Of a stretch of DNA of 64,000 nt, positions 1 to 64,000 are shown piece by piece; positions within the stretch are counted from its first letter, which is position 1, and every line of letters begins with the position of its first letter. Position numbers and translations under genes: made by a program. The DNA comes from Citromicrobium bathyomarinum (GTDB taxonomy: Bacteria > Pseudomonadota > Alphaproteobacteria > Sphingomonadales > Sphingomonadaceae): NCBI RefSeq assembly GCF_021021475.1, contig NZ_JAINWL010000001.1, forward strand, positions 1,426,001-1,490,000. Direction: 5' to 3'. The notes under the pieces are model-generated. The model had not been told where the DNA came from. It made no database searches and saw nothing but the letters and a program-made list of their open reading frames with translations.

Positions 1-461
1 AGCTTCTCGGCGATCTCGTCGAGCAGTTCGAATGGCTCGCGCCCCTCGCGGTCGATCTTGTTGATGAAGGTGATGATCGGGACGCTGCGCAACCGGCAGA
101 CCTCGAACAGCTTCAATGTCTGCGCCTCGATACCGGCTGCCGCGTCGAGCACCATGATCGCCGAATCGACCGCGGTCAGCGTGCGGTAGGTATCCTCGGA
201 GAAATCCTCGTGCCCCGGCGTGTCGAGCAGGTTGAAGGTGATCCCGTTCCGCTCGAAAGTCATCACCGAGGACGTGACCGAGATGCCGCGCTGCTGCTCG
301 ATACTCATCCAGTCCGAACGCGCCCGCCGCGCGGCCCCGCGCGCCTTGACCTCGCCCGCCAAGTGAATCGCGCCGCCACGCAGCAGCAGCTTCTCGGTCA
401 GCGTGGTCTTACCCGCGTCGGGGTGCGAAATGATCGCGAAGGTACGGCGTTCGGAGGTCAT
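1..461 (-). CDS. prfC: Peptide chain release factor 3, N-terminal part (cut by window edge)
   Basis: RF3 is a translational GTPase that recycles RF1/RF2 after termination. Only about 153 N-terminal residues are present; the rest lies beyond the window start. The protein begins [20 protein letters not shown]. It carries the P-loop HPDAGKTT (G1), the switch region with [19 protein letters not shown] (G3) and [10 protein letters not shown] (G4), the pattern of RF3 rather than EF-G. The ATG at 461 is preceded by GAGGAA at good spacing. A palindromic element fills most of the gap to the upstream SDR gene. Confidence 0.95.
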
Positions 462-472
462 GTGTCTTCCTC

Positions 473-554
473 GTCATTCCCGCGAAGGCGGGAATCCAGA
501 TACGTTGTCCAGGGGCGGGAAGGTCAGCTGGACCCCCGCCTGCGCGGGGGTGAC
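473..554. repeat. REP-like double-hairpin intergenic repeat
   Basis: Two 27-base arms (473-499 and 528-554) are imperfect reverse complements of each other, starting GTCATTCCCGC and ending GCGGGGGTGAC. Each arm also folds alone: ATTCCCGC/GCGGGAAT and CCCCCGC/GCGGGGG. The layout matches the bipartite REP-type repeats that are common between proteobacterial genes. It fills the gap between the SDR stop (557) and the prfC ribosome binding site. Family membership is inferred, because no second copy is present in this window. Confidence 0.75.
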
Positions 555-556
555 GG

Positions 557-1306
557 TTAGTTTTCGTCCCGCGCCACGCGGAAGCCCGCGAAGTCTTGCG
601 TCACCGGCATGATCTCCAGCCGGTTGACGTTGAGATGCACGGGCAGCTCGGCGACCCAGCGGATCGTCTCGGCAATATCCTCGCCCGTCATCGGGTGCGC
701 GCCCGAATAGAACTCGTCGGACTTGTCCTGGCTGCCCGTGCGCACGGTGGTGAATTCGGTCTCGACCATCCCCGGCTCGATGCTCGTCACACGCACGCCG
801 GTGCCGTGCAGATCGGCGCGGATCGCCAGCGTAAAGTGGTTCACGAAGGCCTTGGAGCCCGCGTAGACATTGCCGCCGGGATAGACGTAGCTCCCCGCGA
901 CCGAGCCGATATTGACCAGCGCGCCCTTGCGCTCGATCAGGCCGGGCAGCATTTTGCGCGTCAGCCGGACCATCGCGGTCACATTGGTGTCGATCATGGT
1001 CTGCCAGTCGTCGAGATCGGCGTCCTGCGCGGGGTTGAGCCCCTTGGCGAGGCCGGCATTGTTGACCAGCAGGTCGATCCCGCGCCACTCCTCCGGCAGC
1101 CCGTCGATCGCCGCATCGCGCGCGGCGTCATCGGTGATGTCGAAGGCGAGGCCGAGGAAGCGATCCGCGCCCAGCTCCTGCGACAGCGCATCGAGCCGCT
1201 CCTGGCGCCGCCCGGTGCCGATCACGCGCCAGCCGTTCTCGACCAGCAGCCGCGTGGTGGCACGGCCGATCCCTGCGGTCGCTCCGGTAATCAGGGCTGT
1301 TTTCAT
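557..1306 (-). CDS. YdfG-like SDR family NADP-dependent oxidoreductase
   Basis: This is a 249-residue classical short-chain dehydrogenase. It has the Rossmann motif TGATAGIG (residues 8-15), NNAG at 82-85 and a catalytic S135-Y148-K152 triad (GSVAG ... YAGSK). The sequence resembles the YdfG group, which reduces 3-hydroxy acids or malonic semialdehyde with NADP(H). The C-terminal stretch WVAELPVHLNVNRLEIMPV is typical of that group. Its ATG overlaps the pheT stop codon by four bases (ATGA), so translation is probably coupled to pheT although no functional link is known. The exact substrate cannot be read from sequence. Confidence 0.88.
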   Translation of the reverse strand: MKTALITGATAGIGRATTRLLVENGWRVIGTGRRQERLDALSQELGADRFLGLAFDITDDAARDAAIDGLPEEWRGIDLLVNNAGLAKGLNPAQDADLDDWQTMIDTNVTAMVRLTRKMLPGLIERKGALVNIGSVAGSYVYPGGNVYAGSKAFVNHFTLAIRADLHGTGVRVTSIEPGMVETEFTTVRTGSQDKSDEFYSGAHPMTGEDIAETIRWVAELPVHLNVNRLEIMPVTQDFAGFRVARDEN

Positions 1307-3690
1307 GCTCTCAACTCCGCTCCGGTTTTCGCCGCCGCTTTCACGACCGCGTCGGAAATCGCCTTCAGTTCCTCGTCGGTGAAGCTCTTCTCGCCCGGCT
1401 GGAGCGTGACTTCGAGCGCGAGCGAGGTCTTGCCTTGCGGAACGCCCTGCCCGTCGAACCGGTCGAAAATGCGCGCATCGACGATCCGCTGCTTGTCCGC
1501 GCCGCGCACCGCCTTGACCAGATCGCCGGCGGGCATGTTGCTGTGGACCAGGAACGCGAAGTCGCGCGTCACCGGCTGGAGCGCAGGCGGGCTGTAGGTC
1601 GAGCGGGCGAACTCGGCGTTCTTCTTCGCGGGGATCGCATCGAGGAAGATCTCCGCTGCCACGACAGGCCCGTCGATGTCGAACGCCTTGAGCGTCGCGG
1701 GATGCAGTGCGCCGAAGCGGGCGAGCACCTTCTTCGGGCCGAGCCTCAGCGTGGCCGACTGGCCTGGGTGGAACTGAGTGCCAGCTTCCCCCATCACCAT
1801 CAGGTTGTCGACCGGGGCGCCTGCGGCTTCGAGCAGCGCGAGCGCCTCCGCCTTGGCGTCGTAGGCGTGGAAGCCTTGCGCCTTGCCATTGGCCCAGCCG
1901 CGCGGCGTCTTCTCGCCCGCGAGGACGAGGCCGAGCGTCGCGCGCTCGTCGCTATGGCCGCTTCCCCCTCGGAAATAACGTCGCCCGATCTCGAACAGCC
2001 GCGCACCCGCCGCGCCGCGATCCGCAGCGCGCTTGGCGGCGGTCAGCAGGCCCGGCAGCAGCGAGGGGCGCATGGCTTTCAGGTCTTCGCTGATCGGGTT
2101 GTCGAGCACCCACAGATCGGCACCATCGGCGAAATGCTCCGCTTGCGCCACCGGAAGGAAGCTCCACGTCACCGCTTCGTGCAGGCCGCGCGCAGCCGCC
2201 GCGCGGCGCAGCTTGCGCTGGACCAGCTGCTCGGGCGTGGCGGTCGGCTTGGCGACGCCGGGCGCGCGGGTCAGCGGGACGCTGGCGACCTTATCGAGCC
2301 CTTCGATGCGGACGACTTCCTCGACCAGATCGGCAGGCCCTTCGATGTCGTGGCGGCGCGGCGGGCAGGTGACCTGCCAGTCGTCCGCCACCTTGAAATC
2401 GAGCGCGGTCAGGATCGCGCGCTGGCGGTCCTCCGCCACCTCGACCCCGCCCAGCTTCGCGGTGCGGGCCGGGTCGAATTGCACGACCTTGGGCTCGACC
2501 GGCGGCTGGCCTGCGCGCACCACTTCGGTGGGAGTGCCACCGCAGGTCTTCACGATCAGCGAGGTCAGGATCGCGAGCCCCTCGTCGAGGAATTCGGGGT
2601 CCACGCCACGCTCGAACCGGGTGCGTGCGTCCGAAGTCAGGCCCAGCTTGCGGCCGGTCACGCCGATCCGCGCCGGGTCGAAATACGCGATTTCGAGCAG
2701 CACGTCGGTCGTGGCTTCGGTGGCGCCCGAATGCTCGCCGCCCATGATCCCGGCGACATCGTGCACGCCCGCATCGTCGGCGATCACGGTCATCGTGTCG
2801 TCGAGCGTGTAGGTCTTCTCGTTCAGCGCCTCGATCTGCTCGCCGTCCTTGGCGCGGCGGGCGACCACCGGGCCGGTGAGCTTGGCGAGATCATAGACAT
2901 GCGCAGGCCGCCCGAAGGCGAGCATCAGGTAATTGGTGCAATCGACCAGCGCCGAAATCGGCCGCTGGCCTGCGGCCTTCAGCCGCCGCTGCATCCACTC
3001 AGGGCTAGCGCCGTTGCTCACGCCGCGAATCACGCGGCCGTAAAAGGCCGGGCAGCCCTCGGCATCGTCGGTGCGGATTTCGACCGGGCAGGCGCCTTCG
3101 CCCGAGACATCGCCCGCTTCGACCGGTTTGAACGTGCCAAGCCCCGCTGCCGCCAGATCGCGCGCGATGCCCATCACGCCCATGCAATCGGGGCGGTCGG
3201 GGGTGATCGCCACGTCGATGATCGGCGAGGCGGCGTGATATTCGGCAAAGCTCGCGCCGACCGGCGCATCGGCCGGCAGCTCGATGATCCCGTCGTGCTC
3301 CTCGCCCAGCTCCAGCTCGCGCACCGAGCACATCATGCCGTTCGATTCGACGCCGCGGATCTTGGACTTTTTCAGCTCCATGCCGTTGGCAGGCACGACC
3401 GCGCCGGCCACGCCGAGCACGCCCTTCATCCCGGCACGCGCGTTGGGCGCACCGCACACGACCTGCAAAGGCTCGCCCTCACCGGTGGAGACGGAGAGCA
3501 CCTGCAGCTTGTCCGCATCGGGGTGCGGGCCTGCGGTGAGCACCTCGGCGACGGTGAATCCGGCGAGCTTTTCCGCCGGATCCTCGATCCCCTCCACCTC
3601 GTGGCCGATCGCGTTCAGTGTGTCGGCGATCTCCTGCACCGAGGCGTCGGTTTCGAGGAAGTACTTCAGCCATTCGATCGAGAACTTCAT
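1303..3690 (-). CDS. pheT: Phenylalanyl-tRNA synthetase beta subunit
   Basis: This is the beta chain of the alpha2-beta2 PheRS that charges tRNA-Phe, 795 residues, normal for the bacterial family. Domains in order are an N-terminal part starting MKFSIEWLKYF, an EMAPII-like tRNA-binding domain (about 40-150), the B3/4 editing domain (about 215-400), the B5 domain with EGPADLVEEVVRIEG, a synthetase-like core, and a C-terminal FDX-ACB anticodon-binding domain with ARIFDRF. The frame stays open upstream, but MKFSIEW is the conserved start and its ATG overlaps the pheS stop (ATGA). Genes run pheS-pheT-SDR. Confidence 0.97.
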   Translation of the reverse strand: MKFSIEWLKYFLETDASVQEIADTLNAIGHEVEGIEDPAEKLAGFTVAEVLTAGPHPDADKLQVLSVSTGEGEPLQVVCGAPNARAGMKGVLGVAGAVVPANGMELKKSKIRGVESNGMMCSVRELELGEEHDGIIELPADAPVGASFAEYHAASPIIDVAITPDRPDCMGVMGIARDLAAAGLGTFKPVEAGDVSGEGACPVEIRTDDAEGCPAFYGRVIRGVSNGASPEWMQRRLKAAGQRPISALVDCTNYLMLAFGRPAHVYDLAKLTGPVVARRAKDGEQIEALNEKTYTLDDTMTVIADDAGVHDVAGIMGGEHSGATEATTDVLLEIAYFDPARIGVTGRKLGLTSDARTRFERGVDPEFLDEGLAILTSLIVKTCGGTPTEVVRAGQPPVEPKVVQFDPARTAKLGGVEVAEDRQRAILTALDFKVADDWQVTCPPRRHDIEGPADLVEEVVRIEGLDKVASVPLTRAPGVAKPTATPEQLVQRKLRRAAAARGLHEAVTWSFLPVAQAEHFADGADLWVLDNPISEDLKAMRPSLLPGLLTAAKRAADRGAAGARLFEIGRRYFRGGSGHSDERATLGLVLAGEKTPRGWANGKAQGFHAYDAKAEALALLEAAGAPVDNLMVMGEAGTQFHPGQSATLRLGPKKVLARFGALHPATLKAFDIDGPVVAAEIFLDAIPAKKNAEFARSTYSPPALQPVTRDFAFLVHSNMPAGDLVKAVRGADKQRIVDARIFDRFDGQGVPQGKTSLALEVTLQPGEKSFTDEELKAISDAVVKAAAKTGAELRA

Positions 3691-4802
3691 GCGCGCGCTC
3701 CCACACCGCCCGAAAGCGTCGGTTGGTCGAAGGGCGAGAAGCCGTAGTGCGACAGCCAGCGGGCGTCGCCGTCGAAGAAGGCACGCAAGTCGTTCATTCC
3801 GTATTTGAGCATGGCGAGGCGATCGATCCCGAGGCCGAAGGCGAAGCCCTGCCACTCGTTCGGATCATAGCCCGCGAATTCGAGGACGCGCGGATTGACC
3901 ATCCCGCTGCCGCCCAGCTCCATCCAGTCGTGCCCCTCGGCATCGCCGTGGCCGCCGACCACGCGGCGTCCGCCTTCGTTGGAATAGCCGACGTCGAACT
4001 CAACCGAAGGCTCGGTGAAGGGGAAGTAGGACGGGCGCAAGCGCAACACGATGTCCTCACGCTCGAACAGCGCCTTGAAGAAGGTCTCCAGCGTCCACTT
4101 GAGATGGCCGAGGTGAATGTCGCGGTCGATCGCGAGGCCTTCGACCTGGTGGAACATCGGCGTGTGGGTCGCGTCGCTATCGCTGCGATAGACGCGGCCC
4201 GGCGCGATGATCCGCACCGGCTCGCCGCCGTTCTGGGAAGCCGCCTTCATCGTGCGGATTTGCACCGGCGAGGTGTGCGTGCGCAGCAGCATCCGGTTGC
4301 CGTCGCCATCGCGGTCGGGGAAATAGAACGTGTCCATCTCCGCGCGCGCGGGGTGCGTTTCGGCCATGTTGAGCGCGGTGAAATTGTGCCAGTCGTCCTC
4401 GATCTCGGGGCCGGTGGCGACCGCGAAGCCGAGGTCCGCGAAAAGCTCTGCGATCTCGTCCATCACCTGGCTGACCGGGTGCACGCTGCCCTGCGGCATC
4501 TGCGGCGCGGGCAGCGTGAGGTCGATCACTTCGGTGGCGAGACGCGCTTCGAGCGCGGCGGCTTCGAGCACGGCCTTGCGATCCTCGATCGCATCGGCGA
4601 CGCGCGCGCGCATCCCCTGCAGACGCGGCCCTTCGGTCTGGCGCTCTTCCGGGCTCATCTTGCCCAGCGTCTTCATCAGCGCGTTGAGCCAGCCCTGCTT
4701 GCCCAGCGCCTCCACCCGGATCGCCTCGACCGTCTCGAGATCGTCGGCGGCATGCAGCCGCTCCAGCGTCTGGGTGACTTGTGCTTCGTGTTCGGTGCTC
4801 AT
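3687..4802 (-). CDS. pheS: Phenylalanyl-tRNA synthetase alpha subunit
   Basis: This catalytic alpha chain of PheRS has 371 residues. It has an N-terminal coiled-coil arm, class II motif 2 (GRVYRSDSDATHTPMFHQ) and motif 3 (FAFGLGIDRLAMLKYGM). The start MSTEHEAQVTQ was chosen at 4802. The same frame continues upstream to a TTG at 4877 and passes through a terminator-like hairpin and three Phe codons, which is treated as leader rather than protein. It follows rplT, the conserved order in many Proteobacteria, and is translationally coupled to pheT. Confidence 0.96.
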   Translation of the reverse strand: MSTEHEAQVTQTLERLHAADDLETVEAIRVEALGKQGWLNALMKTLGKMSPEERQTEGPRLQGMRARVADAIEDRKAVLEAAALEARLATEVIDLTLPAPQMPQGSVHPVSQVMDEIAELFADLGFAVATGPEIEDDWHNFTALNMAETHPARAEMDTFYFPDRDGDGNRMLLRTHTSPVQIRTMKAASQNGGEPVRIIAPGRVYRSDSDATHTPMFHQVEGLAIDRDIHLGHLKWTLETFFKALFEREDIVLRLRPSYFPFTEPSVEFDVGYSNEGGRRVVGGHGDAEGHDWMELGGSGMVNPRVLEFAGYDPNEWQGFAFGLGIDRLAMLKYGMNDLRAFFDGDARWLSHYGFSPFDQPTLSGGVGARA

Positions 4803-4832
4803 GATGGGGCGCTCGCTAGACGAATGGGGGAC

Positions 4833-4866
4833 AAAGAAAAAGCGCCTACCCGGGTGGGTGGCGCTT
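4833..4866 (-). terminator. Rho-independent terminator or attenuator between rplT and pheS
   Basis: Read on the minus strand, AAGCGCC pairs with GGCGCTT around an inner ACCC/GGGT pairing, followed directly by TTTCTTT. The hairpin starts about 25 bases after the rplT stop and its T tract ends about 30 bases before the pheS start. It probably ends most rplT transcripts. It could also set the pheST level by readthrough, because little room remains for a separate promoter. Confidence 0.75.
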
Positions 4867-4891
4867 CCTCTTTTCAAACAGCTTCGATCAA

Positions 4892-5251
4892 TCAGGCAGG
4901 AAGCGCGTCCTTGGCCTGCTTGATGATCGCCTTGAAGGCCGCTTCCTCGTTCATGGCGAGGTCGGCCATCACCTTACGGTCGAGCTCGATGCCGGCCAGC
5001 TTGGTGCCGTGCATGAACTGCGAATAGGTCAGGCCTTCGGCGCGCACGGCCGCGTTGATGCGCTGGATCCACAGCGCGCGGAAGTTGCGCTTCTTAACCT
5101 TGCGGTCGCGATAGGCGTACTGGCCGGCCTTTTCGACCGCCTGACGGGCGACGCGAATCGTATTCTTGCGACGGCCGCGATAGCCCTTGGCCTGGTCTAG
5201 GAGCCGCTTGTGCTTCTGGCGCGTGGTAACGCCGCGTTTGATGCGAGGCAT
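4892..5251 (-). CDS. rplT: 50S ribosomal protein L20
   Basis: This 119-residue basic protein binds 23S rRNA early in large-subunit assembly. The start [18 protein letters not shown] and the segment [15 protein letters not shown] are diagnostic of L20. It is followed by a hairpin terminator and then pheST. In many bacteria L20 also represses its own operon at the mRNA level; nothing here shows that directly. Confidence 0.98.
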
Positions 5252-5304
5252 GGTATTATCCTTTCAGAATTTGTTGTGATGCGAGGGGATTGCCCCTCAA
5301 GCAC

Positions 5305-5508
5305 TCACTTCAGGCCGTAAGGGGCCCACTTTTTCACGTGATCGACATCTGCGCTGGAGAGCACGTCGGTCCCGCGGTTCTGGCGGATATACTTCGCATT
5401 GTGGCTCATCAGGCGGTGGCGCTTGCCGGCGACACCGTGCTTGACCTTGCCGGTCGCGGTGAACTTGAAGCGCTTCTTCACACCGCTCTTGGTCTTCATC
5501 TTGGGCAT
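5305..5508 (-). CDS. rpmI: 50S ribosomal protein L35
   Basis: This is a small basic ribosomal protein of 67 residues, starting [16 protein letters not shown] with the typical KRHRL motif. Two in-frame ATGs lie six bases apart (5514 and 5508). The AAGGAG ribosome binding site ends directly before the first and six bases before the second, so the second, which gives the usual MPKMKTKSG start, is preferred. infC, often located upstream, is absent: the next gene upstream is an unrelated SDR on the same strand. Confidence 0.97.
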
Positions 5509-5627
5509 TTTCATCTCCTTGACAGAGACACGTCCGAACCAGCCCTGGCAGCCCTTACAGCCAGACCGGCGGTGAATTACGTGTCGGTGAAGGCGGGCGA
5601 TCTAGCGATTCTAAGCGAAAACGCAAG

Positions 5628-6362
5628 TCAGAAGTGGGCGAGGTAGCCGCCGTCGACTGCGAGCACCTGCCCGGTGATGTAGCCCGCATCGGGAGAGGCG
5701 AGGAATGCGACCGCGCCCGCGATCTCATCCGGCTGGCCCCAGCGGCCCAGAGATGTCCGGCGCTTCAGATGCGCCGCAATCTCCTCGTCGGCGACCATTT
5801 CGGCGTTGGTCTCGGTCGCGAAATAGCCCGGGGCTACCGCGTTGACCGTAATCCCGTGCGGGCCGAGTTCCGCCGCAAGCGCCCGGGTCAGCGCGTCGAG
5901 CCCGCCCTTGCTCGCGGTGTAGGCCACGTCGCCGCGCGCGATCTGGCCCGCGATCGAGCTGACATTGACGATCCGGCCCCAGCCGCGCTCGATCATGCCC
6001 GGCGCGATCCTGCGGGCGAGGTCGTAAGGAGCGGCGAGGTTGGTCTCCAGCATGGCCGAAAAGGCCTCGCGCGGCAGATCGGCCAACGCGCGGCGGTCGC
6101 GCATCCCGGCATTGTTGACGAGGATGTCGATCGCGCCTGCTTCGCTGAGCGCAGCCTCGCAGGCGCGCGAATCGTCGAGGTCGAACACCAGCGGCTGCGT
6201 CCCGCCGCCGACATCGGCAAGCGCGGCCTCGTCGCGGCCCGAGACCAGCACGCGTGCGCCGTTTTCCGCCAGCCGCAGGGCGATCGCCTTGCCCAGCCCG
6301 CGCGCCGCACCGGTGACCAGCGCCGTGCGCCCGCTCAGATCGAGATGTCCCCCCGTCGTCAT
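5628..6362 (-). CDS. SDR family oxidoreductase (FabG/glucose-dehydrogenase-like)
   Basis: This is a 244-residue classical SDR. It has TGAARGLG (cofactor site, about residues 18-25), NNAG near 83, a catalytic S135-Y148-K152, and a C-terminal GQVLAVDGGYLAHF typical of FabG-like dehydrogenases. It starts two bases after the stop of the preceding SDR (6365-7123), so the two form an operon. Paired SDRs of this type often act on successive steps of a sugar, polyol or hydroxyacid pathway, but no transporter or kinase neighbour gives a substrate here. Confidence 0.85.
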   Translation of the reverse strand: MTTGGHLDLSGRTALVTGAARGLGKAIALRLAENGARVLVSGRDEAALADVGGGTQPLVFDLDDSRACEAALSEAGAIDILVNNAGMRDRRALADLPREAFSAMLETNLAAPYDLARRIAPGMIERGWGRIVNVSSIAGQIARGDVAYTASKGGLDALTRALAAELGPHGITVNAVAPGYFATETNAEMVADEEIAAHLKRRTSLGRWGQPDEIAGAVAFLASPDAGYITGQVLAVDGGYLAHF

Positions 6363-6364
6363 GG

Positions 6365-7123
6365 TCAGTGCTCGTAGATCATCTTCACAGTCATGCCACC
6401 ATCGACGTTGATCGCCTGTCCGGTGACGAAGCCTGCGCCGATCAGCCAGTCGACTGTCTGCGCGATGTCCTCCGGGTTGCCGACGCGGCCTACGGGGTGC
6501 TGCGCCTTGTCCTGTTCGCGATGTTCGACCTGTTCGCGATTGGCCTGCTTCTGCCAGTTGCGCGTCTCGATCCAGCCGGGGCGGATCGCGTTGACGCGGA
6601 TCTTCGGGCCGAGCGAGACCGCCATCGCGTGCGTCAGCGCGTCGAGCCCGCCCTTGGCGGCGGCATAGCCGTAGGAATTGGGCTCGCTCATCACCGCGCG
6701 GGTGGAGGAGATGTTGACGATCGTCCCGCCATCGCCGCGCCGCAGGAAGGGCAGGAGCGAGCGGCTGCACAGGAAGGCGGCGGTCAGGCTGGCGTCGATC
6801 CAGCTCTGGAAGTCGGCCAGCGACAGGTCTTCGAGCGGACCGGCATAGGGGTTGGCGATACCCGCGTTGTTGACGAGACAGGTCAGCGGCGCGCCGTCGA
6901 GCCATTCGGCCAGCCGGTCCGCCGTGTCGATCACATGCGCTTCCTTGCCCGCATCGCCTTCGACCAGCAGCAGATCGCCATCGAGCCCCTCGCGCAGCTC
7001 AGCCAGCGCTTCCTCGTCCGGGTCCAGCCCGGCGACGCGCCAGCCCTTGTTGGCGTAGTGGATGGCCAGCGCACGGCCGATGCCGTTGCCGATACCGGTG
7101 ATGAAGATCGTTTTCTTGGTCAT
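6365..7123 (-). CDS. SDR family oxidoreductase
   Basis: This is a 252-residue short-chain dehydrogenase starting MTKKTIFITGIGNGIGR. It has the cofactor motif TGIGNGIG, NNAG at about 85-88, S140, Y153 and K157 (YAAAK) and a C-terminal GQAINVDGGMTV. D34 after the second beta strand (GLDPDEE) suggests a preference for NAD(H); this is an inference from family rules. It is the first gene of a two-SDR unit, since the next start lies two bases beyond its stop. Confidence 0.85.
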   Translation of the reverse strand: MTKKTIFITGIGNGIGRALAIHYANKGWRVAGLDPDEEALAELREGLDGDLLLVEGDAGKEAHVIDTADRLAEWLDGAPLTCLVNNAGIANPYAGPLEDLSLADFQSWIDASLTAAFLCSRSLLPFLRRGDGGTIVNISSTRAVMSEPNSYGYAAAKGGLDALTHAMAVSLGPKIRVNAIRPGWIETRNWQKQANREQVEHREQDKAQHPVGRVGNPEDIAQTVDWLIGAGFVTGQAINVDGGMTVKMIYEH

Positions 7124-7171
7124 GGCCCGGCAACGCGCAAGGTGGCCACAAAGTGCCGTGGAATCGGAGAC

Positions 7172-7603
7172 TTAGTCGCGACCCAGAATCGCGCGGCGGT
7201 TGGTCTCGCGCAGCCATGCTCCGAAATGGCCGCCGGGGATCGGCTCGGCATCCCCGGGCAGGTCGCGCACGTAGCAATAGGCAAAGCCGCTGGTCGCGGT
7301 CCCGTCGTCAAGCGCTACCGTAAGCTCGCGCCGGGCATATTCGGCACCGGGCCCGTCATGCGCATCCTCGAAATCGTCCATCGCGGGCCAGTCGACGCCG
7401 CTGGCATCGTGGAGCATCCCGTGGACCGTGCCGCCATCGGCATCGGGCAGGAGGATCGGATACCACCCGCCATCAGGCCCGCGCAGCCCGTAGAGCGTGC
7501 CGCGCACCGTCGCGGCCCGCCCTTCGTCGAGCGGGGCGATCAGCTGCGCCGCGCGGCCCTTCGCCAGTTCGCGGTTCAGAACGCCGTACGCGAACAGCCG
7601 CAT
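7172..7603 (-). CDS. Gamma-glutamylcyclotransferase (AIG2-like) family protein
   Basis: The protein has 143 residues and starts MRLFAYGVLNRELAKG, the conserved beta strand with the F-x-Y-G-x-L signature of the GGCT/AIG2 fold. It has an acidic stretch DDFEDAHDGPGAEYARRELTV, where members of the family place the catalytic Glu and a conserved Tyr-x-Arg. Such enzymes release 5-oxoproline from gamma-glutamyl compounds; whether this one is active is not known. Its ATG shares one base with the hisN stop codon (TGATG), so the two are probably co-translated. Confidence 0.75.
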   Translation of the reverse strand: MRLFAYGVLNRELAKGRAAQLIAPLDEGRAATVRGTLYGLRGPDGGWYPILLPDADGGTVHGMLHDASGVDWPAMDDFEDAHDGPGAEYARRELTVALDDGTATSGFAYCYVRDLPGDAEPIPGGHFGAWLRETNRRAILGRD

Positions 7604-8406
7604 CAGTGCTCTTCGTGCGCGTGCCCGGCCAGCGCCTCCAGCACATCCTCCAGCCGCGCGGGGTCGCCCAGCGCGATCACCGATCCGTCGCTTTGCGCGT
7701 CCAGCGGATTGCCCTGCCAGTCGCTCATCGTGCCGCCCGCACCCTCGACCACCGGGACCAGCGCGGCATAGTCGAACAGCTTGAGACCCGATTCGCACAC
7801 GATGTCGATCTGCCCGCCCGCGAGCAGACCGTAATTATAGCAATCGCCGCCATAGACGATCATGCCCTGCCGCTTGTTGCCGCCGACCGCATGGGCCAGC
7901 CGCATGTAGCCATCGGCACCCTCGGCATCGAAATAGTGCGGGCTGCTGGTGGCGAGGATCGCCGCATCGAGGCTCTTGCACGAACGCGTGCGGATTTCCT
8001 TGCCGTTGAGCGTGGTCGGCATGCCGATTCGCCCGACCCAACGCTCCCCCGTAATCGGCTGGTCGATCAGTCCCAGCACCGGCCAGCCATCCTGCATCAG
8101 CGCGATCAACGTGCCGAAGATCGGCCGCCCGGCGATGAAGCTGATCGTGCCGTCGATCGGGTCGAGCACCCATTGCCGGCCCGACCGGCCCTCATGCTCG
8201 GGATATTCCTCGCCCACGATCCCGTCCTGCGCGTATTCGGACATCAGGATCGCGCGCATCGCATCCTCCGCCTCGCGGTCGGCGATCGTCACGGGCGAGG
8301 CGTCGCCTTTGAACTCGGGCGAGACTTCGCGGAAATGCGGGCGAATCGCCTCGCGCGCAGCATCGGCCAGCCGGTGGGCGACCGCCAGTTCGTCGTCGAG
8401 TTTCAT
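7603..8406 (-). CDS. hisN: Histidinol-phosphatase, inositol monophosphatase family
   Basis: This is a 267-residue Mg2+-dependent phosphatase. Metal-binding motifs are GEE (65-67) and DPIDGT (82-87), with a later LKLFDYAALVPVVEGAGG that stands where family members carry WD-x-A-A. Sequence features such as WVLDPIDGTISFIAGRP match the HisN-type histidinol-phosphate phosphatases, which make histidinol, rather than inositol or bisphosphate nucleotidases. The frame is open upstream, but AGGAG sits just before the ATG at 8406. A second IMPase-family member, cysQ, occurs at 27637. Confidence 0.82.
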   Translation of the reverse strand: MKLDDELAVAHRLADAAREAIRPHFREVSPEFKGDASPVTIADREAEDAMRAILMSEYAQDGIVGEEYPEHEGRSGRQWVLDPIDGTISFIAGRPIFGTLIALMQDGWPVLGLIDQPITGERWVGRIGMPTTLNGKEIRTRSCKSLDAAILATSSPHYFDAEGADGYMRLAHAVGGNKRQGMIVYGGDCYNYGLLAGGQIDIVCESGLKLFDYAALVPVVEGAGGTMSDWQGNPLDAQSDGSVIALGDPARLEDVLEALAGHAHEEH

Positions 8407-8434
8407 CGCGCGGCTCTCCTTTATGGTGCCCGCC

Positions 8435-9370
8435 CTAGTCGAACAGGCTGGAAACCGAGCTTTCATCCGCAATCCGCCGCACCGCTTCGCCGATCAGCGG
8501 GGCGATGGTGAGATAGCGGATGCGCTTGGCATCCTTTGCTGCTTCGGCGGCGGGAATCGTGTCGGTCACCACCAGCTCGGTCAGCTGCGAGGCATCGACC
8601 CGCGCCACTGCCGCGCCCGACAGCACGCCGTGGGTGATGTAGGCCGCGACCGAGGATGCCCCCTGTTCGAGCAGCGCGTCGGCCGCGTTGCACAAGGTGC
8701 CGCCCGAATCGACGATATCGTCGATCAGCACGCAGTGGCGGCCCTGCACGTCGCCGATGATGTTCATCACCTCCGATTCGCCGGGCCGGTCGCGCCGCTT
8801 GTCGACGATCGCCAGCGGCGCATTGTCGAGCCGCTTGGCCAGAGCGCGCGCGCGGACCACGCCGCCCACGTCGGGGCTGACCACCATCAGGTCGCGGTCG
8901 CCGTAACGGGCCTGAATGTCGGCAGCCATCACGGGCGCTGCAAACAGGTTGTCGGTCGGGATGTCGAAGAAGCCCTGGATCTGGCCCGCGTGCAGGTCCA
9001 CCGCCAGCACGCGGTCGGCCCCGGCCTGGGTGATCAGGTTGGCGACCAGCTTGGCACTGATCGGCGTGCGCGGGCCGGGTTTGCGGTCCTGCCTGGCATA
9101 GCCGAAATAGGGGACCACGGCGGTGATCCGGCGGGCCGATGCGCGCTTCAGCGCATCGATGCAGATCAGCAGCTCCATCAGGTTGTCGTTCGCCGGGAAG
9201 CTGGTCGACTGGAGCACGAACACGTCCTCGCCGCGCACGTTCTCGTGGATCTCGACGAACACTTCCTCGTCGGCGAATCGGCGCACGCTGGCGTCGGTCA
9301 GCGGAATTTCGAGGTAGCCTGCGATCGCACGGGCGAGGGGCAGGTTCGAATTGCCGGCCATCAGTTTCAT
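8435..9370 (-). CDS. prs: Ribose-phosphate pyrophosphokinase
   Basis: PRPP synthetase makes phosphoribosyl pyrophosphate from ribose 5-phosphate and ATP for purine, pyrimidine, His, Trp and NAD synthesis. It has 311 residues and starts [20 protein letters not shown]. Visible motifs are the ATP region FGYARQDRK, the [12 protein letters not shown] loop and the PRPP-binding DDIVDSGGT. The MKLMAGNSN start matches alphaproteobacterial homologues; the frame continues upstream without a better site. Confidence 0.97.
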
Positions 9371-9522
9371 AAGGGAGGCGGTCCTTGTTGGAGGCGGGGC
9401 GGGGTCGGTTGCGCGGCTAAACCGCCGGTCACACGAATGCAATGTGTGGTTCGCGTGTGCGCCCCGGATCGCGCGCTCAAAACGCTTTCCTACTGCTGCC
9501 CGTTCGTGGCTTAGAATGCCCG

Positions 9523-10140
9523 ATGGCGAAGCCCAGTGCCCACCATTTGCGCCGCCGCCCCGGCTGGTTCCGCCCCGTGCCGCTGCGCACCCGGCGCGAC
9601 GGGTGGAGCGTGGCGCGCCAGTGCGCCTTTCTCGTGCAGCTCTACCTCACCGGATCGGTCGCCGTGGCGGCGCGCCATGTCGGGATGAGCCGTGCGAGCG
9701 CCTATCGCCTGCGGGCACGCCCAGAGGCACGGTCGTTTGCCGATGCGTGGGACCGCGTGCTGACCCCGCCCGGGTCGGGTCGCTTCGAAGGCGCGCGCGA
9801 GGATTTCCGGAAGGTGACGGATACGCAGCTGTTCGCGCGGGTGAAACGCGGGCTGGTCAGGCCGGTGGTCTATCGCGGCGCCATGGTCAGCATCGCGCGC
9901 AAACCGGACATTCCTGCGCTTTTGAGGCTGACGCGCAGGGTCGGCTCACCAGATCGCGATCGCCTGTCTGCGGGCCCGGGCAAAGACGGAGCGAGTTTGC
10001 CATCCGGGCCCGGTAAATGTGTTACGCCAACGTCTCCCCGCAGACTACCGGATGCGGTGCTCGCCCCGAATCCAGCGCGAGTCCCAGTTCGGGGTGCGAA
10101 GGCCGTTGCACTTACGGAAACGCCAGCGTCTCCCCGCAAA
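9523..10140 (+). CDS. Helix-turn-helix protein, 3' end undefined
   Basis: The frame opens at ATG 9523 with [20 protein letters not shown]. It contains a putative helix-turn-helix ([21 protein letters not shown], about residues 50-70), then AFADAW-like and [14 protein letters not shown] segments. I recall similar small HTH proteins of unknown role from sphingomonads. The believable part ends near 9950. The frame then runs without a stop through a GC-rich hairpin and a duplicated glpX tail, and closes only at 11121, antisense to glpX. The end given here is therefore a marker at the glpX stop, not a real stop codon. A lost stop or frameshift is likely. Confidence 0.5.
9971..10013. other. Strong GC-rich stem-loop
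   Basis: CGGGCCCGGGCAAA (9971-9984) pairs with TTTGCC-at-CCGGGCCCGG (9996-10013), with a two-base bulge and an 11-base loop. There is no T tract. It lies downstream of the conserved part of the HTH gene and downstream of glpX on the other strand, so it could serve as a transcript end or stabilising structure for either. Confidence 0.6.
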
Positions 10141-10174
10141 TCACCGAATGCGGTGCTCGCCCCGAATCCAGCGC
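10024..10174. repeat. Tandem partial duplication of the glpX 3' end
   Basis: Two 55-base copies, 10024-10078 and 10120-10174, differ at about five positions and are spaced 96 bases apart. The second copy holds the last codons of glpX (encoding WIRGEHRIR and the stop) plus some downstream sequence. The first copy is the same segment repeated just downstream of the gene. Confidence 0.85.
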
Positions 10175-11130
10175 ACCGTGCCGCTCGACGCGCGCATCAC
10201 CACGCTTTCGGTGGTCATTCGTCCGCCCTTGCGGCGCTTCACGCCTTCGAGCAGCGATCCCGAGGTCACGCCGGTCGCGGCGAAGATGCAGTCGCCCTTG
10301 GCGAGATCTTCCAGCTTGTAGATCCGGTCGAGATCCTCGATCCCCCACTTGGCGGCGCGGGCCTTCTCGTCGTCGTTGCGGAACACGAGGCGGCCGTTGA
10401 ACTGCCCGCCGACGCAGCGCAGCGCGGCTGCGGCCAGCACGCCCTCGGGCGCGCCGCCCTGGCCCATGTACATGTCGATCGTGGTGTCCTCGTCGGTGAC
10501 CGCGATCACCCCGGCGACATCGCCGTCGCCGATCAGCACCACGCCGCAGCCAAGCCCGCGCAGCTCCGCGATCAGCTCCGCATGGCGCGGCCGGTCGAGC
10601 ACGCAGACGATGATCTCTTCGGGCTTCACGCCCTTGGCTTCGGCGACCGCGCGCACGTTCTCGCTCGGCGACTTGGCGAGATCGATGATACCCTCGGGGT
10701 AGCCGGGGCCGACCGCCAGCTTGTCCATATAGGTGTCGGGCGCGTTGAGCAGGTTGCCCTTCTCCGCCGCCGCGAGCACGGCGAGCGCGTTGGGCCCGGC
10801 CTTGGCGGTGATGGTGGTGCCTTCCAGCGGGTCGAGCGCGATGTCGATCTTGGGCCCGGTGCCGGGCGCGCCGCCCACCTTCTCGCCGATATAGAGCATG
10901 GGGGCCTCGTCCCGCTCGCCCTCGCCGATCACCACGGTGCCGTCGATCTCGAGCTTGTCGAACGCCTTGCGCATCGCTTCGACCGCGGCGGCATCGGCGG
11001 CTTTCTCGTCCCCGCGACCGACCAGCTTGGATGCGGCGATCGCCGCTTTTTCGGTGACTCGTACCAGTTCGAGCACCAGCACGCGATCCAGTTCATTGGC
11101 GAGTTCGTTGGACGTGCCTGAAGTGTTCAT
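10141..11130 (-). CDS. glpX: Class II fructose-1,6-bisphosphatase
   Basis: GlpX hydrolyses fructose 1,6-bisphosphate to fructose 6-phosphate in gluconeogenesis. It has 329 residues and starts MNTSGTSNELANELDRVLVL. Metal and substrate motifs include GEGERDEAPML, DPLEGTT and MYMGQGGAPEGVLAAAAL, and it ends [11 protein letters not shown]. The ATG at 11130 was chosen because upstream codons are antisense to a separate plus-strand gene. Its 3' terminal codons lie in the duplicated segment at 10024-10174. Confidence 0.95.
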   Translation of the reverse strand: MNTSGTSNELANELDRVLVLELVRVTEKAAIAASKLVGRGDEKAADAAAVEAMRKAFDKLEIDGTVVIGEGERDEAPMLYIGEKVGGAPGTGPKIDIALDPLEGTTITAKAGPNALAVLAAAEKGNLLNAPDTYMDKLAVGPGYPEGIIDLAKSPSENVRAVAEAKGVKPEEIIVCVLDRPRHAELIAELRGLGCGVVLIGDGDVAGVIAVTDEDTTIDMYMGQGGAPEGVLAAAALRCVGGQFNGRLVFRNDDEKARAAKWGIEDLDRIYKLEDLAKGDCIFAATGVTSGSLLEGVKRRKGGRMTTESVVMRASSGTVRWIRGEHRIR

Positions 11131-11193
11131 TGGTAATTCAGCCCTTCTGGTATCGTTTGCCTTGGTTGAAGCGCCTAGTCGGGGAGCGGGCCT

Positions 11194-11745
11194 GTGTCGA
11201 TACGAAGCGCTTTTGTCATCACGATTTGCGGCGGCGTGGCGCTGGCTGGCACGCCCGCTGCGGCGCAGGATCGCGAGGATGTGGTCGGCCCGGTGCTGGA
11301 AGAGGCGCGGCGTGCCTATGGCGCGCCCGAGCCGGAGCGCGAACTGCCCGCCGACTGTCCCGAATCGGCCGACAACGAAATCGTGGTCTGCGCGCCCGTG
11401 GAACAGAACCCGGACCAGTACCGGGTGCAATCGCGGCTGGAGCGCGGCGACGAGAGTCATCTGGAGTGGACCGGGCAGGCGCCGGACGTCTCGGGCCCCG
11501 GCATCTTCAAGGGCCCGGCGACCGTCAGCGGCTGTATCAAGGGCATCAACTGCCCGCCGCCCCCGGCCTACATCATCGACTTCTCCGAGCTGCCCGAGGC
11601 ACCGCCGGGGTCTGACGCGGACCGGATTGCGCGCGGTCTCGCTCCGCGTGGCTCGGCCTATGATGGCGGCGCTTCTGCCGATGGCCAGCCTTCCGACGAG
11701 CAGGCACAGCCGCAGGAGGCCCCGCCGCCCTCGCCCGAAGGCTGA
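11194..11745 (+). CDS. Secreted hypothetical protein with Cys-rich EIVVC motif
   Basis: This 183-residue protein starts at GTG 11194, with GGGGAG four bases upstream. Residues 1-25 form a Sec signal peptide ending PAAAQ. The mature part holds CPESADNEIVVCAPVEQ, a pattern I associate with sphingomonad periplasmic proteins of unknown function, two more cysteines (SGCIKGINCPPPP) and an acidic, Pro/Gln-rich tail. It is divergent from glpX and convergent with hom. Function is unknown; the paired cysteines suggest disulfides in the periplasm. Confidence 0.8.
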   Translation: MSIRSAFVITICGGVALAGTPAAAQDREDVVGPVLEEARRAYGAPEPERELPADCPESADNEIVVCAPVEQNPDQYRVQSRLERGDESHLEWTGQAPDVSGPGIFKGPATVSGCIKGINCPPPPAYIIDFSELPEAPPGSDADRIARGLAPRGSAYDGGASADGQPSDEQAQPQEAPPPSPEG

Positions 11746-11751
11746 GGCGAA

Positions 11752-13068
11752 TCAGTCCTGCAGGATCGGCATCGAGAGCGGCGGCTCGACGATGCTCTGC
11801 GATCCCTGCAACCGGGCCAGCGCATCGCGGATGTTGCGGGCAGGTGCGCGGTGGGTGGTCAGCGCGACCATGATCCCGCCGGCTTCGGGGTCGACCCCCT
11901 CGCCTTCCTGGATCAGGCTCTGGATGCTGACCCGCGCATCGCGCATCGCGGCGGCCAGCTCGGCGAGCACGCCGGGGCGGTCCGCAACGACGAAGCGCAG
12001 GTAATAGCGTGCCTCTCGCGCCCCCGAATCGGCCCGCTCGGCCACCGCCAGCTGCCCCGCCGGGACGGCGAGCGGCGCGCGCGCCTGGCCTCTGGCGAGC
12101 GCGACTACGTCGGCCACGATCCCGCTGGCGGTCGCCGCACTGCCCGCGCCCGCGCCCTGGATCAGTATCGGGCCCGACTGGTCGCCCAGCGTCAGCACCG
12201 CGTTGGTCGGCCCGTCGATTCCGGCAAGCAGGTGATCGGCAGGCAGCAGGCACGGGCGGACCCGCTGCAGCAGCGCCGGTGCCTCCCCCGGTCGATCGAC
12301 CATGTCCGCCATCGCGACGAGGCGGATCTTGTACCCCAGCCGTTCGGCCTGGGCGATGTCGGCGGCGCGCACGTCGCGGATGCCGTTCACCTCGACGCCC
12401 GCGAAATCGGGCCGCAGGCCGAAGCCGAGTGCGGCGAGAATGGCGAGCTTGTGCGCCGCATCGCCGCCATCGACGTCGAGCGCGGGATCGGCCTCCGCGT
12501 AACCGAGTCGCTGGGCCTCGGCGAGCGTCTCGCCAAAGTCCTCGCCCGAGCGCTCCATTGCGGAGAGGATGTAATTGCTGGTGCCGTTGAGGATGCCCTC
12601 GATCCGGTCGATCCGGTTGGCAGACAGCCCGTCGCGCATGGTCTGGAGGATCGGCGTGCCCGCACACACCGCAGCCTCGAACAGCAGCGCCGCGCCCGAG
12701 GTTTCCGCCGCCTGCGCCAGCTCGAACCCGTGGGTGGCGATCATCGCCTTGTTCGCGGTCACCACGCTGCGCCCGGCAGACAGGCTGGCGCGGGCGAGAT
12801 CGAGCGCGGGGCCGTCGGTGCCGCCCATCACCTCGATCACCGCGTCCAGCCCCTCGACCTGCGCCAGATCGGCCGGATCGTCGCACCACTGGTATCCGGA
12901 AAGGTCGATCCCCCGGTCCCGGCCACGCGTCCGCGCGCTAACCGCGACCACCTCGATCGGCCGCCCGGCGCGCGCGGACAGGAGATCGGCGTTGTCGTCC
13001 AGCAGGCGCAGCACCCCCGTGCCGACCGTGCCGAGGCCTGCAAGGCCCAGTTTGAATGCATCGCTCAT
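11752..13068 (-). CDS. hom: Homoserine dehydrogenase
   Basis: This enzyme reduces aspartate semialdehyde to homoserine for threonine and methionine synthesis. It has 438 residues: an NAD(P)-binding domain with GLGTVGTGVLRLL (residues 10-22), a catalytic region with GGTDGPALD, TANKAMIA and EGILNGTSNYIL, and a C-terminal ACT domain (about 350-430, RFVVADRPGVLAELAAAMRD) expected to give threonine feedback control. It is monofunctional, not fused to aspartokinase. A secreted-protein gene lies 63 bases upstream on the same strand. Confidence 0.96.
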   Translation of the reverse strand: MSDAFKLGLAGLGTVGTGVLRLLDDNADLLSARAGRPIEVVAVSARTRGRDRGIDLSGYQWCDDPADLAQVEGLDAVIEVMGGTDGPALDLARASLSAGRSVVTANKAMIATHGFELAQAAETSGAALLFEAAVCAGTPILQTMRDGLSANRIDRIEGILNGTSNYILSAMERSGEDFGETLAEAQRLGYAEADPALDVDGGDAAHKLAILAALGFGLRPDFAGVEVNGIRDVRAADIAQAERLGYKIRLVAMADMVDRPGEAPALLQRVRPCLLPADHLLAGIDGPTNAVLTLGDQSGPILIQGAGAGSAATASGIVADVVALARGQARAPLAVPAGQLAVAERADSGAREARYYLRFVVADRPGVLAELAAAMRDARVSIQSLIQEGEGVDPEAGGIMVALTTHRAPARNIRDALARLQGSQSIVEPPLSMPILQD

Positions 13069-13131
13069 GAGCGCGAGGGCTTAATGCCGCGGCGCACAAT
13101 GGCAACCACCCGCGGCACCTGCCTGACCGAT

Positions 13132-14013
13132 TCAGTAGCGGATGGTCGGCACCTCGCGCAGCCGCGGGCATGGGCCCAGCTGGGCGATCACGTAGCGATA
13201 GTCATCACTCGCCCGCGCACGGTCGGCGGGTTCGCGCGCCAGGTTGGCCTCGCTCGGCAGGGTCCGCGGCATCGCGCAGGCAAGGCGATAAGCGGCCAGC
13301 GATCCGCGCGGCGGGATCCGCACCGCCTGGTCGACGATCTCGGAGAAGGACACGCCCCACACCGGCTCCATGCCCGGGCGACGCACCACGCTGATTGCGG
13401 CGGGGGCATCGTCGACCGTCTCGAGGAAGATCTGCGTTTCCGATTCGCCCGCCAGCGTTCCCGCGACCGAAAGCGCATCGCGCACCCCGGTGATTCGCGA
13501 AGGCGCATCGGGGGCGACCAGCTGTTCCAGAATGAGACGCGTGCGGCGTTCCAGCTCCGCGTTCCAGCGCAGCTGCGCGTCGGGCGCGACCAGCTGCAGC
13601 TCGCCCGGGCGGCCCGCAACGGGGCGCGCGAACAGGATCACTTCGGCATTGCGCAGGCTGGGCTTGCGGCCCCGCGCGTCGAGCGGGAGATCGACCAGAT
13701 AGCGCACCCGTTGGCCAACCGGGGTGGCGCCCGCCAGCAGGCTCTGCGTTTCGGCCTCGATGTAAAATCGGGTATGGCCCGGTTGCAGACCCGGCGCGCG
13801 CTCGGGCTTAAGTTCGCTTTGCCGACGGACCTTTGCGCGCAGCACGAGGTCTGCGTAATCGGCCAGGTCGATCAGATCGGCATCGGTCGCCTGCTGCGGC
13901 ACGGCTGCCGTCTGCCCGGTAGCGTCCTGCGCGTGCGCGGAAACCGCGATGCTTACCGGCCCGATCGCGAGTGCGGCGAGGGCAGTGACAATGATCGGCC
14001 TCAGGAACTTCAA
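13132..14013 (-). CDS. Secreted hypothetical protein
   Basis: This is a 293-residue protein. TTG at 14013 was chosen as start because GGAGAG sits just upstream, and translation from it yields a signal peptide (LKFLRPIIVTALAALAIGP, cleavage near SAHAQ). The mature part has no family I can name. It contains DLADYADLVLRAKVRRQ and a beta-rich middle with RVRYLVDLPLDARGRKP. It may be a conserved sphingomonad periplasmic protein, judged by style only. It precedes hom on the same strand. Confidence 0.72.
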   Translation of the reverse strand: MKFLRPIIVTALAALAIGPVSIAVSAHAQDATGQTAAVPQQATDADLIDLADYADLVLRAKVRRQSELKPERAPGLQPGHTRFYIEAETQSLLAGATPVGQRVRYLVDLPLDARGRKPSLRNAEVILFARPVAGRPGELQLVAPDAQLRWNAELERRTRLILEQLVAPDAPSRITGVRDALSVAGTLAGESETQIFLETVDDAPAAISVVRRPGMEPVWGVSFSEIVDQAVRIPPRGSLAAYRLACAMPRTLPSEANLAREPADRARASDDYRYVIAQLGPCPRLREVPTIRY

Positions 14014-14336
14014 TGCGCTCTCCGGTATTGAGATTGGACGGACAAGCCGCCTTCCGATTAGTAAATTTTCACGATGCAGACACATTGGCTAGTGAATTCC
14101 AACTGAACCGACAAAGGGTTTGCAGTGGGTTTGCATCATGTCTAAGACCCGACCCGTCTGGGTGGACGGTACGGAAATTACCCGGACACGGCCCCACTGG
14201 CTCGTGACATTGCGCCTTCCGCCAGCCGGGAGACGCAATCGAATTGGCTAACGGGTCGTAAACTATCGCCGTCCGGTGCAGCCGCCGGACATGATCGCCG
14301 GGCCGCGCCCGGTGCTTGATGGAGTGATGCGACTGC
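14014..14336. other. 323-base intergenic region between divergent genes
   Basis: This gap must hold the promoters of the secreted-protein gene (minus) and of the tonB cluster (plus). The left part (14055-14100) is AT-richer than its surroundings. A short hairpin, GTCCGG/CCGGAC with an eight-base loop (14270-14289), lies about 50 bases before tonB. No clear Fur box, riboswitch or small gene was recognised. Confidence 0.5.
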
Positions 14337-14990
14337 ATGGCTTATTCAGATCAACAGATGAGCGGCAACAAGATTGTCGCGATCATCATAGTCGGTCTTA
14401 TTCATGTCGCCATCGGCTACGTCCTCATTACCGGCCTGGCCTATTCAGCCGTCAAGAAGGTCGTGGAACGGGTGACGACAGTCGATATCGAAGAACCGCC
14501 GCCCCCTGAACCCGAGGAAGAACCGCCGCCCCCCGAGCCGCAGCCGGATACTGCTCCGCCGCCGCCCGTGGCACCGCCGCCGCCGATTTCGGTTGCGACG
14601 AACCCGCCGCAGGTGCGCACGCAGCAGACGATTCCGCCGCCCGCTCCGCCGGCGCTGCGGATTCCCCCGGCCGCACCGGTTGCGCCTCCCGCGCCGCCGC
14701 CGCCGCCGCCCCCGCCTCCGCCGCCGGCCAATCCGCCGCGGCCGTCGAACGGGAACTGGATCACCGATTCAGACTACCGGTCGAGCTGGATCAGCCGCGA
14801 CTACTCGGGCACCGTGTCGTTCACGCTGTCGATCGGCAGTAATGGCCGGGTTTCGGGCTGCTCGATCACCGGCGGGAACGCGCCGGGCGAGCTCAAGGAC
14901 GCGACCTGCCGCCTGATCGAGCGTCGCGCTCGGTTCCGGGGTGATGCCGGGTCGTTCTCCGGAACGGTTCGCTGGGAAATTCCCAACTGA
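14337..14990 (+). CDS. tonB: TonB energy transducer
   Basis: TonB carries proton-motive energy from ExbB/ExbD to outer-membrane receptors. The protein has 217 residues: one N-terminal membrane anchor (about 13-36, IVAIIIVGLIHVAIGYVLI), a long rigid Pro/Glu-rich spacer (about 50-145) and a C-terminal domain with SFTLSIGSNGRVSGCSIT and a TonB-like RRARF...W ending. GGAG lies about 12 bases before the ATG. Order is tonB-exbB-exbD-exbD, all on the plus strand with hairpins between some genes. Confidence 0.92.
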   Translation: MAYSDQQMSGNKIVAIIIVGLIHVAIGYVLITGLAYSAVKKVVERVTTVDIEEPPPPEPEEEPPPPEPQPDTAPPPPVAPPPPISVATNPPQVRTQQTIPPPAPPALRIPPAAPVAPPAPPPPPPPPPPPANPPRPSNGNWITDSDYRSSWISRDYSGTVSFTLSIGSNGRVSGCSITGGNAPGELKDATCRLIERRARFRGDAGSFSGTVRWEIPN

Positions 14991-14999
14991 TTTGAACGG

Positions 15000-15033
15000 C
15001 GCGCCCCCTGCTGCAGGGCAGACCGGGGGCGCG
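15000..15033 (+). other. Intercistronic hairpin between tonB and exbB
   Basis: CGCGCCCCC (15000-15008) pairs perfectly with GGGGGCGCG (15025-15033) around a 16-base loop. No T run follows directly; a T tract lies about 20 bases later, just before the exbB ribosome binding site. It may partly terminate or protect tonB mRNA and so set the TonB:ExbB ratio. This role is inferred. Confidence 0.6.
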
Positions 15034-15074
15034 TCGAGGTTACTGGTTAAGACATTTTTTTTGGAGACTTCGCG

Positions 15075-15821
15075 ATGTTCATCAATCTTATGGCGGCTGC
15101 CGGTGACGCAGGTCCGCAGACTGAATTCGGCTTCATGGAAGCTATGGAACAGGGCGGCCCGATCGCCTGGACCATTCTCGCCGTGCTCGTGATCATGTCG
15201 GTCGGTTCGTTCTACATCCTGATCACCAAGCTGCTCGAGCAGAACAAGGTGCTGGGTCAGTACAAGAAGGTCCGCAGCCAGTTCTGGCGTGCGAACAGCC
15301 TCGAAGAGGGCGCCGGCAAGCTCGACAAGAACAGCGCATGGCGCCAGATGGTCGACGACACCGTCGCGGCCCAGGCCTCGCACGGCAAGATGACCGACAG
15401 CATGGAAGCGCACGACTGGATGCACGGTTCGCTGGCCCGTTCGCAGGATGCGATCATGTCGCGCCTCAACGGCGGCCTCGCCTTCCTCGCCACGGTCGGT
15501 GCGACCGCGCCGTTCGTCGGTCTGCTCGGTACCGTGATCGGGATCTATCGCGCGCTGATCAACATCGGTCTCGCCGGTTCGGCCTCGATCGACAAGGTTG
15601 CCGGCCCGGTCGGTGAAGCGCTGATCATGACCGCGATCGGTCTGCTCGTCGCCGTGCCTGCGGTGTTCGCCTACAACTGGCTGATGTCCCGCAACAAGCG
15701 CATCGCCGAGCTGCTGACCGGTTTCTCGACCGACCTGCTGGCCTACGTCAACTCGAACGGCTCGGTTCGCCCGATGACTGCCGCTTCGACGCAGCAGGCT
15801 GCCAAGACCGTCAAGAAGTAA
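15075..15821 (+). CDS. exbB: ExbB/TolQ-type proton channel protein
   Basis: The protein has 248 residues and belongs to the MotA/TolQ/ExbB family. It has three membrane segments: about 30-50 (IAWTILAVLVIMSVGSFYIL), 135-160 (GGLAFLATVGATAPFVGLLGTVIGI) and 175-200 (EALIMTAIGLLVAVPAVFAYN). The conserved GATAPFVGLLGTVIGI motif is intact. TTGGAG precedes the ATG at 15075. With ExbD it forms the inner-membrane motor that drives TonB. Confidence 0.95.
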   Translation: MFINLMAAAGDAGPQTEFGFMEAMEQGGPIAWTILAVLVIMSVGSFYILITKLLEQNKVLGQYKKVRSQFWRANSLEEGAGKLDKNSAWRQMVDDTVAAQASHGKMTDSMEAHDWMHGSLARSQDAIMSRLNGGLAFLATVGATAPFVGLLGTVIGIYRALINIGLAGSASIDKVAGPVGEALIMTAIGLLVAVPAVFAYNWLMSRNKRIAELLTGFSTDLLAYVNSNGSVRPMTAASTQQAAKTVKK

Positions 15822-15827
15822 GTCGAC

Positions 15828-15860
15828 AGGGGCCGCCCATCGCTGGTGGCGCGGCCCCCT
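15828..15860 (+). other. Intercistronic hairpin between exbB and exbD
   Basis: GGGGCCGC (15829-15836) pairs with GCGGCCCC (15851-15858) around a 14-base loop. The bases after it (TTCGCTC) do not form a clear T tract, so a partial terminator or mRNA-stabilising structure is more likely than a full stop, given that exbD follows on the same strand. Confidence 0.6.
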
Positions 15861-15902
15861 TCGCTCACTTCTCTGGTCACATAACGGAATAGGACGCAAA
15901 CC

Positions 15903-16433
15903 ATGGCGATTTCCACGGGAGGCGACGGCAATACGCCGATGGCAGACATCAACACCACTCCGCTGGTGGACGTGATGCTGGTGCTTCTCATCATCTTCCT
16001 GATTGCGGTTCCTGTCGCGATCCAGACGATCGAGAAGCTCCAGATTCCGGTCTTCGAATCGGAAGAATCGAAGGACAAGGTCGAGAACCTGCAGCTCACC
16101 GTGAGCACCACCGATGCCAACGGCAACGCGGCCGGTGATCCGGGGTACAGCGGTGCGGTTCGTGACGGCGAATGCCGGGTCTACTTCGGCAACACCACGC
16201 CGGTGAGCTCGGAAGAGCTGTACGACCAGGCGTTCGAGCGGCTCGACAGCATCGTGCAACGTGCAGGTGGCCCGGAAGCCATCAAGGCAGAGCCCGACCT
16301 GATCCCGCAGGTGCACATTCGCGGCGACGTGAACGCACCCTGGCGGTGTGTCGCCGGCACGATCTACAACGTGCAGGCAGCAGGCTATCCGACCGTCGGG
16401 TTCATCTCGAACCCGGTCGATCCGAACGCCTGA
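15903..16433 (+). CDS. exbD: ExbD/TolR family biopolymer transport protein (long form)
   Basis: The protein has 176 residues with one membrane segment near the N-terminus ([21 protein letters not shown]). It includes the proton-carrying Asp in TPLVDV. The periplasmic domain is longer than in the two exbD genes that follow, with a [20 protein letters not shown] insertion and two cysteines. It starts [20 protein letters not shown] and follows exbB after 81 bases. Sphingomonads often carry two different exbD genes in this order, probably forming a mixed ExbD dimer. Confidence 0.93.
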
Positions 16434-16467
16434 TCCGCCGCAGACAAAGATTTAGGAGACCACACCC

Positions 16468-16899
16468 ATGGCTATGTCAGGCGGTTCCGATGATGGTGCC
16501 CCGATGATGGACATGAACATGACGCCGCTGATCGACGTCCTGCTCGTGCTCCTCATCATGTTCATCATCACCATCCCGGTGGCGACCCACGCGGTCAACA
16601 TCGACCTTCCGCAGCCCAACCCCAACGATGCGCAGCAGGAGATCGACCCGGTCAAGAACAAGATCGTGTTGACCCAAAACGGCGAGATCCTGTGGAACGG
16701 CGAGGCCATCAATCAGGGCCAGCTGGTCCGCAATCTCCAGCTGACCCGCGATATCGAGCCCGAGCCCGAACTGCAGTTCGAGCCCGAGCCCCTCGCCAGC
16801 TACGACCTCTCGGCCAAGACGCTGAACATCATCAAGGCCTCGGGCGTGACGAAGTTCGGCTTCGTCGGCAACGAACAGTACCGCACCTTCGGCAAGTAG
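16468..16899 (+). CDS. exbD: ExbD/TolR family biopolymer transport protein (short form)
   Basis: The protein has 143 residues and starts MAMSGGSDDGAPMMDMNMTP, with AGGAG nine bases upstream. One membrane segment follows (TPLIDVLLVLLIMFIITIPVA) with the conserved Asp. The periplasmic part has paired EPEPELQFEPEP and ends KFGFVGNEQYRTFGK. It is closely similar to the third exbD at 17053, which points to duplication. A strong terminator lies 45 bases downstream. Confidence 0.93.
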   Translation: MAMSGGSDDGAPMMDMNMTPLIDVLLVLLIMFIITIPVATHAVNIDLPQPNPNDAQQEIDPVKNKIVLTQNGEILWNGEAINQGQLVRNLQLTRDIEPEPELQFEPEPLASYDLSAKTLNIIKASGVTKFGFVGNEQYRTFGK

Positions 16900-16944
16900 G
16901 TCCGGTTACATATTTGGCAGCATTGCGATGCAGCCAGTCGATCA

Positions 16945-16971
16945 GGGGGCGGAGCGATCCGCCCCCTTTTT
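16945..16971 (+). terminator. Rho-independent terminator after the second exbD
   Basis: A nine-base-pair perfect stem, GGGGGCGGA/TCCGCCCCC, closes a GCGA tetraloop and is followed by TTTTT. This is the clearest terminator in the ton cluster. It separates tonB-exbB-exbD-exbD from the third exbD. Confidence 0.93.
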
Positions 16972-17052
16972 CGTGCGTACTGGCCAAGCACGATTGATTG
17001 TTATACTATCTCTCTCGCGAGCCACAAAAGTGGCCGCCCTATGGGAGACAGG

Positions 17053-17487
17053 ATGATGGCCAGTGCTGCAATCGACCGAGCCGTGAAAGCCCCCGCCCCG
17101 GTGGGCGAGATCAACATGACCCCGCTGATCGACGTCCTGCTGGTGCTGTTGATCATGTTCATCATCACCATCCCGATCGCGACCAACGCGGTGGAGATCG
17201 ATGTCGGCGTTGGCGAGGGCAGCCCGATCGACCCGGTCATCAACAAGGTGGTGGTGACCGAGGACGGCGCAGTCCTGTGGAATGGCGAGGCCGTCTCCCA
17301 GCGCCGACTGGCGACCAACCTCACGCTGGCCAGCCGCGTGGCGCCCGAGCCCGAACTGCAGTTCGAGCCCGAGGCCAATGCGAGCTACGACCTGTCGGCC
17401 CGCACGCTCGCGCTCATAGAGGCCTCGCCGGTCACCAAGTTCGGCTTCGTGGGCAACGAGAAGTATCGCAAGTTCACGACCGACTAG
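17053..17487 (+). CDS. Third ExbD/TolR family protein
   Basis: The protein has about 144 residues. GGGAG at 17043-17047 favours ATG 17053 or 17056 over the in-frame ATG at 17041, which overlaps that site. It has the same core as the preceding ExbD: TPLIDVLLVLLIMFIITIPIA with the conserved Asp, LWNGEAV, EPELQFEPEANASYDLS and KFGFVGNEKYRKF. It is almost certainly a paralogue of the 16468 gene. It sits beyond a strong terminator, so it needs its own promoter or readthrough, and it converges with the helicase gene 15 bases on. Confidence 0.88.
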   Translation: MMASAAIDRAVKAPAPVGEINMTPLIDVLLVLLIMFIITIPIATNAVEIDVGVGEGSPIDPVINKVVVTEDGAVLWNGEAVSQRRLATNLTLASRVAPEPELQFEPEANASYDLSARTLALIEASPVTKFGFVGNEKYRKFTTD

Positions 17488-17502
17488 CCCCACCGGCGCG
17501 CC

Positions 17503-19941
17503 CTAACCGGCGGGCCGCATCGCCTCGCCCGCAAGGCTTTCGGCCTCGAGCAGCAGTTCGTCGTCGACCGAGCCCTGCGGAAGGCTCTCGCGCCCGATCA
17601 TCACCATCACCGGGACCGCAAGCGGGCTCACGCGGTCCAGCTTCACATGCACCAGATCGCCCTGCGCGCGGTCGAGCAAGTCGCCCAACCGCCCGACATC
17701 GGTCAACCGTGTGCGTGCGTCGGCCCAAGCGGCCTCGAGCAGCACATGCTCGGGCTCGTACTTGCGCAGCACGTCGTAGATCAGGTCGGTCGAGAAGGTG
17801 ACCTGCTTGCCTGTCTTGCGTTTGCCCGGATGCTGCCGCTCGACCAGTCCGCCGATCACCGCCACCTCGCGGAAGGAGCGGCGCAGCAAATGCGAATCCT
17901 GCACCCAGTCGACGAATTCGTGCGCCAGAATATCTGGCGATAGCAGCGGCGCTGGATCCTCGACGGGCTTGAGCCCCCACACCGCCAGCGAATAGTCGTT
18001 TGCAACGAAGCCGCCGGGCATCAGCCCGCGATCCTCCATCCGCTTGGTAATCAGCATCCCCAGAGACTGGTTCGCGTTCCACCCGGTGAAAGTGTAGTAG
18101 ACCGTGTATTCGCGGCCACCACGCGGGAAGCTTTCGACCAGCAGATTGTCCGGCCCCGGCAGCTCGCTGCGCCAGTCCTGCATCTCCAGCCACTCGCGCA
18201 CATCGTCGGGAAAGCGCGCCCAGCTCGCGCGATCGACCAGCATGGCCCTGACCCGGTCCGCCAGATGCGTGGTCAGCGGCATGCGCGCCCCGCCATAGCT
18301 TGGGATCATCGCCGACTTGCTCGATGCGCGCACGATGATCTCCATGTCGCGCAGCTGCTCGACCTCCAGCGAGGTGCCGGCGAAGGCGAAGGTGTCCCCC
18401 GGTGATAGCTGCGCGGCGAAATTCTCCTCCACCCGGCCCAGCGAACGGCCGTTCCTGAAGCGCACCTCCAGCATCTGCGCATCCATGATGATGCCCGCAT
18501 TCAGCCGATGGCGCGCGGCATGCTGCGGGTGGGTCAGCCGCCACTCGCCCGACCGGTCGCGCACGATCCGCTGAAACCGGTCGTAGGCCTTGAGAGCGTA
18601 GCCTCCGGTTGCAACGAAGTTCAGCACCCGCGCAAACACATCCTCGTCGATCCACGCATAGGGCAGGCAGCTGCGCACCTGCGCGAGCAACTCGGCCTCC
18701 TCGAACGGCGCGGCACAGACGCAAGCCATCACGTGCTGGGCGAGCACGTCGAGCCCGCCGGGCCGGAAATCCTCACCATCGCGCTGCCCTTCGTCGACCG
18801 CATCCTTGGCTGCCTGGGCTTCGAGAAATTCGAACCGGTTGCCGGGGACCAGCAGCGCACGACTGGGCTGGTCGAGCCGGTGATTTGCGCGCCCCACGCG
18901 CTGCAACAGGCGGCTGGAGCCCTTTGGCGCGCCCATCTGGACCACGCAGTCGATATCGCCCCAGTCCACCCCCAGATCGAGGCTGGCGGTGGCGACCAGC
19001 GCGCGCAGCTCGCCCGCCGCCATCGCCCCCTCCACCTTCTCGCGCGCCTCGCGGCTGAGCGAGCCGTGGTGAATGCCGATCGGCAGCTTGTCCTCGTTCA
19101 CATCCCACAGGTGCTGGAAGATATATTCGGCGAGGAAACGCGTGTTGGTGAAGACCAGCGTGGTGCGGTTCTGCCGCAGCACCTCGTAGAGCTGCGGGAT
19201 TGCCCAGGTCGCCGCATGGCCGCCCCACGGCACGCGGTTCTCGTCGGGCAGGAGGATTTCCACTTCGGGCGGAGCGCCCACCTCGCCCTGCACCACCGCA
19301 ACCCGGTCTATCTCGCCATGGGGCGCCAGCCAGGCTCGAAAGCCCTCTTCGTTGGCGACCGTGGCTGAAAGCGCAGCACGTTGCATATCGGGTGCAATAT
19401 GCTGCAACCGTGCAAGACACAGCGCCAGCAGGTCGCCACGCTTGCCTGTGGCGAAGGCGTGGATCTCGTCGATCACGATCCGCTGGCACCCGGCGAAGAT
19501 ATCGAAGCTTTCGGGGTAGGAGAGCAGCAGGGACAAGCTCTCCGGCGTGGTCAGCAGCACATTGGGCGGCTTGTCGCGCTGGCGGCGCTTGCGGTCGGAC
19601 GAGGTATCGCCGCTGCGCGTCTCGACGCTGATCGGCAGGCCCATCTGCTCCACCGGAGCGATCAGGTTGCGCTGCACATCCTGCGCCAGCGCCTTGAGCG
19701 GCGAGACGTAGATCGTGTGCAACCCCTCCGGCGGCTTCGCATCGCCCAGCCTAGAGGGGGTGAACGCGGCGAGCGTCGGCAGGAAGCCGGCCAGCGTCTT
19801 GCCCGCACCCGTATCGGCCACCAGCAGCGCGTGATCGCCCCGATCGCTCGCCTCCAGCATCGCGAGCTGGTGATCACGGATGCGCCAGCCGCGCCCCGCA
19901 AACCAGGCTTCGATGTCAGGGGGAATGTCAGTGCTCGGCAT
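17503..19941 (-). CDS. Ligase-associated DNA damage response DEXH-box helicase (Lhr family)
   Basis: This is an 812-residue superfamily 2 helicase of the Lhr core type. It has Walker A ADTGAGKT (42-49), SPLKALAQD, DEIH (158-161), SATV, FTNTR, HHGSLSREAR and QRVGRANHR, then a winged-helix and large C-terminal region typical of Lhr. Homologues usually sit with an ATP-dependent DNA ligase and an exonuclease and act in DNA repair; those partners are not next to it here. The start MPSTDIPPD is the first ATG; a GTG lies five codons earlier. Confidence 0.88.
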   Translation of the reverse strand: MPSTDIPPDIEAWFAGRGWRIRDHQLAMLEASDRGDHALLVADTGAGKTLAGFLPTLAAFTPSRLGDAKPPEGLHTIYVSPLKALAQDVQRNLIAPVEQMGLPISVETRSGDTSSDRKRRQRDKPPNVLLTTPESLSLLLSYPESFDIFAGCQRIVIDEIHAFATGKRGDLLALCLARLQHIAPDMQRAALSATVANEEGFRAWLAPHGEIDRVAVVQGEVGAPPEVEILLPDENRVPWGGHAATWAIPQLYEVLRQNRTTLVFTNTRFLAEYIFQHLWDVNEDKLPIGIHHGSLSREAREKVEGAMAAGELRALVATASLDLGVDWGDIDCVVQMGAPKGSSRLLQRVGRANHRLDQPSRALLVPGNRFEFLEAQAAKDAVDEGQRDGEDFRPGGLDVLAQHVMACVCAAPFEEAELLAQVRSCLPYAWIDEDVFARVLNFVATGGYALKAYDRFQRIVRDRSGEWRLTHPQHAARHRLNAGIIMDAQMLEVRFRNGRSLGRVEENFAAQLSPGDTFAFAGTSLEVEQLRDMEIIVRASSKSAMIPSYGGARMPLTTHLADRVRAMLVDRASWARFPDDVREWLEMQDWRSELPGPDNLLVESFPRGGREYTVYYTFTGWNANQSLGMLITKRMEDRGLMPGGFVANDYSLAVWGLKPVEDPAPLLSPDILAHEFVDWVQDSHLLRRSFREVAVIGGLVERQHPGKRKTGKQVTFSTDLIYDVLRKYEPEHVLLEAAWADARTRLTDVGRLGDLLDRAQGDLVHVKLDRVSPLAVPVMVMIGRESLPQGSVDDELLLEAESLAGEAMRPAG

Positions 19942-19982
19942 GCCGCAACAATGCACGCGCAGCGGGAAAGAGCCGAGCTTCG

Positions 19983-20990
19983 TTACGCTCCGACTTCCTC
20001 CATCGCTTCCTCGAAGGCATCGGACGTCTCTTCGGTTTCGACATCGGGAATTGCCTGATCGTCATCACTCCACGCGTCATCTGCCGGTGCCCCGCCTGCG
20101 GCGCCCGCTTCCTCGGCCTTCGCTTCCTCGGCCTCAGCCATGCGCGCACGGAGCGTCGGCTGGTCGACGCCGAGCAGCTCGGCCGCGCGGCGCTGTTCGG
20201 AAGGAGTAAGGTCGTCATACCGGCGCGGCGCGGGCAAATCGCCTGCGGTATCGCCTTCACCGCCTAAAAGCGCAGGCATTTCCTGCATCAGCGCGGGCAT
20301 CGCCTGCCCGACGCTGGCCATGATCTGTGGGTCGGTAAACATGATCAGGCTCTCGCCCGCATACTTCGCGCCAGCGGGAGTGGCGAAAAACGCATTGATC
20401 GCTTCCAGCTCGTCGGTGGAGAACCGCGTTGCCAGTGCCCGCGACAGACCTTCGCGCAGCCCCGGTTCGAGACTGCCGAAAACCCGCTCCATCATATCCG
20501 TCATCGCGGCCATCTCGGCCTCCATGCGTTCCTGATAAACCGGGTCGAAAATCGTGGTGAGCTCGCGCCGTTGCTCTTCAGTCAGCGCGTCGACCTCTTC
20601 GCCGTAGAGCCCCGTATAGTCGGCAAGATCAAGGCTGCTCATCGCATCGCCCTGCTCCAGAATCATGCCGAAGAGACCGCCAACGGTGCCGTCCATCATC
20701 TCGCGCATCATGCGCCCGTAAATGCCTTCCGGCACGAGCGCATTCGCAGCCGCACCCGCTTCAGGCAGTCTGGCCTCCTGCTCCGCAGTCAAAGGCTCCG
20801 CGCTGAAGATCGCGCCCATCAACTCGGCCAGGGCGACACCGGCGCTCTGGCCGGCCTCGTCCGGATCGGCTTGCTGAAGTTCGGCCTGGGTGTCTTCAGT
20901 CGCCTCTTCTGTCGCGCGCTCGTCCTGCGCCATCGCGGGCTGAGCCAAGGCTAGCGCGCCCATTGCGGTGACCAATGCGATATTCTTCAT
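19983..20990 (-). CDS. Secreted DUF2059-type protein
   Basis: The protein has 335 residues and begins with a signal peptide (MKNIALVTAMGALALAQPAMAQ, residues 1-22). A long acidic linker follows, then the region TRFSTDELEAINAFFATPAGAKY, which matches the helical DUF2059 pattern (E-L-x-x-I-x-x-F-x-x-T-P-x-G). The C-terminal third is very rich in Glu, Ala and Asp. Function is unknown. It lies 41 bases upstream of the helicase on the same strand and 49 bases downstream of the phosphohexomutase gene. Confidence 0.75.
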   Translation of the reverse strand: MKNIALVTAMGALALAQPAMAQDERATEEATEDTQAELQQADPDEAGQSAGVALAELMGAIFSAEPLTAEQEARLPEAGAAANALVPEGIYGRMMREMMDGTVGGLFGMILEQGDAMSSLDLADYTGLYGEEVDALTEEQRRELTTIFDPVYQERMEAEMAAMTDMMERVFGSLEPGLREGLSRALATRFSTDELEAINAFFATPAGAKYAGESLIMFTDPQIMASVGQAMPALMQEMPALLGGEGDTAGDLPAPRRYDDLTPSEQRRAAELLGVDQPTLRARMAEAEEAKAEEAGAAGGAPADDAWSDDDQAIPDVETEETSDAFEEAMEEVGA

Positions 20991-21039
20991 CGTGCTTCCT
21001 CACAGACTCCGGGAAACTTTCGCAAACCCTGCGTCCCGA

Positions 21040-22443
21040 TCAATGCTCCGCCTGCGGCCCGCGCTCGAGGCCCGACAGCGCCAGTTGCTCGTCGATCTGC
21101 TGCATCAGTCGCGCAAGGCCCGCCGCGCTGTCGCTTTCGGCGCGCGCGACCAGCACGTCCTGCGTGTTCGAGGCACGCAGCAGCCACCAGCCGTCATCGG
21201 TGGTGACGCGGACACCGTCGGTCGCGTTGACCTGAGCGGGTGAGTCGGCCAGCCGGTCGCGAACCTCCTCGACCGCAGCGAACTTGCGGGACTCATCGAC
21301 CTGGAAACGCATTTCCGGCGTGTTGACCATGTCGGGCATCGCCCCGCGCAATTCGGTGACGGAATGTCCCAGCCGCGCCGATGCCGCGATCAGCCGGACC
21401 CCGGCGTAAAGCGCATCGTCGTAGCCGTAGTAGGTATCGGCGAAGAACACGTGCCCGCTCATCTCTCCAGCCAGCGGCGCGCCAGTTTCCTTCATTTTGG
21501 ACTTAATCAGCGAATGGCCGGTCTTCCACATCACCGGCTTGCCACCATGCGCCTCGACATGGTCGAACAGCGCGCGGCTGGCCTTCACATCGGCGATAAT
21601 CGTGGCCCCGGCCCGCCTTTGCAGCAGATCCTGCGCGTAGATCATCAGCAGCTGGTCGCCCCAGATCACGCGGCCCTCGCCGTCGATCGCCCCGATCCGG
21701 TCGCCGTCCCCGTCGAAGGCAATTCCGAAGTCGAGCTGCTTGTCCGCGACCAGCGCGCGCAGGTCCGCCAGATTCGCCTCGACCGTCGGATCGGGATGAT
21801 GATTGGGGAAGGTGCCATCGACCTCTGCGTAAAGCACATGATGCTCACCCGGCAGCCGCGCGACGAGCTTTTCGAGCGCGGGCCCGGCCGAGCCATTGCC
21901 TGCGTCCCAGCCGATCCTGATATCCGCGAGCGAGGCGGGGTCGATCCCGTCCAGCCCTTCCAGCAACCGCTCGACATAGGCGTCGATCAGCGGGCGATCG
22001 ATGACCGAGCCAGTGCCATCCTCCCACTCACCAGCGGCGGCCACTTCGCCGAGCTGCTGGATGTCCGCCCCGAAAAACGGGCGGCCTTGAAACACCATCT
22101 TGAAGCCGTTGTAATTGGGGGGATTATGGCTGCCGGTTATCTGGATGCCGCCATCCACATCATCGGCTGAAGCCTCTGCATAATAGAGCATCGGCGTGGG
22201 GCCGAGGCCGACCCGCACGACATCGCACCCGCTCGCGGTCAGTCCCTCGACCAGCGCATGTTCCAGCATTGGCGAGCTTTGCCGCCCGTCATAGCCGACC
22301 GCCACGCGCGATCCGCCGCTGCGCCTGAGCATCGAGCCGAAGCTGCGCCCGATCGCGCGGGCATCATCCGCCTCCAGCGTCTCGCCGATAATGCCGCGGA
22401 TATCATATTCGCGCAGGATGGTCGGGTCGAAGGTGTGGCTCAT
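21040..22443 (-). CDS. Phosphomannomutase/phosphoglucomutase (AlgC/ManB type)
   Basis: This alpha-D-phosphohexomutase of 467 residues interconverts hexose 1- and 6-phosphates for surface polysaccharide precursors. Motifs in order are the phosphoserine loop TGSHNPPNYNG, the metal loop DGDGDR, the sugar loop EMSGH and the C-terminal phosphate-binding RASNTQ. The length and motifs match dual-specificity enzymes such as AlgC. Its ATG overlaps the J-domain gene stop by four bases, making it the third gene of a mipZ operon. Confidence 0.94.
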   Translation of the reverse strand: MSHTFDPTILREYDIRGIIGETLEADDARAIGRSFGSMLRRSGGSRVAVGYDGRQSSPMLEHALVEGLTASGCDVVRVGLGPTPMLYYAEASADDVDGGIQITGSHNPPNYNGFKMVFQGRPFFGADIQQLGEVAAAGEWEDGTGSVIDRPLIDAYVERLLEGLDGIDPASLADIRIGWDAGNGSAGPALEKLVARLPGEHHVLYAEVDGTFPNHHPDPTVEANLADLRALVADKQLDFGIAFDGDGDRIGAIDGEGRVIWGDQLLMIYAQDLLQRRAGATIIADVKASRALFDHVEAHGGKPVMWKTGHSLIKSKMKETGAPLAGEMSGHVFFADTYYGYDDALYAGVRLIAASARLGHSVTELRGAMPDMVNTPEMRFQVDESRKFAAVEEVRDRLADSPAQVNATDGVRVTTDDGWWLLRASNTQDVLVARAESDSAAGLARLMQQIDEQLALSGLERGPQAEH

Positions 22444-22736
22444 TTCGCTCTCTCCCTTGGGGGAAGTTGGTCGATCAGTATGTCGCGCGCGGCGTTTGCC
22501 TCATGCACCTGCGCCGCGCTGCCACCCCGGTCCGGGTGGACCTGGCTTACCAGCCGCTTGTGCGCCTCGATGATCTGCGCGTGGCCCGCATCGGCCGGCA
22601 CGCCCAGCAGCTTGCGCGCACGGGACATCGCCTGAGACCGGGTCGGCGCGGGTTTGAGATAGTCCCATGGCCATCGTTCGAACGCCCAGCGGCAAACGAC
22701 GCTGAGCAGTGCGGCGATGATCAGGAACCGGATCAT
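22440..22736 (-). CDS. Membrane-anchored J-domain protein
   Basis: The protein has 98 residues: a short N-terminal membrane helix (MIRFLIIAALLSVVCRWAF), then a J domain with ARKLLGVPADA and the essential HPD motif in VSQVHPDRGGS. J domains stimulate the ATPase of DnaK-type chaperones, so this should recruit DnaK to the inner membrane. It overlaps both neighbours by four bases (mipZ upstream, the mutase downstream). The partner protein is not known. Confidence 0.85.
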   Translation of the reverse strand: MIRFLIIAALLSVVCRWAFERWPWDYLKPAPTRSQAMSRARKLLGVPADAGHAQIIEAHKRLVSQVHPDRGGSAAQVHEANAARDILIDQLPPRERAK

Positions 22737-23545
22737 GCAGCTTCCAGCGCCCGATCGGCCCCTTCGGGAACCGGCAGGTTCAGGTTCTGGACCAGCTGGC
22801 GCAGCTCCTGCCGGGCGACCAGATGGCTGGTTCCCAGATCGCCCAGGTGCCCCTTGTCGAGCAGAGTCAGGCCCGAGGGGAACAGCTCGCGATAGATCAC
22901 GCGTTCGGACAGGCCGGAGGAGACGCGGAAACCGACCCGCTTGCTCAGCTCGGTGAGCGCGCGTTCGATACGCACCATGTTGCGCGCCTCGGTGTGGCCG
23001 GTGCGGTTGCGCACCACCACCCAGTCCATCTGCGGGCGGTTCTGCTCGATCGAGCTCTTGCTGCGCGCCAGCCGCGCTTCCCAGATCGCCTCAGCATAGA
23101 AGCTCAGGCGGCGGACCTTGAAGCTTTCCGCGTCGACCTGGCCGATCAGGTCGAAATCGACGAAACTGTCGTTGAGCGGAGTGACCAGCGTATCGGCTTC
23201 CTTGGCCGCATGCTGCGCCAGCGGATCGTCGCGACCGGGCGTGTCGAACAGCAGGAAATCGGCGTCCGCGGCGAGTTCCTTCGCCTTTTCCTCCAGCGCC
23301 TCTGCACCACCGCCCGCGAATACCTCGCACCGTGCGGTCGGCAGCGCGATCCCGCGACGGCGCGCGGTTTCGTCGCGGTTTTCGAAATAGCGGTCCATCG
23401 TGCGCTGACGGTGGTCGAGATCGATCGCAGCCACCCGCGCACCCTGATAGGCCAGCGCGACCGCCACATGGACTGCGGTGGTCGATTTGCCGGTCCCGCC
23501 CTTTTCGTTGGCGAAGACGATGCGATGGGGGCGATGGCCAGTCAC
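22733..23545 (-). CDS. mipZ: MipZ-like ParA-family ATPase (division plane positioning)
   Basis: The protein has 270 residues with the deviant Walker A KGGTGKSTTAVHVAVAL near the N-terminus and DTPGRDDPLAQ as Walker B. DLDHRQRTMDRYFENR and LNDSFVDFDLIGQVD agree with MipZ of Caulobacter rather than ParA or MinD. MipZ binds the ParB-origin complex and inhibits FtsZ, so that rings form at midcell. PopZ, which anchors that complex at the pole, is encoded at 59446. It is the first gene of an overlapping three-gene unit, divergent from panC. Confidence 0.92.
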   Translation of the reverse strand: MTGHRPHRIVFANEKGGTGKSTTAVHVAVALAYQGARVAAIDLDHRQRTMDRYFENRDETARRRGIALPTARCEVFAGGGAEALEEKAKELAADADFLLFDTPGRDDPLAQHAAKEADTLVTPLNDSFVDFDLIGQVDAESFKVRRLSFYAEAIWEARLARSKSSIEQNRPQMDWVVVRNRTGHTEARNMVRIERALTELSKRVGFRVSSGLSERVIYRELFPSGLTLLDKGHLGDLGTSHLVARQELRQLVQNLNLPVPEGADRALEAA

Positions 23546-23629
23546 GTGCGCGGCGATCCTTTGCTGATTGCGGAACAGGGCCAGCCAAGGCTAGGCCGTC
23601 GCCAATCATCTATCGGAGGGGTCTGACCC

Positions 23630-24493
23630 ATGCAATCGCTTCACCGGCTGGATCACCTGCGCAGTGCCATCGAGGCCTGGCGCGCGAAGGGCGAGAGCAT
23701 TGCCTTCGTGCCGACCATGGGCGCGTTGCACGAAGGGCACCTGACTCTGGTGCGCGCGGCCCGCGAAAAGGCGGACCGCGTGGTGGTGTCGATCTTCGTC
23801 AACCCGACCCAGTTCGGCCCGAACGAGGATCTGGATGCCTATCCGCGCACGCTGGAGGCGGATTCGCGGCTGCTGGAGGGCGAAGGGGTGGACGCGCTGT
23901 GGGCACCCAATGCGGAAGAGATGTACCCCGATGGTTTCGCGACCAGCATTTCGGTCGAGGGCGTTAGCGCAGATTTCTGCGGAGCAAGCCGCCCGGGCCA
24001 CTTCGCCGGGGTCGCCACGGTGGTGTGCAAGCTGTTCAATCAGGTCCGGCCCGATGTCGCTCTGTTCGGGGAGAAGGACTGGCAACAGCTCGCGGTGATC
24101 CGGCGGATGGCACGGGACCTCGATCTCTCGCAGCCCCAGGCGGACGCAATCCTAGGCGTGCCGACCGTGCGCGAGGCGGACGGGCTCGCGCTGTCGAGCC
24201 GCAACCGGTATCTCGACGAGACCGCGCGCGCGCAGGCCGCGGTGCTGCCCGCAGCGATGCGGCAGGCGATCGCCCGGATCGAAGCGGGCGCGCCGGTGGG
24301 TGCCGCGCTGCGCGATCTGGAGCACAAGCTGATCGAAGGCGGATTTTCGAAGGTCGACTACGCCGCGCTGGCCGATGCGGCCTCGCTCGAAAGGATCGAT
24401 ACGCTGAGCAACCGCCCCGCCCGCCTGCTGGTCGCCGCGCATATCCTCGGCACGCGCCTGATCGACAATATGGCGGTGGATTCGGCCGGATAG
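23630..24493 (+). CDS. panC: Pantothenate synthetase
   Basis: PanC joins pantoate and beta-alanine with ATP to give pantothenate, the coenzyme A precursor. It has 287 residues. The HIGH-like motif is PTMGALHEGHLTLV, followed by FVNPTQFGPNEDLDAYPR, FGEKDWQQL (KMSKS-like lysine) and LALSSRNRYL. CGGAGGGG lies upstream of the ATG at 23630. No panB or panD is adjacent. Confidence 0.97.
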   Translation: MQSLHRLDHLRSAIEAWRAKGESIAFVPTMGALHEGHLTLVRAAREKADRVVVSIFVNPTQFGPNEDLDAYPRTLEADSRLLEGEGVDALWAPNAEEMYPDGFATSISVEGVSADFCGASRPGHFAGVATVVCKLFNQVRPDVALFGEKDWQQLAVIRRMARDLDLSQPQADAILGVPTVREADGLALSSRNRYLDETARAQAAVLPAAMRQAIARIEAGAPVGAALRDLEHKLIEGGFSKVDYAALADAASLERIDTLSNRPARLLVAAHILGTRLIDNMAVDSAG

Positions 24494-24603
24494 GCACGGC
24501 CCGATCCGTTGCGCAGCGACGGCAAGGGCGACCGCCCGCCCGCAGCCGCCCCGGAGCCCGCTAGGGCGAACGGAATAGCGGCGAGGATCAGGGAAAAGGA
24601 CTT

Positions 24604-24626
24604 CCAGATTTTCAGCGAAAATCTGG
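24604..24626 (-). terminator. Perfect hairpin at the 3' end of tRNA-Gly
   Basis: Ten base pairs, CCAGATTTTC/GAAAATCTGG, close a three-base loop. Read on the minus strand, the hairpin begins with the CCA end of tRNA-Gly and is followed by AAGTCCTTTTCCC. It probably acts as terminator or trailer for the tRNA transcript, but pairing of the CCA itself is unusual. Confidence 0.65.
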
Positions 24627-24697
24627 AGCGGGTAAGGGGAATCGAACCCCTCTAGCCAGCTTGGAAGGCTGGAGCATTACCACTATGCTATACCCGC
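24624..24697 (-). tRNA. tRNA-Gly (anticodon TCC), CCA encoded
   Basis: A full cloverleaf is visible on the minus strand. The acceptor GCGGGTA/TACCCGC is followed by T and an encoded CCA. The anticodon stem CCAGC/GCTGG holds loop CTTCCAA with anticodon TCC (24663-24665), and the T arm contains GGTTCGATTCC. It reads GGA and possibly other glycine codons. It stands alone between panC and cysD. Confidence 0.96.
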
Positions 24698-24809
24698 CCG
24701 CTTCAGGATCATGCCTTTGCCATCGGCGATGGCGGGGCGTCAATCGCTTCTGGCGCTTCAAGCCATTCTATCTTGGCGCTGCGGGGATCACCGGCCATGT
24801 GAGGCCGCG

Positions 24810-25712
24810 ATGTCTGCACTTACCCATCTCCAGCGCCTCGAGGCGGAGGCGATCCATATCATGCGCGAGGTCGTGGCGGAAACGCGAGCGCCCGTGATGC
24901 TCTATTCCGCAGGGAAAGACAGCGCGGTGATGCTCCATCTCGCGCGCAAGGCGTTCCACCCCTCCGCTCCGCCCTTCCCGCTGCTGCATGTCGATACGAC
25001 GTGGAAGTTCAGCGAGATGTATGCGGTGCGCGACAAGTCCGCCGCAGACGCCGGCATGGAACTGCTGGTGTGGCAGAACGCCGAGGCGAAGGAACGCGGG
25101 ATCAACCCGTTCGACCATGGCGCGCTGCATACCGACATGTGGAAGACGCAGGGGCTCAAGCAAGCGCTCGACCACTATGGCTTCGATGCGGCTTTCGGCG
25201 GCGCGCGGCGCGACGAGGAGAAGAGCCGCGCCAAGGAGCGGGTGCTCTCCTTCCGCACCGCGACCCACGCGTGGGACCCGAAGAACCAGCGGCCCGAATT
25301 GTGGAACCTGTACAATACCCGCAAGGCCCCGGGCGAGAGCATCCGCGCCTTCCCTCTGTCCAACTGGACCGAGCTCGACATCTGGCAATACATCATGGCC
25401 GAGGGGATCGAGATCGCCTCGCTCTATTTCGCGAGCCCGCGTCCGGTGGTGGAGCGCGACGGGATGCTGCTGATGGTCGAGGACGAACGCTTCCCGCTGC
25501 GCGAGGGCGAGCAGCCCCAGATGCGCTCTGTCCGCTTCCGCACGCTCGGCTGCTATCCGCTGACCGGCGCGGTGGAGAGCGAAGCGGCGACCGTACGCGA
25601 CGTGGTGCAGGAAATGCTGCTGACCACCAGCAGCGAACGGCAGGGCCGCGCGATCGACAAGGACGAAGGCGGTGCCGGGATGGAGAAGAAGAAGGCGGAG
25701 GGGTACTTCTGA
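24810..25712 (+). CDS. cysD: Sulfate adenylyltransferase subunit 2
   Basis: CysD makes adenylylsulfate from sulfate and ATP together with the CysN GTPase. It has 300 residues and starts [20 protein letters not shown] with GAGG five bases upstream. The PP-loop is [17 protein letters not shown], with [24 protein letters not shown] and [12 protein letters not shown] downstream. The frame is open further upstream into the tRNA spacer, but that part is not conserved in type. Its stop overlaps the cysNC start (TGATG). Confidence 0.96.
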
Positions 25713-27640
25713 TGGCCGACGCCGAAGACCGGACCTACCGCCCCGATGCGCTGATCGCGCAGGACATCGACGCCTATCTGGAACGGCACCGCGACAAGGG
25801 GCTGTTGCGCTTCATTACCTGCGGCAGCGTGGATGACGGCAAGTCGACCCTGATCGGGCGGCTGCTGTACGATTCGCGCGCCGTGTTCGAGGATCAGCTC
25901 GGCCAGCTGGAAAGCGACAGCGCGCGGGTCGGCACGCAGGGGCAGGAACTCGATTTCGCATTGCTGGTCGACGGGCTGTCTGCCGAGCGCGAACAGGGCA
26001 TCACGATCGACGTCGCCTACCGGTTCTTCGCAACCGAGAGCCGCAAGTTCATCGTCGCCGACACGCCGGGGCACGAGCAGTATACCCGCAACATGGTGAC
26101 CGGCGCATCGACAGCCGATGCCGCCGTGCTGCTGGTCGATGCGCGCAAGGGCGTGCTGGTGCAGACCCGGCGGCACGCGTTCCTCGCGAAGCTGCTGGGC
26201 ATCCGCCACGTCATCCTCGCGGTGAACAAGATGGACCTGGTCGATTACGACCGCGCCACCTTCGAGGCGATCCGCGACGATTTCGCCGCCTTCGCGGAGG
26301 ATTTCGGGTTCGAGGGTCTGACCGCGATCCCGATCTCGGGCTTCAGGGGCGACAATGTCGTCGAGCGCTCGACCGTGACCGATTGGTACGACGGGCCGAG
26401 CCTGGTCGAGGCGCTGGAGGCGGTGCCATTGGCGGGCGAGGGCTCACAGGCGCGGCCGTTCCGGATGGCGGCGCAGTGGGTCAACCGGCCCAATCAGGAT
26501 TTTCGCGGGTTTGCCGGGCTGATCAGCGACGGCACCGTTCGCCCGGGTGACGCGGTCCGCGTGCTCCCCTCGGGCGCGCAGACCACGATCAAGGCGATCC
26601 ACACCTTCGACGGGCCGCTAGGAAAGGCGGTGGCCGGGCAATCGGTCACGCTGACGCTGGCCGAAGAGGTCGATTGCAGCCGGGGCGACGTCATCAGCGC
26701 TGCGGACGATCCGCCGCAGGTCGCCGACCAGTTCGAAGCGAGCGTGGTCTGGATGGACCAGACCGCGATGAAGCCGGGTCGCGGATACTGGCTCAAGATC
26801 GGCACGCGCACCGTCACCGCGACGCTCGCCGCGCCCAAATACGAGATCGACGTCAACAATCCCGCCGGATCCGGCTCCCGGCTGGCGGCCAAGACGCTGG
26901 AGCTGAACGGGATCGGCGTGCTGGAACTGCGCACCGACCGCCCGATCGCGTTCGAACCCTATGCCGATAGCAAGGCGCTGGGCGGGTTCATCCTGATCGA
27001 CAAGGAACGCGATGCGACGGTCGCGTGCGGGATGCTCAACTTCGCGCTGCGCCGCGCGCAGAACGTGCATTGGCAGCCGACCGACATCGCCCGCGAGCAT
27101 CATGCGGCGCTGAAGAACCAGACCCCGCGGGTACTGTGGTTCACCGGGCTTTCCGGCTCGGGCAAGTCGACCATCGCCAATGCGGTGGAGAAGAAGCTCG
27201 CATTGATGAACCGGCACACCTTCCTGCTCGACGGGGACAATGTGCGCCACGGGCTGAACAAGGATCTCGGCTTTACCGAGGCCGACCGGATCGAGAATAT
27301 CCGCCGGATCGGCGAGGTTGCCAAGCTGATGGCGGATGCAGGACTGATCGTGCTGACCGCCTTCATCAGCCCCTTCCGTGCCGAGCGGAAGATGGTCCGC
27401 GACATGCTGCCCGAAGGCGAGTTCGTGGAGATTTTCGTCGACACGCCGCTGGAAGTGGCGGAGGAACGCGACGTGAAGGGCCTCTACAGGAAAGCGCGGG
27501 AGGGCAAGCTGAAGAACTTCACCGGGATCGACAGCCCTTACGAGCCGCCCGAGCAACCGGAGATCAGGGTGAACACCGTCGACATGAGCGTTGACGAAGC
27601 GGCCGACCACATCATCGCGCAGATCCTGCCGCTCAAATGA
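25712..27640 (+). CDS. cysNC: Bifunctional sulfate adenylyltransferase subunit 1 / adenylylsulfate kinase
   Basis: This is a 642-residue fusion. The CysN GTPase part (about 1-440) has GSVDDGKST (G1), [11 protein letters not shown] (G3) and NKMDLVDYD (G4), and drives sulfate adenylation by CysD. The CysC part (about 460-642) has the P-loop GLSGSGKST and [15 protein letters not shown], and phosphorylates APS to PAPS. The fusion is common in alphaproteobacteria. The start overlaps cysD by one base and the stop overlaps cysQ by four, a tightly coupled operon. Confidence 0.96.
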
Positions 27641-28383
27641 GCCTTGCCGAGGATATAAAGCTGGCGGCAGCGCTGGCCGAGGCGGCCGGGCGCATTGCGC
27701 TGGCGGTGCGCGCGAGTGGGCTGGTCGAAGGGCGCGGTCTGGGCGATGCGGGGGACAAGGCGGCCAATGCCTTCCTGATGCTCGCGTTGCGCCAGCATCG
27801 GCCCGACGATGGAATCCTGTCGGAGGAGAGCGAGGACAGTGCCGAGCGCCTCTCGCACGACCGCGTGTGGATCATCGACCCGGTCGACGGCACGCGCGAA
27901 TTTGCCGAGGGGCGCGGCGACTGGGCGGTCCACGTCGGCCTATCGATCAATGGCGAGGCGCAGGTCGGTGCGGTCGCCCTGCCCGATCTCGGGCTGGTGC
28001 TCTCCAGCGATGCGGCAGGGGCACGGGCCGCCGAAGCAACCGGCAAGATGGTGGTCAGCCGCAGCCGTGCGCCCGCTTTGGCAGAGGACGTCGCTCGGAA
28101 GGTCGGCCTCGAGCTGGTCGGCATGGGCAGCGCAGGTGCCAAGGCGATGGCCGTGGTGCGCGGCGAAGCGGACGCCTACCTCCACAGCGGCGGGCAATAC
28201 GAGTGGGACAATTGCGCGCCGGTTGCGGTGGCACAGGCGCATGGCCTGCACTGTTCGCGGATCGACGGCTCCGCGCTGCGCTACAACCGCGCGGAGGCGC
28301 TGTCGCCCGACCTGCTGATCTGTCGCCGCGAGCTGGCCGAGCCTTTGCTGGGCGCAATCGCGAGCTCGCAGGCCAAGGCCTGA
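27637..28383 (+). CDS. cysQ: 3'(2'),5'-bisphosphate nucleotidase
   Basis: CysQ hydrolyses PAP, the by-product of PAPS use, to AMP. It has 248 residues and is an IMPase-fold enzyme. Metal motifs are [19 protein letters not shown] and the C-terminal [16 protein letters not shown]. The ATG sits in the cysNC stop (ATGA). Its place in the sulfate-activation operon supports CysQ over an inositol phosphatase. Confidence 0.93.
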
Positions 28384-28392
28384 TACGCCCGG

Positions 28393-29043
28393 CTAGCGCG
28401 CCCCGCCCGTGCCGGACGCGCCTGGCGTGGGCGAGGTGGCCGGTGCGGGCGAGGATGGCGGGCCGATGGGCGTCGGTGTCACCGTCGGCCCGGGATCGGG
28501 AATGGTCGCACCCTTGGGCACCAGAATGGTGATCTCGACCCGGCGATTTGCCGCACGGCCCCGCTCGTTGGGTTCGCCATTGGGCAGCAGGTTCGGCTGG
28601 ACAGGATTCTGCGCGCCGAAGGCGATGATGCGGATCTGGTCCTCGGTCAGCCCCTGCTCCATCAGCCAGTCGGCGACCGCCTGCGCACGCTCTTCCGACA
28701 CGCGCATGTTGACCCGGTCGGGGCCGCCCGCGTCGCTGTGCCCGCGCAGGATCACCCGCTCGACCTGCTTCCACTGATCGGTGTCGAGCAGGCCGTTGAG
28801 TTCAGCCATCGCGGTCTCGTCCAGCTCGGTGCCGCCGGCCCCGAAGGGAATCGTGGTCCGCAGCGGTTCGAGCGCGATCGGCGGCCGCTCCACTTCGATG
28901 TCGGGGCGGATTATCGAATTGTTTTCCGGCGGGCTGTCGCTCGCGGTCGCGCTCGGCGTGGGGGTCGGCGCGGGGCTCGGCTCCTCGCTGTTGCAAGCCA
29001 CCAGCAGCGCGCCCAGCGCCAGCACAATCATCGGGCCACGCAT
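28393..29043 (-). CDS. OmpA-family lipoprotein
   Basis: The protein has 216 residues from ATG 29043, which has AAGGAGG six bases upstream. The lipobox is LLVAC with lipidated Cys17. A Ser/Pro/Thr-rich linker is followed by an OmpA C-terminal domain (about 85-185) with ILRGHSDAGGPDRVNMRVSEERAQAV, which keeps the Asp and Arg used to bind peptidoglycan. A second Pro/Thr-rich tail follows. A longer start at 29085 would overlap the antiporter stop by four bases but would place extra charged residues before the signal. Confidence 0.85.
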   Translation of the reverse strand: MRGPMIVLALGALLVACNSEEPSPAPTPTPSATASDSPPENNSIIRPDIEVERPPIALEPLRTTIPFGAGGTELDETAMAELNGLLDTDQWKQVERVILRGHSDAGGPDRVNMRVSEERAQAVADWLMEQGLTEDQIRIIAFGAQNPVQPNLLPNGEPNERGRAANRRVEITILVPKGATIPDPGPTVTPTPIGPPSSPAPATSPTPGASGTGGAR

Positions 29044-29081
29044 GGCCACCCTCCTTCGGTTACCAGTTCGTATCAGCTCAC

Positions 29082-30983
29082 TCATGCCGGTTTGGGCTTC
29101 CCGCCCGCCGGCCCAGGCTCGCGGTTGTCCGACGGCTTTTTGCCCGCGTCCTTCTGCCCCGCTTCGCGCTTGGCCGATTCGGCCTCGGCGCGCTTGAGGT
29201 GCTGGGGCGTATAGGTGATGACGATGTCCCCCGGGCGCGGTTCGGGCCGGGCCGCGTGAGTAAAGAAGCGCATGGTGCCGTTTTCGCGCAGCAGCAGCAG
29301 CATGTTGGCTTTCTCGCCCAGCTTCTCGCGCGCGTCGTCGATCGTGAATTCTTCGGTCAGCTTGGTCCGGCGGAAGACCCAGCCTTCCTTCTGCCGCTGA
29401 TCGACCTCGGCCACTCCGAAACCCGATTCGAACAGAGCGCGGCCGCGCAGGCTGCCCGGCAAGGCCCGCCGGTCGTCCTCCACGGCCTCGCCCAGCTGGT
29501 ACACGCTGTCGCGCCCAATCTCGTGGGCGAACTCGTTGCAGACGAGCGCGTTGTAAGCCTCGTTATCGGTCGCCGCGACGAGCACCTGATACGGGTTGAG
29601 GTCGAGATTGTGCTCGGTCGCCTCGTTGAGGAATTCGCCGTGATAATAGGGCAGGCCCTCGCGCCGCGCGGCGGCGAGCCGCTGCCAGCTCGAATCGACG
29701 ATCATCACCGGGGTCTTGAGCGCGTGCATCTGCTTGGCCAGCGCGATCGTCCACGGTGTGCTGCCGGCAATGATCAGGCCGGGGCGATCGGTGCCCTTCA
29801 CCTTGAGCAGCTTGGCAACCAGATCGACCGTAAAACCGTGCGCCACGATGGTCGCGACCACCACGGCAAAGCTCAGCCCGATCAGGACATTACCATCGCC
29901 ATAGCCGAGTTCGCTCAGACGCAGGGCGAACAGGCCGGAGATGGCGACCAGCACGATCCCGCGCGGGGCGATCCAGGCGAGGAACAGGCGCTCGTTCCAC
30001 GGAAGCGGGCTGCCGAGCAGACTGATCAGCACGGTCGCCGGACGGACGAAGAACAGCAGCGCGAGCAGGAATGCGCCGAAGCGCCAGTTGAGATATTGCA
30101 GGTCGTCGTAGCTGAGCGAGGCGGACAGCAGGATGAAGATGCCCGAGACCAGCAGAACCGCGATGTTCTCCTTGAACGGGTGGATGCTGCGCAGGGATGA
30201 GACGTCCATGTTGGCGAGCGCGACGCCCATCACGGTGACCGCGACCAGCCCGGCCTCGTGCTCGATCATGTTGCACACGACGAACACCGCGATCACGAGT
30301 GAGAACAGCACCGGCACCTTCAGATATTCGGGCACCGCGCCACGCGGGAAGAGGTACGAGATGATCCATGCCGCGGCATAGCCGATCAGGCCCGAGATGA
30401 CTGCGGCCACGATCAAGGGTGGCACGACCTCGAACAGCGAAGCGCCCGGCGATTCGGCGACCTTGCGGAAATATTCGTAGGCGATGACAGCGCACAGCGC
30501 GCCGGTGGGGTCGTTGACGATCGCCTCCCACTTCAGGATCGAGGCGGGCCGGGTTTGCACGTTGGACTGGCGCAGCAGCGGCAGCACAACCGTCGGGCCG
30601 GTGACCACCAGGATCCCGCCGAACAGGATCGCCACCGGCCATACCAGCCCGGCGACGTAATAGCCGGTTACCGCGCCTAGCGCCCAGCCGACCGCCACGC
30701 CGATCGTTGCGAGTCGCCAGACCGCGCTGCCCGAATGCTGCAATTCCCGGAAGCTGAGGCTGAGGCCGCCTTCGAACAGGATTAGCGCGACCCCGATTCC
30801 TATCATTGGCTCCAATAGGGAGCCGAAGGTTTCTTCGGGATCGAACAGGCCGAGGATGGGGCCCGCCAGAAAACCGGCGGCCAGCATCAGGACGATGGCA
30901 GGCCAATTGGTCCGCCACGCGATCCATTGCGCGCCAATGCCGAGCGCGCCGACCGCTGCGATTACAACTGCTGCCGTTTGCAT
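29082..30983 (-). CDS. CPA1-type Na+/H+ antiporter with TrkA (RCK) domains
   Basis: The protein has 633 residues starting MQTAAVVIAAVGALGIGAQW. About twelve membrane segments (residues 1-400) include the antiporter core WEAIVNDPTGALCAV, where the Asp pair transports ions. After that comes a cytoplasmic RCK-N-like domain (GLIIAGSTPWTIALAKQM ... VAATDNEAYNAL) and a TrkA-C-like domain with LLLLRENGTMRFF. RCK domains commonly gate such carriers by nucleotides or ions. The tail is Lys/Pro-rich. Ion specificity cannot be told from sequence. Confidence 0.9.
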   Translation of the reverse strand: MQTAAVVIAAVGALGIGAQWIAWRTNWPAIVLMLAAGFLAGPILGLFDPEETFGSLLEPMIGIGVALILFEGGLSLSFRELQHSGSAVWRLATIGVAVGWALGAVTGYYVAGLVWPVAILFGGILVVTGPTVVLPLLRQSNVQTRPASILKWEAIVNDPTGALCAVIAYEYFRKVAESPGASLFEVVPPLIVAAVISGLIGYAAAWIISYLFPRGAVPEYLKVPVLFSLVIAVFVVCNMIEHEAGLVAVTVMGVALANMDVSSLRSIHPFKENIAVLLVSGIFILLSASLSYDDLQYLNWRFGAFLLALLFFVRPATVLISLLGSPLPWNERLFLAWIAPRGIVLVAISGLFALRLSELGYGDGNVLIGLSFAVVVATIVAHGFTVDLVAKLLKVKGTDRPGLIIAGSTPWTIALAKQMHALKTPVMIVDSSWQRLAAARREGLPYYHGEFLNEATEHNLDLNPYQVLVAATDNEAYNALVCNEFAHEIGRDSVYQLGEAVEDDRRALPGSLRGRALFESGFGVAEVDQRQKEGWVFRRTKLTEEFTIDDAREKLGEKANMLLLLRENGTMRFFTHAARPEPRPGDIVITYTPQHLKRAEAESAKREAGQKDAGKKPSDNREPGPAGGKPKPA

Positions 30984-31070
30984 GGCGAGATCAGACCCCC
31001 TTCGATCCGCTAGCAACGGTGCCCGAAGGCAATCCGTTCCACAAGTCCCTGAAGAGACGCGTGGTTGACG

Positions 31071-31628
31071 CTAGTCGCCGTCGAACGAAACCAGCGAGTG
31101 GACGGGGATGTCCGCATCGCGCAGCCGGGCCGAACCGCCCAGATCGGGCAGATCGACCACGAAGAGCGCGGCAGCCACATGCGCTCCGGTGAGCGTTACC
31201 AGCTCGACTGCCGCCAGCGCGGTGCCCCCGGTGGCGATGAGATCGTCGACCAGCGCAACCCTTGCTCCGGGTGCCAGCGCGCTCGGGTCGAGTTCAAGGC
31301 GGTCGGTGCCATATTCCAGTGCGTAGTCGACGCCGATCGTTTCCACCGGCAGCTTGCCCGGCTTGCGGATCGGCACGAAGCCAAGCCCCGCGTGGATCGC
31401 AACCGCCGCGCCGAAGATGAAGCCGCGTGCTTCCATCCCGGCGATTACGGTCGCTCCCTGATCGCGCGCCATATCCGCCAGCAGCGACACGCTGGTGCGC
31501 AGCGCGGCAGGCTCGCTCAATAGAGTAGTAATGTCGCGGAACTGGATGCCCGGCTTGGGAAAGTCGGGCACCGTGCGGATGCTGGCCCGCAGCTGCTCGA
31601 GATCGAGCGCTGCGGGAGCATTTCTCAC
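31071..31628 (-). CDS. apt: Adenine phosphoribosyltransferase
   Basis: Apt salvages adenine to AMP with PRPP. It has 185 residues. The PRPP-binding motif VALVDDLIATGGTA is intact, with GMEARGFIFGAAVA and KPGKLPVETIGVDY. The start codon is GTG at 31628; the leading RNAPAALDLEQLRASIRTVPDFPKPG includes the conserved DFPKPGI segment. It lies 22 bases downstream of petC on the same strand and may be co-transcribed with the bc1 genes. Confidence 0.95.
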   Translation of the reverse strand: MRNAPAALDLEQLRASIRTVPDFPKPGIQFRDITTLLSEPAALRTSVSLLADMARDQGATVIAGMEARGFIFGAAVAIHAGLGFVPIRKPGKLPVETIGVDYALEYGTDRLELDPSALAPGARVALVDDLIATGGTALAAVELVTLTGAHVAAALFVVDLPDLGGSARLRDADIPVHSLVSFDGD

Positions 31629-31650
31629 GGAAGCATCAGCCGGGATCGGC

Positions 31651-32520
31651 TCAGGCCTTTTTCGGCTTCACGCTCGACCAGACCTGCCGCTTCGCGAAAT
31701 AGGCCAGAACCGTTGCGAACAGCAGGAAGACGAGGACTGCGAAACCAGTCTGCTTGCGCTCGACCAGCTTGGGCTCGGCCGTCCAGGTCAGGAACGCGGC
31801 GACGTCGGCCGACATCTGCGACACCGTCGCTTCGGTGCCGTCGTCGTAGGTCACCTGACCGTCCACGCCGAGCGGCGGAGCCATCGCCAGGTTGAGGTTG
31901 GCGAAGTAAGGGTTGAAGTAGAGCCCCGGCGGCGTCTGGAAGTCGGGGAACTCCTCCATCAGGCGCTTGCCGTCCTTCTCGAAGGTGGCCGGATCCGTGT
32001 ACCCGGTCAGCAGCGAATAGACGTAGTTGCTGCCGTGGTGGCGCGCCTTGGTCATCAGCGAAAGATCGGGCGGGATCGCGTTGTTGTTCGCCGCGGCGGC
32101 AGCCACCGCATTGGGGAACGGCGAGGGGAAGTAATCGGTCGGTTCACCCGGACGCATAGTGCTTTCGCCGGTGTTCGGATCGATCCCGGGCACCTGCTTG
32201 GTCGCGGCGAAGGCCTTCACCTGCGCTTCGCTGTAGCCGATCTCTTCCAGATCGCGGAAAGCGACGAACTTCAGGCTGTGGCAGGCCGCGCAGACTTCGC
32301 TGTAGACCTTGAGGCCACGCTGCAGCTGCGCGACGTCCCACTTGCCCACGGGACCGTCGAACGAATAGCCGCCTTCGGGGCCGTGCGCGTCGAGATGGAA
32401 CTCGTGGTCGGCCGAGTGCATGGGCTCTTCGGTCAGCCAGGTGGTCGCACCCATGACGAAGGCGAGCAGAACCACGCCTGCAAAGACGAGTCCGGCAAGG
32501 GCGGAAAGAATGCGGATCAT
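31651..32520 (-). CDS. petC: Cytochrome c1 of the bc1 complex
   Basis: The protein has 289 residues. An N-terminal membrane segment serves as signal or anchor. The heme-binding motif VCAACHSLKFVAFRDL gives two thioether cysteines and the axial His. The methionine region is LAMAPPLGVDGQVTYDDGT. A C-terminal membrane anchor (GFAVLVFLLFATVLAYFA) ends in a Lys-rich tail. It passes electrons from the Rieske protein to cytochrome c. Third gene of petA-petB-petC. Confidence 0.96.
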   Translation of the reverse strand: MIRILSALAGLVFAGVVLLAFVMGATTWLTEEPMHSADHEFHLDAHGPEGGYSFDGPVGKWDVAQLQRGLKVYSEVCAACHSLKFVAFRDLEEIGYSEAQVKAFAATKQVPGIDPNTGESTMRPGEPTDYFPSPFPNAVAAAAANNNAIPPDLSLMTKARHHGSNYVYSLLTGYTDPATFEKDGKRLMEEFPDFQTPPGLYFNPYFANLNLAMAPPLGVDGQVTYDDGTEATVSQMSADVAAFLTWTAEPKLVERKQTGFAVLVFLLFATVLAYFAKRQVWSSVKPKKA

Positions 32521-32572
32521 CGGGTGTCCTTAACGTTTATCCGTCGTCACTAGGCAATCGGTAGGTCGACCG

Positions 32573-33862
32573 TCAGGTCGCGGGCTGGGTGTTTTCGCCC
32601 AGCACGGCCTTCTTGTCGGACCCCAGCACCGCCTCGGTAATCGAGTAGGGCAGGGGCTTGGGTTTCTCGATCGAGGAAACGATCGGCAGGATCACGAGGA
32701 AGTGCAGGAAGTAGTACGCCGTCGCGATCTGGCTGATCATCACATAGGGCTCTTCAGCCGGCGCACCGCCGCAGTAGAACAGCACCGCCATATCAACCAG
32801 CAGGATGATGAAGAAGGTGCGGAACAGCGGGCGGTAGTGGCCGCTGCGAACCGGCGAACGGTCGAGCCAGGGCAGCAGGAACCACAGCAGGATCGAGCTG
32901 AACATGGCGAGCACGCCCCACAGCTTCGCTTCGAGGATGAAGTCGAAGGTGAACGCACGCAGGATCGCGTAGAACGGGTAGAAATACCATTCGGGCACGA
33001 TGTGGGCGGGCGTCGAGAGCGGGTTCGCCTCGATATAGTTGTCCGGGTGGCCGAGCATGTTCGGCAGGAAGAACACGACCACGCAGTAGATGATCAGGAA
33101 CACGCCGAGGCCGAAGCCATCCTTCGCCGTGTAATACGGGTGGAACGGTACGGTGTCGCTTTCGCTCTTCACTTCGACGCCGGTCGGGTTGGACGAACCG
33201 GGGATGTGCAGCGCCCAGACGTGCAGGATCACGACGCCCGCGATCACGAAGGGCAGCAGGAAGTGCAGCGAGAAGAAGCGGTTGAGCGCGGCATTGTCGG
33301 GCGCGAAACCGCCCAGCAGCCAGATCTGGATCGGCTCGCCGACGAAGGGAATGGCGCTGAACAGGCCGGTGATGACCTTGGCACCCCAGAAGCTCATCTG
33401 GCCCCACGGCAGCACGTAGCCCATGAAGGCGGTCGCCATGGCGAGCAGGAAGATGACCACGCCGAGCAGCCAGATCATTTCGCGCGGAGCCTTGTACGAG
33501 GAGTAGAAGAAGCCGCGGAAAATGTGGAGGTATAGCACCAGGAAGAAGAAGCTGGCACCGTTGGCGTGCATGTAACGCAGCATCCAGCCCCAGTTCACGT
33601 CGCGCATGATGTGTTCGACAGTGCCGAAAGCGACCTGTGCGTTGGCGGCATAGTGCATCGCCAGCACCACGCCGGTGACGATCTGCAGCACCAGACAGAA
33701 CCCGGCGAGGACGCCGAAATTCCACATGTAGTTCAGATTGCGCGGCACCGGATAGCCCGCGCCCACCGCATTGTAGACGAAGCGCGGCAGCGGCAGCTTC
33801 TCGTCAACCCACTTGGTGAACCCGTTTGCCGGGGTGTATTCCTTGGCCCAGGGAAAACTCAT
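32573..33862 (-). CDS. petB: Cytochrome b of the bc1 complex
   Basis: This is a 429-residue integral membrane subunit with eight expected helices. Heme ligand histidines lie in helix B ([23 protein letters not shown]) and helix D ([21 protein letters not shown]). The quinol-oxidation site motif [13 protein letters not shown] is intact. It is full-length cytochrome b, not the split b6/subunit IV form. It oxidises ubiquinol at the Qo site and feeds both electron paths. Confidence 0.97.
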
Positions 33863-33883
33863 CGCTCTCGTCTTTCTCTTGCC

Positions 33884-34474
33884 TTAGCCGACGGTGATCG
33901 TGGTGTCGGAGCTGAACACGTAATCCGGAACCACCAGGTTCGTGGGCGCGGGGCCCTTGCGGATACGCGCGGCGGTGTCGTAGCTCGAACCGTGGCAGGG
34001 GCAGAAATAGCCGCCGAATTCGCCCTTGTTCTCGCCCTCGGCGGCACCCAGCGGCACGCAGCCCAGGTGGGTGCAGACGCCCATGGTCACCAGCATATCG
34101 AGGTGGCCTTCCTTGGTCCGGTCGGCCAGCGTTTCCGGATCGCGGAGCGCGGAAAGCGGCACAGCATCGGCTTCGGCGATTTCCTTCGGCGTCAGTCGAC
34201 GCACGAACAGCGGCTGCTTGCGGAAGACCGCCTTGATCGCCTGGCCCGGTTCGATCGCAGAAACGTCGACCTCGGTCGTGCTCTCGGCGAGCACGTCCGC
34301 CGAAGGAGCCATCTGGCTGATCAGCGGATAGAGCACCGCCGCACCGCCGACTCCGGCTGCACTGACCGCAGCGATGTTGATGAAGTCGCGGCGACGAACG
34401 CCACCTTCACCGGTTTCGCTGGTTTCGCCGATATTATTGGGTTCCGCAGCTGCGGCACCGGTTGCGTCTGCCAT
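33884..34474 (-). CDS. petA: Rieske iron-sulfur subunit of the bc1 complex
   Basis: The protein has 196 residues. A twin-arginine type signal/anchor ([20 protein letters not shown]) leads into a hinge and the periplasmic Rieske domain. The 2Fe-2S ligands are in CTHLGCVP and CPCHGSSYD. The start [13 protein letters not shown] at 34474 was chosen because the open frame upstream is unlike any Rieske leader. First gene of petABC. Confidence 0.96.
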
Positions 34475-34685
34475 CGTTCCTGCCTTGTCGCGCGCATGAT
34501 GAACGAAACGCCCACCTTGCGCGAGTTGCTTTTTCTCAGGGAAATTCGGGCGATCCGCTCGGCCCCGGTGGCGCGAAAACGCCTGCTGGGGGAGCTGACC
34601 CCTTCCCATCTGCGGGGGCTGTTAGCGCGTAAGGCCCGAACTGCCAATGGCCTTTTGCGTGCGACCAGTTGCGCGCCGCGCAAAG

Positions 34686-35456
34686 CTAGCCGAGGCCGAT
34701 GAACGCACCCTGCCTGCCATAGGTCGCCTCGCCCCGGTGGGTCGCGCGGCGGAACGAGTAGAAGCGGGCCGGGTCGGCATAGGTGTCGAGGCCCAGATTC
34801 TCGACCTTGCCGACACCTGCGGCGGCCAGCTGCGCGGCGACAAAGCCGGGCAGATCGAACTGGAAGTGGCCCGGTTTGCCGGATGCGAAGAAGCGATCAG
34901 TGGCGGGATCGTCGGTCAGAAAGGCATCGCGAAAACCGGCATCCACCTCGTAGCTGGGCTGCGCGATGGTCGGTCCGATGGCGGCGGCGATCCGGCTGCG
35001 ATCGGCCCCAAGACGTTCCATTTCCGCGACCGTATTGGCCAGCACGCCCTCTTTCGCGCCGCGCCAGCCGGCATGGGCAGCGGCGACCACGCCCGCCTGC
35101 CGATCCGCCAAAAGCACCGGCGCGCAATCGGCGGTGACAACGCCGATCAGCAGGCCCGGCGTAGCGCTCACCAGCGCATCGACGCGGGGCCGGTCGTCGC
35201 CCTCGACCGGAGCGGACACGACCGCCACGTCGGGCGAGTGGACTTGAAAAGGCATCGCCAGCCCCGCACCGGGAAGCACGGCGGCGATCACCCGGCGGCG
35301 ATTTTCCGCCACGAATTCCGGATCGTCTCCCGCGCCGAAGCCGACCTGCAACCCGGCAACCTCTCCGGTCGAGACACCGCCCTGCCGGCCGAAAAAACCG
35401 TGCGGCACGCCTTCCAGCGCGGCCGCGCGGATCGGTGCGGGGCCGCCGTCAGCCAA
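34686..35456 (-). CDS. pgeF: Peptidoglycan editing factor PgeF (polyphenol oxidase family)
   Basis: The protein has about 256 residues of the YfiH/DUF152 fold. Zn-site residues are visible in FQVHSPDV, TADCAPVLLAD and AAHAGWRGAKEGVL, and the C-terminal FYSFRRATHRGEATYGRQGAFIGLG is typical. In E. coli the homologue clears wrong L-Ser muropeptides. TTG 35456 has GAGG six bases upstream and gives the length usual for the family; an ATG at 35483 is the alternative. Either start overlaps the end of pepN. Confidence 0.88.
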   Translation of the reverse strand: MADGGPAPIRAAALEGVPHGFFGRQGGVSTGEVAGLQVGFGAGDDPEFVAENRRRVIAAVLPGAGLAMPFQVHSPDVAVVSAPVEGDDRPRVDALVSATPGLLIGVVTADCAPVLLADRQAGVVAAAHAGWRGAKEGVLANTVAEMERLGADRSRIAAAIGPTIAQPSYEVDAGFRDAFLTDDPATDRFFASGKPGHFQFDLPGFVAAQLAAAGVGKVENLGLDTYADPARFYSFRRATHRGEATYGRQGAFIGLG

Positions 35457-38091
35457 GGCTCGCCTCGACCTGTTCGGCGACATCGCGCGACAGCTTGCCC
35501 GCCTGCGAGATCCGCTCCAGTTCGGCGCGCATCATTGCCGCGCGCTTGGGCTCGATCCGGCGGAAGCGGCCCAGCGAGGGCACGAATCGTGCGGCAAGCT
35601 GCGGGTTCCGGAGGTTGAGCTCCAGAATCAGGTCGGCGATCATGCGATAGCCGGTGCCGTCCGCTGCATGGAACGCCAGTGGATTGCCCGCAGCGGCGGC
35701 ATAGAGCGCGCGGACCCGGTTGGGATTGCTCATGGTGAAGGCCTGATGCCGGGCAAGCTGTTCGATCTGCCCCAGCACATCCTCGCGCAGGGCCGAGGCC
35801 TGCAGCGTGAACCACTTGTCGATCACCAGCGCGTTGTCCGCGAATCGGCTGTAGAAATCGGCCAGCGCCTCTTCCCGCTCGGGCCCGTCGAGCCCGGCGA
35901 GCACTGCGAGCGCGCCCTGCCGGTCGGTCATGCCCGGCGCGTCGCGATATTGCGCGAGCCCGCGTTTCGCTCCGTCCGCCGGGTCCGCCGCCGCGAGATA
36001 GGCGAGCGCGACGCTGCGCATCCGCCGCGCCTGCTTGCCCGCCATTCCGTCCGCGCGCGAGGGTTCGGCGAGCGAGTCGTGCAGGTCGGCAAACCTGCCT
36101 GCGAAGGTCTCGCCCAGCCAGGTCTTGAGCCCTTCGCGCTTGTCGACCATCGCGCCCGGGTCGAACACCTCGGAGCGTTCGGCGAGATAGGCGAAGGTCG
36201 GCAGGCCGAGCAGCTCGGCTCGCATTTCGTGGTCGAGCGCATCGTCCGTAAGGATCGCCCCCGCTGCGGTGCCGATCGCCTCGCGCGCAGCCTCGTCGCC
36301 ATCGCCCAGCAGATAGCCGAGCAGTAGCTCCTGCATCGCCTCGTGCCGCGCGAAGGCGTCGTCGTCGTGCGCGGCGAGGAACACCAGATCCTCGCGCGCA
36401 ATGTCCCGCTCTATCGCGACCGGGGCGGTGAAGTTGCGGTTGATCGAGAGAACCGGCGGCTTCGCATGGCCATCGAAGGTGAAGTCCTGGCTATCCTGCG
36501 TCAGCACGATCAGCTGTTCACCCGAATGCGTGCCCGCCTCGCGGTCGAACAGTGCGATCTTGAGCGGGATCGGCACCGGCAACTTGTCGGGCTGGCCCGG
36601 TGTGGCCGGGACGACCTGCGTCAGCGTGAGCGTGACCCGGTCACCCTCGTGCCGCTGCTCGACGGTGACCTGCGGCGTGCCCGCCTGTTCGTACCAGCGA
36701 CGGAACTGCGTGAGGTCGAGCCCCGCGCCATCCTCCATCGCCTTGACGAAATCCTCACAGGTCGCGGCCTCGCCATCATGGCGCTCGAAATAGAGATCGC
36801 TCCCCTTTCGGAACGCCTCCAGCCCCGCCATGCTCCGCATCATGCGGATCACCTCTGCGCCCTTGTTGTAGATGGTCGCGGTGTAGAAGTTGCTGATTTC
36901 CTTGTAGCTATCGGGCCGGATTGGGTGCGCGAATGGGCCGCTGTCTTCGGGGAACTGGACGCTGCGCAGCATCCGGACATCGCCGATCCGCTTGACCGCA
37001 GCGCCGTGCAGATCCTCGCTGAAGGTCTGGTCGCGCAGCACGGTGAAGCCTTCCTTCAGGCTCAGCTGGAACCAGTCGCGGCAGGTGATCCGGTTGCCCG
37101 ACCAGTTGTGGAAATATTCGTGCCCGATCACGCCTTCGACCGCGTCGAAATCGGCGTCGGTCGCGGTTTCCTCGTCCGCCAGCACGTATTTCGTGTTGAA
37201 GATGTTGAGGCCCTTGTTCTCCATCGCCCCCATGTTGAAATCGCCCACCGCGACGATGTTGAACCGGTCGAGGTCGTATTCGCGCCCGTAGGTCTCCTCG
37301 TCCCATTTCATCGACCGCTTGATCGATTCCATCGCGTGTTCGGTGCGCGAGAGATCGGCTTCGCGGACCCACACGCCCAGTTCGACCTCGCGCCCGCCCA
37401 TGGTGGTGAAGCTGTCCCGGCGCGCGACCAGATCGCCCGCGACCAGCGCGAAGAGGTAGGACGGCTTGGGCCACGGATCGTGCCACTCGGCAAAATGCCG
37501 GCTACCTTCAAGCTGGCCCTCCTCCACCGGGTTGCCGTTCGACAGCAGCACCGGGAAGGCCTTCGCGTCCGCCTCCATCCGCACGGTGTAGACCGACAGC
37601 ACATCGGGCCGGTCGGGGAAGAAGGTGATGCGGCGAAAACCTTCCGCCTCGCACTGCGTGCACAGCATCCCGCCGCTGGCATAGAGGCCCATCAGCTGGG
37701 TGTTTTCGGCAGGCGCGATCCGGGTGACGATGGTGAGCGTGTGCGGGCCGGAAGACAGCGGCACGACCAGCGCCTCGCCATCGCGCTGCCAGTCGTCGCG
37801 CGGCTCGCCATCCACGGCCACGCTTTCGAGCACCAGCCCATCGCCATCGAGGCGGATGGCAGAGGCGGCGCCTGCCTGCGGGTTGGGCTCGACACTCAGC
37901 GTCGCTTCGACCCGCGTGCTCTCGATACCCAGATCGAAGGCCAGCCGCACCTCCGGCACGCGCCACGGAAACGGCGTGTAGTCCTTACGCCGGATGATGG
38001 CGGGCGCGTCGGGCTCGGGCGCGGCGTCGGGCAGCACGGGCGCCCCGGCGGGGGCATTGTCGGCGGCGGCGGGATTGCTCGGCTGGTCCAT
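35449..38091 (-). CDS. pepN: Aminopeptidase N (M1 family)
   Basis: This is an 880-residue M1 metallo-aminopeptidase, normal in length for bacterial PepN. The exopeptidase motif is GAMEN, and zinc is bound by HEYFHNW (about residues 324-330) and a downstream Glu in LSLKEGFTVLRDQTF. N-terminal beta domain, catalytic domain, short beta domain and helical C-terminal domain follow in order. The N-terminus has a Pro/Ala-rich extension before YTPFPWRVPEVRL. AGGA precedes the ATG. Divergent from the epimerase-like gene. Confidence 0.95.
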   Translation of the reverse strand: MDQPSNPAAADNAPAGAPVLPDAAPEPDAPAIIRRKDYTPFPWRVPEVRLAFDLGIESTRVEATLSVEPNPQAGAASAIRLDGDGLVLESVAVDGEPRDDWQRDGEALVVPLSSGPHTLTIVTRIAPAENTQLMGLYASGGMLCTQCEAEGFRRITFFPDRPDVLSVYTVRMEADAKAFPVLLSNGNPVEEGQLEGSRHFAEWHDPWPKPSYLFALVAGDLVARRDSFTTMGGREVELGVWVREADLSRTEHAMESIKRSMKWDEETYGREYDLDRFNIVAVGDFNMGAMENKGLNIFNTKYVLADEETATDADFDAVEGVIGHEYFHNWSGNRITCRDWFQLSLKEGFTVLRDQTFSEDLHGAAVKRIGDVRMLRSVQFPEDSGPFAHPIRPDSYKEISNFYTATIYNKGAEVIRMMRSMAGLEAFRKGSDLYFERHDGEAATCEDFVKAMEDGAGLDLTQFRRWYEQAGTPQVTVEQRHEGDRVTLTLTQVVPATPGQPDKLPVPIPLKIALFDREAGTHSGEQLIVLTQDSQDFTFDGHAKPPVLSINRNFTAPVAIERDIAREDLVFLAAHDDDAFARHEAMQELLLGYLLGDGDEAAREAIGTAAGAILTDDALDHEMRAELLGLPTFAYLAERSEVFDPGAMVDKREGLKTWLGETFAGRFADLHDSLAEPSRADGMAGKQARRMRSVALAYLAAADPADGAKRGLAQYRDAPGMTDRQGALAVLAGLDGPEREEALADFYSRFADNALVIDKWFTLQASALREDVLGQIEQLARHQAFTMSNPNRVRALYAAAAGNPLAFHAADGTGYRMIADLILELNLRNPQLAARFVPSLGRFRRIEPKRAAMMRAELERISQAGKLSRDVAEQVEASLG

Positions 38092-38149
38092 CGGTCCTCG
38101 TTTCTTCGCGCTTTTTCTTTTCGCGGCATTTGTGGCAGCAGGGCCGCCA

Positions 38150-38935
38150 ATGCCAAAATTATTCATCTTCGGGCTTGGCTACAGCGCCAAGCGGATCGCA
38201 CAACGCGCGCAATCGCTCGAGTGGGAAGTGGTTGCGACCGGCAGCGAGGGCAAGCTTTCCTTCGACGATGCCGATGCCGTGCGCGCCGAATTGTCGCGCG
38301 CGGATGCGGTGCTGTCCTCGGTCCCGCCCGACCGCGAGAGCGAAAGCGACCCCGTGCTGGAACGCTATGGCGCTGCGCTGGGCCATACCTGGATCGGCTA
38401 TCTCTCCTCCACCGGGGTCTATGGCGACCGGCAGGGCGCGTGGGTCGATGAAAGCTCACCCACCGGCGACGGACGGCGCAATGCCCGCATGGCCTGCGAT
38501 GCGAGTTGGATGGAGCGCGGCGCGCGGGTCTTCCGCCTGCCCGGCATTTACGGCCCGGGGCGCAGCATTTTCGACCGGATTGCCGAGGGCAAGGCCAAGC
38601 GGATCGACCTGCCGGGGCAGGTCTTCAGCCGGGTGCATGTGGATGACATCGCCGGCGGCGTGGCCGCCGCGCTGGCGAGCGATGCGCCGCCGGGGGCGTA
38701 CAACCTCGGCGACGATCTGCCCGCGAGCCAGAATGCGGTGGTGGAGGAAGCCTGCGCGCTGCTGGGCGTGGAGCCGCCACCGCTGGTGACACTGGAAGAG
38801 GCCAACCTCAGTCCGATGGCGCGCGGCTTCTATGCCGAGAACCGGCGGGTCGCGAACCTCAAGGCGAAACGCGTGCTCGGCTGGCGGCCGCATTACCCGA
38901 CCTACCGCGAAGGTCTGAGGGCGCTGCTCCGCTAG
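38150..38935 (+). CDS. YeeZ-like NAD(P)-binding SDR/epimerase family protein
   Basis: The protein has 261 residues and starts MPKLFIFGLGYSAKRIAQRA. The N-terminal Gly-rich motif GLGYSAKRIA binds the dinucleotide. SSTGVYGDRQGAWVDE resembles the extended-SDR STxxVYGD segment, but there is no canonical YxxxK. RLPGIYGPGRS and RVHVDDIAGGV are typical of this atypical extended-SDR group, which includes E. coli YeeZ of unknown function. It diverges from pepN. Confidence 0.82.
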   Translation: MPKLFIFGLGYSAKRIAQRAQSLEWEVVATGSEGKLSFDDADAVRAELSRADAVLSSVPPDRESESDPVLERYGAALGHTWIGYLSSTGVYGDRQGAWVDESSPTGDGRRNARMACDASWMERGARVFRLPGIYGPGRSIFDRIAEGKAKRIDLPGQVFSRVHVDDIAGGVAAALASDAPPGAYNLGDDLPASQNAVVEEACALLGVEPPPLVTLEEANLSPMARGFYAENRRVANLKAKRVLGWRPHYPTYREGLRALLR

Positions 38936-38948
38936 TCCGCCACGAGAG

Positions 38949-39905
38949 TCAGTGCCGCAGAGAGCCGGACTGCTGTACCTGCACGGCTTTCTGGCGCCGC
39001 GCGGTGAGCGCGATCACCATGCCGATCACCGCCAGCACCATCCCGCCGCCGGTCAGCCAGGTCCAGCGATAGTCTTCGAACAATGTCGACAGCAGCATCG
39101 CGACCGAGATCGTCAGGATCGAATTATACGCGGTCCGCCCCGCGCCGATCTCGCGCACCAGGTTGTAGTGCAGCGGGAAGGTGACCACCGACCCGATCAG
39201 CGCGAGATAGACGATTCCCAGCCAGTATCCCGGCGCGCCCGGCAGTGGTGGCGGCCCCGTCGTCACCCAGGCGAAAGCGAGATCGAACACCGTGCCGTAC
39301 AGCATCGCCCAGGCGAGCAGGCTGACCATCGGCACCGCGCGCCCGGTCGGGTTGGCCTGCACCACATTGGCGACCGAGGCGGAAAGGATGCCGAGCAGCG
39401 CCAGACCGATACCCAGCACCACGTTGCCGCCGATTACCCCGGCATCGGGGTTCGCCTGCCATTCGTGGATCAGCAGGAAGGACACGCCGATGATCGCGAT
39501 GCCACTGCCCGCGATGAATCCGCCCTTCACCCGCTCGCCCAGGAAGAGCCGCGCGAACAGCGCGTTGGGCACCATCAGCAGGCCGAACATCATCGCGACG
39601 ATGCCCGAGGTGACGTACAGTTCGGCATGGTAGACGAACAGGAAGTTGCCGCTGAACTGGAAGATGCCGACCACCAGCGCCAGCAGATGCTCGGGCCGGG
39701 TCAGGCGCAGCCGCCGCTTCATCAGCGCCGCGACCAGGAACAGCGCCGGGGTCGCGAGCGCGAAGCGATAGAACACCGACCATGCGGCGGGCACGTCCGC
39801 AATCTGGCCGGTGATGACCAGCCAGGTCGATCCCCAGATCGTGCCCGTGATCAGGAAGGGCAGGATTACGCGGGGCCGCAGCATCCCGCCGCTGCTATCG
39901 CTCAT
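38949..39905 (-). CDS. DMT (EamA) superfamily transporter
   Basis: The protein has 318 residues with ten predicted membrane segments in two five-helix EamA repeats. It begins MSDSSGGMLRPRVILPFLI with GTIWGSTWLVI in helix 1 and FLGERVKGGFIAG before the repeat junction. Such proteins mostly export amino acids or metabolites. The start overlaps the threonine aldolase stop by four bases (ATGA), so amino acid export is plausible but unproven. Confidence 0.88.
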   Translation of the reverse strand: MSDSSGGMLRPRVILPFLITGTIWGSTWLVITGQIADVPAAWSVFYRFALATPALFLVAALMKRRLRLTRPEHLLALVVGIFQFSGNFLFVYHAELYVTSGIVAMMFGLLMVPNALFARLFLGERVKGGFIAGSGIAIIGVSFLLIHEWQANPDAGVIGGNVVLGIGLALLGILSASVANVVQANPTGRAVPMVSLLAWAMLYGTVFDLAFAWVTTGPPPLPGAPGYWLGIVYLALIGSVVTFPLHYNLVREIGAGRTAYNSILTISVAMLLSTLFEDYRWTWLTGGGMVLAVIGMVIALTARRQKAVQVQQSGSLRH

Positions 39906-40909
39906 AGGTCGGCAATCGCCTGGCCGAGCGCGCGCGCCTCGCCCGGATCGCTGTCCCACGAGGCGACGAAGCGCGCCGCGTCCGCGCCCCAGTCGTAGAA
40001 CTGGTAGCCGATCCCGCGCAGCATCTCGCGCTCGTCAGGGGAGAGGCGGATGAAGACCTCGTTCGCCTCGACCGGATGCATCAGCCGCTCGCCGCCGCGT
40101 TCGGCGATCGCCTGCGCCGCGGCATTGGCGGCGCGCGCATTGTCGAGCCACAGGTCGTCCTCGACCATTGCGAGCAGTTGTGCGGCGAGGAAGCGGCCCT
40201 TGGATTGCAGGTGGCCCGCGCGCTTGCGGCGGTAGCGGGCCACGTCCGCCAGCGCGGGGTCGAAGAACACGATCGCTTCCGCGCTCATCCCGCCATTCTT
40301 GACGCAGCCGAAGCTGAGCGCGTCGATATCGCCCGCAGCCTCTGCCGCCGATCCACCCAGAAAGGCAGTGGCATTGGCGAAGCGCGCGCCATCCATGTGC
40401 AGCGCAAGGCCGCGCTCGCGCGCCAGCTGTGAAATCGCCGCGATCTCTTCCGGGCGATAGACGCGGCCATATTCGCTCGCCTGCGTGATCGAGATCGCGT
40501 GCGGCTGGACCTGATGGACATCGTCGCGGATCGGATCGATCACGTCGCGAATCGCCTGCGGGGTCAGCTTCGCGCCGTCGCCCCCATCGCTTCGACCCGC
40601 GAGCAGCAGCTTGGCACCGTGGAGGTAGAAGCCGGGCGCCCCGCCCTCGTCCATCTCGATATGCGCCTCCCGGTGGCAGACCACGCCGCCATGCGGCGGG
40701 CACATCGTGGCCAGCGCAAGACAGTTGGCCGCCGTACCCGTGGCGACCCACAGGACGGTGGCTTCGCGCCCGAACAGCTCGGAAAATCGTGCGTCGAGCT
40801 GCTGCGACAGCGCATCGCCGTCATAGGGCGAATCGACCCCATCGGCGGCGCGCAGCGCCTCCCACACCTTGGGGTGTACGCTTGCGGCATTGTCGGACAT
40901 GAAACGCAT
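39902..40909 (-). CDS. ltaE: Low-specificity L-threonine aldolase
   Basis: This PLP-dependent enzyme cleaves L-threonine (and allo-threonine) to glycine and acetaldehyde. It has 335 residues and starts MRFMSDNAASVHPKVWEAL. The catalytic lysine is in ALSFGCVKNGGMSAEA, with the PLP phosphate region WVATGTAANCLAL, the ring-stacking H of CHREAHIEMDEGGAP, and HMDGARFANA. Translationally coupled to the exporter downstream. Confidence 0.93.
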   Translation of the reverse strand: MRFMSDNAASVHPKVWEALRAADGVDSPYDGDALSQQLDARFSELFGREATVLWVATGTAANCLALATMCPPHGGVVCHREAHIEMDEGGAPGFYLHGAKLLLAGRSDGGDGAKLTPQAIRDVIDPIRDDVHQVQPHAISITQASEYGRVYRPEEIAAISQLARERGLALHMDGARFANATAFLGGSAAEAAGDIDALSFGCVKNGGMSAEAIVFFDPALADVARYRRKRAGHLQSKGRFLAAQLLAMVEDDLWLDNARAANAAAQAIAERGGERLMHPVEANEVFIRLSPDEREMLRGIGYQFYDWGADAARFVASWDSDPGEARALGQAIADL

Positions 40910-40969
40910 TGGAACGCCCCTACGCAGCCCGGCGTTCGATGCAAGCATATCGCAAAGGACAGGACACCC

Positions 40970-41272
40970 ATGGGCACTGCCACCATTACTCATCACGTCG
41001 TCGGCCAGGGCGGCAAGTATATCGCGCATCTGGAGGGCGAGGATGCGAAGGGCACGCTGGAGTGGGAGCCGGGCGACGAAGTCGACGGCAAGGAAGTGCG
41101 CATCGCAACCCACACGCTCGTCCCCGAAGCGATCGGCGGGCGCGGCGTCGCGGCGCTGCTGGTCGAGCGGCTGGTAGCCGACGCGCGCAAGCAGGGTTTC
41201 CTGATTCGCCCCGACTGCTCCTACGTCGCGAAGAAGTTCGAGGAGAACGACTGGGACGCCGTGCGCGCCTGA
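40970..41272 (+). CDS. Small GNAT-like acetyltransferase (YjdJ/GCN5-related)
   Basis: The protein has 100 residues. It matches the short GNAT-like family (Acetyltransf_CG): beta strands in the first half, HTLVPEAIGGRGVAALLVERLVADAR as acetyl-CoA loop, RPDCSYVAKKFEEN near the C-terminus. AAAGGACAGG lies upstream of the ATG. These proteins bind acetyl-CoA but their substrate is unknown. Divergent from ltaE. Confidence 0.85.
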   Translation: MGTATITHHVVGQGGKYIAHLEGEDAKGTLEWEPGDEVDGKEVRIATHTLVPEAIGGRGVAALLVERLVADARKQGFLIRPDCSYVAKKFEENDWDAVRA

Positions 41273-41276
41273 GCGG

Positions 41277-42890
41277 CTATTTCACCAGCCGGGAGAAATC
41301 GGTTTCGACCATGCTCGCCAGCAGTGCGCGGCGCAGCGCCTCGGCCTCCTCGCGCGGGAGGCCGGGCAGCGCGAAATGGCCGCCCGCGAGCCCGAGGTTG
41401 AGCGTGACGTAACCGAACATCCGCCCCAGCGGCCCGCGCGCGATCTCGACCGATTGCAGCTTCACCCGGTCGGCAATCTTGTACCCGGGCGCGAGCCAGC
41501 CGCTGCGCTTGTAGAGATGCCGCGGCGAAATCGCGTGCCGCTCCACCCGCCACAGGAACAGCTGCTGGATGGCGGTAAAGCCCGCCATCACGGCCAGCGC
41601 CGCCGCCACCAGCCACAGCCAGTCATACCGTTCTGGCACGAACAGATGCGTCGCCACCGCGACTGCTGCGGCAAGCAGGACGAAGCTGACCGCGTTGATC
41701 AGCGCCGAAACCACGCGGTAGGATCCGGTGGTGCGATGCCATGAAAGGCCCCGGGGCGGCAGCGGGAAGCCCGCGACCTCGAGAATCGGGGTCAGCTCCG
41801 CAGCCTTGGCAAAAGGCGCGACCACGTGGCTGGCATTGCCCGCATCCTGCGCCAGGCTGACCAGCTTGAGGCTCTTCCAGCCGAACCGGTGGCGCACCGC
41901 GCCGGTCCCGATCCGGACCGCCTGCACCCGGTGCACCGGCATGACCACGTCGGTTCGGGTGAACAGCCCGCGCCGCCGGCGAAAGCCCTTGGGCGTGCGC
42001 TCCAGCCGGAAATCCCAGTCGCGTGCGAAGGTCTTTGCGATTCCGCTGACCACGCCGACCACCAGTAAGGTGATAATCGCAGCCACGGCGCCCAGCGCCT
42101 GCGCAATCGGGCCCAGCTCGGCGAGCTGTTCGCCCTGCCCCGCAACCAGCCCGCGCCAGAAATCGAAGTCCCAGATGTCGAACGGCAGCAGGAAGTCGAG
42201 CTGCTGCGCCGCCGCGCCGAGAAAGGCGACCAGCGCGAGCGAGAATTCGAACAGGCCGAACACGAACAGACGGCGCGGGCCCATCGCGAACAGCAGCTGG
42301 GCGTCGGCCTCGCGCGCGCCTTGCTCCTCGCGCGCCTCCTGCGCAGCGGCGGGCGCGGCCACGCCATCGGCCTCGTCGCGCAGCTCGCGCACCAGTTCGC
42401 GCAACCGCTCGCCTTCCTCACTGGAGAGGTAGGCGAGCTTGATCTCGTCCGATCCGCCCGCGCCGGTTTCTAACTTGACGCTGGTCAGCCCGAACAGGCG
42501 CGGCACGAAGCCCTGTTCGAGGCTGACGTCCTGAATCCGCTCGTAGGGCACAGAGCGGGCCGCGCGCGACAACACGCCGGTCTCCAGCCGGATGTCGCTG
42601 TCGCCCACGCGGTAGGTCTGCCGCCACCAGCCCAGAAAGGTGAAAAACGTGATCGCCCCCAGCAACAGCACGCCGAGGCCGAGCATCACGGGCACCGCGA
42701 AAGACCCTTCGTCGCGGGTAGCGAGCGCCACCGCCACCAGCGGAACGATCGTGCGCGGGACGGTCTGGACCGCCTGGACCAGGAAGGTGCGCGGGTCGGT
42801 CCGCTTGGGTTCCCCGTCGGGCGATTCGCCCACGGCTGCGCTGTCTGGCGCCTCCTCGCGATTCGGATCGCTGGCGGAAAGCTCGCTCAC
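41277..42890 (-). CDS. Membrane protein with multiple bPH2 (YdbT-type) domains
   Basis: The protein has 537 residues starting at GTG 42890, which overlaps the upstream gene's stop (GTGA). Hydrophobic segments at about 48-85, 215-240, 275-305 and 395-430 alternate with soluble bPH2 (PF03703) units: YRVGDSDIRLETGVLSRAARSV, RLERTPKGFRRRRGLFTRTDVV and HAISPRHLYKRSGWLAP. Three repeats of the domain are typical of YdbT. The function is unknown. It works as a pair with the next gene. Confidence 0.85.
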   Translation of the reverse strand: MSELSASDPNREEAPDSAAVGESPDGEPKRTDPRTFLVQAVQTVPRTIVPLVAVALATRDEGSFAVPVMLGLGVLLLGAITFFTFLGWWRQTYRVGDSDIRLETGVLSRAARSVPYERIQDVSLEQGFVPRLFGLTSVKLETGAGGSDEIKLAYLSSEEGERLRELVRELRDEADGVAAPAAAQEAREEQGAREADAQLLFAMGPRRLFVFGLFEFSLALVAFLGAAAQQLDFLLPFDIWDFDFWRGLVAGQGEQLAELGPIAQALGAVAAIITLLVVGVVSGIAKTFARDWDFRLERTPKGFRRRRGLFTRTDVVMPVHRVQAVRIGTGAVRHRFGWKSLKLVSLAQDAGNASHVVAPFAKAAELTPILEVAGFPLPPRGLSWHRTTGSYRVVSALINAVSFVLLAAAVAVATHLFVPERYDWLWLVAAALAVMAGFTAIQQLFLWRVERHAISPRHLYKRSGWLAPGYKIADRVKLQSVEIARGPLGRMFGYVTLNLGLAGGHFALPGLPREEAEALRRALLASMVETDFSRLVK

Positions 42891-43393
42891 AGCGATGCGC
42901 GCTTGATGTGGGCGCGAATCGTCTCGCGCATGTCCAGCGCATCCTGGTGCGCAAGGCCGGGCAGGCTGATCACGTCGCCGTGCGAGCCTGCGGTATAGAG
43001 CTGCAGCGTGGCGAGCCCGTAATATCTCTCGATAGGCCCGCGATCGACGTCGATATGCTGGACCCGGCCGAAGGGGACGACGGTGTCCGCATGGAACATC
43101 ATGCCTCTGACCACCCGCAACCGGTCCTCGCTCAGCGCATAACCGCGCACCGCATAGCGGCGATGCGGCAGCATGATGACCACCAGCAGCAGGATCAAGG
43201 CAACCGGGCCCGCGATCAGGAAGTTTGGAAACGGGGTCAGATATTCGGCGACCAGCGCGCCGATCAACAGCGGCAGGGCAACCAGCACTGCTTCGACCCG
43301 CATCGCCTTGGGATGGTTGGGATGGCCCTGCTGCAAAGGCTGTTCGTCGCCCTGTGTCGCCGCCACCTGTGCGTATGCCCCGTCTTCGTTCAT
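42887..43393 (-). CDS. bPH2-domain membrane protein (YdbS-like)
   Basis: The protein has 168 residues. Two membrane helices (about 33-75) are followed by one bPH2 domain: RRYAVRGYALSEDRLRVVRG and PFGRVQHIDVDRGPIERYYGLATL. The frame is open far upstream into the tRNA gene, so ATG 43393 (MNEDGAYAQVAATQG) was chosen. It overlaps the larger bPH2 gene, giving the YdbS-YdbT pair seen in many bacteria. Confidence 0.85.
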   Translation of the reverse strand: MNEDGAYAQVAATQGDEQPLQQGHPNHPKAMRVEAVLVALPLLIGALVAEYLTPFPNFLIAGPVALILLLVVIMLPHRRYAVRGYALSEDRLRVVRGMMFHADTVVPFGRVQHIDVDRGPIERYYGLATLQLYTAGSHGDVISLPGLAHQDALDMRETIRAHIKRASL

Positions 43394-43491
43394 GGCTGCG
43401 ATGAATGGCCAAGCGGCAAAAGGCCCGCAAGCCCTTTCGGGCGAGTGGCCGAGGCGAATCGACGGGTGATTCGCGAGAGGGGGTAGAGTGG

Positions 43492-43566
43492 TGGTGCTGC
43501 TGGGGAGGATTGAACTCCCGGCCTCACCCTTACCAAGGGTGCGCTCTACCACTGAGCTACAGCAGC
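43492..43566 (-). tRNA. tRNA-Thr (anticodon GGT), CCA encoded
   Basis: A complete cloverleaf is visible on the minus strand. The acceptor GCTGCTG/CAGCAGC is followed by A and an encoded CCA. The D arm is AGCTCAGTGGTAGAGC, the anticodon stem CACCC/GGGTG has loop TTGGTAA with anticodon GGT, and the T arm is GGGAGTTCAATCCTCCC. It reads ACC/ACT. Confidence 0.96.
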
Positions 43567-43683
43567 ATAAGGGGGCGTGGGCGAACGCTATCGCCCGCCA
43601 CAGGCCGCGCGCTATTGTCGCGTGCGGCGCACAAGTCAAGCCAAGCTTGCCTCGAAGCCTTCGCAATAGCATGGGAGCACACG

Positions 43684-43833
43684 ATGAGCGAGCCCGACAG
43701 CCCCCCTCCAGCACCGCCCACAAGGGAGGAACGCCTTGCCGCACAGCTGCGCGCGAACCTGCGGCGGCGCAAGGCGGGCACCCAGGCCACACCGCAGGAA
43801 CGCGACCTTTCCAAAAACGGTGAGGCCCGCTAA
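43684..43833 (+). CDS. Small uncharacterised protein (49 residues)
   Basis: The frame opens at ATG 43684 with GGGAG seven bases upstream. It encodes MSEPDSPPPAPPTREERLAA followed by the basic segment QLRANLRRRKAGTQA. Many alphaproteobacteria carry such a short protein with a LRANLxRRK segment; the role is unknown. It ends 35 bases before the gpmA start and may share its transcript. The good ribosome binding site supports translation. Confidence 0.65.
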   Translation: MSEPDSPPPAPPTREERLAAQLRANLRRRKAGTQATPQERDLSKNGEAR

Positions 43834-43868
43834 CGGCTCGCAGCCTATCCGCAAGGGAGCACAAGAAT

Positions 43869-44555
43869 TTGTCGACGCTGATCCTCGTCCGCCACGGACA
43901 GTCGGAATGGAACCTCGCCAACCGTTTCACCGGATGGTGGGATGTCGATCTGACCGACAAGGGCGTGGAAGAAGCGCGCGCCGCGGGCCGCCTGCTGAAA
44001 GACAAGGGCGTACTGCCCGATATTGCCTTCACCTCGCTCCAGACGCGCGCGATTCGCACGCTCAATCTCGCGCTGGAGGAATGCGGGCGGCTGTGGATTC
44101 CGGTGACCAAGGACTGGCACCTGAACGAGCGGCACTATGGCGGCCTGACCGGGCTCGACAAGCAGCAGACGCGCGACAAGCACGGCGACGAGCAGGTCCA
44201 TATCTGGCGCCGCAGTTTCGACACTCCGCCCCCGCCGATGGAGCCGGGCAGCGAATATGATCCCGGCGCGGACCCGCGCTACGAAGGGATCGACGTGCCC
44301 TATACCGAGAGCCTGAAGCTCACGATCGAGCGCGTGCTGCCCTACTGGGAAGAACACATCCTGCCCCAGCTGACCGGCGAGCGGACGGTGATCGTCTCCG
44401 CCCATGGCAATTCGCTGCGTGCGCTGGTCAAGCACCTCTCGGGCATTTCGGACGACGAGATTACCGGCCTCGAAATCCCCACCGGGCGGCCGATCATCTA
44501 CCGGTTCGAAGATGGGCAGGTCGCGGGGGAACGCCGCTACCTGGACGAAACCTGA
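43869..44555 (+). CDS. gpmA: 2,3-bisphosphoglycerate-dependent phosphoglycerate mutase
   Basis: This glycolytic enzyme interconverts 3- and 2-phosphoglycerate. It has 228 residues. The phosphohistidine motif [10 protein letters not shown] contains His9, with [13 protein letters not shown] and [10 protein letters not shown] downstream. The start is TTG at 43869, preceded by AAGGGAG; no ATG fits the conserved N-terminus. Its stop overlaps the purE start (TGATG). Confidence 0.95.
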
Positions 44556-45040
44556 TGTCCGGCGCCGCGACCGTCGCCATCGTCATGGGCAGCCAGTCCG
44601 ACTGGCCGACGATGAAATGCGCCGCCGATGTTCTCGAAGAACTGGGGATAGCGCACGAGGCGCGGATCGTCTCCGCCCACCGCACGCCCGACCGGATGTA
44701 CGATTTCGCCAAAGGCGCGGCGGACGAAGGCTTCAAGGTGGTAATCGCTGGCGCGGGCGGCGCGGCGCATCTGCCAGGCATGATCGCCGCGATGACCCCG
44801 CTTCCGGTGCTCGGCGTGCCGGTCCAGTCGAAAGCGCTGTCGGGCATGGATAGCCTGCTGTCGATCGCGCAGATGCCCGCCGGCATCCCGGTCGGCACGC
44901 TCGCGATCGGAGAGGCGGGGGCAACCAATGCCGCGCTGCTCGCCGCCGCGATTCTCGGCGCGCATGATCCGGCGGTGATGGAACGGCTGGTCGCCTGGCG
45001 CGCCGCGCGCACCGCCAAGGTTGCGGAACGGCCTGAGTGA
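44555..45040 (+). CDS. purE: 5-(carboxyamino)imidazole ribonucleotide mutase
   Basis: PurE moves the carboxyl group of N5-CAIR to C4 to give CAIR in purine synthesis. It has 161 residues, with [10 protein letters not shown] near the N-terminus, the catalytic SAHRTPDRM and [12 protein letters not shown]. The ATG shares a base with the gpmA stop; purK follows ten bases after its stop. Confidence 0.97.
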
Positions 45041-45050
45041 TCGAGCGGTC

Positions 45051-46124
45051 ATGATCAAACCGGGCGGCACGATCGGCATCCTCGGCGGTGGGCAGCTTGG
45101 CCGTATGCTGGCGATCTCCGCCGCGCAGCTGGGCTATCGCGTGATCGCCTACGCTCCGGCGGGCGAGGCGGTGATCGCGCAGGTGTGCAATGAATATATT
45201 GCCGCAGACTGGCACGATGCGGACGCGCTCAAGGCCTTTGCCGATGCGTGCGACGTGGTGACGCTCGAGTTCGAGAACGTCCCCGCCGCCCCGCTCGATG
45301 CCATAGCCGACAAGCTCGCCCCGCACCCCCGGGCCCTCGCGATCGCGCAGGACCGGCTGGCAGAGAAGCGCTTCGTCGCTGATCTCGGCGGCACGCCGGC
45401 ACCCTTCCACGCGGTCGATTCGCGCGCCGACCTGCTCGCCGGGATCGAGGCGCTGGGCACACCGGCGATCCTCAAGACTCGCCGCGACGGGTACGACGGC
45501 AAAGGCCAGTGGCGGATCGGCTCGCGCGAAGAGGCCGAGGCGCTCGACCTGCCCGACACGCCCTGCATCCTCGAAGGCTTCGTGCAGTTCGAATGCGAAT
45601 TCTCGGTCATCCTCGCCCGGCGCGCGGATGGCACGGTGGCCTTCTGGGAAAGCTCGCAGAACGGGCACGAGGACGGCATCCTCGCCCGCTCGACCCTGCC
45701 CGGTGCCGCGATCATCGGCCAGCAGGTGAGCGAGGCGCGCAAGCTGGCCAAAGCAGTGGCGGACAAGCTCGACTATGTCGGTGTGCTGACGCTCGAATTC
45801 TTCGCCAGCGAAAGCGGCCCGATCTTCAACGAGATGGCCCCGCGCGCGCACAATTCCGGCCACTGGACCATCGAAGGTGCGGCCACCAGCCAGTTCGAGA
45901 ACCAGGTCCGCGCGATCTGCGGCCTGCCGCTGGGCGATACCCGCCGCGTCGCGCCGCGCGTGGTGATGGAGAACGTGATCGGCCCCGCCGCCGCGACTGC
46001 GCACGAAGCGCTCGCCGATCCGGCCGCGCATCTCCACCTCTACGGCAAGACCGACTCGCCCGAGGGGCGCAAGATGGGCCACATCACACGGCTCGAATGG
46101 CCCGAGGGAGACACCAGCTCATGA
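45051..46124 (+). CDS. purK: 5-(carboxyamino)imidazole ribonucleotide synthase
   Basis: PurK is an ATP-grasp enzyme that carboxylates AIR to N5-CAIR, the substrate of PurE. It has 357 residues: MIKPGGTIGILGGGQLGRML at the start, TLEFENVP, LKTRRDGYDGKGQ (ATP-grasp lysine) and EMAPRAHNSGHWT. The ATG at 45051 was chosen over a longer frame inside purE. Its stop overlaps the folA start (ATGA). Confidence 0.97.
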   Translation: MIKPGGTIGILGGGQLGRMLAISAAQLGYRVIAYAPAGEAVIAQVCNEYIAADWHDADALKAFADACDVVTLEFENVPAAPLDAIADKLAPHPRALAIAQDRLAEKRFVADLGGTPAPFHAVDSRADLLAGIEALGTPAILKTRRDGYDGKGQWRIGSREEAEALDLPDTPCILEGFVQFECEFSVILARRADGTVAFWESSQNGHEDGILARSTLPGAAIIGQQVSEARKLAKAVADKLDYVGVLTLEFFASESGPIFNEMAPRAHNSGHWTIEGAATSQFENQVRAICGLPLGDTRRVAPRVVMENVIGPAAATAHEALADPAAHLHLYGKTDSPEGRKMGHITRLEWPEGDTSS

Positions 46125-46612
46125 TTCAGGATCAGCTCTTCCTCGTCTACGCGCGCGCCGCGAACGGCACGATCGGCAAGGATGGCGGCCTGCCCTGGCA
46201 CATCCCGGCGGACCTGAAGCACTTCAAGGAAGTGACCATGGGCAAGCCGATGATCATGGGCCGCAAGACCTTCGAGAGTTTCCCCGCCCCGCTCCCCGGT
46301 CGCCGCCATATCGTGCTGAGCCGCGATTCGGACTGGCAGGCCGAAGGTGCCGAGCATGTGATGTCGGTCCCCGAGGCGCTCGCCGCCGCCGGGGGTGAGG
46401 AAACCGCGATCATCGGCGGGTCCGAGGTATTCCTGCTGTTCGAGCCGCAGGCCGAACGGATCGAGCTGACCCAGATCCACGCCGATTACGACGGCGACAC
46501 CTTCATGGACGCCCCCGATCCCGAACGCTGGACCGAGGTCGCGCGTGAGGACCACGAGGCCAGCGGCGACACCCCCGCCTTCTCCTTCATCACCTATGAG
46601 CGGCGCGCGTGA
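46121..46612 (+). CDS. folA: Dihydrofolate reductase
   Basis: DHFR reduces dihydrofolate to tetrahydrofolate with NADPH. It has 163 residues: IGKDGGLPWHIPADLKHFK at the substrate site, MIMGRKTFES and a conserved AIIGGSEVF in the cofactor region. No thymidylate synthase gene is adjacent. Overlaps purK (ATGA) and the dipeptidase (GTGA). Confidence 0.95.
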   Translation: MIQDQLFLVYARAANGTIGKDGGLPWHIPADLKHFKEVTMGKPMIMGRKTFESFPAPLPGRRHIVLSRDSDWQAEGAEHVMSVPEALAAAGGEETAIIGGSEVFLLFEPQAERIELTQIHADYDGDTFMDAPDPERWTEVAREDHEASGDTPAFSFITYERRA

Positions 46613-47811
46613 AGAAAACCGTACTGATTATCGTCGGGCTGGTGCTGCTGGTCGGCATCGCAGGCTTCTTCCAGTTCGGCCCCGGCGTGGTCGAGCGGAG
46701 CATGAACCAGATCGACGGCGAACCGCTGATCGAAGTCTCCGACGAAGCGAAGGCGCTGCACGAGACGCTGACCATCGTCGATCTGCATTCCGACACGCTG
46801 CTGTGGAACCGCAACCTGCTGAATCGCGCGGATCAGGGCCATATGGACCTGCCGCGCCTCGAAGAGGGCAATGTCGCGCTGCAGGTATTCTCCAGCGTCA
46901 CCAAGACGCCCAAGGGCCAGAACTACGACGCGAACGATGCCGATAGCGACAACATCACCACGCTGGTGATCGCGCAGCTTCAGCCCACCCGCACCTGGAA
47001 CAGCCTGCTGGAACGCTCGCTGTGGCATGCCGAGAAGCTCGACCGGGCGGCGGCGAAGTCGGACGGCGAGCTGCTCAAGGTCGCTTCCATCAAGGATCTC
47101 GACCGTCTGCTGCGTGAACGATCCAGCCAGACGCCCAAGCCGGTCGGTGCGCTGCTCAGCATCGAAGGCCTGCAGAACCTCGAAGGCGATCTGTCGAACC
47201 TCGACGTGCTGAGCAAACAGGGTTTCCGCATGGCCAGCCTGACCCATTTCTTCGACACCGACCTCGCGGGCTCGATGCACGGGATGGAAAAGGGCGGGCT
47301 GACCGACAAGGGACGCAAGGCCGTGCGGCGCATGGAAGCGCTCGGCATGGTGGTCGACATCGCGCATTGCAGCCATACCTGCGTGGCCGACATCCTCGCG
47401 ATGGCGGAGCGCCCGGTCGTCTCCAGCCATGGCGGGGTGCAGGCGACCTGCGACGTCAACCGCAACCTGTCCGACGATGAGATTCGTGGGGTCGCCAAGA
47501 CCGGCGGTGTGGTCGGCATTGGCTACTGGGATGCGGCGGTGTGCGGCACGTCCCCGCGCGATGCGGCCAAGGCGATGAAGCACGTGCGCGATCTGGTGGG
47601 GATCGACTATGTCGCGCTCGGCAGCGACTACGACGGCGCCACAACGGTACGCTTCGACACCTCGCAGCTGGTGCAGGTGACGCAGGCGCTGATGGACGAG
47701 GGCTTCACCGAGGACGAAATCCGCGCCGTGATGGGCGGCAATGCGCTGCGCGTGCTGCGCGGAGGCCTCGGCCCCATACCCGCACCTGCGGAGCCGGTAG
47801 AAGCCGCATGA
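46609..47811 (+). CDS. Membrane-anchored dipeptidase (M19 renal dipeptidase family)
   Basis: The protein has 400 residues from GTG 46609, which overlaps the folA stop. An N-terminal hydrophobic helix (about 4-24) should act as signal or anchor. Metal site motifs are VDLHSDTLLWN (H-x-D), the bridging Glu in SIEGLQNLEGD, DIAHCSH and SSHGG, with SDYDG late. M19 enzymes hydrolyse dipeptides at a dinuclear zinc centre; the site here looks complete. It is co-transcribed with purine, folate and flavin genes. Confidence 0.9.
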   Translation: MKKTVLIIVGLVLLVGIAGFFQFGPGVVERSMNQIDGEPLIEVSDEAKALHETLTIVDLHSDTLLWNRNLLNRADQGHMDLPRLEEGNVALQVFSSVTKTPKGQNYDANDADSDNITTLVIAQLQPTRTWNSLLERSLWHAEKLDRAAAKSDGELLKVASIKDLDRLLRERSSQTPKPVGALLSIEGLQNLEGDLSNLDVLSKQGFRMASLTHFFDTDLAGSMHGMEKGGLTDKGRKAVRRMEALGMVVDIAHCSHTCVADILAMAERPVVSSHGGVQATCDVNRNLSDDEIRGVAKTGGVVGIGYWDAAVCGTSPRDAAKAMKHVRDLVGIDYVALGSDYDGATTVRFDTSQLVQVTQALMDEGFTEDEIRAVMGGNALRVLRGGLGPIPAPAEPVEAA

Positions 47812-48737
47812 GGTGGCTCGACCATCGCGAGCCGGTGCCTGCGCCCTTGCGCGGAGCGATCGTCGCGCTCGGCAATTTCGACGGGTTTCACAAGGGCCAC
47901 CAGGCGGTCGCGGGCGAGGCGATTCGCTGGGCGCGCGAGGAAGAGCGCCCCGTCATCGTCGCCACCTTCGATCCGCACCCGGTGCAGTTCTTCAAGCCCG
48001 ACACCCCGCCCTTCCGCCTGACCAGCCTCGAGCAGCGGCACGAGCTCTATCTCGCCTTCGGGGCGACCGCGATGCTGGTGTTCCACTTCGATGCCGAGCT
48101 GGCAGGCACCAGCGCGGAAGACTTCATCGAGCGTATCCTGGTCGAGCGGTTCGGCGCGCATGGCGTGCTGACGGGAGAGGATTTCACTTTCGGCAAGGGC
48201 GCCAAGGGCAATGCCGCTCTGCTGAAAGAGCACGGCGCGAAGCATGGGCTGGAAGCGCGCACCGTTTCGGCGGTGAGCGATGGCGACGCGGTCGTCTCCT
48301 CCAGCCGGATTCGCGATCTTCTGAAGGAGGGCGAGCCACAGGCCGCCGCTCAGCTGCTCACCCGCCCCTTCGCGATTCGCGGGATCGTGGAGCATGGCGA
48401 CAAGCGCGGGCGCGAGATCGGCTACCCCACCGCCAACCTTGCGCTCGAGGATTACCTGCGCCCGCACTACGGCATCTACGCCGTGACGGGGCGCATCCTG
48501 TCCTCCGGCGAGGAGCTGCAAGGCGCGGCCAATATCGGCATCCGCCCGCAGTTCGAACCGGCCAAGGAGCTGCTCGAGCCCTATTTCTTCGACTTTTCGG
48601 GCGACCTCTACGGGCAGGAAATCGAGGTCGCGCTGCACCACTTCATCCGGCCCGAGGCGAAGTTCGACGGGCTCGACGCGCTGATCGCGCAGATGGACCG
48701 CGATTGCGCGGAGGCGCGGCGGTTGCTGGCGAAGTAG
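47808..48737 (+). CDS. ribF: Bifunctional riboflavin kinase / FAD synthetase
   Basis: RibF converts riboflavin to FMN and then FAD. It has 309 residues. The N-terminal nucleotidyltransferase domain has GNFDGFHKGHQ and SSSRIRDLLKEGE; the C-terminal kinase domain has GREIGYPTANL and GIYAVTG. The ATG overlaps the dipeptidase stop (ATGA). No FMN riboswitch is visible upstream. Confidence 0.96.
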   Translation: MRWLDHREPVPAPLRGAIVALGNFDGFHKGHQAVAGEAIRWAREEERPVIVATFDPHPVQFFKPDTPPFRLTSLEQRHELYLAFGATAMLVFHFDAELAGTSAEDFIERILVERFGAHGVLTGEDFTFGKGAKGNAALLKEHGAKHGLEARTVSAVSDGDAVVSSSRIRDLLKEGEPQAAAQLLTRPFAIRGIVEHGDKRGREIGYPTANLALEDYLRPHYGIYAVTGRILSSGEELQGAANIGIRPQFEPAKELLEPYFFDFSGDLYGQEIEVALHHFIRPEAKFDGLDALIAQMDRDCAEARRLLAK

Positions 48738-49013
48738 GGTTGGCGCTCAGCGGCTTCTGACACACCTGACACAGTGTCCTGGGGGCAAAAAACTGGCCTC
48801 TTTTTCGAGGGCGGATTTCATCGCGCGAAAGCCGATGAACAGCTCGCGGGGATCGACATTTTGAAAGAGCGGCAGCGAGGTTAGCCGGTCGGCCGCATGT
48901 AGGACAGGTTGCGCGAAGTCTCCCGCGCGCCCCGATCCTCCCGCGACCGGATACCGCGCATGGCAATCGAAAAATTGCGCGATGCACAAGGCCCCGCTAA
49001 GGCCTCGCGCCTG

Positions 49014-51953
49014 ATGAGCGACGATACAAAGAAGGATTGGCGGGACACCGTCTTCCTGCCGAAAACCGATTTTCCCATGAAAGCCGGGCTCCCGCAGAAG
49101 GAGCCGGGCATTCTGGCCGGGTGGCAGCAGGACGACCTGCACGGGACGCTGCGCGCCGAGCGTGCGGGCGCGGAAAAGTTCATCCTTCACGATGGCCCGC
49201 CCTACGCCAATGGCGACATTCACGTCGGCCACGCACTCAATCACATCCTCAAGGACATGGTCGTGCGCACGCAGACGCTGCTGGGCAAGGATGCGCCCTA
49301 CGTGCCCGGGTGGGACTGCCACGGCCTGCCGATCGAGTGGAAGGTCGAGGAACAGTACCGCAAGAAGAAGCTCAACAAGGACGAGGTTCCGCGCGCCGAG
49401 TTCCGCGCCGAATGCCGCGCCTATGCACAGAAATGGGTCGATACCCAGCGCCAGCAGCTGAAGCGCCTCGGCATCCTGGGCGACTGGGACAATCCCTACC
49501 TCACCATGGACTACGACAGCGAAGCGACGATCGTCGCCGAGCTGATGAAGTTCGCCGAAGCCGGCAATCTCTACCGCGGCTCCAAGCCGGTGATGTGGAG
49601 CCCGGTCGAAAAGACCGCGCTCGCCGAGGCCGAGGTCGAGTACGAGGACATCACCTCGACCCAAATCGACGTGGCGTTCGAGATCGTCGAATCGCCGAAT
49701 GTGCCTGAACTTGAGGGCGCGTATGCGGTGATCTGGACGACGACGCCGTGGACGATCCCGGTGAACCAGGCTTTGGCTTATGGGCCGGAGGTTGAGTATG
49801 TCCTGTTCGACTGTCTCGTGAACTACAATGATGACGAGATCGGCATGAACCTCCGGGAAGGCGGTCGGTATCTTGTCGCTGCTGGCTTGCTGGAGTCGGT
49901 AACGACCCGTCTTCGGCGCGACTGCGACCCACAAGAATTCGTGATAAGCTCGCGGCGAACCATAAAAGGCTCCGACCTCGCCGGAACCAAGGTCCGCCAC
50001 CCAATGCACACCCTCGGTGGGTTCTACGAAACTCTGCGCCCGATGCTGCCGGGCGATTTCGTCACCACCGACAGCGGCACCGGCCTCGTCCACATGTCGC
50101 CCGACCACGGCGAGGACGATTTCTACCTGTGCCGCGAGAACGGGATCGATCCGGTCTTCGCGGTCGATGATGGCGGCGTGTACCGCGACGACTGGCCGTG
50201 GCTGGGCGGAAATGACGAGCGCCGCCGCGCGGTCATCAACGCCAACTTCAACGCGCCCGACGGGCCGATCTGCACGGACCTGCGCGAAGCGGGTGCGCTG
50301 CTGAGCGCGAGCGCGGATTACAAGCACTCCTACCCGCACTCGTGGCGCTCCAAGGCGAAGATCATCTACCGCTGCACGCCGCAGTGGTTCGTGCCGATGG
50401 ATAAAGACCTTGGCGCCGAATCCCCCCTCCCCGACGGGGAGGGGTCGGGGGTGGGGTCTCCCACGCCCGCAGACGCCGAACACCCTCACCCAACCCTCTC
50501 CCTCAAGGGAGAGGGCTCGACCTTGCGGGAAAGGGCAATGTCCGAAATCGAACGCGTCCGCTTCGTGCCCGAGCGGGGGCGCAACCGTATCCGCGCGATG
50601 GTCGAAGGGCGGCCCGACTGGGTGCTGTCGCGCCAGCGCGCGTGGGGCGTGCCGATCACGCTGTTCGTCCGCAGGGACGGCACCTACCTGCAAGACGCTG
50701 CCGCGAACCAGCGCGTGGTCGATGCGATCCGCGAAGGCGGCGTCGATGCATGGGACGAGGCGCGCAAAGCCGAGTTCCTTGGAAGCGATCACAACCCCGA
50801 CGATTTCGAGATGGTGCACGACATCCTAGACGTGTGGTTCGATTCGGGCTGCACGCATGTCTTCGTGCTCGAAAGCGATCGCTGGCCGGCGCTGACCTGG
50901 CCCGCCAATCTCTACCTCGAAGGGTCCGACCAGCATCGCGGCTGGTTCCAGTCCTCGCTGCTCGAAAGCTGCGCCACGCGCGGCCGTGCGCCCTACGACC
51001 AGGTGCTGACCCATGGCTTCACCATGGACCAGAACGGGCGCAAGATGTCGAAGAGCCTCGGCAACACGGTCGACCCGCTCAAGATCGTCGACCAGTACGG
51101 TGCGGATATCCTGCGGCTGTGGGCGCTCAGTGTCGATTCGACGATGGACCACCGCATCGGCGACGAGATCCTGAAGGGCGTTGCCGACCAGTACCGCAAG
51201 CTGCGCAACACCTTCCGCTACCTGCTCGGCGCGCTGGAGGGCTACGAGGCCGACGAAGCCGTCGATTATGCCGAGATGCCCGAGCTGGAGCGCTACACGC
51301 TGCACAAGCTGGCCGAGCTCGACGGCAAGCTGCGGCAGGCAATCGCGGATTACGACTTCAACGAATACACCCGCCTGCTGACCGAGTTCGCGAACGAGGA
51401 CCTGTCCGCCTTCCTGTTCGATATCCGCAAGGACCGCCTCTATTGCGACGATCCGGCATGGGTCGAACGCCGCGCCTACCGCACCGTGCTCGACACGCTG
51501 TTCCACGCGCTGGTCCGCTATGCTGCGCCGGTGCTCGTCTTCACCGCCGAGGAAGTGTGGACCACCCGCTTCCCCGAGGCGAAGAGCATCCACCTCCAGC
51601 AGATCGACCCGCTTCCGGACAATTGGACAGACGAAGCGCTGGCAACGCGCTTCGCTGCGCTGCGCGAGCTTCGCGAGGATGTGACCGAGGCGATCGAGCC
51701 GCTGCGGCGCGAGAAGACCATCCGTTCCAGCAACGAAGCGGCGGTGTCCGTGCCCGCGCAGGCCGTGCCGGAAGGGTTCACCCGCGACGATCTTGCCGAG
51801 CTGTTCATCGCCGCGTCAGTCGCCACCCACGATGGCGAAGGGGTGACCGTAACCCGTTCCTCCTGTAACAAGTGTGGCCGTTGCTGGCGCCTCCTGCCGA
51901 GCGTGGCTGAGGATGGCGACCTGTGCAGTCGGTGCGAAGAGGTGGTGAACTGA
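49014..51953 (+). CDS. ileS: Isoleucyl-tRNA synthetase with an in-frame repeat insert
   Basis: This class I synthetase charges tRNA-Ile and edits Val. It has 979 residues. HVGH (70-73) and KMSKS (677-681) form the ATP site; WTTTPWTIPVNQAL lies in the CP1 editing domain, and CNKCGRCWR...CSRCEEV is a C-terminal zinc site. Start MSDDTKKDWRDTVFLPKTDF was chosen at 49014. Two oddities: bases about 49690-49990 (in CP1) use unusually AT-rich and rare codons, and about residues 471-501 are encoded by a double-hairpin repeat (50424-50516) between WFVPMDKDLG and TLRERAMSEIE. The frame stays open, so the protein is probably functional. lspA overlaps its stop (TGATG). Confidence 0.96.
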   Translation: MSDDTKKDWRDTVFLPKTDFPMKAGLPQKEPGILAGWQQDDLHGTLRAERAGAEKFILHDGPPYANGDIHVGHALNHILKDMVVRTQTLLGKDAPYVPGWDCHGLPIEWKVEEQYRKKKLNKDEVPRAEFRAECRAYAQKWVDTQRQQLKRLGILGDWDNPYLTMDYDSEATIVAELMKFAEAGNLYRGSKPVMWSPVEKTALAEAEVEYEDITSTQIDVAFEIVESPNVPELEGAYAVIWTTTPWTIPVNQALAYGPEVEYVLFDCLVNYNDDEIGMNLREGGRYLVAAGLLESVTTRLRRDCDPQEFVISSRRTIKGSDLAGTKVRHPMHTLGGFYETLRPMLPGDFVTTDSGTGLVHMSPDHGEDDFYLCRENGIDPVFAVDDGGVYRDDWPWLGGNDERRRAVINANFNAPDGPICTDLREAGALLSASADYKHSYPHSWRSKAKIIYRCTPQWFVPMDKDLGAESPLPDGEGSGVGSPTPADAEHPHPTLSLKGEGSTLRERAMSEIERVRFVPERGRNRIRAMVEGRPDWVLSRQRAWGVPITLFVRRDGTYLQDAAANQRVVDAIREGGVDAWDEARKAEFLGSDHNPDDFEMVHDILDVWFDSGCTHVFVLESDRWPALTWPANLYLEGSDQHRGWFQSSLLESCATRGRAPYDQVLTHGFTMDQNGRKMSKSLGNTVDPLKIVDQYGADILRLWALSVDSTMDHRIGDEILKGVADQYRKLRNTFRYLLGALEGYEADEAVDYAEMPELERYTLHKLAELDGKLRQAIADYDFNEYTRLLTEFANEDLSAFLFDIRKDRLYCDDPAWVERRAYRTVLDTLFHALVRYAAPVLVFTAEEVWTTRFPEAKSIHLQQIDPLPDNWTDEALATRFAALRELREDVTEAIEPLRREKTIRSSNEAAVSVPAQAVPEGFTRDDLAELFIAASVATHDGEGVTVTRSSCNKCGRCWRLLPSVAEDGDLCSRCEEVVN
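50424..50516. repeat. Palindromic repeat element inside ileS, read in frame
   Basis: Two hairpins flank a short spacer. CCCCTCCCC pairs with GGGGAGGGG across a three-base loop (50424-50444), and CCCTCTCCCT pairs with AGGGAGAGGG across two bases (50494-50515). The central bases GTCGGGGGTGGGG and ACCCTCACCCAACC are partly complementary as well. This is the form of repetitive intergenic elements frequent in proteobacteria. It encodes Pro/Gly/Ser/His-rich residues in ileS. Confidence 0.82.
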
Positions 51954-52480
51954 TGGACGGTGCGTGGAATCGCCGCTTGCGCGGCCTTGCGCTGGCCGCG
52001 CTCGTCTTCGGGCTCGACCAGCTGGTCAAATGGCTGGTCACCGGCCCGCTGGGAATCGATTCCATCGGCGCGGTGAAGGAACTGCTGCCCTTCTTCGACC
52101 TGCGCTTCACCACCAATTTCGGCATTTCGCTCGGCCTGTTCGAGGCGCAGAGCGTGGAACAGCGCTGGCTGCTGGTGATGGGCACCGGCGCGATCGCGCT
52201 GATCGTGCTGTTCTGGATGCTGCGCGAGCGGACCAAGGGCGATATCTTCGGCCTCGCCCTCATTCTTGGCGGCGCGCTGGGCAATATCCTCGACCGCGTG
52301 CTCTACGGCTACGTGATCGACTATGCGGACCTGCACTTCGGCGCGTTCCGCCCGTTCATGATCTTCAACGTCGCCGATGCGTGCATCACCATCGGCGTCC
52401 TCATCATCCTTGCCCGTTCCTTCTTCCTGCGCGACAAGGGCGCGCAATCCGATATGCACCTGGCTGCGAAAGAGAGCTGA
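51953..52480 (+). CDS. lspA: Lipoprotein signal peptidase (signal peptidase II)
   Basis: LspA cleaves signal peptides of lipidated prolipoproteins. It has 175 residues with four membrane helices. Conserved sites are DQLVKW, TTNFGISLGLF, GNILDRVLYGYVIDY and NVADACITIG, which hold the two catalytic aspartates. The ATG shares a base with the ileS stop. The lipoprotein gene just downstream would be one of its substrates. Confidence 0.96.
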   Translation: MDGAWNRRLRGLALAALVFGLDQLVKWLVTGPLGIDSIGAVKELLPFFDLRFTTNFGISLGLFEAQSVEQRWLLVMGTGAIALIVLFWMLRERTKGDIFGLALILGGALGNILDRVLYGYVIDYADLHFGAFRPFMIFNVADACITIGVLIILARSFFLRDKGAQSDMHLAAKES

Positions 52481-52482
52481 AC

Positions 52483-52893
52483 ATGCGCCACAAGAGCCTC
52501 ATCATCCTCGCCACCTTCGCCATGGGCCTGTCCGCCTGCGGCAGCGGCGGCGGAATCCTGGGCCGCGACCGGCCGGACGAATTCGCAGTGCAGCGGCAGG
52601 CGCCGCTGGTGGTTCCGCCCGATTTCAGCCTCGCCCCACCCGAACCTGGCGCACCGCGCCCCTCTGAAGGCACCGCGGCGGAACAGGCGCTGGACGCGCT
52701 GTTCGGCGGCCCGGCTCCGCGCAGCCAGGTCGAAGCTGCCGCGCTCAGCCGCGCAGGCGAGGCGGCTCCCGGCATCCGCTCCTCGGTCGGCGATCCCAAG
52801 ACGCAAACCGTCGCCAAGGGCCGCGTGACGCGCGACATCCTCGCCGCGCCGCAGGGCGATGGCGGTTCGGCGCAGGCGGTCATCCCCGGCTGA
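52483..52893 (+). CDS. DUF3035-type lipoprotein
   Basis: The protein has 136 residues. A lipoprotein signal ends LSAC with Cys19. The mature part contains DEFAVQRQAPLVVPPDFSL, the conserved signature of the alphaproteobacterial DUF3035 family, then an Ala/Pro/Gly-rich region with little order. The gene starts two bases after the lspA stop, and two terminators follow. Function is unknown, but the link to lspA is common in this group. Confidence 0.85.
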   Translation: MRHKSLIILATFAMGLSACGSGGGILGRDRPDEFAVQRQAPLVVPPDFSLAPPEPGAPRPSEGTAAEQALDALFGGPAPRSQVEAAALSRAGEAAPGIRSSVGDPKTQTVAKGRVTRDILAAPQGDGGSAQAVIPG

Positions 52894-52895
52894 TC

Positions 52896-52924
52896 GCGGG
52901 GGCTTTGCCCCGCCCCCCTTTTTT
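52896..52924 (+). terminator. Rho-independent terminator after the DUF3035 gene
   Basis: GCGGGG (52896-52901) pairs with CCCCGC (52908-52913), with an alternative GGGGGC/GCCCC register, and six Ts follow (52919-52924). It starts three bases after the stop codon. Confidence 0.85.
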
Positions 52925-52940
52925 CGAATCACCTGCAATG

Positions 52941-52972
52941 GCCCCGCCCGCATTTTGCCGGCGGGGCTTTTT
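52941..52972 (+). terminator. Second, tandem terminator
   Basis: GCCCCGCC (52941-52948) pairs perfectly with GGCGGGGC (52960-52967) around an 11-base loop and is followed by TTTTT. Together with the one before it, it gives a strong double stop to the ileS-lspA transcript. Confidence 0.9.
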
Positions 52973-53156
52973 GCGCTCCTGTCGTTGGCCGGACGAGATC
53001 GGCGGTTGATCCCCGATTCCGTAACGTCCGTCTAGCAATCACGCCTCCGGTCGAAAGCCGCGTGCCCCGCCGGGCATGATGGGTCACTCCTGTGTCCGGC
53101 GGCGCACCAATCCCCCCTGAACCCCGGTGCGCCGCCCTATAAAAGGAGGACCCCCA

Positions 53157-53456
53157 ATGAAGACGTCTCTCGTACTGATCGCCGCCACCGCCCTCGCTCT
53201 GCCGGTGGTGCCCGCCATGGCCCAGAACGCGTCTGTCAGCGTACCCTATGCCGATCTCGACCTGAGCAGCCCCGAAGGGCGCGCCACGCTCGACAAGCGG
53301 ATCGATGCGGCCGCGCGCAAGGTTTGCGGTGTCGGCGAGCTGCGCACCGGCACCCGGCTGAACCCCAGCGCCGCGCGCAAATGTGTCGCCAATGTCGACC
53401 GGCAGGTCCGCGCGCAGATCGCGGCAATGGAGACGGACGACAATCTGGGCGGCTGA
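53157..53456 (+). CDS. UrcA family secreted protein
   Basis: The protein has 99 residues with a signal peptide (residues 1-22, ending PAMAQ). The mature part has VPYADLDLSSPEGRATLDKR and AARKVCGVGE...ARKCVANVDRQV, the UrcA pattern with two conserved cysteines. AAAGGAGGA lies six bases before the ATG. UrcA proteins are common in sphingomonads and Caulobacter; their role is unknown. Confidence 0.9.
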   Translation: MKTSLVLIAATALALPVVPAMAQNASVSVPYADLDLSSPEGRATLDKRIDAAARKVCGVGELRTGTRLNPSAARKCVANVDRQVRAQIAAMETDDNLGG

Positions 53457-53476
53457 CGCCCCTCGCCCCTTCGCAC

Positions 53477-53512
53477 AAAGCCCCCGTCGGATCCCGGTCC
53501 GGCGGGGGCTTT
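53477..53512. terminator. Bidirectional terminator between urcA and lytTR genes
   Basis: AAAGCCCCCG pairs with CGGGGGCTTT in a ten-base-pair stem with a 16-base loop. Flanking A and T runs suit both strands, matching two convergent genes. Confidence 0.88.
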
Positions 53513-53566
53513 CGCATGGGTGTGCGTGTCACGCTAGCGCGAAGGCCGACGCGTGCAGTGGCGCTC

Positions 53567-54301
53567 CTAGCGGCCCGCCATGGCCTTCACCTTGGGCAGG
53601 TAGGTGCGACCGATCCGCAGCGTCTCGCCATCTTCCAGCTCGACCGACCAGACGCCCAGCCCGTCATGACGCAGGCCCGCGATGTTGTCTTTGCGCAGGA
53701 TCGTGCTGCGATGAATGCGGATGTATTCCTCGGGATCGAGCTTTTCCTCCAGCCCGGCGATGGTCTGCAGCAGCAGGTAGGTCTTTTCGCCCACGAACAG
53801 CCGCACATAATCACGCTCGGCATCGATCCGGCGCACGTCCGAGACCGACACACGGACCAGTTCGGACCGGTGCGGCACCCACAATTCCTGCAGCCACTTG
53901 GTGTCGCTGGTGCCCGCAGGCTCGCCCCGCTTCGCGATCGCGCGGCCGATCGCACGCTCAAGCCGCTCGGCAGCGACGGGCTTCAGCACATAGTCGACCG
54001 CGTCGAGATCGAATGCTTCGACCGCGAAGCTCTCGTGCGCGGTGACGAAGATGACCGCAGGCGGCGTCGTCTGTTCGGACAGTTTGCGCGCGACTTCGAT
54101 CCCGTCGATCCCGGGCATGGTCAGGTCGAGCAGCACCAGATCGGGCGCGGTCTTGCCGATCACCTCCAGCGCGGCTTCGCCGTGATCGGCCTTGCCGACC
54201 ACTTCGACGTCGGCAATCCGGCCGCACAGGGTTTCCAGACGCTCGATCGCGAGCGGTTCGTCGTCGACCAGTACGACGCGCAGGGGTCCATTATCGTCCA
54301 T
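53567..54301 (-). CDS. LytTR-family response regulator
   Basis: The protein has 244 residues. The receiver domain (1-120) has the acidic pair VDDEP, phosphoacceptor Asp59 in LLDLTMPGIDG and Lys in VLKPV. A LytTR DNA-binding domain follows (about 140-240) with DYVRLFVGEKTYLL and IRIHRSTILRKDNI. Start MDDNGPL overlaps the end of the kinase gene by 11 bases. Such regulators bind direct repeats in promoters. The target genes are not evident. Confidence 0.93.
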   Translation of the reverse strand: MDDNGPLRVVLVDDEPLAIERLETLCGRIADVEVVGKADHGEAALEVIGKTAPDLVLLDLTMPGIDGIEVARKLSEQTTPPAVIFVTAHESFAVEAFDLDAVDYVLKPVAAERLERAIGRAIAKRGEPAGTSDTKWLQELWVPHRSELVRVSVSDVRRIDAERDYVRLFVGEKTYLLLQTIAGLEEKLDPEEYIRIHRSTILRKDNIAGLRHDGLGVWSVELEDGETLRIGRTYLPKVKAMAGR

Positions 54302-55577
54302 CGTTGAAATCCAGCGGCATGATGAGTTCTGTACGGTAGCCTCCGCCCTCGACCTTTCCGGAGCGGACTTGAGCGCGCGAGCCGAAGCGGGCCTTGAGCC
54401 GGTCGCGCACGTTGGAAAGGCCGATGCCGAAGCCGCCTCCGGTCCCCTCGGGAAGACCGGGGCCATTATCGGCCACCACCAGATGCAGGCGCCCATCGGC
54501 GGCAAAGGCCTCGATCGACACGCGCACCGGGGTGGTCGAGCGGGCGACTGCGTAGCGGACCGAATTTTCCACCAGCGGCTGGAGGATCATCCCCGGCACG
54601 CGCGCACGCTCCAGATCGTCGGGCAGGTCGATCGCGACCAGCAGGCGTTCGGGGAAGCGGACCTCCTCGATCGCGAGGTAGTCGCGTTGCAGCGCGATCT
54701 CGTCCTCCAGCGCGACGTCCTCTGTCGGCTCCTCCGCCAGGCTGTGGCGGTAGAAGTTGGAGACCGCCTGGATCATCGCCTCGGCCCGCGTTTCCTTGCC
54801 GGTGATCACCAGCGAAGAGAGCGAATTGAGCGTGTTGAACAGGAAGTGCGGATTGATCTGGTAGCGCAGGGATCGGAGCTCTGCGGCCTTGGCGGCGGTT
54901 CGGAAGCGCTCTTCACGCACCTGTGACGCGCGGGCCTGTGCGCCCGCCAGCATCGCGAGATACAGCGCAGCCCAGGCGAGCAGCAGGAAATAGCGGCCCA
55001 GCGCGATGTCGGACAGTTGCCGCCAGCGTTCCGCTCCCTTGGGTGCGGGGGCAAGCACGAAGGTCCGCCCCTCGCCATCGTCGAGGTCCATCTCGCGCCG
55101 GTCGGTCGCGGCGCCGGTGGTGCCGACGGTGCCGGTTCTCTGTGCGCGAGGGATCGGCGGGAACTCGACCAGCAGGTTGCCCGATTCATCGCGCCGGATG
55201 ACGATCCCCTGCTCCTTGGCGTAATCCTGATAGATCCGGTCCTGCACGTCGGCGAAGACCATCTGGTTGACCTGCGCGATCATCAGCGAGGCGGGCAGCG
55301 CGACGAGCAGTGCGGTCGCGGTCTTTACCTGCAGCGATCGCGAATCGACCAGCCGCAGCACCAGCCACATTCCAAAGGTGACCACCGCGCCGACCAGGCA
55401 CACGATCAGCCGGCGCCACATCAGCGCCTCCTGCAGGTCCAGCCCGACAACCAGCCCGCGCAGCGAAACGAGCACGTAATAGGTCAGCCACAGTCCCGCG
55501 ATGGACAGCAGCACGAGCCGCAGTGGCAGAACGCTCGATGTGCGGGCGGCGGGGGTGTCAGGTGAAACGTCGGTCAC
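54291..55577 (-). CDS. LytS-type sensor histidine kinase
   Basis: The protein has 428 residues with membrane segments at about 18-38, 54-78, 85-105 and 195-215 that frame an external region of about 90 residues. The His-kinase domain has LRYQINPHFLFNTLNSLSSL with the phosphorylated His, and the ATPase lobe has PLVENSVRYAV, DNGPGLP and GIGLSNVRDRL. It pairs with the LytTR regulator downstream. The sensing segment does not match a named domain. Confidence 0.92.
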   Translation of the reverse strand: MTDVSPDTPAARTSSVLPLRLVLLSIAGLWLTYYVLVSLRGLVVGLDLQEALMWRRLIVCLVGAVVTFGMWLVLRLVDSRSLQVKTATALLVALPASLMIAQVNQMVFADVQDRIYQDYAKEQGIVIRRDESGNLLVEFPPIPRAQRTGTVGTTGAATDRREMDLDDGEGRTFVLAPAPKGAERWRQLSDIALGRYFLLLAWAALYLAMLAGAQARASQVREERFRTAAKAAELRSLRYQINPHFLFNTLNSLSSLVITGKETRAEAMIQAVSNFYRHSLAEEPTEDVALEDEIALQRDYLAIEEVRFPERLLVAIDLPDDLERARVPGMILQPLVENSVRYAVARSTTPVRVSIEAFAADGRLHLVVADNGPGLPEGTGGGFGIGLSNVRDRLKARFGSRAQVRSGKVEGGGYRTELIMPLDFNDGR

Positions 55578-55656
55578 GATCCGCCCTCATTGCGCTGCGC
55601 GCGCGCGCAAGGCCATGCCGCCGGTCGATAGCAGCCGGACACCGGTCGAGTGCCGC

Positions 55657-57183
55657 TCACGACTTTTCGAGCAGCTTTTCCTCCGCGATCCGCTTCTTCC
55701 ACTGCGCGGGTGCCAGCGTGTGGACGTTGTTGCCCTGCGCATCGACCGCGACCGTCACCGGCATGTTCTCGACCGTGAATTCGTAGATCGCCTCCATACC
55801 CAGCTCCTCGAACGCGACGACCTTCGATTCCTTGATCGCCCGCGCAACCAGGTAGGCCGCGCCACCGGTCGCCATCAGGTAGGCGGTCTTGAAGCGGCTG
55901 ATCACTTCGACCGCATCGGCGCCCCGCTCCGCCTTGCCGATCATCGCGAGCAGGCCGAGGTCGAGCATCATCTCGGTGAACTTGTCCATCCGGGTGGCGG
56001 TGGTCGGGCCCGCCGGGCCAACGACTTCGCCCATCACCGGGTCGACCGGACCGACGTAATAGATCGCGCGCCCCTTGAAGCTCACAGGCAGCTCCTCGCC
56101 CGCTTCCAGCATGTCTTTGATGCGTTTGTGCGCCGCGTCGCGGCCCGTGAGCATCTTGCCAGACAGCAGCAAGCGGTCGCCATGGTTCCAGCTCTCCACC
56201 TCTTCCTGCGTCAGCGTGTCGAGGTTCACGCGCTTGGCCGCGCTGTCGGGCTGCCAGTTGACCTTGGGCCACTGGTCGAGATCGGGCTTTTCGAGATAGC
56301 TCGGCCCCGACCCGTCGAGCGTGAAATGCGCATGGCGGGTGGCGGCGCAGTTGGGAATCATCGCCACCGGCTTGCCCGCGGCATGGCACGGCCAGTCGAG
56401 AATCTTGACGTCGAGCACGGTCGAGAGGCCACCCAGCCCCTGCGCGCCGATTCCCTGCGCGTTGACCGCATCGAAAATGTCGATCCGCAGCTGCTCGATA
56501 TCGGTCTGCGCGCCGCGCGCCTTCAGCTGACCCATGTCGATCGGGTCCATCAGGCTCTGCTTGGCCAGCCGCACGCAGTGCTCCGCCGTCCCGCCGATGC
56601 CGATGCCCAGCATCCCCGGCGGGCACCAGCCAGCACCCATGCTGGGCACCTGTTCGACCACCCAGTCGACGATATTGTCGCTGGGGTTCATCATCTTGAA
56701 CTTGCTCTTGTTCTCGCTGCCCCCGCCCTTGGCGGCGACATCGACGCTGACCGTGTTGCCCGGCACCATCTCGACCGACAGCACGCAAGGGGTATTGTCG
56801 CGCGTGTTGCGGCGGGTGAAGGCAGGATCGGCGAGAATGCTGGCGCGCAGCTTGTTATCGGGGTGATTGTAGGCCTGCCGCACGCCCTCATCGACCACGT
56901 CCTGCAGGCTGCGCTTGCTGTCCAGCCGGCAGTCCTGCCCCCACTTCACGAACACGTTGACGATGCCGGTATCCTGGCAGATCGGACGGTGCCCTTCGGC
57001 GCACATGCGGCTGTTGGTGAGGATCTGCGCGATCGCGTCCTTCGCCGCCGGGCCCTGCTCGGCCTCGTAGGCTTCGCCCAGCGCGCGGATATAGTCCATC
57101 GGGTGATAGTAGGAGATGAATTGCAGCGCGTCGGCCACGCTTTCGATGAGATCGTCTTCCTTGATAATGGTCATGTCGCTCAT
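55657..57183 (-). CDS. Class I fumarate hydratase (4Fe-4S)
   Basis: The enzyme hydrates fumarate to malate in the citric acid cycle. It has 508 residues, in the range of class I fumarases. Cysteines for the iron-sulfur cluster lie in RPICQDTGIVNVFVKWG and in other conserved positions (GIGGTAEHCVRLAK). AGGAGG precedes the ATG 57183. It starts MSDMTIIKEDDLIESVADAL and is divergent from the PCMT-like gene. Confidence 0.95.
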   Translation of the reverse strand: MSDMTIIKEDDLIESVADALQFISYYHPMDYIRALGEAYEAEQGPAAKDAIAQILTNSRMCAEGHRPICQDTGIVNVFVKWGQDCRLDSKRSLQDVVDEGVRQAYNHPDNKLRASILADPAFTRRNTRDNTPCVLSVEMVPGNTVSVDVAAKGGGSENKSKFKMMNPSDNIVDWVVEQVPSMGAGWCPPGMLGIGIGGTAEHCVRLAKQSLMDPIDMGQLKARGAQTDIEQLRIDIFDAVNAQGIGAQGLGGLSTVLDVKILDWPCHAAGKPVAMIPNCAATRHAHFTLDGSGPSYLEKPDLDQWPKVNWQPDSAAKRVNLDTLTQEEVESWNHGDRLLLSGKMLTGRDAAHKRIKDMLEAGEELPVSFKGRAIYYVGPVDPVMGEVVGPAGPTTATRMDKFTEMMLDLGLLAMIGKAERGADAVEVISRFKTAYLMATGGAAYLVARAIKESKVVAFEELGMEAIYEFTVENMPVTVAVDAQGNNVHTLAPAQWKKRIAEEKLLEKS

Positions 57184-57345
57184 CGACGGGCACCTCCTGC
57201 TGATCGAAACCGAAGCGCCACTAGAGCAGCACAAGCCTATGCGACAAGTGATGCGGGTCTTGGCGAGCCTTTCCGCCCCCTATAAGGCACCGCCGAGGCC
57301 CGCATCCGCCGATCCACTCCGGCGACAGAAAACGAGACGAGAAAC

Positions 57346-57945
57346 ATGATCGCAACCGCGCACAAAGCACCCGACTTCACCGCCGCGCGCCGCCACATGA
57401 TCGAAAGCCAGCTGCGCACCAGCGGGATCAACGATGCATGGGTGCTGGACCGGATGGCCGCGATCCCGCGTGAAGATTACGTGCCCGAAGCCGCGCGGGC
57501 GTCCGCCTATGTCGACCGGACGGTTCCGTTGGGTGCCGGTGCCTTCCTCGCCCCGCCGCTGGCGCAGGGGCAGATCCTGACCCATGCGAAGCCGCGTGCC
57601 GACGAACGCACTCTGCTGATCGGCCCCGCGACCGCCTATCTCGCTGCGCTGATCCGGCCGCTGGTCGGCGAACTCCGCGAAGCGACGCCGGACGAAGTGC
57701 TGTCGGGCGATGTCGACGGCGCGTTCGATCTGGTGATCGTCGATGGCGCGGTCGAGCATGTGCCCGCGCAGCTGGCAGCCACGCTGGCCCCGTCGGGCAG
57801 GCTCGTCACCGGAGTTGTTTCGCGCGGCGTCCCCCGCCTCGCAATTGGCCGCCATAGCGGCGCGGATGTTTCGCTGATGACGCTGGTCGAAAGCCAGCTT
57901 CCCCGCCTCCCCGCGTTCGACCGGCCGCAAAGCTGGACTTTCTGA
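57346..57945 (+). CDS. PCMT-family protein, likely inactive
   Basis: The protein has 199 residues and is related to protein-L-isoaspartate O-methyltransferase: MIESQLRTSGIND...AAIPREDYVP is the typical N-terminus. In active enzymes motif I binds SAM as V-L-E-I-G-x-G-S-G-Y-x-A-A; here the same place reads LLIGPATAYLAALIRP, without the Glu/Gly pattern, and the core is shorter. The usual P-I-G-H-G-Q-T-I-S-Q segment is PLGAGAFLAPPLAQ. It starts near tolC, two bases before that gene. The family is clear; catalysis is doubtful. Confidence 0.85.
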   Translation: MIATAHKAPDFTAARRHMIESQLRTSGINDAWVLDRMAAIPREDYVPEAARASAYVDRTVPLGAGAFLAPPLAQGQILTHAKPRADERTLLIGPATAYLAALIRPLVGELREATPDEVLSGDVDGAFDLVIVDGAVEHVPAQLAATLAPSGRLVTGVVSRGVPRLAIGRHSGADVSLMTLVESQLPRLPAFDRPQSWTF

Positions 57946-57947
57946 TC

Positions 57948-59420
57948 ATGAAACGCACCGCCATCCTCGCCCTGACGGCGTCGAGCATTCTGGCTCTCGC
58001 CGCGCCCGCCTATGCGGATACGCTGAACGAGGCGCTGGCCGAAGCCTATCGCAGCAACCCCACGCTGCAGGCCGCGCGGGCCCAACTGCGCGCCACGGAC
58101 GAGAATGTTGCGATCGAGAAGGCCGACGGACGGCCGAGCGTCACCGGATCCGCCGCGCTGACCGAAGTGCTGATCCAGAATTCGACGAGCTTCTTCGCGC
58201 CTGCCCGCTCGCTGAGCGCCGGGGTCGATCTGGGCGTGCCGATCTATTCCGGCGGTGCGGTCAAGAACTCGATCCGCGCCGCGGAGCAGCGGGTCGAGGC
58301 AGGCCGTGCGGATCTGCGCGGGACCGAGAGTGCAATCTTCAGCCAGGTCGTCGCGGCCTATATGGACGTGCTGCGCGGCGAAGCGCTGGTCGGCCTGAGC
58401 GCCAATCAGGTCCAGGTGCTGGAGGTCAACCTGCGTGCCACCAGCGACCGGTTTGAGATCGGCGACCTGACCCGGACCGATGTTGCCCAGTCGCAATCGC
58501 GGCTGGCACTCGCCCGCGGCGACCTGCGTTCGGCCCAGGCCGGACTGATCCAGGCGCGCGAAAGCTACATCCAGCTGGTCGGTTCCGCCCCGGGCGAGCT
58601 CGAACCGCCGCCGCCGCTCCCCAACCTGCCGGCCGATCCCCGGATGGCGGTCGATGTCGCGCTGGACAATAATCCAGACCTGATCGCCGCGCGCGAACGT
58701 GCGCAGGCCGCAGGATACGATATTGATGTCGCCGGGGCGAGCCGCCTTCCCCGCCTGTCCGCTTTCGCCGGCTATGATTATCAGAATTTCCTCGGCTCGG
58801 TCCCCGATTCGCCGACCGGGCCCAGCCCCCAGACTGCCGACGCCTCGTCCGCCGGCCTGACCCTGTCGATCCCGATCTTCCAGGGTGGACGCCCCGCAGC
58901 GCTGCAACGCCAGGCACAGGCCCGCGCGTCCGCCGCGCTCGATCAGGTGATCGCCGCCGAGCGTGACGTGATCGCGCAGGTGCGCGCCTCTTACGCGAGC
59001 TATTCCGCCGCGCTGGCGATTATCGACAGCTCGCGCGAGGCGGTTGCTGCTGCCGAACTCAGCCTCGAAGGCGTGCGCGCGGAAAACTCGATCGGCAACC
59101 GCACCGTGCTCGACGTGCTCAATGCCGAGCAGGAGCTGCTGCTCGCCCGCGTCGATCTCGTCACCGCACGACGTAACGCTTACGTCGCCGGCTTCAGCCT
59201 GCTGGCCGCGATGGGCCGCGCAGAGGCGCGCGATTTGGGCATCGAAGGCGGCGCGCTGTACGATCCGCTGGCGAATTACGAGCGCGTGTCGGACCGCTGG
59301 AGCGACTGGGATCGCGACCCCGAACCCGAAGCCGCCGGCACACGGACCGTTGACATTCCCGCCGCCGACGCGGAAGTCGGCACGGTCTACGGCCCGATGA
59401 TCGAGCCGGAACGGAACTGA
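57948..59420 (+). CDS. tolC: TolC-family outer membrane protein (type I secretion/efflux)
   Basis: The protein has 490 residues with a signal peptide (about 1-23, ending PAYA). Two outer-membrane efflux repeats are visible: TLNEALAEAYRSNPTLQAARAQLRA at the start and the second half with IPIFQGGRPAALQRQAQARAS, plus DLTRTDVAQSQSRLALARG and NRTVLDVLNAEQELL. It forms the trimeric exit channel for efflux or type I systems. No inner-membrane partner is adjacent. It starts two bases after the PCMT-like stop. Confidence 0.94.
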   Translation: MKRTAILALTASSILALAAPAYADTLNEALAEAYRSNPTLQAARAQLRATDENVAIEKADGRPSVTGSAALTEVLIQNSTSFFAPARSLSAGVDLGVPIYSGGAVKNSIRAAEQRVEAGRADLRGTESAIFSQVVAAYMDVLRGEALVGLSANQVQVLEVNLRATSDRFEIGDLTRTDVAQSQSRLALARGDLRSAQAGLIQARESYIQLVGSAPGELEPPPPLPNLPADPRMAVDVALDNNPDLIAARERAQAAGYDIDVAGASRLPRLSAFAGYDYQNFLGSVPDSPTGPSPQTADASSAGLTLSIPIFQGGRPAALQRQAQARASAALDQVIAAERDVIAQVRASYASYSAALAIIDSSREAVAAAELSLEGVRAENSIGNRTVLDVLNAEQELLLARVDLVTARRNAYVAGFSLLAAMGRAEARDLGIEGGALYDPLANYERVSDRWSDWDRDPEPEAAGTRTVDIPAADAEVGTVYGPMIEPERN

Positions 59421-59445
59421 ACGACCACTGTCGGGGGACGGAAAC

Positions 59446-59922
59446 TTGCGGGACGGGGAAGCGTCGGTCGAGGAAATTCTCGATTCCATCAAGAAGGTGA
59501 TCGCGCGCGACAACCGCGCGGGCGCGCTGGATGCGCGGCGGCGGCGCGAACGCGCCAGCCGTACGGAAGCGGTTCTTGAGGAAGAGGCCGACGAGGTGTT
59601 CGATCTGGCCGAAGCCGACCTGGTCGATGACGACGATGCGACGGGCGGCGGGCACGCCGCTAACCATGAAGACGAACAGGACGAACCTCTGATGAGCGCC
59701 ACCTCGCGCGAATCCATGCGCGACAATCTCGCGACCCTCGCGTTGCTGGCAGAGCCGGGCGCGCAGCCGCAGATCGTGCGCTCGGGCGAGACCTCGCTCG
59801 AAGGCATGGCACGCGAAATGCTGCGCCCCATGCTGGCCGACTGGCTCGACAAGAACCTGCCGCCGATGGTGGAGGAACTGGTCCGCCAGGAAATCGCGCG
59901 AATCGTCAAGAAGCAGGGCTGA
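59446..59922 (+). CDS. popZ: PopZ-like polar organising protein (DUF2497)
   Basis: The protein has 158 residues starting at TTG 59446 with GGGGGA six or seven bases upstream. It has an N-terminal helix EASVEEILDSIKKVIARDN, an acidic Pro-poor spacer (EEEADEVFDLAEADLVDDDD), and the C-terminal oligomerisation region MLRPMLADWLDKNLPPMVEELV. PopZ self-assembles at the pole and anchors ParB-origin complexes. MipZ, which acts on the same complex, is encoded at 22733. Confidence 0.9.
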   Translation: MRDGEASVEEILDSIKKVIARDNRAGALDARRRRERASRTEAVLEEEADEVFDLAEADLVDDDDATGGGHAANHEDEQDEPLMSATSRESMRDNLATLALLAEPGAQPQIVRSGETSLEGMAREMLRPMLADWLDKNLPPMVEELVRQEIARIVKKQG

Positions 59923-60011
59923 TCACCGCTGCGGGTTTTCGCCCCGGCCCACCCCGACTCGTCACCAGAATTCGCTTGCGAGGCGCAGCGACAGGCTTAG
60001 TTTCGCGCGCC

Positions 60012-62147
60012 ATGCGCAAGGCTTTCAAACCGCTCGCCCTTCTCGCCGCCTCCGCGGCGTTCGTCACCACCCCCGCGATCGCGCAAGAGACTGCTCAGAG
60101 CAGCGCCGCCCAGCCAACGTCCCCGCACCCGATGACCGCGCTCGACCTGGTCACCATGCCGCGTCTCGGGGGCCCGAGCGCCAATGATGACGGCACTCTG
60201 GCGCTCTATTCGGTCACCACGACCGATTCCGAATCGCTTGCCCGCAGCACGCAGTACCGGGCCCGCACGATCGCCACGGGGGATGAGGTCGCGGTGACCA
60301 TGCCCGAAGGCGCGTCCTCGCCCGTGTTCGTCGGCGATGACGAAGTCTATTTCCTCGCGCCCGGCGGCGAAGGGTCGACCGGCGCACAGGTGTGGCGCGG
60401 GGCGCTGCGCGGCGACAGCACGCTGGCCGATCTGCATCAGGTGACCCAGCTGACCCGCGAGGTCGGCGGATTCGAAGTCTCGCCCAATGGCGAAAGCCTC
60501 GCGATCTTCGGCAATGTTCCGCGCGGCTGCGCGCAGTTCGACTGCCCCGATGCCGCCACCACTGCGACCGGTTCCGGCAGGCTCTACGACAATGAAGACG
60601 GCTTCGTGCGGCACTGGGATACGTGGGAGACGCCCGATGTGTTCAGCCGCGTGTTCGTGTTCCCGCTGTCGGGCGGCAAGGCGCGTGGCCCGGGCGTCGC
60701 GGTCGACGGGCCCGACGGGGAAGGCGCGCTGGTCGGCGACACGCCGCTGCAGCCCTTCGGCGGGCTGGAAGACATGGCGTGGAGCCCGGACGGCAAGACA
60801 CTCTATTTCGTCGCCCGTGAATCGGATGCGGCAGAGCCGACCTCGACCGACACCGATATCTACAGCTTCACCATGGGGGACACCGCCCCCGCCAATCTGA
60901 CCGATGCGAACAAGGCGACCGACGGCACCCCCGCACCGTCACCCGACGGCAAATGGCTCGCTTTTCTCGCGATGGAGCGGCCCGCATACGAAGCGGATCG
61001 GCTGCGGATCATGCTGCGCGATCTGGCCACCGGCGAGACGCGCGCGCTGACGCAGGATTTCGACCGGAGCTTCGGTTCGCTCGCGTGGACCCCCGATTCG
61101 CGCTGGATCGTGGCCACCGCGCAGGACGTGCTCGACACGCCCGCCTTCCGGATCGACCCGCGCACCGGCACGGTGACCAAGCTCGACCTGATGCCCGGCA
61201 ACGAAGCGCATATCGGCAATGTGACTCCGCTGGATGGTCAGCGCCTGCTGTTCACCCGTGATTCGATCGCCGCCCCGGCCGAAGTCTACCTCTCGCGCAA
61301 CTGGGGTGAGGCAGACCGGCTGACCAGCGTCGCGACCGACCGGATCGATGCACTCGCCCCGGTCGAGACCCGGCGGTTCGATTTCGCGGGCGCGAATGGC
61401 GACACCGTTTGGGGCCAGATCACCAAGCCTTCCGGCGCCACCGGGCCGCTGCCTGCGATTCTCTACGTCCACGGCGGGCCGCAGGGTTCGTTCAACGATG
61501 GCTGGTCGAGCCGCTGGAACCCCCGCGTGCTGGCGAGCCAGGGCTACGCGGTGATCTCGGTCGATTTCCACGGATCGACCGGATACGGGCAGGCCTTCAC
61601 CGATGCGATCAACCGCGACTGGGGCGGCAAGCCGCTGGAGGACCTGCAAAAGGGCCTCGCCGCAGCACTCACGCTCGATCCGCAGATCGACGGGACCCGG
61701 GCCTGCGCGATGGGCGCGTCCTACGGCGGCTACATGATGAACTGGATCGCCGGGAAATGGTCCGACCGGTTCGACTGCCTGGTGCAGCACGACGGCCTGT
61801 TCGATATGCGCAGCTTCTATTACGCGACCGAGGAATTGTGGTTTCCCCGCTGGGACTTCGGCGGCAGCTATGCCGAGGCGCGCGACACTTACGAGCGCTG
61901 GAACCCTGTCAATTACGTCGACAACTGGCAGACGCCGATGCTGGTAGTAACCGGGGAGAAGGATTTCCGCGTGCCCTATACCCAGGGCATCGGCGCCTTC
62001 ACCGCCTTGCAGGAACGCGGCATCCCCTCGCAGCTGCTGGTCTTCCCCGACGAGAACCACTGGGTCCTAAAGCCTGCAAATTCCCTGCAATGGCACGATA
62101 CCGTGTTCACGTGGCTCGACCGCTGGCTGGGCGAACGCTCCGAATGA
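60012..62147 (+). CDS. S9 family prolyl oligopeptidase-like secreted peptidase
   Basis: The protein has 711 residues. Residues 1-25 are a signal peptide ([20 protein letters not shown], cleaved near AIAQ). An N-terminal beta-propeller (about 50-450) has WD-like repeats, for example [18 protein letters not shown]. The C-terminal alpha/beta hydrolase has the catalytic Ser in [10 protein letters not shown], Asp in [12 protein letters not shown] and His in [10 protein letters not shown]. This is the DPP4/acylaminoacyl-peptidase type. The start codon has a weak ribosome binding site. Confidence 0.92.
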
Positions 62148-62530
62148 ACAAGGCGAAGGAACTGCGCAAGGCGCGCGAGGCGCTCGCCAAGACGGGTGGA
62201 GAGCGCGCCGCGCGGCACATCTTCTTGTGCGCAATGCCGGAAAAGGCGAAGTGCTGCGACCGCGCGCAGGGCAAGGAATCCTGGAACTACCTCAAGAAAC
62301 GCCTGAAGGAGCTGCGCATTGGCCCGTCTAAAGATGACGGGCAGGATCTGCTGGTCCGGCGGACCAAGGCCGATTGCCTGCAGATCTGCGATGCAGGGCC
62401 GATCGCACTCGTCCAGCCCGATGGCGTCTGGTACCACTCCTGCACGCCTGAGGTGCTGGAGGAGATCATCCAGCAACACCTTATCGGCGGAGAGCCGGTG
62501 GAGGCGTATCGCCTGTATCCGGAGCGCTGA
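62144..62530 (+). CDS. Thioredoxin-like (2Fe-2S) ferredoxin-domain protein
   Basis: The protein has 128 residues. Cysteines are spaced as in the thioredoxin-like ferredoxin fold: [31 protein letters not shown]. This family binds a 2Fe-2S cluster and includes (2Fe-2S) ferredoxin domain proteins of cyanobacteria and proteobacteria. The ATG overlaps the peptidase stop (ATGA). The electron partner is unknown. Confidence 0.82.
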
Positions 62531-62536
62531 GGGCTC

Positions 62537-62860
62537 TCAGCGCCGCCAGTCGTCCTCGCCACTGTCGTGCCAGCCATCCTCGTCGGCCAGCGGATTGTGG
62601 ATCGATTCGTCGTGGCCGGTGCCGTTGGAGAGGAACACCAGCCCCATCAGCGCGCTGGCAAGCAGCATCGTCAGCCCGATGCCCAGCGCGACCGCGATGA
62701 AGAAATGCGGGCTGACCTCCGCCTCACTCCAGAAGATCGCCGCCATTGCGGCCGCGACCACGATAATCGTCACCAGCAGCATGAAGCGCATGATCCGCTT
62801 GTAGCGCGCCCAGGCGAAGGCGGCCTGTTCGGGATCGTCAAGCGGGGATTTGGGCGGCAT
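62537..62860 (-). CDS. Small two-helix membrane protein
   Basis: The protein has 107 residues starting MPPKSPLDDPEQAAFAWARY, with AGGAGG five bases upstream. Two membrane helices (about 27-46 and 54-78) are followed by an acidic tail with GHDESIHNPLADEDGWHDSGED. I do not recognise a named family, though it resembles conserved small proteins of sphingomonads. It runs opposite to the CBS gene and converges with the ferredoxin gene. Confidence 0.75.
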   Translation of the reverse strand: MPPKSPLDDPEQAAFAWARYKRIMRFMLLVTIIVVAAAMAAIFWSEAEVSPHFFIAVALGIGLTMLLASALMGLVFLSNGTGHDESIHNPLADEDGWHDSGEDDWRR

Positions 62861-62948
62861 CGGGCCCTCCTGTGGCAGGGTGTCGCGCAGATTCGCCAAA
62901 ACGCACCCTTCGTGTCATGATCCTCCTCCCAAAAAAGGAGAGCTGAGG

Positions 62949-63380
62949 ATGGATATCGAACGGCTTGTCGCGGATCGCGATCCTCATGACATCGTGAGCT
63001 GCCAGACGCAAACTCCGATGCGCGACGCGGTTGCGCTGCTCGCGGAAAAGCGGATCGGCGCGCTGCCGGTGATGGACGGCGGCAAGGTCGCGGGCATCTT
63101 TTCCGAACGCGACGTGATCTATTGCATGGCTGCGCAAGGCCCGTCCTGCCTCGAAAGGCCGGTGGGCGAGGTCATGACCTCACCCGCAATCACCGTGACG
63201 CGCGATCAGAAGATCGACCAGGCGCTGGCGCTTATGACCAAGCGGCGCATTCGTCACCTCCCGGTGGTCGAGGACGATGCACTGCTCGGCTTCGTCTCGA
63301 TCGGCGATCTGGTCAAATCGCGCTTCGACGAGGTGGAGCGAGAGGCAGAGGATTTGCGTAGCTACATCCAGACGGCTTGA
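62949..63380 (+). CDS. Two-CBS-domain protein
   Basis: The protein has 143 residues with a tandem pair of CBS domains: TPMRDAVALLAEKRIGALPVMDGGKVAGIFSERDV (first) and QALALMTKRRIRHLPVVEDDALLGFVSIGDLV (second). CBS pairs bind adenine nucleotides or SAM. A C-terminal helix follows. The ATG is preceded by AGGAGAGCTGAGG. No enzyme partner is adjacent, so it is likely a free-standing sensor. Confidence 0.93.
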   Translation: MDIERLVADRDPHDIVSCQTQTPMRDAVALLAEKRIGALPVMDGGKVAGIFSERDVIYCMAAQGPSCLERPVGEVMTSPAITVTRDQKIDQALALMTKRRIRHLPVVEDDALLGFVSIGDLVKSRFDEVEREAEDLRSYIQTA

Positions 63381-63411
63381 GGCAAGGCCCCCTCGCGCCC
63401 ATATCGTAGCT

Positions 63412-63741
63412 ATGACCGATACTCCCGCTCTCACGCAAGCCGCCGCAGCGCGCGTCTCCGCCATTGCCAGCAAGCAGGGCAAGCCCGCGGTTTTGCGGCT
63501 TGCCGTGGATGGCGGCGGATGCTCGGGCTTCCAGTATCGCTTCGAACTGGCCGATGGGCCCGAGAGCGACGACCTGACCAGCGAAACCGACGGGGTGACA
63601 CTGGTGGTCGATCCGGTCAGCCTCGATCTGGTGGCAGGCAGCAAGGTCGATTTCGTCGAATCGCTGGGCGGGGCGGCCTTCCAGGTCGAGAATCCGCAGG
63701 CGGCCGCGGGCTGCGGCTGCGGTTCCAGCTTCGGCATCTAA
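63412..63741 (+). CDS. erpA: Iron-sulfur cluster insertion protein (ErpA/HesB family)
   Basis: The protein has 109 residues of A-type carrier fold. The three cluster ligands are Cys37 (VDGGGCSGFQYRF), Cys101 and Cys103 (AAAGCGCGSSFGI). It passes Fe-S clusters to target proteins. It follows the CBS gene after 31 bases. Terminal GSSFGI is typical of ErpA; IscA is the alternative assignment. Confidence 0.92.
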   Translation: MTDTPALTQAAAARVSAIASKQGKPAVLRLAVDGGGCSGFQYRFELADGPESDDLTSETDGVTLVVDPVSLDLVAGSKVDFVESLGGAAFQVENPQAAAGCGCGSSFGI

Positions 63742-63780
63742 TGCATGGTCCGCGTTTCGCCTTCGGCCAAACGCTTGCAC

Positions 63781-63860
63781 GGTACCAGCCCACACCCCCA
63801 CCCGGCCAACCCGACAGGATAATTCCATGGGCTGGCCGGGTGGGGGTGTGGGCTGGTACC
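63781..63860. repeat. Perfect 28-bp inverted repeat
   Basis: Bases 63781-63808 and 63833-63860 are exact reverse complements (GGTACCAGCCCACACCCC and its complement, continuing to GGCCA). A 24-base loop lies between. It sits between erpA and xth, which read the same way. It is too long and lacks a T tract for a standard terminator, so it looks more like a palindromic repeat. Confidence 0.9.
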
Positions 63861-63864
63861 GCCA

Positions 63865-63886
63865 TGTCCATCTGACAAGATGGACA
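63865..63886. other. Second small hairpin before xth
   Basis: TGTCCATCT pairs exactly with AGATGGACA around GACA. It lies directly beyond the 28-bp repeat and ends eleven bases before the xth start codon, so it would reach into the leader of xth mRNA. Confidence 0.7.
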
Positions 63887-63896
63887 GCCAGAAAAA

Positions 63897-64000
63897 ATGA
63901 AAATCGCCACCTTCAACATAAACGGGATCAAGGCCCGTCTGCCCCGCCTGCTCGAATGGCTGGAGGAAACGCAGCCCGACGTCGCGTGCCTGCAGGAAAT
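63897..64000 (+). CDS. xth: Exodeoxyribonuclease III, N-terminal part (cut by window edge)
   Basis: Only the first 34 residues are visible: MKIATFNINGIKARLPRLLE then EETQPDVACLQE. FNINGIKAR with Asn and LQE with metal-binding Glu are the signature of the exonuclease III family of AP endonucleases that act in base-excision repair. The rest lies beyond the window. Confidence 0.93.
   Translation, partial: MKIATFNINGIKARLPRLLEWLEETQPDVACLQE

Follow-up and report, generated by a model that had tools for sequence, protein, structure and literature searches.

The palindromic elements of Rickettsia reportedly go back to work by Ogata et al. in 2000 and 2002, with an account for Wolbachia said to date from 2005. 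REPINs are composed of two inverted REPs around a spacer. As set out in the portions of PMC2229807 and PMC10969869 drawn on here, the Rickettsia elements are palindromes of ∼100–150 bp that lie in frame in conserved housekeeping genes, leaving the frame intact, and also between genes, and the element described below resembles them in this. REPINs accompany RAYT transposases (Bertels and Rainey 2011). Their inverted-pair architecture is also like that of the present element, and the intragenic ERIC/RU elements (Delihas 2007, again in part) are likewise small inverted-repeat elements fused in frame, but their hosts are enterobacterial and the likeness is one of description.

In the parts of their paper that bear on this subject, Di Nocera et al. 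(2013; PMC3733652) described REPs with CGTC and GTAG tags inside ORFs, where dimers encode 20–30 residues. The REP-carrying ORFs named in these parts include tRNA synthetases of X. oryzae, E. litoralis, and S. alaskensis as well as truB genes, the hosts include Erythrobacter and Sphingopyxis, and the CGTC repeats are not linked to a transposase. The same parts report same-site insertion for recB of Xanthomonas, with other genes of that category having their inserts at different sites, and discuss neutral insertion in loops as well as possible effects. Since in-frame REPs in ORFs have been published to this extent, in-frame palindromes are known even in this bacterial group.

In the window, by which is meant the whole stretch of 64,000 nucleotides of Citromicrobium bathyomarinum DNA that was analyzed, a palindromic element lies within the gene for isoleucyl-tRNA synthetase (IleRS), and in relatives the same loop of the enzyme is empty or, without loss of the frame, is filled by other families or in the other orientation. 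The reading preferred here, with a probability of about 0.86, is that a permissive loop of IleRS has received copies of palindromic elements of several families and that in-frame, tolerable copies survive.

The palindromic element in ileS and its copies in the genome

The ileS gene (49014..51953, + strand; start codon picked from an alignment) encodes a protein of 979 residues that matches Pfam PF00133 and PF08264 and scores 786.6 bits with the curated NCBI ileS model TIGR00392, as compared with a cut-off of 621.4 bits; the frame is intact through the repeat. The sequence-only reading had placed two tight hairpins within this frame, encoding about 31 residues, and both were located exactly where it had put them, with their stems confirmed, in a palindromic repeat element at 50424..50516 (+ strand) that has 93 bases or 31 codons (PLPDGEGSGVGSPTPADAEHPHPTLSLKGEG). 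The first hairpin (CCCCTCCCC GAC GGGGAGGGG; 50424..50444, + strand) has stem arms at 50424–50432 and 50436–50444 and a 3-base loop, and the second (50494..50515, + strand) has a 9-bp stem, with arms at 50494–50502 and 50507–50515, and a 4-base loop. A weaker middle stem (50446..50469, + strand) is predicted in the single copy. In the ORF from 49014 a codon begins at position 50424, and the 31 codons are free of stops. The RNA of 50418–50522 has a fold energy of −57.1 kcal/mol (z −2.50), but this alone is a modest argument for the hairpins because equally good folds are obtained with 2 of 200 dinucleotide shuffles.

The element lies in a variable loop of IleRS (codons 465–503, DLGAES...EGST; 50406..50522, + strand) that has 39 residues in the window and 7 in sister species (DLADGGT); the stretch across the insert reads DLGAESPLPDGEGSG...LSLKGEGSTLR. 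The loop is situated between PQWFVPMDK and the helix LRxxAxxEIxRV, presumably after the editing domain, and Leu504 and Arg505, just beyond it, are invariant across 44 aligned IleRS. In the alignment to 1FFY, which is taken here to be S. aureus IleRS, query residue 464 is followed by residue 503 with no additional chain residue in between; this comparison, made with 1FFY, agrees with the view of the sequence-only reading, put forward for E. coli, that ordinary IleRS is nearly without residues at this loop. In an AlphaFold model of IleRS (44 narrow relatives; mean pLDDT 68.8) the insert and the residues preceding it have values below 50, and the insert is modeled, at low confidence, with one 4-residue helix; the quality of the model is too low to locate the loop. 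The gene is seemingly single, as a 100-residue query from the loop region has one other genome match, at a repeat copy. A second stretch of IleRS that is poorly conserved across the 44 aligned relatives corresponds to about 49800–49950 in the window.

The element is a dispersed repeat. In a search of the 3.2-Mb genome a 181-base query finds 12 places, the ileS copy and 11 further, partial, matches. When at most two mismatches are allowed, the hairpin core CTCTCCCTNNAGGGAGAG occurs at 11 genome sites, compared with 0 for a reversed control; it should be noted that this pattern is palindromic, so that sites are seen on both strands, and that in some cases two sites belong to the two arms of a single element. 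By eye, the majority of the copies listed are intergenic or near gene ends. Seven of the other copies have loci, and among these L003 lies within trmD in frame, flanked by two stretches that match the Pfam tRNA (guanine-1) methyltransferase model; this trmD, with its in-frame insert, scores over the curated cut-off. Own-genome ORFs were screened for being open through a copy with at least 60 residues on each side, the family-library check being for the trmD ORF alone, and three more ORFs are open through copies (on the other strand at L003, at L004, and at L203) but by eye are off-frame translation. The combination of a stretch shared with relatives and a lack of copies in the genome was not found, because repeat copies exist elsewhere in the genome.

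Two other structures in the window should be mentioned. A CGTC-tagged REP dimer (CGTCATTCCCGCGAAGGCGGGAATCC ... GACCCCCGCCTGCGCGGGGGTGACG) is present at 472–555, part of it being among the 37 CGTC-type matches in the genome, and a near-perfect inverted repeat is present at 63780–63861, with 33-base arms that are 97% complementary and 16 bases apart; by eye the latter lies between two ORFs and could be a palindromic element or a terminator.

States of the IleRS loop among relatives

Matches were obtained in 58 of the 60 relatives searched, and the 30 loci that were best by score were combined with 80 named loci (best 80 of 559) to give 110 ileS loci, or 103 distinct IleRS rows after merging of 7 pairs identical in core and loop. 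Among the matches listed, the loop is palindromic in 21 rows, empty (9 residues or fewer) in 21, and of GDFD type in 22, WEGEGG type in 24, SSLHS type in 4, GVGHA type in 3, and other types in 8, these classes, and the kinds distinguished below in glyS and trmD, being the author's own labels, assigned by motif, by eye, and by fold z-scores, and not published families. The 21 palindromic rows are made up of family 1 in forward (5) and reversed (5) orientation, family 2 (GTTCGGGCTGAGCCTGTCGAAG) in forward (5) and reversed (1) orientation, a third family (2), a CGTC type (2), and one further kind (1).

The suggestion that the insert might be present only in this genome did not hold, as a close version of it is found in genome G006, whose IleRS has the same core and loop as L053 (Citromicrobium sp. 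NP26), and other repeats occupy the same loop in many relatives. The nine genomes of the genus of the window have five loop states: family 1 forward, family 1 reversed, family 2, a non-palindromic insert, and empty. The loop is empty in three of them (G001, G005, and G004), and the sister species G001 and G005 read DKDLADGGTLR. The window's family is represented by 36 genomes in the relatives search, its own included, and by 29 in the ileS loci. Loops are short in five further members (G009, G019, G024, G031, and G032); in G014 (86% complete, 7% contamination) there is a stop within the match and the loop was not recovered, and G029 gave no ileS match in the relatives search. A genome from a different family (G037, locus L038) has a non-palindromic loop of 20 residues, so the longer loop is not strictly confined to the family of the window. 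In a class-wide sample of 86 genomes, 79 of which matched, the 70 other-family genomes with a match that spans the loop differ from the empty allele by −7 to +6 residues, 48 of them being 5 residues shorter; 4 of these 70 matches are weak (E above 1e-6) and could come from other synthetases. Eight further genomes match partly, including one of the window's family (G077). The filled loop is therefore, in this sample and apart from G037, a feature of the family of the window, and the ancestral state of the loop was likely empty.

The variety of states within one genus, and the recurrence of two non-palindromic types with conserved sequence in many species (the 22 GDFD and 24 WEGEGG rows of the 103), would fit an adaptive loop, in which the insert tunes IleRS in its tRNA handling, stability, or drug response, with selection drawing on the repeats as its raw material. 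This is nevertheless regarded as unlikely, since 21 of the 103 rows are empty, the length of the loop is near that of the empty allele in the 70 genomes of other families, and palindromic inserts of different families have no evident sequence in common. Constraint within the inserts also looks relaxed: in two insert-sharing pairs, the non-synonymous codon differences are 9/21 inside the insert and 14/69 in the flanks (Fisher p 0.048). The conserved non-palindromic inserts GDFDVAVPEGFGAAVA... (L057, L069, L074, and others) and WIEPKTRAEKGWENEGGAIDP... (L067, L088, L107, and others) have patchy distributions, with 11 and 13 changes on the tree described below, and are possibly domesticated old inserts or exchanged segments.

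Strong stems are kept in most of the palindromic inserts, with z-scores down to −9.6, as they might be if the hairpins acted in the mRNA, through pausing after the editing domain or through transcript stability, and the peptide was a by-product. That role appears improbable, in that stems are found to weaken while the frame stays (z −1.1 in G006 and −0.7 in its twin L053; −1.4 in G002 and −1.2 in its twin L052), many relatives are without a palindrome at the loop, and all Rfam families are below cut-off, the two matches being far under threshold (25.3 versus 84 bits and 22.2 versus 88 bits). On these sub-threshold scores a known RNA family was also rejected as the identity of the element.

Probable recurrent insertion, other genes, and reading frames

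On a maximum-likelihood tree of the loop-free IleRS protein (from a quick search, with 45 of its 100 inner branches starred), the minimum number of state changes, with gain and loss counted together, is 18 for palindromic versus non-palindromic loops, 20 when these are split by families, and 45 for all 13 loop types. The window IleRS groups with two empty-loop ones (support 96) and not with that of G006, despite the near-identical insert; loss or recombination has therefore also occurred, and the insertions are not exactly countable. This conflict of gene tree and loop type within the genus, and the insert that the window and G006 have in common, are what is to be expected if all of the inserts derive from one old insertion that has diverged or has been exchanged between species by ileS recombination. 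A single origin is contradicted for the whole set, though not for single pairs, and is considered very unlikely, as the families look unrelated, are found in both orientations, and match elsewhere in their own genomes. Family 2 has 18, 25, 40, 60, 62, and 71 matches in six genomes, family 1 reversed has 1–61 matches per genome in 11 genomes, and the CGTC dimer has 4–37 per genome in six genomes (37 in the window genome, strands counted apart); several genomes had only 40 candidates scored, and the matches overstate the number of copies, since a palindrome is hit on either strand and one arm can match alone. Furthermore, the family 1 insert in ileS of G033, from another genus, is as near to the glyS inserts of G001 and G005 (91 and 90%) as to a copy in G064 (91%) that by its position is the ileS insert of that genome, which indicates that site and sequence do not travel together.

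Inserts are present at corresponding sites of two other genes. In glyS (GlyRS beta), the segment from ARWLVEEGIV to ADMAEQAARL has at least 50 residues in 11 of 16 anchored loci, and no fewer than four repeat kinds are represented; the anchors had no match in 14 of the 30 loci surveyed. The glyS of the window genome has a CGTC-type repeat at this site and scores over the curated cut-off, and other sites in glyS are filled, by eye, in G001, G005, G006, and G064; three inserts were seen by eye in the glyS of L213. The CGTC-type inserts in window-genome glyS and E. sanguineus ileS are probably of the CGTC-tagged REP kind, and the gene list of PMC3733652 (Additional file 3) may include some of these ileS and glyS cases. 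In trmD, 9 of 18 anchored loci are filled, by three kinds (family 1 forward in G000, G005, G006, and G007; a reversed type in G001, G002, and G012; family 2 in G008 and G010), and 9 are short (G004, G009, G011, and six genomes from six other families); 2 of 20 loci are without anchors. Single cases, with Pfam domains on both sides of the insert, are found in mutL of G006 (L132), uvrA of G064 (L220), and hrpB of G005 (L224); these and the added glyS cases were met by chance, outside any systematic survey. Repair and tRNA genes recur among the hosts of in-frame inserts, as they do in the 2013 account of REP-carrying ORFs.

The frame in which inserts are read was studied with 32 inserts (21 from ileS and 11 from glyS, related ones included), 27 of which are open in two or more forward frames. 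Of these 27, 26 are read in the frame with the lowest net charge, with 1 tie (12.3 expected), and the used frame has the fewest Arg in 26, alternative frames being mostly Arg-rich. It should be noted that the net-charge measure is post hoc, adopted after hydropathy failed as a rule for frame survival, the most hydrophilic open frame being used in 9 of the 27 inserts as compared with 12.3 expected. In host coding windows of the 64-kb stretch, the used frame has the lowest net charge in 73 of 78, with 3 ties (34.8 expected), leaving out a piece of ribF read out of frame (7 stops; 5 windows, 0 lowest). Because host windows behave likewise, net charge says only that the inserts use ordinary protein-like frames; the net-charge argument, never the main one, is weakened by this control, and the frame use is read here as ordinary selection for protein-like frames, acting on mobile DNA.

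Some yeast mitochondria bypass hairpin-rich inserts (byps) in coding genes, a precedent for removal or bypass of the present element, by RNA excision or translational hopping, that would leave it absent from the protein. Such a process could do without an open frame and without a length divisible by three. However, no stop interrupts the frame of the loop region in any of the 110 ileS loci listed, including the best 80 of 559 (all found via protein similarity, so that frame-shifted ones would appear as misses), and the inserts use ordinary-looking frames. Absence of the insert from the protein is judged extremely unlikely.

If, as preferred here, the elements are copied into a permissive loop, they would be short, non-autonomous units of about 90–100 bp, with two inverted hairpins around a spacer and several families per genome, that are copied by some activity and inserted at many sites and in all frames, the genic ones being the survivors. 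Survivors would be those with a length that fits the frame, no stop, and a peptide that is rich in Pro, Gly, Glu, and Ser and not strongly basic, at a site, probably a surface loop, that tolerates about 30 extra residues. The peptide, including the 31-residue insert of the window, would be made as part of the protein and be close to neutral, and in time it may be lost, replaced, or retained. The data suggest that mobile DNA has been turned repeatedly into new protein segments. It is also, on balance, probable that in this bacterial family the loops of IleRS, GlyRS beta, and TrmD are recurrent sites at which unrelated palindromes are inserted, lost, and replaced, that the species in consequence differ in protein segments newly derived from mobile DNA, and that older conserved loop types may be domesticated descendants of such inserts.

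Comparison with known palindromic elements

In CGTC-tagged REPs, CGTC stands at one end of an 8–9-bp stem with a loop of 4–5 bases. The window element is not of this form: CGTC or its complement is found in 50401–50540 just at 50433, inside the first hairpin, and at 50472, in the spacer. GTAG is absent from 50401–50540. The Y1 transposase family PF01797 (RAYT) was found in 0 of the nine genomes of the genus (G000–G008) and in 1 of 18 of the family, with 5 of 14 reference genomes positive as a control. Mobilization by a RAYT is judged unlikely in the genus, PF01797 being absent from 9 of 9 genomes. With respect to MITEs, inverted ends are present, and filled and empty loops, the flanks of which have diverged, were compared by eye without a clear target-site duplication being seen.

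The occupation of the same site by unrelated repeat families looks new. In the literature searched, which was largely without subscription papers, nothing was found on unrelated families at the same loops of ileS, glyS, or trmD, although this is weak evidence. For these essential genes, free-living close relatives, several of them recorded as cultured strains, provide alleles that are empty, filled, or filled differently, and this set of alleles makes testable the neutrality of inserts, the filtering of inserts by frame and composition, and the feeding of new protein segments by mobile repeats. If the loops of the three enzymes are indeed such recurrent sites, their genes would represent an experiment of nature, still under way, on how protein segments arise, for which sister species supply paired alleles, one empty and one filled.

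The view of the sequence-only reading, that a repeat serving as part of the coding sequence of an essential enzyme resembles the Rickettsia palindromic elements, is supported by the data. At 93 bases, with two 9-bp stems, the window element is slightly short by comparison with these but is palindromic, and, like them, it is inserted in frame in conserved genes and has copies elsewhere. The likeness described here is one of structure and placement. Unlike the Rickettsia elements, those related to the window element are found in free-living, GC-rich hosts, and several families occupy one site across species.
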